Notes: generated by a model not told the origin, from the letters alone. A stretch of DNA of 41,155 nt from Thermoanaerobaculia bacterium (GCA_030429235.1 JAUIDB010000033.1:1-41155); one strand, 5' to 3'. Numbered from the stretch's first letter, positions 1 to 41,155 are shown. A program made the numbers and translations.

Positions 1-1796
1 CACGATGCGGCCGGGGCACTCTCGAGGTCGTATGGTTCCAGCATCGATCCCTGGCCGATCGACTCCGTCGGGAACCGCGGGTAGTCCTGTTCGGGGCGGT
101 GCGCGAACGCAACGGCCGGCTGCAGCTGAATCATCCCGAAGTGCTGGCCTTGGTTCCGGGGGAGGCCGAGGTCGAGCCGATCGCCACCGTCGAGATCCCG
201 CCTCCTCGCGCCCGCTACCGCGCCCTGGCGGGGCTTTCGGAACGCCAGGTCGCGGGACTGGTGGAGCAGGTGGTCAACGCCCTCGACCCCCGGTTTCCGC
301 CCGAGCCCTTGCCCGACGAGCTGCTCACAGAGCTGGCGGTGCCGCCCCTGTCCGAGGCGCTACGGTCAATCCACCGACCGCCAGTGGGGATCGATCTCGT
401 GGCCTGGTCGGAACGCAGTTCGGCTCCCTATCGCCGCCTGGCGTTCGACGAGCTGTTGGCCCATCAGCGCCGCTTGGCGAGCGGTTACGCCGCCCACCGT
501 GGGCGTCGCAAGGAGCACCACTACCAGGTCGACGACCGGGTGCGCCAGATCGCACGGGACATCCTGCCATTCCGACTGACGGGGGCCCAGAAGCGCGCCG
601 TGGGGGAGATGGCGGCCGAACTGCAGGCTCCGGTGCCGATGTTGCGACTGCTCCAGGGGGATGTGGGCAGCGGCAAGACGATCGTGGCGGCCCTGCTGAT
701 GCTGTTGGCCGCAGAGAGCGGCGTGCAGGCAGCGCTGTTGGCCCCGACGGAGATTCTGGCCGAGCAGCACGCCGCGAGTCTGCAGGAGCTCTTCGACGGG
801 CGCTACCCAGTAGCCCTGCGCACCTCGAGCGCGCCCGCCGGGTCGACCGAGTCGTCGGCCGCGGCGTTGGTAGTGGGAACCCACGCGTTGCTCGAAGACT
901 CGGTTTCGCTCCCCCGCCTCGGGTTGGTGATCATCGACGAGCAGCACCGCTTCGGCGTGACCCAGCGGCAGCTGATGGTGGAGAAGGGACGGGATGTCGA
1001 CCTGTTGGTGATGAGTGCGACCCCGATCCCCCGCACCCTGGCCCTGGCCGGCTACGGCGACCTCGACCTCACGCTGCTCGACGAGCTGCCGCCGGGTCGC
1101 AGTCCGGTCGAGACCCTGGTGCGGCCCAAGAAGGAGCGGCGGCCGATCTACGCGCGACTGCGTGCGGACCTGGAGCAGGGGCGGCAGGGGTACGTGGTGT
1201 TCCCGGCGATCGAACCGAGCGAGGTTCCCGGCCTCACCAGCCTCGAGGCGATGGCGCCGAAGATCGAGGAGGGTCTGGCCGGAGTCCGCACCGCCCGATT
1301 GCACGGCCAATTGTCGGCCGACGAGCGGCGCACGATCCTGGCGGAGTTCCGTCGAGGGGAGATCCAACTCTTGCTGTCCACGACGGTCATCGAGGTCGGG
1401 ATCGACGTGCCGCGAGCCAGCGCCATGATCATCGAAGGCGCAGAGCGATTCGGACTGGCCCAGCTACACCAGCTGCGCGGGCGGGTCGGCCGTGGGACCG
1501 AGTCCTCCTGGTGTGCCGCGGTCCACGGTCGCCTCAACGAGACCGGGAGCCAGCGACTGACCGCCTTCGCCGAGTGTCCCGATGGTTTCGCCATCGCCGA
1601 ACGCGATCTGGCGATCCGCGGGCCTGGTGAGCTTCTCGGACGCCGTCAGGCCGGTATGATCGCCTTCCGTGTCGCCGACCTCGGTCGCGACACGGATCTG
1701 CTCGAGGTTGCGCAGCGGGTCGCTCGTCGAGAGATGTCGGAGGCGTCTCCGGCGACCCGGGAAATAGACGGAGAGGTTCGATGGTTCGTTTCTTGA
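1..1796 (+). CDS. recG: ATP-dependent DNA helicase RecG (5' end outside window)
   Basis: Superfamily 2 helicase that remodels stalled replication forks and Holliday junctions. The reading frame is already open at the left edge (first full codon at base 3), so the N-terminus is missing; about 598 of the usual ~690 residues are present. The visible N-terminal part is the end of the wedge/OB domain (GTLEVVWF near base 18). The helicase core follows, with Walker A GDVGSGKT (about 659-682), the DEQH box in IIDEQHRFG (about 930-957), the SATPIPRT motif and, near the C-terminus, RGRVGRG. The DEQH box followed by RFG is characteristic of RecG and Mfd; the absence of Mfd's extra domains and the wedge-like N-terminus favour RecG. 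The last 16 nt overlap the next gene. Confidence 0.95.
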   Translation, partial: RCGRGTLEVVWFQHRSLADRLRREPRVVLFGAVRERNGRLQLNHPEVLALVPGEAEVEPIATVEIPPPRARYRALAGLSERQVAGLVEQVVNALDPRFPPEPLPDELLTELAVPPLSEALRSIHRPPVGIDLVAWSERSSAPYRRLAFDELLAHQRRLASGYAAHRGRRKEHHYQVDDRVRQIARDILPFRLTGAQKRAVGEMAAELQAPVPMLRLLQGDVGSGKTIVAALLMLLAAESGVQAALLAPTEILAEQHAASLQELFDGRYPVALRTSSAPAGSTESSAAALVVGTHALLEDSVSLPRLGLVIIDEQHRFGVTQRQLMVEKGRDVDLLVMSATPIPRTLALAGYGDLDLTLLDELPPGRSPVETLVRPKKERRPIYARLRADLEQGRQGYVVFPAIEPSEVPGLTSLEAMAPKIEEGLAGVRTARLHGQLSADERRTILAEFRRGEIQLLLSTTVIEVGIDVPRASAMIIEGAERFGLAQLHQLRGRVGRGTESSWCAAVHGRLNETGSQRLTAFAECPDGFAIAERDLAIRGPGELLGRRQAGMIAFRVADLGRDTDLLEVAQRVARREMSEASPATREIDGEVRWFVS

Positions 1797-2248
1797 TTCC
1801 CCTCGCATGGTTTGGTCTGCTGGTCTACCTGGCTACCAGCTACTACGGTTACCTGGTGGTCCCGGGCAGCGACGACGTGGGCGAGCATCTGATCACCGCG
1901 CTCCTGTCGGCCGCGCCGCTGCTTCTGGTCTACCTCTGTCTACCGCTCTACCTCTGGGGCACCAGACGGCTCGTGGCCCGGTCCGCGGCGGCGGACTCGA
2001 GTCTCGAACAGCGTTACCGAACCGTGACTCGGAGGACCCTGGTGGCCTGTGGTTTGGGAGCGGCGACACTGGTTGGCCTCTTCTTCACCGGGTATCAGAC
2101 GCAGATCGGCTATTGGGAGTCGCCGGTGGGTCATCACTGGATCTCCTGGGGGACCTTTGCCGCCCAGGTGTGGGCCGTTTCCGTCCTCAGCCGGACGGTA
2201 GCGGGAGGTGAACGCCTGCTCCAGGAGGTGGGTGCGTCAGAGGTATAA
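1781..2248 (+). CDS. Small four-helix membrane protein, unknown function
   Basis: A 155-residue protein not recognised as any named family. Four hydrophobic stretches are visible, at about residues 4-25, 36-60, 85-104 and 121-140, separated by a basic/acidic loop (residues 61-84), so it is probably an inner-membrane protein. It starts inside the 3' end of recG (16-nt overlap) with a GGAGAGG ribosome-binding site about 4 nt upstream of ATG 1781, which supports translation from the recG message. No catalytic motif was seen. Its stop codon lies within the TATAAT hexamer at 2244-2249. Confidence 0.8.
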   Translation: MVRFLIPLAWFGLLVYLATSYYGYLVVPGSDDVGEHLITALLSAAPLLLVYLCLPLYLWGTRRLVARSAAADSSLEQRYRTVTRRTLVACGLGAATLVGLFFTGYQTQIGYWESPVGHHWISWGTFAAQVWAVSVLSRTVAGGERLLQEVGASEV

Positions 2249-2249
2249 T
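2244..2249 (+). promoter_or_regulatory. Candidate -10 box upstream of trpS
   Basis: A perfect TATAAT hexamer overlaps the stop codon of the preceding membrane-protein gene and lies about 65 nt before the preferred trpS start. No convincing TTGACA-like -35 is seen 16-18 nt upstream. The position fits a separate promoter for the trpS group, leaving a leader of roughly 55-60 nt. Confidence 0.45.
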
Positions 2250-2252
2250 GGC

Positions 2253-2297
2253 GCCCGCCTTCGGGCCCCCTCGCCAACCACTCTCCGGCTTCGCCGG
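2253..2297 (+). other. Two small hairpins in the trpS leader
   Basis: A perfect 5-bp stem GCCCG/CGGGC with a CCTT loop lies at 2253-2266, and a 4-bp CCGG/CCGG stem with a CTTCG loop at 2285-2297. Both fall between the candidate TATAAT box and the trpS start. Neither is followed by a T-run, so they are not intrinsic terminators. A regulatory role is only a possibility. Confidence 0.35.
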
Positions 2298-2314
2298 TGC
2301 TCACAGGAGATACC

Positions 2315-3358
2315 GTGTCCACCTCGACTGACCACGACCCATCCCGGATCGTCCTCTCTGGCATGCGTTCAACGGGGCGCATCCATCTGGGGAATTACTT
2401 TGGAGCGATCAAGAACTGGGTCGAACTGCAGGACCAGTACCCCTGCTACTTCTTCGCCGCCGACTGGCATGCGCTCACCACCGACTACGCCGACCCCTCG
2501 AAGGTGGCGAGCAACACGATCGAGGCGGTGGCCGACTGGATCGCGGCCGGGATCGACCCCGAGCGTTGTGTCCTCTTCGTGCAGTCGATGGTGCCCGAAC
2601 ACGCCGAACTGCATCTGCTGTTGTCGATGGCGACGCCGTTGGGCTGGCTGGAGCGGGTTCCGACCTACAAGGACCAGATGCAGCAGATCGAGAACAAGGA
2701 CCTGACGACCTACGGGTTTCTCGGATACCCGGTGCTGCAGACGGCGGACATCATCATCTACCGCGCCCACTACGTGCCCGTCGGAGCCGACCAGGTCGCG
2801 CATCTCGAGATCAGCCGCGAGATCACGCGGCGGTTCAACAACTTCTACGGCGAGGTGTTCCCAGAGCCCAAGCCGCTGCTGACCAAGACTCCGAAGGTCC
2901 CCGGCCTGGATGGTCGCAAGATGTCCAAGTCGTACGGCAACGGCATCGGTCTGACCGACTCGCCCGAGGTCATCCGCCAGAAGTGCATGCAGATGTTCAC
3001 CGACGAGCAGCGGCTCCGGAAGTCGGATCCGGGCCGACCCGAGGTCTGCAACCTCTACCGCTTCCACGAGCTGATCTCGGACGGCGAGACGCAGGAGCGA
3101 GTAGCTCGCGAGTGCCGGGCGGCCGAGATCGGCTGCGTTCAGGACAAGCGCTTGCTCGGTGACTTGATGGTCGACTACCTGGCTCCCTTCCGCCAGCGGC
3201 GCGAGGAGCTGATGCGCGACCAGGACACCCTGATGGACATTCTGGTCGAGGGTTCGGTCAAAGCCCGGGAGCGGGCGAGCGAGACCATGGATCTGGTGCG
3301 CTCGGCCATGCGGCTCGACTATCGGCGGGTCCAGGTCGAGGTCGGGGCGGCCCAGTGA
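2315..3358 (+). CDS. trpS: Tryptophanyl-tRNA synthetase
   Basis: Class I aminoacyl-tRNA synthetase that charges tRNA-Trp with tryptophan using ATP in the cytoplasm. The GTG start at 2315 is chosen because an AGGAGA ribosome-binding site (2305-2310) sits just upstream; an in-frame GTG at 2297 is the alternative. The protein is then 347 residues, normal for bacterial TrpRS. The HIGH-type signature is TGRIHLGNY (about residues 20-28), and the second class I signature is KMSKS (residues 202-206). It is preceded by a likely promoter and followed 40 nt later by scpA. Confidence 0.96.
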   Translation: MSTSTDHDPSRIVLSGMRSTGRIHLGNYFGAIKNWVELQDQYPCYFFAADWHALTTDYADPSKVASNTIEAVADWIAAGIDPERCVLFVQSMVPEHAELHLLLSMATPLGWLERVPTYKDQMQQIENKDLTTYGFLGYPVLQTADIIIYRAHYVPVGADQVAHLEISREITRRFNNFYGEVFPEPKPLLTKTPKVPGLDGRKMSKSYGNGIGLTDSPEVIRQKCMQMFTDEQRLRKSDPGRPEVCNLYRFHELISDGETQERVARECRAAEIGCVQDKRLLGDLMVDYLAPFRQRREELMRDQDTLMDILVEGSVKARERASETMDLVRSAMRLDYRRVQVEVGAAQ

Positions 3359-3398
3359 TCCCGCCGGCCACCGTTGCCGGGACGAGAGCGGGGCGGAG

Positions 3399-4205
3399 GT
3401 GAGCAGCAAGCGCCCGGTGGAAGGCCTCCTTCCCGAATCCTGGAAGGTCCTGCTGCCGGTGTTCGAAGGGCCGCTCGACTTGCTGCTGCACCTGGTCAAG
3501 GTCAACAAGGTCGAGATCTCGGACATCCCGGTGGTCAAGGTCTGTGAGCAGTTCCATGCCTACCTGCGGCTGATGGAGGAACTCGATCTCGACATCGCCG
3601 GGGAGTACATCTACGAGGCGTCACTGCTGATCCAGCTCAAGTCGAGGATGCTGCTGCCGGTGGCCACCGACGAAGAGGGGGAGCCGGTGGAGGATCCCCG
3701 CGAGGAGTTGGTGCAGCGGCTCCTCGAGTACCGGCGCATCAAGGAGGCCGCGCAGTCGATGGCGGAGGTCCACGGCATGCGTCGGGGCGTCTTGACCCGT
3801 CCGAAACCTCCGGAGTTGGCCGAGATCACGCAGGAACGGGGAGAGGAGGCACAGATCGATCTGGGCGACCTGTCGCTCTTCGATCTGCTCGGAGCCTTCC
3901 GCGGCGTCCTCGATCGTTTCGACCGCGAGCACCCGCCACCACTCCACCTGCGCGGCGAGAGTTTCTCGGTGCGCGATCAGTTCGAGCGTTGGCTCGAGCG
4001 GCTTCGCGGCGGGCGTCCCGCCCACCTGGCCGACGAACTGAGTGCCGTCTCCTGCCGGGCCGAGGCGATCGCCGCCTTCCTGGCGGTGCTCGAGATGGCC
4101 AAGTTGGGTTTGCTGCGCTTGCACCAGAGTGACGACGGGGGAGTCCTGCTCTACCGCACCACGCGCGAGGTCAGTGCGGCCGAACTGGAGATGATCCCCA
4201 CGTGA
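3399..4205 (+). CDS. scpA: Segregation and condensation protein A
   Basis: Kleisin subunit of the SMC-ScpA-ScpB complex that compacts and separates chromosomes. The 268-residue product has the ScpA N-terminal signature FEGPLDLLLHLV (about residues 22-33) and the ISDIPV region, followed by the helical region ending in LLIQLKSRMLLPV. The C-terminal winged-helix part contacts the SMC head in known family members. It starts with GTG 3399; no strong ribosome-binding site is visible beyond a GGCGGAG run abutting the start. The stop overlaps the scpB start by 4 nt (GTGA), as expected for partners made in a fixed ratio. Confidence 0.93.
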   Translation: MSSKRPVEGLLPESWKVLLPVFEGPLDLLLHLVKVNKVEISDIPVVKVCEQFHAYLRLMEELDLDIAGEYIYEASLLIQLKSRMLLPVATDEEGEPVEDPREELVQRLLEYRRIKEAAQSMAEVHGMRRGVLTRPKPPELAEITQERGEEAQIDLGDLSLFDLLGAFRGVLDRFDREHPPPLHLRGESFSVRDQFERWLERLRGGRPAHLADELSAVSCRAEAIAAFLAVLEMAKLGLLRLHQSDDGGVLLYRTTREVSAAELEMIPT

Positions 4206-4873
4206 GCGAGGAGCGGGTTCCCACCGAGGCGCCGGAGGAGCTGGTGGCTGCCATCGAGGCGATCCTCTTCGCCACCGGCGAGCCGGTCTCCGCCACCCGG
4301 CTGATGGGCTTGTTCGAAGAGGACGGCCACACCGCCATGGACGTCACGGCGGCGCTCGACACGCTGGCGCAGCGCTTCGCCGCTCGCCCGTCGAGTGGGG
4401 TGATGCTCGAGGAGGTAGCGGGTGGGCTGCGGCTCGCCACCCGTCCCGAGGTGTACCCCTGGCTGCGGCGGTTCTTTCAAACCCAGGATCGCAATCGGCT
4501 TTCGATGGCCGCGCTGGAGACGCTGGCGATCGTCGCCTACCGGCAGCCGATCACCAGCCCGGAGATCCAGGAACTGCGGGGAGTGCAGTCGTCGTCGGTG
4601 ATCAAGACGTTGCTCGAACGACGCCTGGTCCGCATTTCGGGCCGCAAGGCGGTGGTGGGAAAACCGTTCCTGTATTCGACGACGAAGGAGTTCCTCTTGC
4701 ATTTCGGACTCGATTCGTTAGAGGATCTGCCGCCCCTCGAAGAGTTCGAGGAGGCGCTCGCGGCCGAAGGCGGCGGCGAGTCGATCCCCGATCGAGAGGA
4801 GGAGATCCTCCGACTCAGCGCCGAGATCGAGGAGGCCGAAGAGGCCGAGGAAGGCGACGGCACGAACCGATGA
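4202..4873 (+). CDS. scpB: Segregation and condensation protein B
   Basis: Winged-helix partner of ScpA in the SMC condensin complex. The protein is 223 residues. The family signature is visible in AIEAILFATGEPVS at the N-terminus and in the central LETLAIVAYRQPITSPEI and RGVQSSSVIKTLLER stretches of the second winged-helix domain. The C-terminus (about residues 178-223) is strongly acidic and probably unstructured. GTG 4202 overlaps the scpA stop by 4 nt, indicating translational coupling. The rluB-type gene follows after 25 nt, an arrangement common in many bacteria. Confidence 0.93.
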   Translation: MSEERVPTEAPEELVAAIEAILFATGEPVSATRLMGLFEEDGHTAMDVTAALDTLAQRFAARPSSGVMLEEVAGGLRLATRPEVYPWLRRFFQTQDRNRLSMAALETLAIVAYRQPITSPEIQELRGVQSSSVIKTLLERRLVRISGRKAVVGKPFLYSTTKEFLLHFGLDSLEDLPPLEEFEEALAAEGGGESIPDREEEILRLSAEIEEAEEAEEGDGTNR

Positions 4874-4898
4874 CTCCCTGGGAAGGGACGGAGCCACC

Positions 4899-5963
4899 AT
4901 GCCAGAAGAGAGACTACAGAAGATTCTGAGCCGAGCCGGCATCTGCTCGCGCCGCAGGGCCGAGGAGCTGATCGAGGCCGGACTCGTCACCGTCAACGGT
5001 CGCACCGCCGTCCTCGGCGACAAGGCGGACCCGGCGGAAGACGCCATCAAGGTCGACGGCAAGCGCGTACCCAACGCCGTGCCGAACCGGTACCTGCTGT
5101 TGCACAAACCGGAGGGACACATGTGTACGGTGTCCGATCCCGAGGGCCGGCCGACCGTTCTCGATCTGATCCCGGCGCGATTGCGGCGAGCCCTGGTGCC
5201 GGTAGGGCGGCTCGACTACAACACCGAGGGTCTGCTCCTACTGACGACCGATGGTGAGTTTGCCCAGCGCGTGGCTCACCCCCGGTACGGTTGCAAGAAG
5301 ACCTACGAGGTGAAGGTCAAGGGGATGCCGGAGGACTCCGAGGTCGCCCGGTTGCGGGAGGGGATGTGGATCGAGGGCAAACGCACCGAACCCGCCGATG
5401 TCAGCTTTCTCCGCCGTACCAAGGCTCGAGGTCAGGCCAACAACACCTGGTGGCGCGTGACGCTGGGCGAGGGCCGAACGCGGCAGATCCGTGAGATGTT
5501 CTTTCGGGTCGGACACCCGGTGCAGCGACTGCGGCGGATCGCGATCGGCGCCCTGGAGGATCGCCAGCTCGAGAAGGGAGCCTGGCGGGAGCTGACGGAG
5601 GCTGAGGTGACGGCCCTGATGACGGGCGAGGGGGGACTGAAGGGGTCCCGAGCCAAAAAGTCAGCCCCTGGAGGTCGGCCCGCCGAGGGGGCTACTCGGT
5701 ATCGGAGTGGAGAGCGTCGCAAGCGCGAAGCGGCCACGGCGGCAGGCGAGGCTCGGCAGAAGAAGCGCCGAACTCCTCGGGTGGACGCCAAGAAGGGAGC
5801 GTCCGGTGATCGAGCGGCCGGGACCTCGCGCCCCCGTCGACCTCCGTCATCGCGCCGCGGTGGAGCCTCGAGCGCTGACGCGCAGCCGACGGGGCGTCGC
5901 GGTCCTTCGCGGCCGCGGAAGGGTGCAGGTCCGAGCGGACGCAAGGGATCCAAGAAGCGGTGA
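4899..5963 (+). CDS. rluB: RluB/RsuA-family rRNA pseudouridine synthase with long basic tail
   Basis: Converts a specific uridine in rRNA, probably 23S, to pseudouridine. An S4 RNA-binding domain occupies about residues 3-60. The catalytic domain carries the RsuA-family motif GRLDYNTEGLLLLT with catalytic Asp106, and later TRQIREMF. Residues ~247-354 form an unusual tail of roughly 108 residues, dominated by Arg, Lys, Gly, Ser and Ala, low in hydrophobics and probably disordered; it may add RNA affinity. ATG 4899 has a GGAG ribosome-binding site a few nt upstream. The stop overlaps a possible GTG start of cmk. The exact target (RluB, RsuA or RluF type) cannot be fixed from sequence alone. Confidence 0.88.
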   Translation: MPEERLQKILSRAGICSRRRAEELIEAGLVTVNGRTAVLGDKADPAEDAIKVDGKRVPNAVPNRYLLLHKPEGHMCTVSDPEGRPTVLDLIPARLRRALVPVGRLDYNTEGLLLLTTDGEFAQRVAHPRYGCKKTYEVKVKGMPEDSEVARLREGMWIEGKRTEPADVSFLRRTKARGQANNTWWRVTLGEGRTRQIREMFFRVGHPVQRLRRIAIGALEDRQLEKGAWRELTEAEVTALMTGEGGLKGSRAKKSAPGGRPAEGATRYRSGERRKREAATAAGEARQKKRRTPRVDAKKGASGDRAAGTSRPRRPPSSRRGGASSADAQPTGRRGPSRPRKGAGPSGRKGSKKR

Positions 5964-6013
5964 GGGGTTCCGAGGAGCTTTCGGCAAGACCCCAATTGGT
6001 GGAGAAGAAACCG

Positions 6014-6667
6014 ATGGTCATCGCCATCGACGGTCCCGCCGGGGTGGGGAAGAGTACCGTGGCTCGGGTGGTAGCTCAGCGGCTCGGTTTGTCGTACTTG
6101 GACACCGGAGCCATGTATCGGGCTGTGGCGCTGGCCGCGGCCGAACGGGGCATCGAGTCCACCGACCTCGAAGCCCTGGCGCGCCTAGTGGTCGAACTGC
6201 CGGTCAGTTTGCGGCCGGGACCCGAGGGTGTCGCCCGGATTCTTCTCGACGACCTCGAGGTGGAGGATCGAATTCGTACGCCTCAGATCGGGTTACTAGC
6301 CTCGGAAGTGGCCCAGCACTCGGTCGTGCGACGCGCCCTGGTCGCGCTGCAGCAGAGGTTTGGTGCCCGCTACGGTGCCGTACTCGAAGGCCGGGACATC
6401 GGAACGGTCGTCTTTCCCGAGACTCCGCACAAGTTCTTTCTCGACGCTCGTCCCGAGGTGCGCGCTGCCCGCCGAGCCGACCAGTTGCGGCAGCGAGGGG
6501 TATCCTCCGACGAGAAGGAGATTCTCGCGGACATCCTCGAACGCGATCGCCGCGACCGGGGGCGCAGCGAATCGCCGCTCGGTGCGGATGCCACCTACAT
6601 CAAGGTCGACACGTCAGATCTGACGCTCGACGAAGTGATCCAGGCAGTACTTTCCACGATTTCGTAG
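6014..6667 (+). CDS. cmk: Cytidylate kinase
   Basis: Phosphorylates CMP and dCMP to the diphosphates with ATP. ATG 6014 is preferred because the protein then begins MVIAIDGPAG, as the family normally does, and a GGAG ribosome-binding site lies at 6001-6004. The product is 217 residues, the usual length. GTG 5960 overlapping the rluB stop would add 18 residues. The P-loop is GPAGVGKST (about residues 7-15); LDTGAMYRAVAL and LEGRDIGTVVFP are Cmk signatures, and the lid/CMP region ends in RDRGRSESPLG. It is the last gene of the trpS-cmk group and converges on the FG-GAP gene with a 24-nt gap that has no obvious terminator. Confidence 0.94.
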   Translation: MVIAIDGPAGVGKSTVARVVAQRLGLSYLDTGAMYRAVALAAAERGIESTDLEALARLVVELPVSLRPGPEGVARILLDDLEVEDRIRTPQIGLLASEVAQHSVVRRALVALQQRFGARYGAVLEGRDIGTVVFPETPHKFFLDARPEVRAARRADQLRQRGVSSDEKEILADILERDRRDRGRSESPLGADATYIKVDTSDLTLDEVIQAVLSTIS

Positions 6668-6691
6668 TCACCACCCGGGGGCACAGCGTGG

Positions 6692-8422
6692 TCATCGGTC
6701 GGAGGGCTTGGTGGGGGCTCGATCCTTGGTCGTCGCGAGATCGTCGTAGCGCAGGGTGTGGTAGCGGTCGATCGCGAGGCGCGGCGAACTCTGTCGGCGG
6801 CCGTTGGGCCACGTGATGTCGACTCGGACCGATTCTTGGCTCTGGCCGAGTCCAAAGTGGACTCTGAGGTCTGACTGGGACTGGAAGCTCCCGCCGCTTC
6901 GCACGCCCCGGGTTTGTTTCGAGGTGCCGTTCTGTAGGGTCACGACAGCGCCCAGAGCCAGACGATTCTCGGCTGGACCCACCAGCGACAGGCCCAACCA
7001 GTGATTCTTGGTTTCGATCCGATTCTCGAGGAGGTCGACCCGATCGTTGGTGTTGCTGATCACCACGTCTAGACGACCGTCGTTGTTCCAGTCTCCAACC
7101 GCCAAGCCGCGGCTGACGGCATGGGTTTGCCAGGCCGCCCCAGCCTGGGGCGAGACCTCCACGAAGCGCCCCGCTCCGAGGTTCTCGAAGAGCTGGTTCG
7201 GCTGAGGGTACTTCAGGCGCGGCTCGAGTTGCTCGATCCCCTCTTGCATGTGTCCATTGGCCACGGCGAGGTCCAGGTCACCGTCATTGTCGAAGTCGAA
7301 GAGTTCTACGCCCCAACCTACGTATTCGAGACTCGGTGGACCCAGACCAGAGGTTTCGGTGACGTCTTCGAACTGGAGGTCGCCGAGGTTGGTGTACAGA
7401 GTGTTCGTTTCCATGGAGAAGTGAGTGACCACCAGGTCGGGAAGGAGGTCGCCGTTCAGATCTCCGACCGCTATTCCCATCCCGGCTTCCGGGACTCCCA
7501 GTGCGCTCAAGCCGGCGCCGCTCCAGAGACCCACGTCTTCGAACCGGGCGGATCCGTCGTTTTCGTACAGTCGGTTCTGCGAGCCGTCGTTGGCCGCGTA
7601 GATGTCCAGATCCCCGTCGAGGTCGAAGTCGACCAGGGAGACTCCGAACCCTCGTTCGGTAGCCGCAGTAGACACTCCGCGTTCTTTCCCTGCCTCTATG
7701 AAGGTGCCGTTGCCTTGATTGAGGTAGAGGGCATCGGGCACCCCGTCGAAGTTCTCGGGGCGGCAGTAGTAGCGGGTCTTCGCGGAGGGGTCGCCGCAGG
7801 GCGCCGGATCTGCGTAGTCGAAGTCCACGTAGCGCGTGACGTAGAGATCGTGATCTCCATCGCCGTCCAGGTCTCCGAAGGCGCAGCTCGAACTCCAGCC
7901 CGATCCCGCAACTCCGGCCGGACCCGCGACCTCCAGGAACGATCGGCCGCCCTGGTTGAGATAGAGGCGGTCGGGACCGTAGTTGGTGACGAATAGATCG
8001 ATCCATCCGTCGCCGTTGGCGTCTCCGGCGCAGACTCCCATGCCAAACGCCGCGTCGTCGACTCCCAGAGGGCTCGCAACGTCCACGAATTTGCCGCCCC
8101 GATTCTCGAACAGGGCGTTGCGGGGAGTTGGGGTGAGTTCGATACCGGGGGCAGGCGAGCCGTTGACGAGGTAGAGGTCGAGGTCGTCATCCTGGTCGAA
8201 GTCGATCCAAGCGACACCGCTGGCCGCCGTCTCCACGTAGTGCTTTTCACCGGTCCGGCCATCCTGGTGCAAGAAGGTCAGTCCGACGGGATCGGTCACC
8301 CGCACGAACCAGTCCTGGGCAGTCGTGGAGGTGGGGGTGAAGAGCACGAGGAGCGCAACCAGGATCGATCTGTGGTTGGCGCTTCCCGCACTTGGTTTCG
8401 GTAGCGGGGGAGAGTCGCTCAC
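6692..8422 (-). CDS. Secreted CRTAC1-like protein with FG-GAP/VCBS repeats and ASPIC/UnbV domain
   Basis: A 576-residue exported protein of the CRTAC1 type. The start is GTG at 8422, which overlaps the stop of the upstream TPR gene by 4 nt and has an AAGGAAG ribosome-binding site 8 nt before it; a longer reading frame to 8557 is rejected. A hydrophobic segment at residues ~19-35 followed by Ala-Gln fits a signal peptide. Seven Asp-rich calcium-binding loops of FG-GAP/VCBS type are visible (for example DANGDGWIDLFV, DLDGDGDHDLYV, DFDNDGDLDLAV), predicting a seven-bladed beta-propeller. The C-terminal ~100 residues, from NHWLGLSLVG through VRSGGSFQSQSD to VDITWPNGRRQ, are an ASPIC/UnbV domain. 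Family members are thought to bind ligands or matrix at the cell surface; no enzymatic activity can be assigned. Confidence 0.88.
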   Translation of the reverse strand: MSDSPPLPKPSAGSANHRSILVALLVLFTPTSTTAQDWFVRVTDPVGLTFLHQDGRTGEKHYVETAASGVAWIDFDQDDDLDLYLVNGSPAPGIELTPTPRNALFENRGGKFVDVASPLGVDDAAFGMGVCAGDANGDGWIDLFVTNYGPDRLYLNQGGRSFLEVAGPAGVAGSGWSSSCAFGDLDGDGDHDLYVTRYVDFDYADPAPCGDPSAKTRYYCRPENFDGVPDALYLNQGNGTFIEAGKERGVSTAATERGFGVSLVDFDLDGDLDIYAANDGSQNRLYENDGSARFEDVGLWSGAGLSALGVPEAGMGIAVGDLNGDLLPDLVVTHFSMETNTLYTNLGDLQFEDVTETSGLGPPSLEYVGWGVELFDFDNDGDLDLAVANGHMQEGIEQLEPRLKYPQPNQLFENLGAGRFVEVSPQAGAAWQTHAVSRGLAVGDWNNDGRLDVVISNTNDRVDLLENRIETKNHWLGLSLVGPAENRLALGAVVTLQNGTSKQTRGVRSGGSFQSQSDLRVHFGLGQSQESVRVDITWPNGRRQSSPRLAIDRYHTLRYDDLATTKDRAPTKPSDR

Positions 8423-9801
8423 AGTTGGTACTTCCTTCGGAGCTGGTCGAGGAGTGGACTCTCCCGGGGAGCGGCGTCGAGTAGACCCGCTACCTCGTCG
8501 ATCTGGCCGTTGGCGACGAGAAGCTCGGCTAGGCGGACGCGGTCGCGATCGCGCCAAGGCGCTATCTCCAACAGCTGTTGCAGACTGGAGCGAGCGGCTT
8601 CTGGATCACCGAGATGGAGTTCCAGTTGGGCCCTGGCGGCCAGGAGGATCGAGCCGTCCGGGAACTCTCCGAGACCCTCCTGGACCAGAGCATAGGCGGC
8701 GTCATGGTCGAGATTCCTCATCGCCTGTGAGACTCGTTCCTCCCGCACTCGTTGTCGCAGGCGTCGTCGCCGTAGCTGGGCTGACAGATGCTCGGAGACC
8801 GGAAGCTCGAGAACGGTGGCGAAGCAGGCTTTTGCGAGTTCATCGAGAGCAGACCGGGACGCCAGTCGTCCTACGAGCAGCGTCTGTTCGGGGCTCAGAT
8901 CGGTCCGATCGATCGCTTCTAGCTGGTCCCGAGCCTCGCTGGTCCGGTCCGTGAGCGTCAGCAGTTCAGCCAGGCGGAGCTGAACCGAGGTGGAGGCAAC
9001 TGTCGTCTTCGATGCGAGTTCACGTACCAGGGGTAGCGCCTCCGAGGGAGAAGGCGCGCTCTTGCTTCCGCTGCCCTCGAGGTCGGAGAGGAGCTGGTGC
9101 CGAGCCATGAGATCTTTCGCCTGCTCGACATCGCCGGTGGCGCGGTAGAGGCGGGCCGCCAGGTAGGTCGTGGTTCGATCGAACGGATCGAGTCGAAGCG
9201 CCCGGCGAGCGAAGTCGAGGGCTCGCTCTGGCTCGGTAGTTCGGAAGAGTCGCACGGCGAGCGCGAGGCCGATCTGGTCTTCGGGATCGAGTCGAAGCCA
9301 GCGGTCCAGGAGCTCACGCGCTTGGTCTGGGTTTGCCGATTCGACGATGAGGGCCCGGGCTCGGAGAGTCCGAGGGCTCTCGGGGGCCTCATCGATCAGG
9401 GTCAACGCGGCGCCGGTGTCGTGTAGCACCCGAAGGTTGCCGACCAGATTCAGGCGTGCTTCGAGGTCGTCGGGATGACGTGACAGGTAGGTTTGGAGAT
9501 GCTCGGCGGCTTGCGAGGGGCTCTGGAGGGGACCGGCTCGCCAGGCTTCCGCAACCGCGAGGCGACCAGTATCGGAGTTCGGCTCTAGGTCGAGATGGCG
9601 CTGGAGGTAGTCTCGGGAGAGTAGGTACTCCTGCTCGTCGAAAGCGTTGAGACCACGAACGAGATCGGTGGGTTCGTCCGGCGGCTGACACCCGTTGAGA
9701 AAGAGGAGACCGAGGCAAGACAGCGCCCCGAGCTTCGTGCGGTAGAACCGTCTGGTTTCCTGGCAAGCCGAGTCCAGAACAGCTTGTGGTTCGATGGGCA
9801 C
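8419..9801 (-). CDS. TPR-repeat lipoprotein
   Basis: A 460-residue protein of TPR-type helical repeats spanning roughly residues 45-455, a scaffold fold for protein-protein contacts. The N-terminus has a hydrophobic stretch ending in a lipobox, LFLNGC (Cys38), preceded by an unusually long n-region, so lipidation and envelope anchoring are likely. Repeats include the pairs around LDPEDQIGLALAVRLFR and LDPFDRTTTYLAARLYR. The start is GTG 9801; no upstream ribosome-binding site is obvious. The stop overlaps the start of the FG-GAP/UnbV gene by 4 nt, so both are probably made together. It is divergent from the sulfatase-fold gene across about 82 nt. Confidence 0.85.
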   Translation of the reverse strand: MPIEPQAVLDSACQETRRFYRTKLGALSCLGLLFLNGCQPPDEPTDLVRGLNAFDEQEYLLSRDYLQRHLDLEPNSDTGRLAVAEAWRAGPLQSPSQAAEHLQTYLSRHPDDLEARLNLVGNLRVLHDTGAALTLIDEAPESPRTLRARALIVESANPDQARELLDRWLRLDPEDQIGLALAVRLFRTTEPERALDFARRALRLDPFDRTTTYLAARLYRATGDVEQAKDLMARHQLLSDLEGSGSKSAPSPSEALPLVRELASKTTVASTSVQLRLAELLTLTDRTSEARDQLEAIDRTDLSPEQTLLVGRLASRSALDELAKACFATVLELPVSEHLSAQLRRRRLRQRVREERVSQAMRNLDHDAAYALVQEGLGEFPDGSILLAARAQLELHLGDPEAARSSLQQLLEIAPWRDRDRVRLAELLVANGQIDEVAGLLDAAPRESPLLDQLRRKYQL

Positions 9802-9847
9802 TTTCGGTTTGGTCGGCTCGAGGGACTCGGGGGATTAGGCAGTGGGT

Positions 9848-9876
9848 TTGACGACGGGTGGGTCCTGCGGGACAAT
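9848..9876 (+). promoter_or_regulatory. Sigma-70-like promoter of the sulfatase-fold/PpiC operon
   Basis: TTGACG at 9848-9853 and GACAAT at 9871-9876 are separated by exactly 17 nt, matching a housekeeping promoter at 5/6 and 5/6 positions. The -10 ends 7 nt before the in-frame TTG at 9884, so the predicted transcription start is at or next to that codon, implying a leaderless message. If used, this promoter excludes the upstream start candidates GTG 9842 and ATG 9875. Confidence 0.55.
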
Positions 9877-9883
9877 GCGGGCC

Positions 9884-12076
9884 TTGAGGCACTATTCTAC
9901 CCTTCTCTCGTCTCGCTGTGGCCCCATTTCTCGTCGCGTTCTGATCCTCGCCGTCCTGGTTGGATTGGTCGGGGGAGGCTGTTCTCGATCGCAGCCGTGG
10001 AACGTCTTGTTGGTCACTTTCGACACGACTCGGGCGGACCGTCTCGGTGTCTACGGCAACGATTCGATCGCTACGCCGACCGTAGATCGGTTAGCGGCGG
10101 AGGGGGTCCGCTTCGCCCAGGCCCGCTCGGCAGTTCCGATCACGGCTCCCTCTCATTCGACGATTCTGACCGGGGTCTATCCGGTTCTTCATGGAGTCCG
10201 AGACAACGGCTTGTTCGTGTTGCCTGCGGCCCAGACGACACTGGCCGAGATTCTCGGCCAGCAGGGCTACGCTACGGCGGCCGCGATCGGCTCCTTTCCC
10301 CTCACTTCTCAGTTCGGCCTCGATCAGGGTTTCGACTACTTCGACGATGAGGTCGACGTACAACCGTTCGAAGACCTCCTGGCCCAGCGGGCACTTCCCA
10401 AGTCTGCGCTCTTTTTCGACGAGCGACGGGCGGGACGGGTGAACGAGGCTTTGCTTCCCTGGCTGACCGAGCACGCCGGGGAACCGTTCTTCGCTTGGGC
10501 ACACTACTTCGATCCGCATCAGCCCCTGGAGCCTCCGGCTCCGTTCGACCAGCTGTACGCCGACGATCTGTACGACGGAGAGATTGCCTACTCGGACGAT
10601 TCGCTCGGCCGGCTCCTCGACCACCTGCGGGGACTTGGGGTTCTGGATCGGACCCTGGTGATCCTGACGGCAGATCATGGCGAGGGGTTGAACGAGCACC
10701 GGGAGTCGACCCACTCCATGTTGCTCTACGACTCGACGCTCCATGTCCCGTTGATCCTTCGTCCCCCCGACTACCCCTATGGCGGCCGTGTCGTGGATGA
10801 GTTCGTGGGTACCGTCGACATCGTGCCGACCGTCCTCGACCTCCTGGGAGTCTCCTCGGACCTGGAGTTTCAGGGGCGTAGCCTCGAACCGTGGTTCTCG
10901 GCGCGATCCTTGGAGGCCGTAGGGCCTTCGTCGCCGCGGTCGCTCTACTCCGAGACACTGTCGCCGCGGCTCTCGCACCGTTGGGGGGAGCTTAGGGCGC
11001 TCATCGACCGTCCGTACAAGTTTGTGCACGGCCCGAGACCCGAACTCTTCGATCTCGAGAAGGACCCTCGTGAACTCCACAATCTGATCGACGAGCAAGC
11101 CGCGCTGGCCAGGGAACTCGAGAACCGCTTGGTTCGGTTTCTACGCAACGAGGCGGCACCAGACCCGGGAGCGGCGACCGAAGCCGACGAGGAGACGCTG
11201 TCGCGGCTCCGGGCCCTGGGCTATATCCACTCCACCGGGCCGCAGGACGTAGTGGTGGAGGAACGCCTTCGGTCGGATGGCTTGGCCCCGCAAGATCGGG
11301 TGGTCGACGTTACAGCCATGAGCAACGCCAAAGAGGCGCTGCATCAGCGTCGGCCACTGTCGGCGCTGCAGTTCTTGGAACCGTTGCTGGCGGCAACGCC
11401 GGACGATCCGGTGTACCTCGAGATGCGAGCTTCGGCGGAGGTGCAGATGGAACAGCTCGAGGCGGCGAGTGCGACCCTGGACCTCATTCGCCAGATCGGT
11501 GGCGAAGGACCCGTGACCGCCCGGCTTCTCGAGCAGATGGGCGCTCTCGCTCTGTATCGCGGAGACCTGGCGCAAGCCGAACGCTGGCTTACCCAGGCCG
11601 AAGAACTCGGTGCCAGTGCCAACGGACAACACTTCTTGGCGCACGTTTATGCAGCCCAGGGGATGATGGTCGAGCAGGAGCGCGCGCTGACGGCGGTGCT
11701 CGAACTCGACCCTGGTTTCGTGACGGCTCGACTAGATCTCGCGATTCTCCGTGCCCGACAGGGAGACAGAGCAGAGGCCAAGAGACACTTCGACCAGGCG
11801 CTCGAGGACCAGCCATACTTCCCTCGCACCCACTACAACCTGGGGACCTTCTGGATCGAAGCGGGTGAACTCTCGGCGGCGGAGGGGCGTTTCCAGCGAG
11901 CGGTGGAGCTAGACCCGAACTACCGCCAGGCCCGGTACGCACTCGTGGCCCTCTACGCCAGCACACCGGGCCGGGAGGCCGAAGCCGAGTACCATCGGCT
12001 CGAATTGCAACGCCGCCATCCAGGGTCGGCCGAAGCGACAGAGGCCAACGCGTTGCTGGCCGGGAGTTCCTCGTGA
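9884..12076 (+). CDS. Sulfatase/alkaline-phosphatase-fold hydrolase fused to TPR repeats, membrane-anchored
   Basis: About 730 residues from TTG 9884 (alternatives ATG 9875, GTG 9842). A hydrophobic segment (residues ~18-31) ends in VGGGC; the lipobox is imperfect, so lipidation at Cys33 is possible but not certain. The N-terminal ~430 residues are a sulfatase-type alkaline phosphatase superfamily domain: metal-binding FDTTRAD (about residues 46-52), a nucleophile region ITAPSHSTILTG, and ILTADHGEGLNEH. The nucleophile position is Thr87 within TAPSH, not the Cys or Ser of CxPxR, so formylglycine maturation is not expected; Thr is the nucleophile in LtaS-type phosphoglycerol transferases. The C-terminal ~220 residues are TPR repeats ending in LDPNYRQARYALVALY. 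Substrate unknown. The stop overlaps the first PpiC gene by 4 nt. Confidence 0.85.
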   Translation: MRHYSTLLSSRCGPISRRVLILAVLVGLVGGGCSRSQPWNVLLVTFDTTRADRLGVYGNDSIATPTVDRLAAEGVRFAQARSAVPITAPSHSTILTGVYPVLHGVRDNGLFVLPAAQTTLAEILGQQGYATAAAIGSFPLTSQFGLDQGFDYFDDEVDVQPFEDLLAQRALPKSALFFDERRAGRVNEALLPWLTEHAGEPFFAWAHYFDPHQPLEPPAPFDQLYADDLYDGEIAYSDDSLGRLLDHLRGLGVLDRTLVILTADHGEGLNEHRESTHSMLLYDSTLHVPLILRPPDYPYGGRVVDEFVGTVDIVPTVLDLLGVSSDLEFQGRSLEPWFSARSLEAVGPSSPRSLYSETLSPRLSHRWGELRALIDRPYKFVHGPRPELFDLEKDPRELHNLIDEQAALARELENRLVRFLRNEAAPDPGAATEADEETLSRLRALGYIHSTGPQDVVVEERLRSDGLAPQDRVVDVTAMSNAKEALHQRRPLSALQFLEPLLAATPDDPVYLEMRASAEVQMEQLEAASATLDLIRQIGGEGPVTARLLEQMGALALYRGDLAQAERWLTQAEELGASANGQHFLAHVYAAQGMMVEQERALTAVLELDPGFVTARLDLAILRARQGDRAEAKRHFDQALEDQPYFPRTHYNLGTFWIEAGELSAAEGRFQRAVELDPNYRQARYALVALYASTPGREAEAEYHRLELQRRHPGSAEATEANALLAGSSS

Positions 12077-13812
12077 AGCGCCGGCTTCGGTGGCTTGCCG
12101 GCCTCGCCGTCGTGGGGTCGATGATCGCGTGCGCCGATTCGGAGACTCCCGCCGAGAGTGTTGCGGTGACTGACGAAAGTACCGACGCTAGCGAGGTGCT
12201 GGCCAAGTACGACGGAGGCCAGGTAACCGCGGAGGACCTCGATCGAGCGATTCTGGAACTGCCACCCGAGTCGCGCGAGGTTCCGGGGGATCGAACCGCA
12301 TGGTACGAGGGCCTGATCCGAACTCTGGCGTTGGATCAGATCGAAGGGGATCGGATACAGGTTCTCCTCGATCAGGACGGAGAGCTAAAGGAGCTTCTGC
12401 GTGACGCCGAGAAAGGGGTCCTCATCGAGGAGTGGGCCCGTCGACAGAGCCTCGAGATCGACCCGGTATCCGAGGATGAACTCCGTGCCTACTACCAAGA
12501 GCATCAAGAGGTCTACCAGATTCCCGATCGTCGTTCGGTCTCCCACATCTTTCTCCGAGCGGATCGGCGCTCGGCGGGGGAAATCCAGCAGCGGTTGCAC
12601 CAGATCCGTGAGAGGATCCTGCAAGGGGAGAGTTTCGAAACTCTGGTAGCGGAGGTGTCCGAATCGGAGACACGGCACCGGTCAGGTCTGCTCGGGAGTC
12701 TGGGGCGTGGTGACCTGCCGCAGGACTTGGAGAAGGTGATCTTCGAGCTCGAGGTCGGGACTCCCAGTGAACCCGTGCTGACCCCACAGGGAGGGCATCT
12801 CTTCATCGTAATGAACAGTGTCCAGGCTCGGGACTACTCCTTCGAGGAAGTGCGGCCGGCGATGCAGCGCCAGATGATGTTCGAACGACGGGAGGCCGCG
12901 CTCGAAGAACTGACCCGGTCGTTGCCTCTGCCACCCGATTTGGAGCGGGTCAGTTCGGAATCGCTCGAGGCTCTGATTTCGCAAGGGGATCCGTCGGAGA
13001 TCGTACTGGAGGTTGGCCAGGAATCGACGTCGTTGGGAAGGCTGATGGAGTTCGCGAATCTGGCCGCAGTGGCCAGGAATGTACCGCCGAACCCAGTCCA
13101 GGCCCTCGACCTACTCGAACGCCAGGAGCGGATTCTGGCCAGGGCTCTCGAAGATGGCATCGACCAGCTTCCCGAGGTGGCGCAAAGACTGCGGTCGGTC
13201 CGATGGCGGGTAGCCCGAGAGAAGGTCCACTCCAGTCGCCGTGAGGCCATCCTGGATCGGGACCCAGATCGGCTGCGGGCGTACTACGAGGAGCACCAGT
13301 TGGCTTTCCGTACCCCTTTGAGCCTGCGTCTCCGCCGGTTGTCTATTCCCTTTGCGCGTGACGGGGTAGCGAGCCTGATGGCTGAACTGGAGACGGCAGT
13401 AGCCTCGCAACCGGAGTCCCTCGAGGATCTCCTAGACCGATTCGAAGGGTCCATCGACGATGTGGGTTGGCTGGAGCTGTCGCAACAGCTGACCGAGGCT
13501 GAGAGGCGGCTCGCGGCGGTACTGGCTCCCCTCGAAGCGGGACAGCTGTCGCCTCCGCGACGCTTTGGCGAGGCGCTGGAGGTGTACCGTGTCTTGGACC
13601 GCAGGGAACCCCGAGATCAACCCTACGAAGTCGTGAGCGAGACGGTTCGAGAGGTCTACCTATTGCAGCACTCGGCAGAGCTACAGGCGGAATGGACCGA
13701 GCGACGACTGTCCGATCAGAACTTTCGGCTGGTGGAAGGGTGGCAGGAGCGAGTTGGCGTCGACCGGACGTCGGCAGGGAGCGAGACTTCGCTGCAGCGG
13801 GAGGTGCCGTGA
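12073..13812 (+). CDS. PpiC/SurA-like peptidyl-prolyl isomerase lipoprotein, first of tandem pair
   Basis: A 579-residue envelope protein with a signal peptide ending in the lipobox-like SMIAC (Cys20). A SurA-type N-terminal helical region (about residues 40-150, including DELRAYYQEHQEVYQ) precedes a recognisable parvulin domain at about residues 153-250 (VSHIFLR, GESFETLVAEVSES, GLLGSLGRGDLP). A second, more divergent parvulin-like segment follows at about residues 413-515, after another DRLRAYYEEHQLAF helix. Such proteins act as periplasmic chaperones or prolyl isomerases for outer-membrane or secreted proteins. GTG 12073 overlaps the sulfatase-fold stop by 4 nt (GTGA), and the next paralogue overlaps its end the same way. 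Confidence 0.88.
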   Translation: MKRRLRWLAGLAVVGSMIACADSETPAESVAVTDESTDASEVLAKYDGGQVTAEDLDRAILELPPESREVPGDRTAWYEGLIRTLALDQIEGDRIQVLLDQDGELKELLRDAEKGVLIEEWARRQSLEIDPVSEDELRAYYQEHQEVYQIPDRRSVSHIFLRADRRSAGEIQQRLHQIRERILQGESFETLVAEVSESETRHRSGLLGSLGRGDLPQDLEKVIFELEVGTPSEPVLTPQGGHLFIVMNSVQARDYSFEEVRPAMQRQMMFERREAALEELTRSLPLPPDLERVSSESLEALISQGDPSEIVLEVGQESTSLGRLMEFANLAAVARNVPPNPVQALDLLERQERILARALEDGIDQLPEVAQRLRSVRWRVAREKVHSSRREAILDRDPDRLRAYYEEHQLAFRTPLSLRLRRLSIPFARDGVASLMAELETAVASQPESLEDLLDRFEGSIDDVGWLELSQQLTEAERRLAAVLAPLEAGQLSPPRRFGEALEVYRVLDRREPRDQPYEVVSETVREVYLLQHSAELQAEWTERRLSDQNFRLVEGWQERVGVDRTSAGSETSLQREVP

Positions 13813-15488
13813 GACGAGTTCTAGGGGGGCTCCTGTTGGGAGTCCTGGTGGGTTGTTCTGCTCCTCCGGCTTCCCAGACTCACGATCCGATCGTGGCCCG
13901 TTTCGATGGCGGATCGGTTGGTTTGCAGGAGTTTCGAGATTGGCGGCGGTCACAGGGAGAGACTGACTTCGAGGTCACGTCGAGGCGAGTAGAAGACCTA
14001 CTCTTGGTCCGGCTACTCGCACAGGCCGGGGAAGAGGGCGGGCTTCGCGAGGAGGCGAGAGTCAGGTTGCGCCTCGCAGCGATCGAACGTCAGCTGTGGG
14101 TTGCCGCCCTGCGTCGGCACGTCGCCGACCAGACCGTGGTGTTGCCAGAGGAGATCGAGCAGGCTCTCGCTGAGGAGCCGGACGCCTTCCAGAAACCCCG
14201 TCGCCAGCGGGTCCGTAACCTCTTTCTGCGTGTCCCGGCTACCGCCAGTGCCGCGGAGCGCGCCGAGGTAGGCCAGGTGATGCTGGGGCTCCGAGAGCAG
14301 GTGGTGGCCGGGGAGTCCTTTGCGGCACTGGCTCGGGAGCATTCCGATTCCCAGACTCGGTTCAAGGGAGGGCTGCTCGGTGTAGTCAAACCGGGGGAAC
14401 TACCGCCTCCGGTCGAACCCCTCGTGCTTCCGCTCGAGCCGGGCGAGGTGAGCAGCATCCTCGAGACGACTGACGGCTTCACGATCTTCTATTGCGAGAC
14501 CGTGTGGCCCGCTGAGTCCCGACCACCAGACGAGGTGCGCACGAAGATCGAGTCGGTCCTCCGCCAGCATCGTCAGAAGCAGAGATGGCAAGAACTGGTC
14601 GACGAGTTGCTGGAAGAGGATCCTCCGCAGTTCGATCTCGACTTCGAGATGGCACCCGGCCAGGAGCCCGAGCGTCGAGTTCTCTACTTCGACGATGAAG
14701 GGCTCTCGGTCGGCGAGCTCCGCACCATGCTGCGACTCGGACCCGCTCCCAGAGACCTCGAGTCGATGTCGTTGGGACTCGTACGGGAGGTCCTCGAGAA
14801 TTACGTCGTCCAGGTGCGGGCCAGTCGTCGGGCCCAGGAGCTCGGCCTCTCCATCGACGAGGGTTTGCTGCGCTGGCGCTGGCACAGCGTGTTCGCCGCC
14901 GAAGAGATGGCGAGACGGGTCGACGCACAGCTGGTTCGACCGACAGAGAGCGAGTTGCGAGAGGCTTTTGGGGCCGATCGAGAGCGCTACCGACGCCCGG
15001 CCCACTACGACCTGTCGCTTCTCAGAATTGCCTACGAAGCGGGTGGAGAGCGGCAAGCGATGCAGCGCGCTCTCGAAGCGGAAGAGATGATACGAGGCGG
15101 TCGTCTGTCGTTCGAGGCGGCGGTGCGTCGCTACGCACCCTCGCAAACCTCGGACCCAAGGACCGGCTGGGTCGCGCGACGCCGAGTGGCCGCCCTGGGG
15201 CACTCGGTGCTGGCAGCAGTGGAAGAGCTCAGTCCCGGTGAACTGAGCCCTCCCGTGGTCGACGGCAATCGGCTCTATCTCCTGTTCCTCCATGGAGTCG
15301 AGGAGCCTCGGGCCCTGAGCTTCGAAGAAGCTCGTTCGGCAGTCGAGCGCTCGGTAGGTGGCAATCGAGTCGAGACCCTGCAGAACGAGATCAGCAAATC
15401 GCTCCGCCAACGGCTGCGGGTAACCGTTCTCGATCCTGGCTCCTCGACGAGTGACGATACTCTCAGTCCAGCGGTCGACCCGAGGTAG
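13809..15488 (+). CDS. PpiC/SurA-like peptidyl-prolyl isomerase lipoprotein, second of tandem pair
   Basis: A 559-residue paralogue of the preceding gene with the same plan: signal peptide with lipobox LVGC (Cys16), N-terminal helical region, a parvulin domain at about residues 131-234 (VRNLFLRVP, GESFAALAREHSDS, GGLLGVVKPGELP) and a second parvulin-like segment at about residues 397-497 (LSLLRIAYE, GRLSFEAAVRRYAPS, GWVARRRV). The start is GTG 13809, overlapping the previous stop by 4 nt; longer in-frame starts inside the upstream gene lack support. It ends the operon; the 505 nt downstream contain no recognisable gene. Probably a periplasmic folding factor, perhaps dedicated to the neighbouring secreted proteins (inference). 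Confidence 0.87.
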   Translation: MRRVLGGLLLGVLVGCSAPPASQTHDPIVARFDGGSVGLQEFRDWRRSQGETDFEVTSRRVEDLLLVRLLAQAGEEGGLREEARVRLRLAAIERQLWVAALRRHVADQTVVLPEEIEQALAEEPDAFQKPRRQRVRNLFLRVPATASAAERAEVGQVMLGLREQVVAGESFAALAREHSDSQTRFKGGLLGVVKPGELPPPVEPLVLPLEPGEVSSILETTDGFTIFYCETVWPAESRPPDEVRTKIESVLRQHRQKQRWQELVDELLEEDPPQFDLDFEMAPGQEPERRVLYFDDEGLSVGELRTMLRLGPAPRDLESMSLGLVREVLENYVVQVRASRRAQELGLSIDEGLLRWRWHSVFAAEEMARRVDAQLVRPTESELREAFGADRERYRRPAHYDLSLLRIAYEAGGERQAMQRALEAEEMIRGGRLSFEAAVRRYAPSQTSDPRTGWVARRRVAALGHSVLAAVEELSPGELSPPVVDGNRLYLLFLHGVEEPRALSFEEARSAVERSVGGNRVETLQNEISKSLRQRLRVTVLDPGSSTSDDTLSPAVDPR

Positions 15489-15993
15489 TCGACGAGCGAT
15501 TCAAGGACCGTTACCCAGTGTGGTCGGCAACCGGAGAGTGCTCCCGGTGGGAGCGTGGAGGGGAAGCAAGGATGCGACCGGCCGGGATCGAGTGCGGAGC
15601 CGCAGGCTAGAGCTAACCCTCCCTTGGATAGGACTGGTCTCGGCGGCCGTGTGTGAGGTCACCAAGGATTTGATCAGCAGCTGGTGAGTAGCCCCCGGAC
15701 CGAAGGATCCCTCGTCGACTCCACTCGGTAGCGGGAATCTCGGCCTCGCCTGGGGACGGATAGCTCCTCCGAAGGCCAGCCCAGCGATCTCGTCGACGAA
15801 GCCGCGGCGTGTGGCTAGCGCACCGACGACGGGTCTGGCCCGATCAGGGCTCAAGCGTTCCGAATCGCACCAGAGTCGCGCCCGAGACGAAGACCCCGCC
15901 TGTGCCTGGAATGCCTGCCTCCCGAGATCGATCTTGCGCCATAAGAAAAGGGGCGCCGAAGCGCCCCTCTTCTTATGGTCAGAGACCTGAGCC
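15489..15993. other. 505-nt stretch without a gene
   Basis: No credible coding region, tRNA or repeat was found. It contains a weak hairpin CTCCC-ggt-GGGAG near 15543-15555, without a following T-run, and the strong terminator at 15941-15976. A minus-strand reading frame crossing it (15501-16025) runs through the terminator and into the DUF11 gene and shows no domain or start signal. It separates two convergent units. Confidence 0.6.
15941..15976 (-). terminator. Strong intrinsic terminator, usable in both directions
   Basis: Read on the minus strand, a perfect GGGGCGC-TTCG-GCGCCCC hairpin is followed by TTTTCTTAT and preceded by the complementary ATAAGAAGA, giving a stem of about 16 bp with one G-T wobble. 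It begins 18 nt past the stop of the DUF11 gene, so it terminates that gene. The plus-strand reading also has a T-rich 3' side, so it may stop read-through from the PpiC operon as well. Confidence 0.9.
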
Positions 15994-17175
15994 CTAGCTC
16001 TTCGTGCGCAGCGCGACGAAGGCAAGTCCGGCTAGAAGAGCCGAGAGCAGAAGCATCCCCTTCCAGCCGAGGACCGGGACCTCGATCACGGTCGGTAGGC
16101 TATCCACCACCGAGGTGCTTTCGCTGGCACTGTCGTTGCTGGGGTTGGAGTCGCTGCCGTTGCTCGCCGTGACCGCAGCCATGCTGGAGATCACGTCGGC
16201 GCCTGGAGTCGTCGTGCCGTCGACGGTCAAGGTTACGGTCAGAGTTGGGCTATCGGCGGTTGCGACACTACCCACCGTCCAGACCGGGTCGACGTAGGCA
16301 CCGGCGCTGGGCACGACGGAATCCACGGTGACCCCGGGCGGGAGGGTGAGGGTCTCGGTCACCTCGACGCCGGTTGCGGTGTCGGGGCCGGCGTTGGTGA
16401 GAGTAGCGGTGTACACGAGGTTGCCAGCGCCAGACCCGGCGACGACCGGATCGGTGGACTCGGTTACCGTGAGGCCGAGATCGATCAACTCGGCGGGCAT
16501 TCCGAGCACGTCACCGGATACGCGGACCAACGCATTGAGTCCGGGCAGCGTGTTGAAACCCGTGCCCACGATGTCGTTGATATGCATTCCGTGGTGGCCC
16601 TGGCTGGCATTGGTACCGGATCCGAGACCAACGGCATCGGCGCCAGGGGGGAGAATGTTGGCCCAAACTCCTGCCAGGAAACTCGCGCCGGTGTAGTTCA
16701 CGGGCGTGGCAAAGGTGTGGGTGTTGAAGGCGGAGGCAGCGAGTCCCGGGACCGAAACTGAGGTCAGGACCGGTGCCGTGGTGCCAGCGACGGGGCCGAA
16801 CACCGAGACGAAGGCGGCAGTCCCGCCGACACTATTCATGAAGAAGGACATCGCGGTGACCGAGCCGCTCGCCATGACCGGGCTGCCGTTGGCCGTATCG
16901 AACTGGTTACCGAAGCAGTTGCTCGCGACGTTCGGTAGCGAACTCACGATGCCGTCGTCGTACTGAATGGTGCCGAGAGCTCTCGGAGTGTGGTTGGTGA
17001 CGATCGGTTCGTCGAGGGTCCGAGTGGCCGGACCCACGCCGTTCCAGGGCAGGTTCGGGCCTTCGATGGCGGCTTTGGCATCTTGCGCCGCTTGGTCCGC
17101 GAGCACGGTGGTTGGCATTGCGACCACCAGCACGAGGAGAGCGAGGCTCAATCTAATAACGACGTTTCTTGGCAC
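15994..17175 (-). CDS. Secreted DUF11-domain protein with IPTL-CTERM-like sorting tail
   Basis: A 393-residue exported protein. Residues 1-26 form a typical signal peptide. Residues ~30-230 are a Gly/Ala/Ser/Thr-rich domain of unknown type. Residues ~232-350 form a DUF11 (Ig-like) domain with the signature TATLTNAGPDTATGVEVTETL. The C-terminus (365-393) has VPVLGWKG, a ~16-residue hydrophobic helix and a short basic end, the layout of IPTL-CTERM/PEP-CTERM surface-sorting tails, although the usual PTL is PVL here. It starts with GTG 17175, with a GGAGGA ribosome-binding site 8 nt upstream. It is a single gene with its own terminator. It is probably a surface or matrix protein released by a rhomboid- or exosortase-like protease encoded elsewhere. 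Confidence 0.85.
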   Translation of the reverse strand: MPRNVVIRLSLALLVLVVAMPTTVLADQAAQDAKAAIEGPNLPWNGVGPATRTLDEPIVTNHTPRALGTIQYDDGIVSSLPNVASNCFGNQFDTANGSPVMASGSVTAMSFFMNSVGGTAAFVSVFGPVAGTTAPVLTSVSVPGLAASAFNTHTFATPVNYTGASFLAGVWANILPPGADAVGLGSGTNASQGHHGMHINDIVGTGFNTLPGLNALVRVSGDVLGMPAELIDLGLTVTESTDPVVAGSGAGNLVYTATLTNAGPDTATGVEVTETLTLPPGVTVDSVVPSAGAYVDPVWTVGSVATADSPTLTVTLTVDGTTTPGADVISSMAAVTASNGSDSNPSNDSASESTSVVDSLPTVIEVPVLGWKGMLLLSALLAGLAFVALRTKS

Positions 17176-17286
17176 GTTTTGCGTCCTCCAGGGGAAAGGT
17201 GTTTGAGAATGAAAGAAAGAGTTCGGCGGAGGGTACCATGGGCTTTCGCCAGCCTCAAGAGGTCGAATCTTCTTCTCATCTGAGAT

Positions 17287-17300
17287 GGAGATAAGTCTCC
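17287..17300. other. Short perfect inverted repeat GGAGA-taag-TCTCC
   Basis: A perfect 5-bp inverted repeat with a TAAG spacer lies in the divergent region between the DUF11 gene and the radical SAM gene, about 110 nt upstream of the DUF11 start. It could be a regulator-binding site or a leader hairpin; nothing further can be said. The rest of 17176-17457 shows no gene. Confidence 0.3.
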
Positions 17301-17393
17301 TTTACTGACGGAAAATATCGTGGGAGGGTTGCCCGTGGGAGCGTCGCTAGGGCAGAAGTCTCGGTGGAGTTCCCCTTGCTCCTAGGGTCGGTT

Positions 17394-17422
17394 TTGACAC
17401 GACGGGGCCGAGGCCTCAAACT
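17394..17422 (+). promoter_or_regulatory. Possible promoter of the radical SAM gene
   Basis: A perfect TTGACA (17394-17399) is followed after 17 nt by CAAACT (17417-17422), which matches only 3 of 6 -10 positions. The placement about 36 nt before the GTG start at 17458 is sensible, but the weak -10 keeps this tentative. Confidence 0.35.
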
Positions 17423-17457
17423 GTGGGTATTCGAGAAACCCTCCGAAGGGAGAGATT

Positions 17458-18915
17458 GTGCGTATAGCGTTCCTCAAGCCGCCGATTGGAGGCATCCTCG
17501 GGCTCGAGATGTTGACGTTTGTCGAGCCCCTGGGACCGGTCTGTGTTGCGGGGGCCCTCGAGCCCGAGGGACATGAGTGCCGGATCTTCGACCTTCGGAT
17601 CGACGGGGTCGAGGAGGGGCTGGCGGCCTGTCGAGCGTTCAGTCCTCGACTCATCGGGCTGCAGTGCAACTTCACCACCGAGCGCTACCGCACGCTCGGG
17701 CTGTCGCGGCGGCTCCGCGAACTGCTCCCAGAAGCATTCATCGTCGTGGGGGGGCACGACGCGTCGCGTGAGCCCGACTGGTTCCACGACGCCTCGATCG
17801 ACGCCATCGCGATCGGCGATGGTGAGGAGGTGATGCCCCCGTTGGCGGCGCTCCTCGAGGCGGGCGAGGATCCGGCGCAGGCGACGGGTCTCCATCTACG
17901 GCGGGACGACGGGTTCGAGTTCACGGGTCCCCCTCCTGCCCGCAGCGACCTCGATTCACTGCCACTTCCGGCGCGCCATCTGATCTCGCACTACGCGCCG
18001 CACTACTACATCAACTTCCGCCGGCCGCTGGCTCTCTTCGAGACCGCCCGGGGGTGCCCCTTCAAGTGCAACTTCTGCTCGGTCTGGAAGTTCCACGAGA
18101 GTACCTTCCGCGAGAAGTCGCCGGAGCGGGTGGTGGCGGAACTGAAGACGATCGACGCTCCCAACGTCTTCATCACCGACGACATCTTCTGGATGAACGT
18201 CAAGCGGGGCGAGGAGATGGCGCGCCAAATCAAGGCGGCCGGGATTCGCAAGTACTTCACGGTGCAGACCCGCACCGACATCATCTGCAAGTTCCCGCAC
18301 CTCATCGAGATGTGGAAGGAGTGCGGCGACCTGGCGATCTTCCTGGGCCTCGAAGCGGTCACCGACGAAGGCCTCGACCTGGTGAACAAGAAGAACACCG
18401 CGGCCAACAACGAGCAGGCGATCGAGATCCTCAAAGAACTCGGGGTCGGATTCACGCCGAATTTCATCGTCGACCCGGCCTGGGACCGCGAGGATTTCGT
18501 GCGGCTCAAGGAGTGGATCACCCGCACCGGTGCCTACAACAGCGGCTTCAGCGTGCTGACCCCCCTTCCCGGTACCGATCTCTGGGAGGCGGCGAGCCGC
18601 AACGTGACCACCGACAACTGGGAGATGTTCGACATCATCCACGCGGTGATCCCGACCACGCTACCGCTCGAAGAGTTCTACGACGAGTACGCCGGACTCT
18701 GGCGCCACGTGCTCGACCTGCGCTTCCAGATCAAGGGCAAGACCAAGACCTACGTCCAACTGGCCGCCGCCCTCGCCCTGGGGAGGGTCAAGTGGTCGTC
18801 GATCCAGAAGGGGATGAATATGGCGAAGGTCTTCAGCCGGCCCGAGACCTTCCTGGCGGCGCACGACCGACCGACGCCGACCGTGAGCCCATCACTGAGC
18901 GCCACGGGCCTCTGA
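17458..18915 (+). CDS. B12-binding-domain radical SAM protein, hopanoid C-3 methylase (HpnR)-like
   Basis: A 485-residue enzyme. The N-terminal ~150 residues look like a cobalamin-binding Rossmann domain (start MRIAFLKPPIGG; VVGGHDAS; IGDGEE). The radical SAM core has the 4Fe-4S motif C200-x3-C204-x2-C207 in RGCPFKCNFCSVWKFHEST, followed by ITDDIFWMN and TPLPGTDLWE. By recollection of the family, the CSVWKFH and EKSPERVV stretches resemble HpnR, which methylates hopanoids at C-3; another B12-dependent methylase or cyclase cannot be excluded. GTG 17458 has a GGGAGAG ribosome-binding site. The gene stands alone between the DUF11 gene (divergent) and leucine dehydrogenase (convergent), with no hopanoid gene in the window. 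Confidence 0.8.
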   Translation: MRIAFLKPPIGGILGLEMLTFVEPLGPVCVAGALEPEGHECRIFDLRIDGVEEGLAACRAFSPRLIGLQCNFTTERYRTLGLSRRLRELLPEAFIVVGGHDASREPDWFHDASIDAIAIGDGEEVMPPLAALLEAGEDPAQATGLHLRRDDGFEFTGPPPARSDLDSLPLPARHLISHYAPHYYINFRRPLALFETARGCPFKCNFCSVWKFHESTFREKSPERVVAELKTIDAPNVFITDDIFWMNVKRGEEMARQIKAAGIRKYFTVQTRTDIICKFPHLIEMWKECGDLAIFLGLEAVTDEGLDLVNKKNTAANNEQAIEILKELGVGFTPNFIVDPAWDREDFVRLKEWITRTGAYNSGFSVLTPLPGTDLWEAASRNVTTDNWEMFDIIHAVIPTTLPLEEFYDEYAGLWRHVLDLRFQIKGKTKTYVQLAAALALGRVKWSSIQKGMNMAKVFSRPETFLAAHDRPTPTVSPSLSATGL

Positions 18916-19027
18916 AGAGGCCAGACGATCAGCCCGCGCCGACCCAGGTCGGGGCGCACGAGGCCCACCCTCGGAAGGTAGGCTCTCGTTCCCGTCGCGG
19001 GATCAGCTCTCGGGCGCCGGTTTCGAC

Positions 19028-20110
19028 TCAGTCGAGCAGGCGGCCCCAGTGTTTGGAGCCCATCTTCTGGACCGTGGCGATCCGCTCCTCGGCCACACGT
19101 TCGGCCGCGTCGGCCGAGGTGATCGAGTCGCGCTCGGCGATCTCGAACACCCGCGAAGTGTTGAGGTAGATGCCACGGGTCATGCGCAGGGCGCGTTCCT
19201 GGTTGTAGCCACCGAGCAACTCGTTGTAGACGTTGATCAAGCCGCCGGCGTTGATCACGAAGTCGGGGGCGTACAGGATGTTCCGAGCGTCCAGCATCTC
19301 GGCGTGCCGATCCTCGTCCTGAAGCTGGTTGTTGGCGGCACCGGCGATGATCGAGCAGCGTAGGCGCGGAATGGTATCGTCGTTGAGAATCGCTCCCATG
19401 GCGCAGGGGGCGAAGACATCGCAGTCGACGTCGAAGATCTCGTCCGGGGACACGATCTCGACCCCCTTGGCTTCGGCCTCGTCGATCGCTTCGTGATCGA
19501 TGTCGCAGCCGAAGACCTTGGCGCCGCGCTCGAGGAGGTAGCCGGCCAGGTGGCCCCCGACGCTGCCCAGGCCCTGGACGGCGACCGACCGACCGTCGAG
19601 ATCCGGCTCGTCGAACTTCCACTTGACGGCAGCCATCAGGCCCTGCAAGGTGCCGAAGGCCGTCACCGGGGAGGGGTCGCCGGAACCACCGTGCGCCGGG
19701 GCCACACCGGTGACCCACTTCGTCTCGGTGAGGATGAGCTCCATGTCCTCCATGTCGGTACCGACGTCCTCGGCGGTGATGTAGAGACCGCCGAGGGAGT
19801 CGATGTAGCGGCCGAACGCACGGAACAGGGCCTCACTCTTGTCGGCCTTGGAGTCGCCGATGATGACGGCCTTGCCGCCCCCCAGATTGAGGCCCGCGGC
19901 GGCGGCCTTGTAGGTCATGCCGCGCGACAGGCGCAGGACGTCGGTCAGGGCCTCCTCGTCGCTGGAGTAGTTCCACATCCGGCAGCCGCCCAGCCCGGGG
20001 CCGAGCACGGTGGAGTGGACGGCGATGATCGCCTTGAGTCCGACATCGGGGTTCGAGCAGATCAGTACCCGCTCGTGTCCCATGGTTCTTATCTCTTCGA
20101 AGAAGGCCAT
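19028..20110 (-). CDS. ldh: Leucine dehydrogenase (Glu/Leu/Phe/Val dehydrogenase family)
   Basis: NAD-dependent oxidative deamination of branched-chain amino acids to 2-oxo acids. At 360 residues it has leucine dehydrogenase length rather than the ~420 of glutamate dehydrogenase. The substrate-binding Lys68 (MTYKAAAAG) and catalytic Lys80 (NLGGGKAVI) sit at the same numbers as in Bacillus-type leucine dehydrogenases. The Rossmann fold is marked by VQGLGSVGGHLA (about residues 178-189). Valine or phenylalanine preference cannot be ruled out. ATG 20110 has a GAGGA ribosome-binding site 7 nt upstream. It lies downstream of queG with a 180-nt gap that shows a small GC-rich hairpin near 20127-20147 and nothing else. 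Confidence 0.9.
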   Translation of the reverse strand: MAFFEEIRTMGHERVLICSNPDVGLKAIIAVHSTVLGPGLGGCRMWNYSSDEEALTDVLRLSRGMTYKAAAAGLNLGGGKAVIIGDSKADKSEALFRAFGRYIDSLGGLYITAEDVGTDMEDMELILTETKWVTGVAPAHGGSGDPSPVTAFGTLQGLMAAVKWKFDEPDLDGRSVAVQGLGSVGGHLAGYLLERGAKVFGCDIDHEAIDEAEAKGVEIVSPDEIFDVDCDVFAPCAMGAILNDDTIPRLRCSIIAGAANNQLQDEDRHAEMLDARNILYAPDFVINAGGLINVYNELLGGYNQERALRMTRGIYLNTSRVFEIAERDSITSADAAERVAEERIATVQKMGSKHWGRLLD

Positions 20111-20290
20111 GCGTTCGTCCTCTACGCGGGGGCTCGCAGTCCCCCCGTTGTATCGATAGTTTGGAGATACTCAGGTCGTCCCCGCCTGCCGTGGAACCAC
20201 GGATCTCGAGCTTCGGCGGTGCGAGGTCTCGCTGGTCGAGGACGGCAACACCGGGTCGAGGCGGGCGCCGCTAGTGTACCGCAGAGGGCG

Positions 20291-21469
20291 TCAGGTTGTC
20301 GTCGCCGCGATGCGGCGCAGGGAGGCGGCGATTTCCTCCCGCACCACGGTGGTTTCTTCGGCGTCGTGCCGCTCCTCGAGGCCGGCCTGGGCCTGGTCAC
20401 CACCGATCCGACCCAGGGACCAGGCGGCCTGGGCGCGGACCATCACTTCGTCGTGTTGTCGCAGCGTCTGGAGGAGGCCCGCCACGTACCGGCGGTCGCC
20501 GCGGTTGCCCATGGCAGCGGCGGCGTTGCGCTGCAGGCCGGCCTGCTTGGCGCGTTTCATCGGGCTGCCGCGGAAGGCCTCGACGTAGCCTTCCCGGTCG
20601 ATGAGGAGGAGATCGAGGAGGTCGAGATCGCGGCGCGTGTCCGGCAGCTCGAGCTCCGGGTGGTGTGCCGGTTCGAGCCGCCTTCGGTTCCAGGGGCAGA
20701 CCTCCTGGCAGATGTCGCAGCCGAAGACCCAGTCGCCCACCATCCCGCGGGCCTCGTCGGGCCAGGGGCCGCGCTCCTCGATGGTCCAATAGCTGATGCA
20801 GCGGTTGGCGTCGAGCTGGTAGGGGGCGACGAAGGCGTCGGTGGGGCAGGCTTCCAGGCAGAGAGTGCACTTGCCGCACAGGTCGGTCAGGGGCTCCGAA
20901 GCGGGCAGGGGAGTGGTGAGGAAAAGCTCTCCGAGCAGGAAGTAGGAGCCCATCTCGCGGTGCAGCAGGCAGGTGTTCTTGCCGACCACGCCGAGGCCGG
21001 CCCGCGCAGCCAACTCGCGTTCGAGGACCGGTCCGGTATCGACGTACCAACGCGTGGCGATCTCGGGGTGCGCGTCGACGATCCTTTCCGAGAGGAAGCG
21101 CAACCGGCGGACCATCACGTCGTGGTAGTCGCGACCCTGCGCGTAGCGGGCGACCCGGGGCCAGAGGTCGTTGTCCGGCGTCGGTGCCCCGTCGAGGGGG
21201 GCGTAGCGCAGGGCGACACAGAGCACCGAGGCGACACCGTCGAGGAGGTGGCGCGGATCGAGTCGTGCTTCGAGGCGGCGTTCGAGGTACGCCATCCCGG
21301 CGTGGCGACCGGCGGCCAACCACTGCCGGTAGGCCGCCGCGTGGTGCGACTCCTCGATGCTGGCGATCCCCGCCGCATCGAAACCAGCCTCGCACGCCCA
21401 CCGGATCAGCCGATCGGCGCTGACGGTTCGAGGTTCGCTACGATCGGCGCCCTCGGACGGACTCTCCAT
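20291..21469 (-). CDS. queG: Epoxyqueuosine reductase
   Basis: Cobalamin- and 4Fe-4S-dependent enzyme that performs the last step of queuosine synthesis, reducing epoxyqueuosine in tRNA. ATG 21469 is chosen because the open frame continues 64 codons upstream only through non-conserved sequence that crosses the divergent rpsA promoter. The product is 392 residues. The catalytic acid is Asp144 in YVDTGPVLER; ferredoxin-type clusters are C198-x2-C201-x2-C204-x3-C208-P and C251-x2-C254-x3-C258-P. The C-terminal ~100 residues are HEAT-like repeats, as in longer QueG forms. It is divergent from rpsA, with ~215 nt between start codons. Confidence 0.94.
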   Translation of the reverse strand: MESPSEGADRSEPRTVSADRLIRWACEAGFDAAGIASIEESHHAAAYRQWLAAGRHAGMAYLERRLEARLDPRHLLDGVASVLCVALRYAPLDGAPTPDNDLWPRVARYAQGRDYHDVMVRRLRFLSERIVDAHPEIATRWYVDTGPVLERELAARAGLGVVGKNTCLLHREMGSYFLLGELFLTTPLPASEPLTDLCGKCTLCLEACPTDAFVAPYQLDANRCISYWTIEERGPWPDEARGMVGDWVFGCDICQEVCPWNRRRLEPAHHPELELPDTRRDLDLLDLLLIDREGYVEAFRGSPMKRAKQAGLQRNAAAAMGNRGDRRYVAGLLQTLRQHDEVMVRAQAAWSLGRIGGDQAQAGLEERHDAEETTVVREEIAASLRRIAATTT

Positions 21470-21583
21470 AGCGGGATGCTGGCATTCGGCCCGAGGGCTG
21501 TCAATCCGGTCGTCCGGTCCTCGGTGGCCCGAATCGCTCGCCCGTTTCGGTCCAGAAGCCTCGGATTTTGCTCGATTTGCGCA

Positions 21584-21612
21584 TTGACAGCCGTAGGACC
21601 GCAGCCTATACT
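21584..21612 (+). promoter_or_regulatory. Consensus sigma-70 promoter of rpsA
   Basis: TTGACA (21584-21589) and TATACT (21607-21612) are separated by the optimal 17 nt. The predicted start lies near 21619, about 65 nt before the rpsA ATG. This is the best housekeeping promoter in the window and fits a highly expressed ribosomal gene. Confidence 0.85.
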
Positions 21613-21684
21613 TCCGGCCCCGCGAGCCTCGAGCTCCCCCGCTATAGGTCCGCGAATACACACCCCAAGGAGGAAGATCGACCT

Positions 21685-23673
21685 ATGGCTTCGACCCATA
21701 AGGATCAAGAATTAACCATGCCCGACACTACCCAGGAGGTAGCCGTCGAGCCGTCGACGGAGGAGTACACGTACGAACAGCTCCTCGAGATGTACGACGA
21801 GAGTCTGCAGAACCTCGCCGAGGGCGAGGTGGTCAGCGGGACGGTGATCGCCATCACGTCCAACTCCGTCGTCGTGGACGTCGGCTACAAATCAGAGGGC
21901 CTCATCGCCCTCAACGAGTTCACCAACCATCAGGGTGAGCTCTCGGTGGAGGTCGGCGACAGCGTCGACGTCCTGCTGGAGCGGACCGAGGACAAGGAGG
22001 GCGATGTGCTGCTCTCCAAGGTCAAGGCCGACCGCATGAAGGTCTGGGAGCAGATCGAAACTGCCTACCAGAACAACGAGCCCGTCAACGGCTACGTCAT
22101 CGACCGCATCAAGGGTGGTCTGACGGTAGACATCGGCATCCGTGCCTTCCTGCCCGGTTCGCTGGCTGACATCAAGCCGATCAAGCACCTGGACTCCCTG
22201 AAGGGCCGCGAGCTCGAGTTCAAGGTGATCAGCCTGGATCGTCGCCGCAACAACATCGTGCTGTCGCGCAAGGCCGTGCTCGAGAAGGAACTCGAGGGCA
22301 AGAAGGCCGAGACCATCAAGTTGCTGGCCGAAGGCGTCAAGATGCCTGGTGTGGTCAAGAACATCACCGACTACGGTGTGTTCATCGACCTCGGCGGGAT
22401 CGACGGTTTGCTGCACATCACCGACATCTCCTGGGGTCGGGTCAACCACCCCTCGGAGCACTTCCAGATCGGCGAAGAGGTCGACATCGTCGTCCTCAAG
22501 TTCGATCCCGAGACCGAGCGCGTATCGCTCGGCTACAAGCAGCTGTCCGAGGATCCGTGGACCCTGGTCGACAAGAAGTACCCGGTCGGTTCGCGAGTGG
22601 ACGGCAAGGTCGTCAGCATCGTCGACTACGGTGCCTTCGTCGAGCTCGAAGAGGGCGTCGAGGGTCTCATCCACGTCAGCGAGATGTCCTGGACCAAGAA
22701 GGTCGTCAACCCCTCCAAGATCGTCGACGTCGATCAGGAGGTTCAGGCGATCGTCTCCGAACTCGACATGGGGCAGCGCCGGATCAGCCTGTCGCTGCGC
22801 CAGACCGAGCGCAACCCCTGGGAGGAGCTCTCCGATCTCCATCCGGTGGGCTCGATCGTCGAGGGCAAGGTGCGCAACATCACCGACTTCGGCGCCTTCG
22901 TCGAGATTACCGAGGGCATCGACGGCCTGATCCACGTCTCCGACATGAGTTGGACCAAGCGGATCAAGCATCCGTCCGAGGTGCTCAAGAAGGGTGACGC
23001 GGTCAAGGCCCGGATCACCAACATCGACGCCGGCAACCAGCGCGTTTCCCTCTCGATCAAAGAGTTCCTCCACGACGAATGGGATTCCTTCGTCGACGAG
23101 TACCGGGTGGGCGACATGCTCGAAGGCAAGATCGTCAACGTCACCGACTTCGGTCTGTTCATCGACATCTACAACGGACTGGAGGGCCTGGCCCACGTCA
23201 GCGAGATCGATGTCGCCGCCGGCGACCGCCTCGAGGAGAACTACCGGGTCGGAGAGTTCGTTCGGGCTCGAATCCTGCGGATCGAGGACGCCGAGCGCAA
23301 GGTCGGTTTGACCATGCGTGGGGTCACCCAGCCGTCGGCCGACGAGATGGACGAGCTGCGCGAGGCCGCGGCGAGCAAGGCCCCCCGGGCCCCGCGGGCG
23401 ACCCCGCGTCCGGCTCCGATGCAGGTCGAGGCTGGTGGCTTCGGTACCATGGGTGCCGCGCTGAGCCAGCTCATGGGCTCACGCTCGGACGACGATGAGG
23501 CGACCGAGGAGGCTACGGCCGACGAGGCAGCCGCCGAAGAGTCGGCTCCGGTCGAAACCGCGGCTTCCGAGGAGGCCACGGCCGAGGAAGTCGCTGTCGT
23601 CGAGACGGCGGAGGCCGAGGCCGGAGACGACGAGGACGCGGTCAGCAGTGACGACGCGTCCGAAGAAGAGTAA
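21685..23673 (+). CDS. rpsA: 30S ribosomal protein S1
   Basis: RNA-binding protein that helps mRNA dock on the 30S subunit. ATG 21685 is chosen for its AAGGAGGA ribosome-binding site (21667-21674) 10 nt upstream; an upstream in-frame extension to 21568 runs into the promoter. The product is 662 residues with six S1 domains at about 47-112, 132-196, 215-284, 301-371, 388-458 and 475-545. The last four carry the typical VxxITDFGxFV/GLIHVS signature. The C-terminal ~60 residues are an Ala/Glu/Asp-rich acidic tail, longer than in E. coli S1. An HU/IHF gene follows after 36 nt, echoing the rpsA-ihfB pairing of Proteobacteria. Confidence 0.96.
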   Translation: MASTHKDQELTMPDTTQEVAVEPSTEEYTYEQLLEMYDESLQNLAEGEVVSGTVIAITSNSVVVDVGYKSEGLIALNEFTNHQGELSVEVGDSVDVLLERTEDKEGDVLLSKVKADRMKVWEQIETAYQNNEPVNGYVIDRIKGGLTVDIGIRAFLPGSLADIKPIKHLDSLKGRELEFKVISLDRRRNNIVLSRKAVLEKELEGKKAETIKLLAEGVKMPGVVKNITDYGVFIDLGGIDGLLHITDISWGRVNHPSEHFQIGEEVDIVVLKFDPETERVSLGYKQLSEDPWTLVDKKYPVGSRVDGKVVSIVDYGAFVELEEGVEGLIHVSEMSWTKKVVNPSKIVDVDQEVQAIVSELDMGQRRISLSLRQTERNPWEELSDLHPVGSIVEGKVRNITDFGAFVEITEGIDGLIHVSDMSWTKRIKHPSEVLKKGDAVKARITNIDAGNQRVSLSIKEFLHDEWDSFVDEYRVGDMLEGKIVNVTDFGLFIDIYNGLEGLAHVSEIDVAAGDRLEENYRVGEFVRARILRIEDAERKVGLTMRGVTQPSADEMDELREAAASKAPRAPRATPRPAPMQVEAGGFGTMGAALSQLMGSRSDDDEATEEATADEAAAEESAPVETAASEEATAEEVAVVETAEAEAGDDEDAVSSDDASEEE

Positions 23674-23709
23674 GATCAGCGGACACTCATTGACGAAGAG
23701 GAGGATGCG

Positions 23710-24006
23710 GTGCCGAGGGGAGGGATGACCAAAGCCGGACTTGTGGACCAGGTGGCCATGCAAACAGGGTTGCCGAAGAAGCAAGCGGAGGTGGTCGTTT
23801 CGACCGTGTTCGAGAGCATCGTGGACTCCCTCAAGGCCGGTGACAAGATCGAGTTGCGCGGGTTCGGTAGCTTCCGGATCCGCCAACGAGATTCCCGTAC
23901 CGGACGCAACCCGAAGACCGGCGAGGCAGTCGAGGTTCCAGCCAAGCGAATCCCGTACTTCAAGCCGGGCAAGGACCTACGAGAGCAGCTGAACCCGGAC
24001 CGATGA
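23710..24006 (+). CDS. HU/IHF-family DNA-bending protein
   Basis: Small histone-like protein that bends and packages DNA as a dimer. It is 98 residues from GTG 23710, which has an excellent GAGGAGG ribosome-binding site (23698-23704); ATG 23725, giving the family-typical MTKAGLVDQVA start, is an alternative with its ribosome-binding site too close. The beta-arm signature GFGSFRIRQRDSRTGRNPKTG includes the Arg-Asn-Pro tip that inserts between base pairs. Its position behind rpsA resembles ihfB, but sequence alone does not separate an IHF subunit from HU. Confidence 0.93.
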   Translation: MPRGGMTKAGLVDQVAMQTGLPKKQAEVVVSTVFESIVDSLKAGDKIELRGFGSFRIRQRDSRTGRNPKTGEAVEVPAKRIPYFKPGKDLREQLNPDR

Positions 24007-24008
24007 AC

Positions 24009-24024
24009 GGATCCCCAGGGATCC
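24009..24024 (+). other. Hairpin directly after the HU/IHF gene
   Basis: GGATCC-CCAG-GGATCC forms a perfect 6-bp stem with a tetraloop, 3 nt past the stop codon. It lacks a T-run; it could protect the 3' end of the message ahead of the terminator at 24062. Confidence 0.4.
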
Positions 24025-24061
24025 CTTCGACGTGTCGGCCCTTTGCCGTCTGAGACAGAGT

Positions 24062-24103
24062 GAGCCTCCGAACGCGACGATGCGGCGGAGGCTCTCTTTC
24101 GTT
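24062..24103 (+). terminator. Intrinsic terminator of the rpsA-HU/IHF operon
   Basis: A 9-bp perfect stem GAGCCTCCG (24062-24070) and CGGAGGCTC (24086-24094) with a 15-nt loop is followed by TCTTTCGTT. It lies about 56 nt after the HU/IHF stop and just before the next gene, closing the operon. Confidence 0.8.
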
Positions 24104-24141
24104 CGAGGGTGACCCGGGGTTTCCCGCGAGGACTTGAGAAT

Positions 24142-24555
24142 TTGAGCGAATCGAACGTCCCTACGGAGGAAGAGCTTCCCGTTCTTCCCGTGGCTACCAC
24201 GGGCCTGGCGGCCCTTCTTGCCCTCTTGCTGCCCGGTCTCGGTCACCTCTACCTCCGCCGTCGGCGTCGAGGTGTTCTGTTCATGGTCCTGGTGGTCACG
24301 GCGATCGTGGTGGGTGTGCTGCTGAAGGGCAACCTGTGGACGCCGATCGAAGGGCGGCCTCTGACCATGCTGGCGACCCTCGGAACCATGGGGATGGGTC
24401 TGCCGTACCTGATTCTCGGCACCCTGCTCGAGTACGAGGGCTTGGTGGGTAGCCTCGGGTACGACTACGGCACCGCCTTTCTCACCAGCGCGGGTTTGAT
24501 GAACTGGCTGCTGGTGCTCGACGTGCTCGATATCGGTCAGGGGAAGAAGCCATGA
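24142..24555 (+). CDS. DUF6677-like small membrane protein
   Basis: A 137-residue protein from TTG 24142, which has a GAGGA ribosome-binding site 9 nt upstream; GTG 24109 is the longer alternative but lies only 6 nt past the terminator. After a short acidic N-terminus there are several hydrophobic segments. The first contains ALLLPGLGHLYLRRRRRG, the pattern of DUF6677 and related small membrane proteins (assignment from memory, moderate certainty). The function is unknown. It heads a chain with 4-nt overlaps into a 63-aa membrane gene, lpxB and msbA, suggesting a role in the envelope or lipid A context (inference). Confidence 0.78.
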   Translation: MSESNVPTEEELPVLPVATTGLAALLALLLPGLGHLYLRRRRRGVLFMVLVVTAIVVGVLLKGNLWTPIEGRPLTMLATLGTMGMGLPYLILGTLLEYEGLVGSLGYDYGTAFLTSAGLMNWLLVLDVLDIGQGKKP

Positions 24556-24743
24556 GCCACTTTCTCCTCATGGTGCTCTATTCGACGATCCTGAGCCTGT
24601 TCTTCGCCGTGCTCTGGCGCCGCGAGCGGCCGGCGCAGCTACGACTCTTCCTCCAGCTCTTCGGCTTCATGGTCGTGGGGGGGCTCCTGGTCGCCTGGCT
24701 GATGTTCCCGTTCCCCTCGGGGCCGCCGGCTCCCATCCCATGA
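24552..24743 (+). CDS. 63-aa two-helix membrane protein
   Basis: Hydrophobic segments at about residues 4-21 and 31-52 flank a basic loop (WRRERPAQLR); the C-terminus is Pro-rich. No family was recognised. The ATG overlaps the preceding stop by 4 nt and its own stop overlaps the lpxB start by 4 nt, so it is very likely translated as part of the lpxB operon. Possibly an accessory membrane partner of a neighbour. Confidence 0.75.
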   Translation: MSHFLLMVLYSTILSLFFAVLWRRERPAQLRLFLQLFGFMVVGGLLVAWLMFPFPSGPPAPIP

Positions 24744-25873
24744 GCCGACTCCTGGTCGCCGCCGGCGAAGCCTCGGGCGACCTCCACGCGGCCAGGCTGA
24801 TCAGCGCTCTTCGTCGCGACGTACCCGATCTCGATCTGTTCGGACTCGGTAGTGACGAGCTCGTCGCGGCCGGGATGCAACAGATCGCCGACAGCCGGGA
24901 GATCTCGGTCGTGGGGATCACCGAAGTGCTGAAGATCCTGGGGCGGGCCAAGGCGATCTTTCGGTCGTTGCTGGAAGAGGTCGATCGGAATCCTCCCGAT
25001 CTGGCGCTGCTGGTCGACTTTCCTGACTTCAACCTGCGACTGGCCCGGGAACTGCACCGCCGGGGGATCCCGGTGGTGTACTACATCAGTCCCCAGGTCT
25101 GGGCCTGGCGGCAGGGGCGGGTCCGGCTCATCGCCAAGTGCGTGCGACGGATCCTGGTGCTCTTCTCCTTCGAAGCCGACTGGTACCGGGAGCGCGGCGT
25201 CGAAGCGATGCACGTCGGGCATCCCCTGGTGGACGAGGTTCCGGAACTGCCACAGATCTGGGACTCCGCCGATCCCACGGAGAACGGTTTGCGTCTGGCG
25301 CTGCTGCCCGGTTCCCGGCGGTCCGAGATCCGGGCCCTCCTCCCGGCCATGCTCGCTTCGGCGGAGCGGGTCACCCGGACCCGCGAGGTGACGACGCAAT
25401 TGATCTGCGCTCCTTCGATCGACCCCGAAGAGTTGCGGGCTTCCTGCCGGGAACTGGCTCCCGATCTCGCCGTCGAGCTGGTGACCGAGGATCGGTTCGC
25501 CACCATCGCCGGCAGCCACGTGGTGTTGTGCGCCTCGGGCACTGCCACCCTCGAGGTGGGGCTTCTGGGGACGCCGATGGTGGTGCTCTACCGGTTGAAG
25601 CCGGTCAGCTACTGGCTGGCGCGAGCGCTGGTCGACCTGCCGGCGTTCAGCCTCGTCAATCTCGTGCTCGAGGAGAATGCGGTCCCCGAACTTCTGCAGG
25701 GGGAAGCGAACCCTCGGCGGATCGCGGAGGAGGCACTTCGAATCCTCGACGACGAGCCGACGCGATCGCGACAGCGGGCGGCGTTGGCCCGGGTTCGGCC
25801 GTGTCTCGGTGCGACCGGGGCCAGCGAACGTGCGGCGAAGGAGGTGTTGGCTTGCCTACCCGCCCGCGTGTGA
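24740..25873 (+). CDS. lpxB: Lipid-A-disaccharide synthase
   Basis: GT19 glycosyltransferase that joins UDP-2,3-diacylglucosamine and lipid X to form the lipid A disaccharide on the inner-membrane surface. It is 377 residues, the usual length. Signatures in order: AAGEASGDLHAARL at the N-terminus, LVDFPDFNLRLA, YYISPQVWAWR, VGHPLVDE, LLPGSRRSEI and CASGTATLEVGL. ATG 24740 overlaps the previous stop by 4 nt and the stop overlaps msbA by 4 nt. It is direct evidence that the organism makes lipid A. Confidence 0.96.
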   Translation: MSRLLVAAGEASGDLHAARLISALRRDVPDLDLFGLGSDELVAAGMQQIADSREISVVGITEVLKILGRAKAIFRSLLEEVDRNPPDLALLVDFPDFNLRLARELHRRGIPVVYYISPQVWAWRQGRVRLIAKCVRRILVLFSFEADWYRERGVEAMHVGHPLVDEVPELPQIWDSADPTENGLRLALLPGSRRSEIRALLPAMLASAERVTRTREVTTQLICAPSIDPEELRASCRELAPDLAVELVTEDRFATIAGSHVVLCASGTATLEVGLLGTPMVVLYRLKPVSYWLARALVDLPAFSLVNLVLEENAVPELLQGEANPRRIAEEALRILDDEPTRSRQRAALARVRPCLGATGASERAAKEVLACLPARV

Positions 25874-27783
25874 ACGTCTACGCCTTCCTGGGGCGCTACT
25901 TTCGACGCTACGTCCTCTGGTTGACCATCGCGATCGGGGCGAGTCTGCTGGCGGCCGCGGGCACGGTCGGGATGATCTCCCTGATCGAACCGATCTTTTC
26001 GGAGGTCCTGCTCTCCGACGACGTTCCGGTTCTCGGACTTCCCGGGGGCACGGCCGAGGAGGAGTGTCCGCCGGGCGACGAGGCCTGCCAGGCCGAAGCC
26101 GAGGCCGAGGCCGAGGAGCCGGCTACCTTCATCGACGACCTGAAACGGCGCGTGGACCTCCAGGGACACTTCGGAGAGTCCTATCGCAGCCTGAAGCGTC
26201 GGTGGGGGATCACCGACGACAAGGTGGTCTGGTTCGCACCGCTGCTGCTGGTCCTGGTGCTCTTGATTCGGAGCCTGGCGATGTTCCTCAACGGCTACGC
26301 TTTCCAGCGCATCGGCCTCGGCGGCACGACCGACATTCGGAACGGGCTCTACCGTCGAATCCTCGAGCAATCGAGTCGCTTCTACTCGGCCCATCCCTCG
26401 GGCGAGCTGGTGAGTCGTGTGGTCAGCGATGTCGGCGTGATGCAGAACGCGATCTCGACCCGCCTGGTCGACGTGCTGCAGCAGCCGCTGACCCTGATCA
26501 TCCTGATCTGGCTGCTGCTGTCGATCGACCTCAAGCTCGCCTTGATGTGCCTGGTGGTGGCTCCCGTCATCCTGATGCCGATCGTCAAGTTCGGAAAGGG
26601 GATGCGGCGGACGAGTTTTCGCAGCCAGGAACATATGGCCGACCTGGCGAATCTGGTGGCCGAAGGTGTGCGCGGGCATCGCGTGGTGAAGGCCTTCAAC
26701 ATGGAGGACTTCGAGTACAAGCGGTTCCGAGCCGCTTCCCACCGCCATCTTCGAGTCAGCCTGTGGGCGCAGATGCTCTCGCAGGCCTCCAGTCCGGTGG
26801 TCGAGTCGCTGGCTGCGCTGGGCGGGGCAGGGCTCCTCATCTACACCGGACGTCAGGTCCGCGTCGGCGCTCTGGAGCCCTCGGAGGTGGTGACCTTTCT
26901 GGTGGCGCTGATGGCTCTCTACGATCCGGTTCGCAAGCTCAACAAGGTCAATCTCGTCTTCCAACAGGCGTTTGCCGCCGCCAAGCGGGTGGCGGACCTG
27001 ATGGCGATTCCGATCGACGTGGAAGAACCCGAGACGCCACGGCCGTTGACTGGAGTCGAACGCTCGATCCACTTCTCCGACGTGACCTTCGGCTACGAGA
27101 CCGAGGTGGTGCTGGACGCGGTCGATCTCGAGGTGGCCGCGGGGGAGGTGGTTGCGCTGGTGGGACCCTCCGGGGCCGGGAAGACCAGTCTGGTCAACCT
27201 CTTGCCGCGCTACTTCGATCCCGATGCCGGCGTGATCACCATCGACGGTGTCGACATCCGCGACTTCTCGCTGGCGGGATTGCGCCGGCAGATCGGCATC
27301 GTCACCCAGGAGACGGTGCTCTTCAACGACACCATTCGGGCCAACATCGCCTACGGTCAAGCCGACCTGCCGCTGGAAGCGGTCGAGGACGCGGCTCGCG
27401 CGGCGTTCGCCCACGACTTCGTGTGTGAGCTCCCGGATGGCTACGAAACGGTGATCGGCGAGTCGGGCAGCAAACTTTCGGGCGGACAGCGGCAGAGGTT
27501 GGCCATCGCCCGGGCGATTCTCAAGGATGCTCCGGTGTTGATCCTCGACGAGGCGACCTCGCAGCTCGACAGTGAGTCCGAGGCGCTGGTGCAGCGGGCG
27601 CTGACCAACCTGATGCAGGAGCGCACCACCCTGGTGATCGCGCACCGACTCTCGACGGTGGTGAATGCCGATCGCATCGTGGTCATGGAACGGGGGTGCA
27701 TCGTCGACCAGGGCAAGCACGAAGAGCTGTTGGAGCGCGGCGGCACCTACAAGCGACTCTACGATCTCCAGTTCCAGGGGTAG
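25870..27783 (+). CDS. msbA: MsbA-type lipid A export ABC transporter
   Basis: Half-transporter (membrane domain plus ATPase, acting as a dimer) that flips lipid A-core across the inner membrane. GTG 25870 overlaps the lpxB stop by 4 nt; the product is 637 residues. Membrane helices occupy about residues 15-330. The ATPase has Walker A GPSGAGKT (432-439), signature LSGGQRQRLAIARA, Walker B PVLILDEATS and the H-loop IAHRLS. Oddity: the first periplasmic loop (about residues 47-117) carries an insert relative to the ~580-residue MsbA, with CPPGDEAC (Cys66 and Cys73) followed by an Ala/Glu-rich run. The position behind lpxB supports MsbA over a generic exporter. Confidence 0.92.
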   Translation: MNVYAFLGRYFRRYVLWLTIAIGASLLAAAGTVGMISLIEPIFSEVLLSDDVPVLGLPGGTAEEECPPGDEACQAEAEAEAEEPATFIDDLKRRVDLQGHFGESYRSLKRRWGITDDKVVWFAPLLLVLVLLIRSLAMFLNGYAFQRIGLGGTTDIRNGLYRRILEQSSRFYSAHPSGELVSRVVSDVGVMQNAISTRLVDVLQQPLTLIILIWLLLSIDLKLALMCLVVAPVILMPIVKFGKGMRRTSFRSQEHMADLANLVAEGVRGHRVVKAFNMEDFEYKRFRAASHRHLRVSLWAQMLSQASSPVVESLAALGGAGLLIYTGRQVRVGALEPSEVVTFLVALMALYDPVRKLNKVNLVFQQAFAAAKRVADLMAIPIDVEEPETPRPLTGVERSIHFSDVTFGYETEVVLDAVDLEVAAGEVVALVGPSGAGKTSLVNLLPRYFDPDAGVITIDGVDIRDFSLAGLRRQIGIVTQETVLFNDTIRANIAYGQADLPLEAVEDAARAAFAHDFVCELPDGYETVIGESGSKLSGGQRQRLAIARAILKDAPVLILDEATSQLDSESEALVQRALTNLMQERTTLVIAHRLSTVVNADRIVVMERGCIVDQGKHEELLERGGTYKRLYDLQFQG

Positions 27784-27787
27784 GCAG

Positions 27788-28666
27788 ATGCGAAGCATGA
27801 CGGGTTTCGGCCAGAGCGCGGGTACGAGTTCGAGCCACCGAGTGGCGGTGACGCTGCGCAGCGTCAACTCGCGCTATCTCGATCTGGTGATTCGTCTGCG
27901 GGAGGAACAGAAGGGTCTCGAGGCGCGGATTCGGTCCGTCCTCGAAGCGGAACTCCACCGGGGCCGCGTCGAGGCCACGATCGAGATCCGATCCCTCCGC
28001 CCGCTCCCGGCCGAGGTCGATGTCCAGACTGAAGTGGTGCTGGCCCTCCACCGCGCCTCCCACGAACTGGCGGAGAAGGGGCTGGTGGCGCGTGAGCTGT
28101 CGGTGGGCGATCTCCTTTCCCTCCCAGGTGTCGTCGAACTGCGCCTGATCGAGGACTGCCTCAGCGGCGCGGGGCTGGACCTGCTCGAGGCGCAGGTGAC
28201 CCACGCGCTGGGAGAGCTGGTGACGTCCCGCCGGGCTGAGGGAGAGCGTCTCTTCACGGTGCTGACCGACCGGATCGCGGAACTGGATCGGGTGGTAGAA
28301 GCACTCGAAGCGCAGGTGGTGGTCGCCAGCCGAAACGCGGAGGAGCGCCTCCGCCAGCGGGTCGATCAGCTTCTCGGCGATCGGGAGGTCGATCCCGAAC
28401 GCCTGGCTCAGGAGATCGCCTTCTTGGCCGACAAGACGGACGTTCGCGAGGAACTGGACCGCCTGGCCGGCCACCTGGAGGCTTTCCGCGGAGCGTTGGG
28501 CACAGCGGGGCCCAGCGGTCGTCGCCTCGACTTCGTGGTCCAGGAGATGTTGCGGGAACTCAACACCCTCGGCTCCAAGGCTCGCGACGGCGCGGTGACC
28601 GAGAGCGTCCTCGAGGCCAAGCTGATCTGTGAGCAGCTTCGCGAGCAGGTTCAGAACGTCGAATAG
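27788..28666 (+). CDS. yicC: YicC family endoribonuclease
   Basis: A 292-residue YicC/YloC protein. The family starts MxSMTGFG, as seen here (MRSMTGFGQS), continues with SVNSRYLDLVIRLRE, and ends with the C-terminal domain containing EIAFLADKTDVREELDRL and FVVQEMLRELNTLGSKA. Members have been reported as RNA endonucleases acting in RNA turnover. It starts 5 nt after msbA and is followed 41 nt later by gmk, the common yicC-gmk-rpoZ order. Confidence 0.93.
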   Translation: MRSMTGFGQSAGTSSSHRVAVTLRSVNSRYLDLVIRLREEQKGLEARIRSVLEAELHRGRVEATIEIRSLRPLPAEVDVQTEVVLALHRASHELAEKGLVARELSVGDLLSLPGVVELRLIEDCLSGAGLDLLEAQVTHALGELVTSRRAEGERLFTVLTDRIAELDRVVEALEAQVVVASRNAEERLRQRVDQLLGDREVDPERLAQEIAFLADKTDVREELDRLAGHLEAFRGALGTAGPSGRRLDFVVQEMLRELNTLGSKARDGAVTESVLEAKLICEQLREQVQNVE

Positions 28667-28692
28667 TCCCGCGGGTTCGCTGGACCACCTGC

Positions 28693-28698
28693 TACAAT
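28693..28698 (+). promoter_or_regulatory. -10 box close to the gmk start (leaderless candidate)
   Basis: TGC-TACAAT forms an extended -10 element ending 9 nt before the gmk ATG at 28708. No ribosome-binding site fits in this gap. The predicted transcription start lies at or a few nt before the ATG. No clear -35 is seen. Confidence 0.5.
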
Positions 28699-28707
28699 CT
28701 CCGACCC

Positions 28708-29349
28708 ATGGCCGGCGACCTGATCATCCTCTCTGCTCCGTCGGGGGCTGGCAAGACGACGATCATTCGAGGCCTGCTCGAACGGCGGCTGATCGCTCCC
28801 GAGAGTGTCGCCTTCTCGGTGTCGCACACCACTCGGGCGCCTCGTGAGGGAGAGGTCGACGGGGTGGACTACCATTTCGTCGACATCCCCACCTTCCAGT
28901 CGATGATCGCGGGGGAGCGTTTCCTGGAGTGGGCCGAGGTCTACGGCAACTACTACGGAACGTCCCTCGACGGCGTACTCCCACATCTGGAGCGTGGCAT
29001 CGACGTGCTCATGGACATCGACGTCAAAGGAGCCACGTCTGTCCTCGAGAGCCACCCCGAGGCCGTGGGGATCTTCGTGATGCCGCCCAGCTTCGACGTC
29101 CTGCGCCAACGGCTGCAGGGTCGGCGACTCGACTCGCCCGAGGCCGTGGAGCGCCGCCTGACAGTATCCCTATGGGAGATAAGGCGTTACCACCAGTACG
29201 AGTATGTTATTATCAACGATGACGCGGCGCGGGCGAGTGAGGCTTTGGCGGCGATCCTACAAGCACGGCGGCAACGCTCGTCGCGGCTGAAGGAGCGCGC
29301 AGCGGCCATCGCAGCCGGGTTCGAAGCCGAGTTCGAGAGTCGAGGCTGA
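28708..29349 (+). CDS. gmk: Guanylate kinase
   Basis: Phosphorylates GMP to GDP with ATP. It is 213 residues, normal for the family. The P-loop is SAPSGAGKTT (about residues 9-18); the GMP-binding region has SHTTRAPREGEVDGVDYHF and EWAEVYGNYYGTS, and LMDIDVKGA follows. It sits between yicC and rpoZ as in many genomes, but a -10 element directly before its ATG suggests independent, leaderless expression. Confidence 0.96.
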   Translation: MAGDLIILSAPSGAGKTTIIRGLLERRLIAPESVAFSVSHTTRAPREGEVDGVDYHFVDIPTFQSMIAGERFLEWAEVYGNYYGTSLDGVLPHLERGIDVLMDIDVKGATSVLESHPEAVGIFVMPPSFDVLRQRLQGRRLDSPEAVERRLTVSLWEIRRYHQYEYVIINDDAARASEALAAILQARRQRSSRLKERAAAIAAGFEAEFESRG

Positions 29350-29487
29350 GTTTCGGGTCGTCTCTTCGGATCGATCCCGGTTCCCAGGACTCGGTCGACA
29401 CGCCGCTGACTTGCCACCCGCCTACCAGATCGAAAGAACACCACTCAAGCGATAGTGCCGGTACCGTCCGGCTCAGGAGATCGACCC

Positions 29488-29769
29488 TTGGAAAACCTAC
29501 CACCCGCCCCCAGCATGGACCGTGCTCTCGAGACCTACGACAGCAAGTTCCGTTTCGTACTCCTCGCCTCGCGGCGGGCCGAGCAGCTTCTCCGGGGCGC
29601 GCCAGCCAAGCTGCAGGCGCCCAACGAGAAGCCCTGCCGGGTCGCGATGGAGGAACTGCGCCACGAGTTGATCGACTGGGACTACGGCCCGGCTCCCGAG
29701 GCCGAGCCCGAGGCCGGTGAGGAAGCGGAAGCCGCCGAGTCGGCCGCGGTCGCGGTCGAAGCCGACTGA
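29488..29769 (+). CDS. rpoZ: RNA polymerase omega subunit
   Basis: A 93-residue omega subunit that stabilises the beta' subunit in RNA polymerase. The TTG start at 29488 is supported by AGGAGA (29475-29480) 7 nt upstream. The core pattern is ETYDSKFRFVLLASRRAEQLL, followed by PCRVAMEELRHELIDW. The C-terminus is a Glu/Ala-rich tail (about residues 70-93). The gmk-rpoZ-coaBC order supports the assignment. The 138-nt gap to gmk shows no terminator. Confidence 0.88.
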   Translation: MENLPPAPSMDRALETYDSKFRFVLLASRRAEQLLRGAPAKLQAPNEKPCRVAMEELRHELIDWDYGPAPEAEPEAGEEAEAAESAAVAVEAD

Positions 29770-29803
29770 CGGTTTCCCGACCGACCTACTCCCTTCGTAT
29801 CGC

Positions 29804-31039
29804 ATGTCCGATCGCTCTCCGCGCGTCCTCCTCGGAGTGAGCGGAGGCATCGCCGCCTACAAGGCGCCCGAACTCGTACGTCGACTGCGCGACGCTGGCT
29901 TCGAGGTGACCTGCGCGCTGACCCCGTCGGCGTCCCACTTCGTCTCGCCCCTGTCGCTCGAGGTCGTCAGTGGCCATCCGGTCCGGGGCGAGGAGTACTT
30001 CGAGCCCCGGGGGACCGGAGTGGAGGAGCACATCACGCTGGGTGAATGGGCGGACGCCGTGCTGCTGGCTCCCTGCACGGCCGACCTGCTGGCGCAGATG
30101 GCCCAGGGGCTGGCTCCCAACTTCCTGACCACGACCCTGCTCGCCTGGGACGGTCCCCTGATCGTGGCCCCGGCGATGCATCCGCGGATGTGGAACCACT
30201 CGGCGACGCAGCACAACGTGGCGACCCTGCGGCAGCGGGGCGTTCGCGTGGTCGGTCCAGATCGTGGTCCCCTGGCCTCTGGCGAAGAGGGAGTAGGGCG
30301 ACTGGTCGACCCGCCCGCGCTGGTGGCGGCCCTGCGCGAGGCGCTTCGGGCGCAGAGCGCGGACGACCGCTGGCGGGGTCGGCGGGTACTGGTCACGGCG
30401 GGGCCCACGCGAGAGCCGATCGACACCGTTCGCTACCTCGGGAATCGGTCGAGCGGACGGATGGGGTTCGCCCTGGCCGCCGCAGCGGCTCGTCGCGGCG
30501 CAAAGGTGACGCTGGTATCCGGTCCCGTCACCCTCGAAACGCCGCTCGGAGTCGATCACGTCGCGGTGCAGACGGCCCTGGAGATGGAGGAGGCGGTGCG
30601 AGCCGCTGGTGAGGACGCCGAGGTCGTGTTCATGACGGCAGCGGTGGCGGACTATCGTCCGGCCCACCCGGCGGAGCGCAAACTCAAGAAGGGGGTCGAC
30701 GGGTTGGATTCGATCGCGCTCGTCGAGAACCCGGACATCCTGGCCGGTCTGGCGGAGCGTCGGGGCCGAGCAAAGCGTCCGATCCTGGTGGGGTTTGGTG
30801 CCGAGACCGAGGCTCTGGTGGATCATGGCCGTCGGAAGCTGGCTCGCAAGGGCTGCGACTACCTGGTCGTCAACGACGTATCGCGCACCGACATCGGTTT
30901 CGGTACCATCGACAACGAAGTCACGGTCCTGACGGCCGAGGGTGGTTTGCACGAGTTCGACCGGCAGTCCAAGGAGGATCTGGCTGGCGACCTGTTGGAT
31001 CTCGTGGCCGAACGCCTGCCCGTGGGAGACCCATCGTGA
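29804..31039 (+). CDS. coaBC: Bifunctional phosphopantothenoylcysteine decarboxylase / phosphopantothenate-cysteine ligase
   Basis: Two consecutive steps of coenzyme A synthesis in one 411-residue protein. The N-terminal FMN-dependent decarboxylase half has GVSGGIAAYKAPEL, the active His in EEHITLGEWAD, and PAMHPRMWNH; the usual PAMN is PAMH, a variant also known elsewhere. The C-terminal ligase half begins around VLVTAGPTREPIDTVRYL, with NRSSGRMG, an ADY motif and the KLKKG lysines. ATG 29804 lacks a clear ribosome-binding site. The stop overlaps the uracil-DNA glycosylase start by 4 nt. Confidence 0.95.
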   Translation: MSDRSPRVLLGVSGGIAAYKAPELVRRLRDAGFEVTCALTPSASHFVSPLSLEVVSGHPVRGEEYFEPRGTGVEEHITLGEWADAVLLAPCTADLLAQMAQGLAPNFLTTTLLAWDGPLIVAPAMHPRMWNHSATQHNVATLRQRGVRVVGPDRGPLASGEEGVGRLVDPPALVAALREALRAQSADDRWRGRRVLVTAGPTREPIDTVRYLGNRSSGRMGFALAAAAARRGAKVTLVSGPVTLETPLGVDHVAVQTALEMEEAVRAAGEDAEVVFMTAAVADYRPAHPAERKLKKGVDGLDSIALVENPDILAGLAERRGRAKRPILVGFGAETEALVDHGRRKLARKGCDYLVVNDVSRTDIGFGTIDNEVTVLTAEGGLHEFDRQSKEDLAGDLLDLVAERLPVGDPS

Positions 31040-31803
31040 AACGCCCTCTCGACAATCTGCTGGCCTACCTGGCCGACATCGGCTACGACGAGTACTACGT
31101 ACCGGCCGACGCGGCGGAGCCTGCGGCGTCGCCAGCCCGACGCCAGCCGGACCGCGGTGCCGGGAACAGCGGGTCGAGTGCCGCCTCGGAAGGCCAGAAG
31201 ATGGCGCCAGTTGGCCCTCGCGCACCGGTGGGGGGACCGGCCGAGGAGCGCCGGGTTGCTCTCGAGGTGCTGCGGGATCAGGCGCTGGCCTGTCGTTCCT
31301 GTGGTCTGGCCGAGGGACGGCGTACCGTCGTCTTCGGAACCGGGGATCCCGACGCCGATCTGATGATCATCGGGGAAGGACCGGGTGCAGTCGAGGATCG
31401 ACAGGGCGAGCCGTTCGTCGGTCCCTCGGGGCAACTTCTCGACAAGATCATCCAGGCGATCGACCTGCAGCGGACCGACGTCTACATCGCCAACGTGGTC
31501 AAGTGTCGGCCTCCGAACGACCGCGACCCCCGCCCCGAAGAGGTCAGCGCCTGTCGGCACTACCTGGAGGGTCAGATCCGTGCCGTAGCGCCCCGCGTCA
31601 TCCTGGCGGTGGGGCGGGTCGCCGCTCAGACCCTGCTCGGTACCGACCTGCCCCTGGGGAGGATGCGCGGCCAGTGGTGGTCGGTGCTGGACGTGCCCGT
31701 GCGGGTCACCTACCACCCGGCGGCGCTGCTACGAAACTCGTCCTGGAAACGTCCGACCTGGGAGGACGTGCAACTGGTGCGGGATCGCCTGCGGCAGGGG
31801 TGA
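31036..31803 (+). CDS. udg: Type-4-like uracil-DNA glycosylase with 4Fe-4S cluster
   Basis: Removes uracil from DNA to start base-excision repair. The catalytic part spans about residues 75-255: C86 and C89 with C157 and C173 fit the four cluster ligands, GEGPGAVEDRQGEPFVG is motif A, and TYHPAALLR is the C-terminal catalytic motif. Residues ~22-70 form a Pro/Ala/Gly-rich linker after a short N-terminal helix (LDNLLAYLADIGYDEYY), making it longer than minimal family-4 enzymes (~200 aa). GTG 31036 overlaps coaBC by 4 nt. Its stop directly abuts the stop of the convergent outer-membrane-like gene. Confidence 0.9.
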   Translation: MKRPLDNLLAYLADIGYDEYYVPADAAEPAASPARRQPDRGAGNSGSSAASEGQKMAPVGPRAPVGGPAEERRVALEVLRDQALACRSCGLAEGRRTVVFGTGDPDADLMIIGEGPGAVEDRQGEPFVGPSGQLLDKIIQAIDLQRTDVYIANVVKCRPPNDRDPRPEEVSACRHYLEGQIRAVAPRVILAVGRVAAQTLLGTDLPLGRMRGQWWSVLDVPVRVTYHPAALLRNSSWKRPTWEDVQLVRDRLRQG

Positions 31804-32898
31804 TCAGTTCGGGAACTGGCCGAAGAGCATCTCGAAGCCGAACCCGATGACCGGAACCGCTTTGCGCGCTTCGAGCGGCGACTCGCGGCGCCAGACGACT
31901 CCCGGCGAAACCTGCAGAAAGAACCAGTCTCTGAGGGTGCGACGCCGGTAGATCGCCTGGAGCCCGATCTCTTCCAACGTCACCGGGGCGTCGGTTTCGC
32001 CGAGCCAGTTGATCTGGTAGGCGGCGGCCTCGCCGGGACGCAGGTTGTGGAACAGCGTCAGCGACGTGCGCCAGTCGATGCCGAGCGTCTCCTCGGCGTG
32101 GGTCGCACCCGTAGTCCAACGCATCAGGACATTCTCGTTCCACACGTGGTCGACGTCGAGGCGGGTAGAGACTCCAGCCCCCTTGGCGTTGCGCCAGAAG
32201 AGGGTCTGTCGGGCCCGCACCAGGGTGGAGTCGCCGACCACGAAGTAGCGCCGGTAGCGCGCCGCGACAAAGGGATCGAGCGGGAACCGGACGTTGAGTC
32301 CGCCGGTGAAGTCCAACTGGCGTTTACTGCCTCGGAAGGGGCTGTAGCCGAGGCCGAGCAGCCACTCGTCCTCGGTGTCGCGCAGGGAGGGGGTGAAGTT
32401 GCGGAACTCGGTCGCCTCGTCGCGGAGCAGTTCTTCCTCGTCAGTTCGTCCCACGATGGCCTGCAGGCGGTTTTCGAACCGAGGCAGGTTGATCTGGGCT
32501 CGAAGTCGCAGTTTAGGCTCGAGCCCGCGGATGCTGTCGTACTGAAGGTTGAGCGACAACCGGCCGTAGGTGGACGAGTCGGCGCTACTGTCCTGGACCG
32601 ATCCGAAGAAGCTGTCGAACCAATGGGCGGAGCCGCAGACGGTGTGGTAAACGCCGAGTTGCAGCCGGTCGAGCCACTGGCTCGGCGGCTGGTCGGCGGA
32701 GCGGCAGGGAGAGGTCTCGGCCGGCGGCGTCGTGACGTCGCCCTCCGGTTCGGTCGCGGTTCCGACCTCGGCCGGATCTGTAGGGCTTGCCGTGTCGTCG
32801 CTCGGTGCCTCGGTCTGGGGATCGGGGACAGTGGGCGACTGGGCCCACGACGGCAGACTGCAGCAGAGGAGGGCGAGACCGACGAGCGACGATTTCAT
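31804..32898 (-). CDS. Outer-membrane-like beta-barrel protein, unknown function
   Basis: A 364-residue protein with a signal peptide (MKSSLVGLALL..., probable cleavage after SWA near residue 19), then a Pro/Thr/Glu-rich linker to about residue 70. The rest alternates polar and hydrophobic residues with many aromatics (LSLNLQYDSI, LDFTGGLNVRF, FFLQVSPGVVW) and ends GFGFEMLFGQFPN, which fits an outer-membrane barrel. Two cysteines (about residues 68 and 88) could pair. No named family was recognised. ATG 32898 overlaps the gpmI stop by 4 nt, so it is translationally coupled to a glycolytic enzyme, which is odd. Longer in-frame starts inside gpmI are rejected. Confidence 0.8.
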   Translation of the reverse strand: MKSSLVGLALLCCSLPSWAQSPTVPDPQTEAPSDDTASPTDPAEVGTATEPEGDVTTPPAETSPCRSADQPPSQWLDRLQLGVYHTVCGSAHWFDSFFGSVQDSSADSSTYGRLSLNLQYDSIRGLEPKLRLRAQINLPRFENRLQAIVGRTDEEELLRDEATEFRNFTPSLRDTEDEWLLGLGYSPFRGSKRQLDFTGGLNVRFPLDPFVAARYRRYFVVGDSTLVRARQTLFWRNAKGAGVSTRLDVDHVWNENVLMRWTTGATHAEETLGIDWRTSLTLFHNLRPGEAAAYQINWLGETDAPVTLEEIGLQAIYRRRTLRDWFFLQVSPGVVWRRESPLEARKAVPVIGFGFEMLFGQFPN

Positions 32899-34598
32899 GC
32901 GTTGCCTGATCCTCGGTCGGGTCCTGTCGGTGGCTGCCACAGCGGGGTGCCGGTCATGGCGCTGGGGACGGCCAGGCCGCCGAGGGCGAGGAGGGTGGGA
33001 ACGACATCGGCCAGGCGGCCATCGGATCGGAGGCCCGCCGAAGGAACGGCGGCCGAGCCGCTCGCCTGATCGCGTCGCTCGGGGTCGATCACGATGCACT
33101 CGACGTCGTAGGTGGTGTGGGCGGTGTGCGGGGACTCGGTCTCCGGGTCCCACATCTGCTCGGAGTTGCCGTGGTCGGCGGTCACGATCAGTCTGCCACC
33201 GCGAACCAGGGCTGCCTCCACCAAGGACCCGACGCAGCTGTCGACCACCTCGGCGGCGCGAATGGCCGCTTCCAGGTTGCCGGTGTGGCCGACCATGTCG
33301 CTGTTGGCGAAGTTGACCAACAGGAAGTCTTCGCAGTCGTCGGCGGACAAGCGCTCGAGCACCAGGTCGCGGACCTCCCAGGCACTCATCTCGGGCTTCT
33401 GGTCGTAGGTCTCGACCCGGGGTGACTGCGCCATGGCTCGCCGCTCTCCCTCGAAGGGCGGCTCACGGTAGTCGTTGAAGAAGAAGGTCACATGAGGGAA
33501 CTTCTCGGTCTCGGCGCACCGGAACTGGGTCAGCCCGAGTTCGGCGAAGTAGGCGCCTGCCGTCTGTTCCATCTTGGGTGGTTTCGGGAAGACGACCTCG
33601 ACCGAGGCGTTGAGGGACTCCTGGTACGCGGTCATGGTGGCGTAGTACAGGTCGAGGCGCGGACCCCGGTCGAAGCCGCACCTTCCTCCGTCCGGCGAGG
33701 CGGGCATATGGCCGTCGAAGTCGGGGAGAACGAACGCCTTGGTGAGCTCTCGAGGACGGTCTCCCCGGTAGTTGTAGAACACGATACTGTCGCCGCTGCG
33801 CACGCGACTGTCTTGCGGCGCAGAACCCACGGTGCGCGGCGTGACGAACTCGTCACCGCGCAGGTGGTCGGAACTCGGGCGCTCGTAGTAGTCCCGCACG
33901 GCGGCCTCGGCCTCGGCGAAGTGGGGCACGGGCTCGCCCCGCCCAGTGAGCGCTTCGTAGGCTCGCTCCACGCGTTCCCAGCGGTTGTCGCGGTCCATGG
34001 CGTAGTAGCGGCCACAGAGGGTAGCGATCGATCCCACCCCGAGCTCGCGGCAGTGCTCACCGACCTGAACCAGATAGTCCAGGCCGGAGAAGGGGCCGGT
34101 ATCCCGACCATCGGTGAAGAGGTGGAGGTAGACCCGCTGGAAGTCGCGCCGGCGACACAACTCCAAGCAGCCGTAGAGGTGCGTGAGCAGAGCGTGGACC
34201 CCGGCGTCGGAGCACAGACCGAGGAGGTGGAGCGCGCCGCCACGCTGTCGGGCACTCTCCACCGCGCCCACCAGGACCTCGTTGTCGAAGAACGAACCAT
34301 TGCGGATGGCGCGAGTGATGCGAACCGACTCCTGGTCGACGATACGACCGGCGCCCAGGTTCTGGTGACCCACCTCGCTGTTTCCCATCGTGCCGTCCGG
34401 CAGTCCAACCTCTTCGCCGCTGGTGTGGATCAGGGTCCACGGGTAGTCGACCAGCAGCTGATCGGCTACCGGGGTTTCGGCCCGTCGAATGGCGTTGAAG
34501 TGGTCGTGCTCGGGATGCGGGTTGCGCCCCCAACCGTCGCGGACGATGAGGACGAGGGGACCCGCGAGAGGAGAGGGCGGAACGGCGGACGCTGGCAT
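32895..34598 (-). CDS. gpmI: 2,3-bisphosphoglycerate-independent phosphoglycerate mutase
   Basis: Interconverts 3- and 2-phosphoglycerate in glycolysis and gluconeogenesis. The 567-residue protein matches the manganese-dependent alkaline-phosphatase-fold mutase in full length (usual ~510-550). Metal-binding RDGWG (about residues 20-24) is followed by the phosphoserine motif DGTMGNSEVGHQNLGAG with Ser74; LFTDGRDTGP, GRYYAMDRDNRWER, FANSDMVGHTGN and TADHGNSEQM are further signatures. ATG 34598 has no ribosome-binding site but a -10-like TAGCAT 7 nt upstream. It lies between a ThrE-like gene and an outer-membrane-like gene on the same strand. Confidence 0.95.
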   Translation of the reverse strand: MPASAVPPSPLAGPLVLIVRDGWGRNPHPEHDHFNAIRRAETPVADQLLVDYPWTLIHTSGEEVGLPDGTMGNSEVGHQNLGAGRIVDQESVRITRAIRNGSFFDNEVLVGAVESARQRGGALHLLGLCSDAGVHALLTHLYGCLELCRRRDFQRVYLHLFTDGRDTGPFSGLDYLVQVGEHCRELGVGSIATLCGRYYAMDRDNRWERVERAYEALTGRGEPVPHFAEAEAAVRDYYERPSSDHLRGDEFVTPRTVGSAPQDSRVRSGDSIVFYNYRGDRPRELTKAFVLPDFDGHMPASPDGGRCGFDRGPRLDLYYATMTAYQESLNASVEVVFPKPPKMEQTAGAYFAELGLTQFRCAETEKFPHVTFFFNDYREPPFEGERRAMAQSPRVETYDQKPEMSAWEVRDLVLERLSADDCEDFLLVNFANSDMVGHTGNLEAAIRAAEVVDSCVGSLVEAALVRGGRLIVTADHGNSEQMWDPETESPHTAHTTYDVECIVIDPERRDQASGSAAVPSAGLRSDGRLADVVPTLLALGGLAVPSAMTGTPLWQPPTGPDRGSGNA

Positions 34599-34605
34599 CC
34601 CGCCG

Positions 34606-34611
34606 ATGCTA
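34606..34611 (-). promoter_or_regulatory. -10-like box close to the gpmI start (leaderless candidate)
   Basis: On the minus strand, TAGCAT ends 7 nt before the gpmI ATG, inside the 19-nt gap after the ThrE-like stop. The intervening CGGCGGG is not a good ribosome-binding site because it abuts the ATG. The arrangement matches those before gmk and the GT2 gene. Confidence 0.4.
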
Positions 34612-34617
34612 TCTCAC

Positions 34618-35868
34618 TTACAGAACGCGGCGGGGCGGCAGGAGGATGTTCGCTAGCAGCATGCCCATGACCAGGGCCATGGCCGCGAATGAGGTCTCGA
34701 AGGCGGCCTGTACGCCGGACAGGATGTCGTCGGCAGCGAGGAAGGCCAGACTGCGGAATCCCAGGCTCCCGGGGACCAGCAGAATGAGCCCGGGGATGTG
34801 GATCAACGCCGCCGGCCGCGCTCGCCAGCGGGCCAGCAGATTGCCCGACAGGCCGACGAACAGCGCCCCGATGAACGGCGCCAGCTCGGGTCCGAGCCAA
34901 TCTCCGCCCCAGCGCACCCCGTAGGTCGCGAGAGCACCGGCCACCAGAATCCAGCCGTAGTCACGGGGATGCGCCCGGAACAGCACCGTAAAGGCGGCCG
35001 CCGCGCCGAGCAGGGCGAGCAGTTCGGCGCCACTGCCGAACGGTTCGACCGCGGTGCGGCCGAGCGCGGTCACCCAGCGCGAGGCGAGCCGCGAGCCCGC
35101 CACGACACCAAAAGCGAGACCAAAAAACACCACGAAGGAACCCGCCAGACGGGCGCTGCCCGAGACGAGGTGGCGGGTAGCGAGTTCGGTGACTGCCACC
35201 GTCAGTGTGAGTCCAGGAAGGAGCACGATCAGACCGCTGAGGGTCACCACCAGGGGATCGAGGCTGATCAGCCCCGCCACCAGGCCGGCGGTGGTCGCGG
35301 CCAGGAAGGCGGCGAGCGGTTCGAAGACCCGAGTGGCGTTGGGGAGCGCTGCGACCAGCGGGTCGAGCAGGCCGATGAGCAGGCCGACGAAGAGCGACAC
35401 CGCGACCTCGCGGGGACCGCCACCGAGGAAGACGGCGGCGGTGCCGGAAGCGAGCGAGAAACCGAGGGTGGTGGTGACCGTGCGGTAGCGCGGCGGTTCG
35501 GCTTCGATCGCTTCCACTCGCCGCGTCGCCTCGCCGAGGTCGGTGCGCTCGTGGCTCAGGTCCTCGAGCAGGGTGGTCAGCTGGGACATCCGCTCGAGAT
35601 TGACGCTCGCCGGTTCGGCACGGCGCATCACCGTACGTTCGGTCCCCTGGTGCAAAAACGAAGCGAAGAGGTTGGTCGGGGTGGAGAAGAACTGACCACT
35701 GGCTCCAACCTGGCGTGCGGCGACCTCCATCCCCTCCTCGATGCGGTGGGCCGGACTGCCGGCGGAGTGCAGAGCGGTGCCGAAGCGCATGACCAGCGAC
35801 GCCGGGTCGTTGCCGTCGGCGACCGGGACTCGAAGGCCGGGGTAAGGAACGGCCTGGCGCTCGCTCAT
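34618..35868 (-). CDS. ThrE-like threonine/serine exporter family membrane protein
   Basis: A 416-residue ThrE-type protein. The N-terminal cytosolic region (about residues 1-130) has the family features LVMRFGTALHSAGSPAHRIEE and FFSTPTNLFASF. It is followed by about nine or ten hydrophobic segments, including LIVLLPGLTLTVAVTELATRHLVSG and, near the C-terminus, ALIHIPGLILLVPGSLGFR. Both halves, which some species encode as two genes, are fused here. Known relatives export threonine and serine; the substrate here is not certain. ATG 35868 overlaps the CPBP gene stop by 4 nt. Confidence 0.88.
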   Translation of the reverse strand: MSERQAVPYPGLRVPVADGNDPASLVMRFGTALHSAGSPAHRIEEGMEVAARQVGASGQFFSTPTNLFASFLHQGTERTVMRRAEPASVNLERMSQLTTLLEDLSHERTDLGEATRRVEAIEAEPPRYRTVTTTLGFSLASGTAAVFLGGGPREVAVSLFVGLLIGLLDPLVAALPNATRVFEPLAAFLAATTAGLVAGLISLDPLVVTLSGLIVLLPGLTLTVAVTELATRHLVSGSARLAGSFVVFFGLAFGVVAGSRLASRWVTALGRTAVEPFGSGAELLALLGAAAAFTVLFRAHPRDYGWILVAGALATYGVRWGGDWLGPELAPFIGALFVGLSGNLLARWRARPAALIHIPGLILLVPGSLGFRSLAFLAADDILSGVQAAFETSFAAMALVMGMLLANILLPPRRVL

Positions 35869-36569
35869 GGCCAGAGGATCGAATAGCCGACGATCATGAT
35901 CGCCGCGTCGACCAGGGCGTGGCTCAGCCAGCCAGGGGTGAGGGACCGGCTGCGCTGAAAGAGGACGCACCACACCGCGCCGCCCAGGGCGACACCGAGA
36001 CCGAACGGTATGGTGGCGGTCCAGAGGTGCTCCCCTCCCAGGAACCGATCGATCACCAGGAAGTGGTGAGAGGCGAAGCCGAGGCTCGAGAGGATCATGG
36101 CCCAGCGCAGACCGACACGTTCCCGCAGTGCTCCGTAAAGGAACCACCGCCAGTAGTACTCCTCGAACCAGGAGTGCAGGCAGCTCAGAACCAAGCCCAC
36201 GACCACGAAACCGAGCGGTGAGTTGGCTCCTACCGCTTCGAGCCGACTGGCGATCTGGCGTGGCGCATCGGCGAGGAGGGGCGAGTTCTCCAGCCAACCG
36301 AAGTACGCGACCAGGATTGGCAGTCCGAGCAGAACGCCGGTCGCCAGCCCGAGGCCCAGACCGTCGCGCCGTGGCCGTTCCGTGGCCGGTCGTGCGAAGC
36401 CGAGGAAGTACCAGCCGACGAGCGGCAGCGCCGCCTGCACGACCTTGGACAGGCCGTATGCCGTTCCCACGCCGGGTTGATCGGCCAGCAGCACGAAGTA
36501 GACCCAGGTGGCGAGCGTGGGCCAGAGGAGTACGAGGCATAGGAAGGAGGTTTGGCGGAGATCGCGCAT
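35865..36569 (-). CDS. CPBP family intramembrane glutamic endopeptidase
   Basis: A 234-residue polytopic membrane protein of the CPBP/Abi (Rce1-like) family. Motifs: EEYYWR (Glu136, Glu137, Arg141) for EExxxR, paired His in SHHFLVID (His168, His169), and SHALVDAAI (His217, Asp221). The family cleaves peptides in the membrane, with roles from prenyl-protein processing to bacteriocin self-immunity; the substrate here is unknown. It has a TATGGT box ending 8 nt before ATG 36569 and no ribosome-binding site. It is coupled to the ThrE-like gene by a 4-nt overlap. Confidence 0.88.
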   Translation of the reverse strand: MRDLRQTSFLCLVLLWPTLATWVYFVLLADQPGVGTAYGLSKVVQAALPLVGWYFLGFARPATERPRRDGLGLGLATGVLLGLPILVAYFGWLENSPLLADAPRQIASRLEAVGANSPLGFVVVGLVLSCLHSWFEEYYWRWFLYGALRERVGLRWAMILSSLGFASHHFLVIDRFLGGEHLWTATIPFGLGVALGGAVWCVLFQRSRSLTPGWLSHALVDAAIMIVGYSILWP

Positions 36570-36577
36570 GGTCGCGA

Positions 36578-36583
36578 ACCATA
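36578..36583 (-). promoter_or_regulatory. -10-like box close to the CPBP gene start (leaderless candidate)
   Basis: Minus-strand TATGGT (4/6 to TATAAT) ends 8 nt before the ATG in the 73-nt divergent region shared with the alpha/beta hydrolase gene. No -35 was recognised. Confidence 0.3.
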
Positions 36584-36630
36584 ACAGGGCGAAGGGGAAT
36601 CGGCATTCCCGTGACTCCCACCGCGGCTGC

Positions 36631-36636
36631 TAGGAT
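36631..36636 (+). promoter_or_regulatory. -10-like box close to the alpha/beta hydrolase start
   Basis: TGC-TAGGAT, an extended -10 form, ends 6 nt before GTG 36643 and 15 nt before the alternative GTG 36652. With the second start a short leader would be possible, but no ribosome-binding site is evident beyond CGAGGTGG. Confidence 0.35.
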
Positions 36637-36642
36637 CTCGAG

Positions 36643-37521
36643 GTGGCTGCTGTGAGCGAGGGCGATTCCAACCCAGGCACCGGCCTTCGGCTGACGGCGA
36701 TCGACGGCTACGAACTGGCGGCGACACTCTTCCCGGCGCGCGGCGAGCCGCGTGGAATGGTGGTAGTGCAAGGAGCCACCGGGGTGCGTCGGCAGTTTTA
36801 TCGACGCTTCGCGGCGCACCTGGCGACCTCTGGTCTCAGTACTCTGACCTTCGACTACCGGGGTATCGGGGACTCACTGCAGGGGTCGCCGGGCGACCTC
36901 GAGTACGACATGTCGAGCTGGGCGGAACTCGACGCCCCGGCGGCGCGGGCCGAGGCGCTACGGCTCGCGGCCGGCCGTCCACTCTTCGTGGTGGCCCATA
37001 GCTTCGGAGGCCAGGCCCTGGCCATCGCGCCTCCCCGAGAACCGGTCGTGGCGGCGGTTCTGATCGGCTGTCAGGAGGGAGACGTGCGGCACTGGCCCTG
37101 GCGGCTCCTCCCCTGGTTCCTGTTCGGCGTGGGTTTCGTCATTCCGTTGACCACCCGCCTCTGGGGTTATGTACCGGCGTGGGCGGGGTTTGGTGAACCG
37201 CTGCCCGGACGGGTGGCCCGTCAGTGGGCCAGATGGTGCCGCACGCGGGGGTACGTCTTTGGAGCCCGGCCGGAGGTCGTGGAGCGAGCGGCAACGATCC
37301 GTTTCCCCATGCTCGGGCTGAACTGGAGCGACGACCACTACGCTCCCGAGCCGGCGGCGCGAGCGCTGGCGGCGCGCTTTCGGGATGCGCCGCTCGACCT
37401 TCGTTTCTACCCGGCGGGGAAGGACCACGGCGGAGCGGTTGGGCACTTCGGGTTCTTTCGGCGCGGAGGCGCGCGCCTCTGGTCCGAGCCGACCGACTGG
37501 ATGCTGAATCGTTTGGAGTGA
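36643..37521 (+). CDS. Alpha/beta hydrolase (serine hydrolase)
   Basis: A 292-residue alpha/beta-hydrolase-fold protein. The nucleophile elbow is VVAHSFGGQA with Ser120; STLTFDYRGIGDS is the strand and loop that usually follow the oxyanion region VVVQGATGVRRQFY. A candidate acid is in LNWSDDHYAP, and the catalytic His is probably in AVGHFGFFR near the C-terminus. It resembles serine aminopeptidase/YheT-like predicted esterases; the substrate cannot be inferred. The GTG start is uncertain between 36643 and 36652. It is followed by a GT2 gene with its own -10 element. Confidence 0.85.
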   Translation: MAAVSEGDSNPGTGLRLTAIDGYELAATLFPARGEPRGMVVVQGATGVRRQFYRRFAAHLATSGLSTLTFDYRGIGDSLQGSPGDLEYDMSSWAELDAPAARAEALRLAAGRPLFVVAHSFGGQALAIAPPREPVVAAVLIGCQEGDVRHWPWRLLPWFLFGVGFVIPLTTRLWGYVPAWAGFGEPLPGRVARQWARWCRTRGYVFGARPEVVERAATIRFPMLGLNWSDDHYAPEPAARALAARFRDAPLDLRFYPAGKDHGGAVGHFGFFRRGGARLWSEPTDWMLNRLE

Positions 37522-37541
37522 GTGGGGGCCGATCGCTGCGC

Positions 37542-37547
37542 TACAAT
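37542..37547 (+). promoter_or_regulatory. -10 box close to the GT2 glycosyltransferase start (leaderless candidate)
   Basis: TACAAT ends exactly 9 nt before ATG 37557, the same hexamer and spacing as before gmk. The intervening CGCCGCGCC has no ribosome-binding site. Confidence 0.5.
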
Positions 37548-37556
37548 CGCCGCGCC

Positions 37557-38561
37557 ATGGAGCACCTTGTCGCGCCGAGCGCCGCCCACCCTTCACTCGA
37601 CTCTCGAGGTACTTCCTCGGGCGAGGAGCCGAAGCTCGAGGTCTCGGTTCTCGTACCGGTGCTCGACGAGGAGGGAACGGTTCAGGAACTCGCCGATCGG
37701 GTCGGGACGGTGCTCGAGGGACTCGGTCGTTCGTTCGAGATCATCTTCATCGACGACGGCTCCCGCGACGGCACAGTGGAGCGGATCCGTCAGGCCCACG
37801 CCAGCGACTCGAGAGTTCGCCTGGTACGACTACGCCGCAACTTCGGCAAGGCCGCGGCGCTGTCGGCGGGCTTCGACTCCGCGTCGGGACGTCTGGTGGT
37901 CACCATGGATGGTGATCTCCAGGACCATCCCGAGGAGATCCCTCGCATGCTGGCGGCGCTGGAGGAGGGGGACCTCGACCTGGTGTCGGGCTGGAAACGG
38001 ACCCGCCACGATCCGGTCTCGAAACGCTATCCGTCCAAGCTCTATAACTGGGTGACACGGCGCCTGGCCAAGGTCGAGCTGCACGACTTCAACTGCGGCT
38101 TCAAGGTCTACCGGCGCGAGGTACTGGAGCGCGTGGCGATCTACGGCGAACTCCATCGCTACATCCCGGTGCTGGCGCACGAACAGGGGTTCCGGGTCGG
38201 AGAGATCGAGGTCGAACACCACCCGCGAACCAGTGGGGTCTCCAAGTACGGTTGGGACCGCTTCTACAAGGGACTCCTGGACCTCATCACCGTACTGTTC
38301 ATCACGCGCTACGCGCGCCGGCCCCTGCACCTCTTCGGCGTGGTGGGGCTGATCTTTCTGGGGGCGGGGTTCCTGATCAACAGCTACCTGGCCATTCTCT
38401 GGTTCCAGGGGGAGTGGCTCTCCAACCGACCCCTGCTGCTGCTCGGAACCCTGCTGATGGTGATGGGAATCCAGATTCTCACCACGGGGTTGCTCGGCGA
38501 GATGATCACCTTCAAGAACTTCCGCCGTCGGGACAGCTACTCCGTCCGAGAACGGCTGTAG
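37557..38561 (+). CDS. GT2 family glycosyltransferase, DPM1/ArnC-like, with two C-terminal membrane helices
   Basis: A 334-residue glycosyltransferase that probably moves a sugar onto polyprenyl phosphate at the inner membrane. The GT-A domain has VSVLVPVLDEEGTVQEL, IIFIDDGSRDGT, MDGDLQDHPEEI (DxD-like) and the downstream FNCGFKVYRREVL and HHPRTSGVSKYG stretches typical of DPM1/GtrB-like enzymes. Two hydrophobic segments follow at about residues 258-285 and 293-320, the GtrB-like anchor. The first ~28 residues are a non-conserved extension. The likely product feeds surface glycan or protein glycosylation (inference). Confidence 0.9.
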   Translation: MEHLVAPSAAHPSLDSRGTSSGEEPKLEVSVLVPVLDEEGTVQELADRVGTVLEGLGRSFEIIFIDDGSRDGTVERIRQAHASDSRVRLVRLRRNFGKAAALSAGFDSASGRLVVTMDGDLQDHPEEIPRMLAALEEGDLDLVSGWKRTRHDPVSKRYPSKLYNWVTRRLAKVELHDFNCGFKVYRREVLERVAIYGELHRYIPVLAHEQGFRVGEIEVEHHPRTSGVSKYGWDRFYKGLLDLITVLFITRYARRPLHLFGVVGLIFLGAGFLINSYLAILWFQGEWLSNRPLLLLGTLLMVMGIQILTTGLLGEMITFKNFRRRDSYSVRERL

Positions 38562-38615
38562 GCAGCTCGGTTCTGGCGGCCGATGGCTCGGCCCAGGTCG
38601 GTTCGCCCGCGAGAG

Positions 38616-40457
38616 CTAGTAGATGCGGATGCGGACCCGCTTCGGTTTGCCGTCGCGGAGCACGTCGAAGATGACGTCGCGATTCTCCGCCTCGCGGTAG
38701 ATGTACTGGATGATCGCCTGTCCAGACTCGATCTTGCGACCGTCGACGCTCATCACCACGTCGCCCTTCTTGAGGCCGGCTCGGTTCGCCGGTCCGCCGG
38801 CCTGGATCCTGGCCACCAACGCCCCGGTCTCACCGAGGAAGGTGTAGGGCACCGGGTCGAACTCCGCGCCGATCGGTTTCGGTAGGCGCCGGCGCTCTGG
38901 CTTGGCCTTCTTCTTGCGGCCCTGCGACTGGGTGACGACGGTCGGCGGGGGAGCGGTCAGCCGTCGCACCGCCTCATCCAGGTTGGCCTGAGCCTCGTGG
39001 AATTCGGGCCGAATCGCCAGCGCCTGTTCGAAGGCCGTCTTGGCTCCTTCGAAGTCCGACTGGGCCATGCGCGCCGTACCGACGTTGTTGTGGACCTCGG
39101 CCCGCGTGGGAGCCAGGGTCTGCGCCTGCTCGAAACTCTCGAGTGCGCCGGCCGAGTCCTCGGTGGCGAGCTGCGCCAGACCCAGGTACACCCAGGCGTC
39201 GACGCTCTCGGGATCGAGCTCGGTCGCCTGGCGGGCGGCGGCGGCGGCCTCGAACATGCGGTCGTTCTCGTGTTCGATCACCGCGAGGTAGGTCGAGGCC
39301 TGAGATGCGAGCCGATTGCGGTTCTCAGGGTCCAGCGCCAGGACACGAGCCAGCGACTCTCGGGCGCCATCGATGTTCCCCATACCGCGCTGAGCGAGGG
39401 CTAGATTGAGCCAGGAGAGCCCGTCGACCGGGTTCTTGTCGGTGACCTCGGAGAGCAGGGCGACGGCCTCGAGCCACTTCTCGGCTCCGATGAACGAGGA
39501 CGCGAGGTTGCTGACGATACTGGGGTCCTCCGGCGACAGGCGGACGGCTTGCTGGAAGGCACTCATCGCCTCGCTCTCGCGGTCGAGCCGTCGCAGGGTG
39601 AGCCCGAGGTTGTTCCAGGAGCCGGCCGAGGAGGGGTCGACCCGAGTGGCCTCTTCGAAGTGGGTCCGGGCGTCCTCCAGGAAGTTCTTCTCGTAGTAGA
39701 GCAGGCCGAGACTGGAGAGGGTGCGCGCTCGTAGATCGCGGGCCAGGGTGCCCGGCTGTCGTGCGTCGAGGGCCAGGAGGCGTTCGAAGTGAGAGATCGC
39801 CGTATCCGAGCCACCGGCTCGCGACTCCACCAATCCCAGGTTGTAGAGCGCTATCGCGTTGTCCGGCGCCATTCTGAGGGCCTCCTCGAGCTGCCCCTTG
39901 GCGTAGTCGAGACGACCGCGTCCGAGATTGTCGATGGCGCTGCGTACCAACTCCCCGGCGCGGGTCTGTTGCTCGGCCAGGTACCGCTGCTTGGCCTCGT
40001 AGTAGAGGTCGACGAACTCTTGCGCGTAGTTCTGAGCCTGGAACTCGTAGTCGGGCGACGCCGCGACGGCTCGAATGAGAATCTCTCGCGCGGTGTCGAC
40101 CTGCTGCTGTTGGCTGGTCAGCCAGGCGGCCGACACCAGGTAACCAGCGCGGGCCGAGGGTTCTTCCACCAGAGTCGCCAGTTCCTGGTAGGTCTTGGAG
40201 GCGCGGTCGAGGTCGCCTTCGAGGTAGGCCTGTTCGGCCTCCGCTTCGAGTTCGGTCCGTCGATCGATTTCGGGAGCAGGTGCGAGCAGGGGCTCGGGAA
40301 GCGAAGGCCGATCTTGCGGGCTCTCGACGTCTGGCGCCGAAGGCTCTCCGAGTTCCTCCTCCTCGATCTGGGCCGCGACCCAGCCTGCTGACAGCAGCGA
40401 GAGACAGAGCGCGCACAAGGTGGTTCTCCACAGACGGTCCGGACACACGAATCTCAT
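38616..40457 (-). CDS. Secreted TPR protein with C-terminal PDZ domain
   Basis: A 613-residue exported protein. A signal peptide covers residues 1 to ~29 (LCLSLLSAGWVAAQ). An acidic/Pro-rich linker is followed by about ten TPR units between residues ~65 and 500 (for example APDNAIALYNLGLVESRAG, DPSSAGSWNNLGLTLRRL). A basic linker (RKKKAKPERRR) leads to a PDZ domain at about 540-613, with GALVARIQAGGPANRAGLKKGD split over its binding loop. PDZ plus TPR suggests a periplasmic adaptor that binds protein C-termini; no protease domain is present. ATG 40457 has TAGAAT 7 nt upstream and no ribosome-binding site. It converges on the GT2 gene. Confidence 0.88.
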   Translation of the reverse strand: MRFVCPDRLWRTTLCALCLSLLSAGWVAAQIEEEELGEPSAPDVESPQDRPSLPEPLLAPAPEIDRRTELEAEAEQAYLEGDLDRASKTYQELATLVEEPSARAGYLVSAAWLTSQQQQVDTAREILIRAVAASPDYEFQAQNYAQEFVDLYYEAKQRYLAEQQTRAGELVRSAIDNLGRGRLDYAKGQLEEALRMAPDNAIALYNLGLVESRAGGSDTAISHFERLLALDARQPGTLARDLRARTLSSLGLLYYEKNFLEDARTHFEEATRVDPSSAGSWNNLGLTLRRLDRESEAMSAFQQAVRLSPEDPSIVSNLASSFIGAEKWLEAVALLSEVTDKNPVDGLSWLNLALAQRGMGNIDGARESLARVLALDPENRNRLASQASTYLAVIEHENDRMFEAAAAARQATELDPESVDAWVYLGLAQLATEDSAGALESFEQAQTLAPTRAEVHNNVGTARMAQSDFEGAKTAFEQALAIRPEFHEAQANLDEAVRRLTAPPPTVVTQSQGRKKKAKPERRRLPKPIGAEFDPVPYTFLGETGALVARIQAGGPANRAGLKKGDVVMSVDGRKIESGQAIIQYIYREAENRDVIFDVLRDGKPKRVRIRIY

Positions 40458-40464
40458 GCTGCCA

Positions 40465-40470
40465 ATTCTA
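40465..40470 (-). promoter_or_regulatory. -10 box close to the TPR-PDZ start (leaderless candidate)
   Basis: Minus-strand TGC-TAGAAT, an extended -10, ends 7 nt before ATG 40457 within the 51-nt gap after the PEGA-like gene. The gap TTGGCAGC-type sequence contains no ribosome-binding site. Confidence 0.5.
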
Positions 40471-40508
40471 GCAGCCGGGCCGCGCGTGGGGAGATGGATC
40501 CGGCCGAA

Positions 40509-41155
40509 CTACTGCGGGCCGGCGTCGCGCTGGATCATGTCGCCGCTGGCGAGGTCGAAGGTGACGATCAGCCTGTTGCCCGACTGGATCGTGATCGGAG
40601 TCTCGATCGCCGGCTGGTCGGGGCCCAGGTCCGCCACGACGCGCAACGTGTGTTGACCCGGCTTGAGTCGTCTCCCGCGGACCGGACTCGGTCCCAGCAG
40701 GGTCTGGCCCAGGTAGACGTAGCCCTTTTGTGGTGAGCTGAGCTTGGGCTGCACGTCGAGCAGCCCCGGCGGGGCGATCGGGATCGAGACCGAGTGGGTG
40801 CCGTCGGAAGTCACTTCGACGCTGCGCTGAGCGCTGTCGCTGTAACCCTCGAGGTCGAGGCGGAAGCGCAACGTGTAGATCCCCGGAGCGAGTTCGAGCT
40901 GTCGGCCCCGGTCCAGGGTGTAGGTCTGGTCGCCGATCCCGACCGCGAAGGCGAAGGGTTTTCCTTTCCCGAGGCGCTCCACATGGTCCAGGCCAGCCAC
41001 GCGTTGGACCTGAAGATTATGGCAGCCCCTTACCAGGATGTCTCGACGGCGCGCCTTCTGCCACGTGACGGGTGCTACTGGTATCTCCACCAGGGGCCGG
41101 TCGAAGCCACCCTCTTGCCGCTCAGAACCATCGACGGGCGACCGATCTGCGCTGC
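40509..41155 (-). CDS. PEGA-like beta-sandwich protein (5' end outside window)
   Basis: The frame is open to the right edge of the window (no stop between 41090 and 41155), so at least 215 C-terminal residues are visible and the start is missing; the GTG at 41090 is only an internal candidate. The C-terminal ~75 residues, from GLLDVQPKLSSPQKGYVYLG through PVRGRRLKPGQHTLRVVADL, have the PEGA-domain pattern. A second similar sandwich precedes it (LELAPGIYTLRFRLDLEGY). PEGA domains usually sit on the envelope side of surface proteins or serine/threonine kinases; which applies is hidden by the truncation. It lies upstream of the TPR-PDZ gene. Confidence 0.7.
   Translation of the reverse strand, partial: SADRSPVDGSERQEGGFDRPLVEIPVAPVTWQKARRRDILVRGCHNLQVQRVAGLDHVERLGKGKPFAFAVGIGDQTYTLDRGRQLELAPGIYTLRFRLDLEGYSDSAQRSVEVTSDGTHSVSIPIAPPGLLDVQPKLSSPQKGYVYLGQTLLGPSPVRGRRLKPGQHTLRVVADLGPDQPAIETPITIQSGNRLIVTFDLASGDMIQRDAGPQ

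Follow-up and report, generated by a model that had tools for sequence, protein, structure and literature searches.

A C-terminal PVELM tag and a linked sulfatase-fold/PpiC gene set suggest an undescribed surface-protein pathway in Thermoanaerobaculia and more distant bacteria

In the PEP-CTERM/exosortase (EpsH/XrtA) system, unrelated exported proteins share a C-terminal tag with a transmembrane helix and a basic end, and the corresponding loci encode the TPR lipoprotein PrsT and an EpsD-type PpiC protein. Type IX secretion (T9SS) in Bacteroidota also acts on varied exported proteins through a non-transmembrane C-terminal signal, the CTD, which is a folded domain. The MYXO-CTERM/myxosortase tag, another phylum-wide C-terminal surface-sorting signal, is described as tripartite with an invariant Cys (PMC11980579). 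The tag described here, PVELMxFx[VI][ED], consists of only 10 residues and has neither the transmembrane helix and basic end of PEP-CTERM nor the Cys described for MYXO-CTERM. Like PEP-CTERM loci, the locus under study combines a TPR lipoprotein with PpiC proteins. However, its matches to the PrsT and EpsD profiles (TIGR02917, 7e-17; TIGR02925, 3e-10) are weak and far below the curated cut-offs, so the resemblance to exosortase loci is limited to the kinds of parts. We rejected a PEP-CTERM/exosortase system because, besides the lack of a helix in the tag, no exosortase gene (PF09721) was found in the locus or in genomes G398 and G421, both of which have tag and cassette; this gene is present in cassette genomes G000, G014 and G022, but outside the window. 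Type IX secretion was ruled out, as the SprA translocon (PF14349) was found in none of these five cassette genomes; it was detected in the Bacteroidota control G631. The best reading is that the pathway proposed below is not homologous to the exosortase, T9SS or sortase systems. We would place the system outside the known kinds, with every part drawn from a known superfamily. Literature searches on the gene set, its tag and ASPIC/UnbV proteins of bacteria, with most subscription papers outside their coverage and a prior description therefore possible, returned no account of it.

The window, i.e. the whole stretch of DNA that was analysed, is an entire contig of 41,155 bases from a 4.85-Mb genome in 92 contigs (Table 1). 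A sequence-only reading had proposed here a divergent locus of five envelope genes with 4-nt overlaps at all junctions within the arms, export signals on all products and a shared promoter region of ~80 nt. The five ORFs (before refinement, 6692–8557 and 8419–9801 on the minus strand, and 9842–12076, 12073–13812 and 13692–15488 on the plus strand) and their domain families were borne out by Pfam, which places Rotamase_2/Rotamase twice in each of the two double-PpiC ORFs. The FG-GAP/UnbV protein is better started at GTG 8422 and PPI2 at GTG 13809 instead of 13692, and SULF probably begins at ATG 9875 rather than at 9842. With the refined starts, the three overlaps of 4 nt fall at 8419–8422 (TPRL to FG-GAP), 12073–12076 and 13809–13812. 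The export signals likewise stood, with a lipobox Cys in four products (LVGC in PPI2, NGC in TPRL) and an ordinary signal peptide in the FG-GAP/UnbV protein; this Cys is kept in 35/37 linked SULF copies and 16/16 copies of PPI1. The divergent gap measures 40 nt with the SULF start at 9842 or 73 nt with 9875, and one promoter-like match (9848–9876) is weak evidence.

Table 1. Features of the locus, in window coordinates
Feature	Coordinates	Strand	Evidence
FG-GAP/UnbV (CRTAC1-like) exported beta-propeller protein	6692..8422	-	Pfam FG-GAP_3 9e-50, UnbV_ASPIC 7e-18
TPR lipoprotein (TPRL)	8419..9801	-	Pfam TPR_19 1e-21; lipobox ..FLNGC
Divergent intergenic region between the arms	9802..9874		ORF ends, sequence
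SULF, sulfatase/alkaline-phosphatase-fold lipoprotein with C-terminal TPRs	9875..12076	+	Pfam Sulfatase 5e-46 and TPR
Codon of predicted nucleophile Thr90	10142..10144	+	TxPSH instead of CxPSR
PPI1, lipoprotein with two PEB4/SurA-like chaperone-parvulin units	12073..13812	+	Pfam Rotamase_2 x2
PPI2, second double-parvulin lipoprotein	13809..15488	+	Pfam Rotamase_2 x2
Long hairpin, terminator-like, between convergent PPI2 and sixth gene	15937..15979		CATAAGAAAAGGGGCGCCGAAGCGCCCCTCTTCTTATG
Sixth gene: A1 member with DUF11 and IPTL-CTERM-like C-terminal TM tail	15994..17175	-	A1 alignment, profile match 5e-76, DUF11
Degenerate internal tag copy MPAELIDLGL in sixth gene	16471..16500	-	relatives end PVELMxFxVE here

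A sixth gene, absent from the sequence-only reading, converges on PPI2 and belongs to the same conserved neighbourhood. Its product is a member of a family, termed A1, of secreted proteins of 180–320 amino acids that are encoded in most of the loci and end in PVELMxFx[VI][ED]; neither the family nor the tag has a model in Pfam or NCBIfam. In the member from the window the motif is degenerate and internal, being followed by the DUF11 domain and the TM tail, whose match to IPTL-CTERM is weak (E 0.04). The orthologue in G001, a genome of the same genus, is also convergent with PPI2 (L151), and its last residues are identical to those of the window protein. A structural model of an A1 protein, of moderate quality (mean pLDDT 64), contains a jelly roll at residues 63–221, where the fold ends, followed by a disordered tail (residues 224–233, pLDDT below 50) that lies outside it. 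Foldseek by itself returned no strong match for this model; VIA-align paired the jelly roll with the Cwp84 lectin-like domain (Z 13.2), a similarity taken as one of fold only.

PPI1 (PpiC-1) was searched for in 40 relatives, and its neighbourhoods were annotated with profiles built in this analysis; the loci were gathered mainly via PPI1 homology, gene calls were mechanical, and most genomes appear to be drafts (many contigs). SULF adjoins PPI1 in 39 of the 45 PPI1 loci, where it lies immediately upstream or overlaps, mostly by 4 nt. A tagged or A1-family protein, in most cases an A1 member and usually with the exact tag at its end, is encoded within 10 kb of PPI1 in 35/45 loci, PPI2 in 29 and any FG-GAP protein in 26, while a spermine-synthase-like membrane protein is found in 12 and a small TPR lipoprotein in 10; several of the shortfalls in these counts are contig ends. 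By comparison, 78 control loci around SULF homologues elsewhere contained no PPI, A1 or tagged protein and a single FG-GAP protein. Nine genomes from two phyla have all five families together, which, set against almost nothing at the controls, favours the earlier suggestion of a dedicated and probably undescribed envelope system. The divergent two-arm layout was observed nowhere beyond the window and G001 (L012); in L047, for example, six genes run on one strand as client–PPI2–SULF–PPI1–TPRL–FG-GAP. Distances of PPI1 run parallel to those of SULF (r 0.83) and of PPI2 (r 0.82), values reached in neither case by any of 1000 permutations. The smallest loci (L132 and L133) encode only SULF, PPI1 and tailed proteins, and the minimal core of the cassette is SULF, PPI1 and a tagged protein. 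Homologues of proteases or transpeptidases were not recognised among the cassette genes, which therefore give no indication that the tag is cleaved or anchored.

The 56 tailed proteins fall into 27 clusters with no detectable similarity between clusters once the tails are removed; these include at least 26 clusters of exported proteins other than that of A1. Nearly all have a signal-peptide-like hydrophobic N-terminus in a simple hydropathy test; lamin-tail (LTD), DUF5122 propeller, PMP-repeat and choice-of-anchor J parts occur among them. The search pattern forced P, V, E, L and F and left free the Met, the V/I at position 9 and the exact C-terminal end, which were nevertheless found in 39, 48 and 53 of the 56 proteins, respectively. 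In every one of the 56 the tag closes on E or D with at most one residue beyond. A DNA pattern of the tail plus stop codon matches 13 of the 40 relatives and the reversed pattern none. Five tagged clients (C2, C23, C26, C41 and C45) are encoded elsewhere in the genome of the window. Derivation of the tag from an internal PVELxxF motif of Bacteroidota was tested and set aside, as the pattern matched just four times, all in one of four genomes.

In a sample of 396 genomes of the phylum, the tag is present in nine, full-length PPI1 in nine and both in eight (hypergeometric 6e-15, a statistic inflated by ignoring kinship); the reversed pattern gave no match. Because the tag pattern was taken from loci of one order, the more independent cases are G200, from a different family within the class, together with G230 and G398, from a different class, and in G200 and G398 the tail and the core genes are adjacent. 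Among 11 genomes outside the phylum sample that were reached via a SULF homologue, only the gammaproteobacterium Xanthomonadaceae DHS20C11 (G421) has tags (three), and it is also the only one with the whole set: SULF, PPI1 and PPI2 overlap in its locus L052 (one and the same as L170), which also encodes TPRL and FG-GAP. Across 200 genomes of its order, full-length PPI1 was found in nine, the exact tail in four and both in three. The A1 proteins adjoining PPI1 in this order end in PVELMNFDIE, PVELIEYGVE, PVELIEYDVQ and the like, and most of the remaining PPI1 genomes have such variant-tailed A1 proteins beside PPI1. Altogether, direct adjacency of tag and cassette is seen in the distant lineages G200, G398, G421, G439 and G543. 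The exceptions are G400 and G607, which have the tag and no full-length PPI1 match, and G007, in which PPI1 lies at a contig end and no exact tag was found.

SULF is the sole clear enzyme of the minimal core. In the alkaline-phosphatase superfamily, the combination of a Thr nucleophile with Asp–His ligands is the hallmark of phosphoryl-transfer enzymes, EptA and LtaS among them, and excludes formylglycine-dependent sulfatase chemistry. Residues T90, D50, H215, D267 and H268 are invariant in all 37 linked SULF copies; T90, D50, D267 and H268 are those of a Thr-nucleophile phosphotransferase or phosphodiesterase, and we take their roles, including that of D267–H268 as metal ligands, to be as in the superfamily. 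The linked copies have the motif T-x-P-S/A-H where sulfatases have C-x-P-S-R, in contrast to unlinked SULF homologues, 79 of 116 of which have Cys at the nucleophile position. We therefore rejected a formylglycine-dependent type I sulfatase, whose convertible Cys/Ser is missing. Of the sulfate or phosphate esters named as substrates by the sequence-only reading, phosphate is retained: with Thr in 37/37 copies, SULF should transfer phosphoryl groups and not remove sulfate, and is a predicted Thr-nucleophile phosphoryl-transfer enzyme. In contrast to EptA and LtaS, whose profiles match it far below cut-off, SULF is a lipoprotein with TPRs, and its best matches are soluble sulfatase/phosphonate hydrolase chains.

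The PPI proteins share fold and sequence family with SurA, PEB4, HP0175 and PrsA, and differ from them in their tandem unit, lipoprotein nature, altered parvulin pocket and sulfatase-fold partner. The PPI1 model (pLDDT 86) consists of a duplicated chaperone-parvulin unit, with Foldseek matches to all four of these proteins and a profile match to PEB4 (4e-19); together with the lipobox Cys, these data identify PPI1 as an exported protein that joins chaperone helices to a parvulin domain, as in the SurA/PEB4 type. The catalytic pocket, as seen in the first parvulin domain, is degraded. PPI2 has the pocket Met in 0/34 copies, the Phe in 0/34 and no His at either site, and PPI1 has the Met in 3/43, the Phe in 17/43 and the two His in 35/43 and 31/43. 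A catalytically competent parvulin PPIase was rejected on these grounds. Both proteins are more likely SurA/PEB4-like chaperones than isomerases.

The observed gene linkage, the tail common to unrelated exported proteins, its co-occurrence with the cassette in distant lineages and the residue conservation suggest an undescribed pathway by which tagged proteins are handled or displayed at the cell surface. It is highly probable that tail and cassette are functionally linked. On balance we favour the view that the locus is a copy of a cassette for handling exported proteins ending in PVELMxFx[VI][ED]-COOH, and a pathway in which the tag directs their maturation or surface display seems somewhat better supported than not. 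Clients, judged by their signal peptides, would exit by Sec and be held in the periplasm by the lipoproteins PPI1 and PPI2, which may recognise the exposed tag. Thr-dependent phosphoryl transfer by SULF could then modify the client or its receptor by adding a phospho-linked group, or could trim one. FG-GAP/UnbV propellers and TPR lipoproteins would form the docking or display end, joined in some lineages by the spermine-synthase-like membrane protein. That SULF modifies clients covalently is a tentative idea, and the fuller version, in which clients of a PVELM maturation/display pathway are presented by the chaperones and receive a phospho-linked group or anchor from SULF, is possible but somewhat doubtful. 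The linked client of the window seems to have lost its terminal tag and carries DUF11 and a membrane anchor instead, so this copy would serve both that protein and the tagged clients whose genes lie elsewhere in the genome. Should the proposal hold, it would identify both the tag and the machinery of a surface-protein pathway of poorly cultured bacteria. Clients could then be predicted from the tag in any genome, and SULF would be a case of the sulfatase fold being used on proteins.

The tag might alternatively be only an address by which PPI1 and PPI2, as private holdases, bring clients to the surface or outer membrane. The substrate of SULF would then be a phospho-glycan or lipid of the envelope, and no covalent modification of the client would take place. 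The likeness of PPI1 to PEB4, HP0175, PrsA and SurA, the disordered and accessible tail of the A1 model and the holdase-like, degraded pocket of PPI2 all agree with this, but it leaves unexplained why SULF, with its invariant active site, is the most constant and usually overlapping neighbour of PPI1, and we regard it as unlikely. It is also rather improbable that tag and cassette are merely common in the same lineages, or under the same lifestyle, and do not interact. The positive genomes of the phylum of the window do lie mostly in one order, and 24 of 61 tagged proteins are encoded near neither PPI nor FG-GAP genes; against this stand the direct adjacency in five distant lineages, the parallel distances of PPI1 and SULF and the absence of the tag from the 10 genomes that have a SULF homologue alone.

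A reading of the tail as the final strand of a shared domain, rather than a signal, could draw on its position directly after the conserved jelly roll in A1. It is largely refuted by the occurrence of the tail in 27 clusters without detectable similarity and by its place outside the modelled fold, and we give it hardly any credence. The sequence-only reading had the PpiC pair mature the FG-GAP propeller while TPR proteins hold the complex, which would make the tailed proteins incidental. FG-GAP proteins do lie near PPI1 in over half of the loci, and the TPRL gene overlaps the FG-GAP gene in the window as well as in relatives. The tailed secreted protein is nevertheless the more constant partner (35/45 against 26/45) and the minimal loci do without FG-GAP; as to the client, the sequence-only reading was wrong or incomplete. 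Its maturation by the pair found no support, PPI2 lacking the catalytic pocket residues in all 34 copies, and this arrangement is very improbable. Within the tag-directed pathway that we prefer, the propeller and TPR genes would belong to the display end. A TPRL homologue is coupled to the FG-GAP gene in L012, L014, L024, L048 and L158, and FG-GAP/UnbV and TPR genes lie beside tailed proteins, with no PPI gene near, in L034, L036, L041, L142 and L162.

The genome that contains the window also encodes, outside the window, an exosortase-family protein (PF09721, 2e-10), which might act on the IPTL-CTERM-like transmembrane tail that ends the window DUF11 protein (match E 0.04). The strong hairpin between the convergent genes for this protein and the double-parvulin lipoprotein PPI2 is likely a terminator common to both. 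The B12-binding radical SAM protein in the window is similar to hopanoid C-3 methylase HpnR (304 bits versus a cut-off of 650).

Many of the large exported proteins that the same genomes encode terminate in a second recurring C-terminal motif, approximately DGFESGDTSAWSxxxP, which is possibly another tag. Polytopic proteins of ~1020 aa with a spermine/spermidine synthase domain are cassette-linked in 12 of the 45 PPI1 loci. Next to one SULF-PPI1-tail locus stand three related tandem genes; their products (~172 aa each) have the common pattern MSEPF..E.R.....NFAPRG and, judged by eye, may belong to a family of the phage tail collar type.

Coordinates of the features (L, fetched loci)
Feature	Location	Strand
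Exosortase-family protein	G000:C6:119269-119697	
HpnR-like protein	window 17458-18915	+
Hairpin	window 15937-15979	
DGFESGDTSAWSxxxP-type ends	L012:7755-10433	
	L033:11378-13114	
	L038:13135-14601	
	L039:1-1395	
	L042:5898-7058	
	L036:324-2012	
Tandem genes	L035:10585-12184	
Spermine/spermidine synthase-domain proteins	L014:4255-7302	
	L013:2266-5355	
	L029:4930-7989
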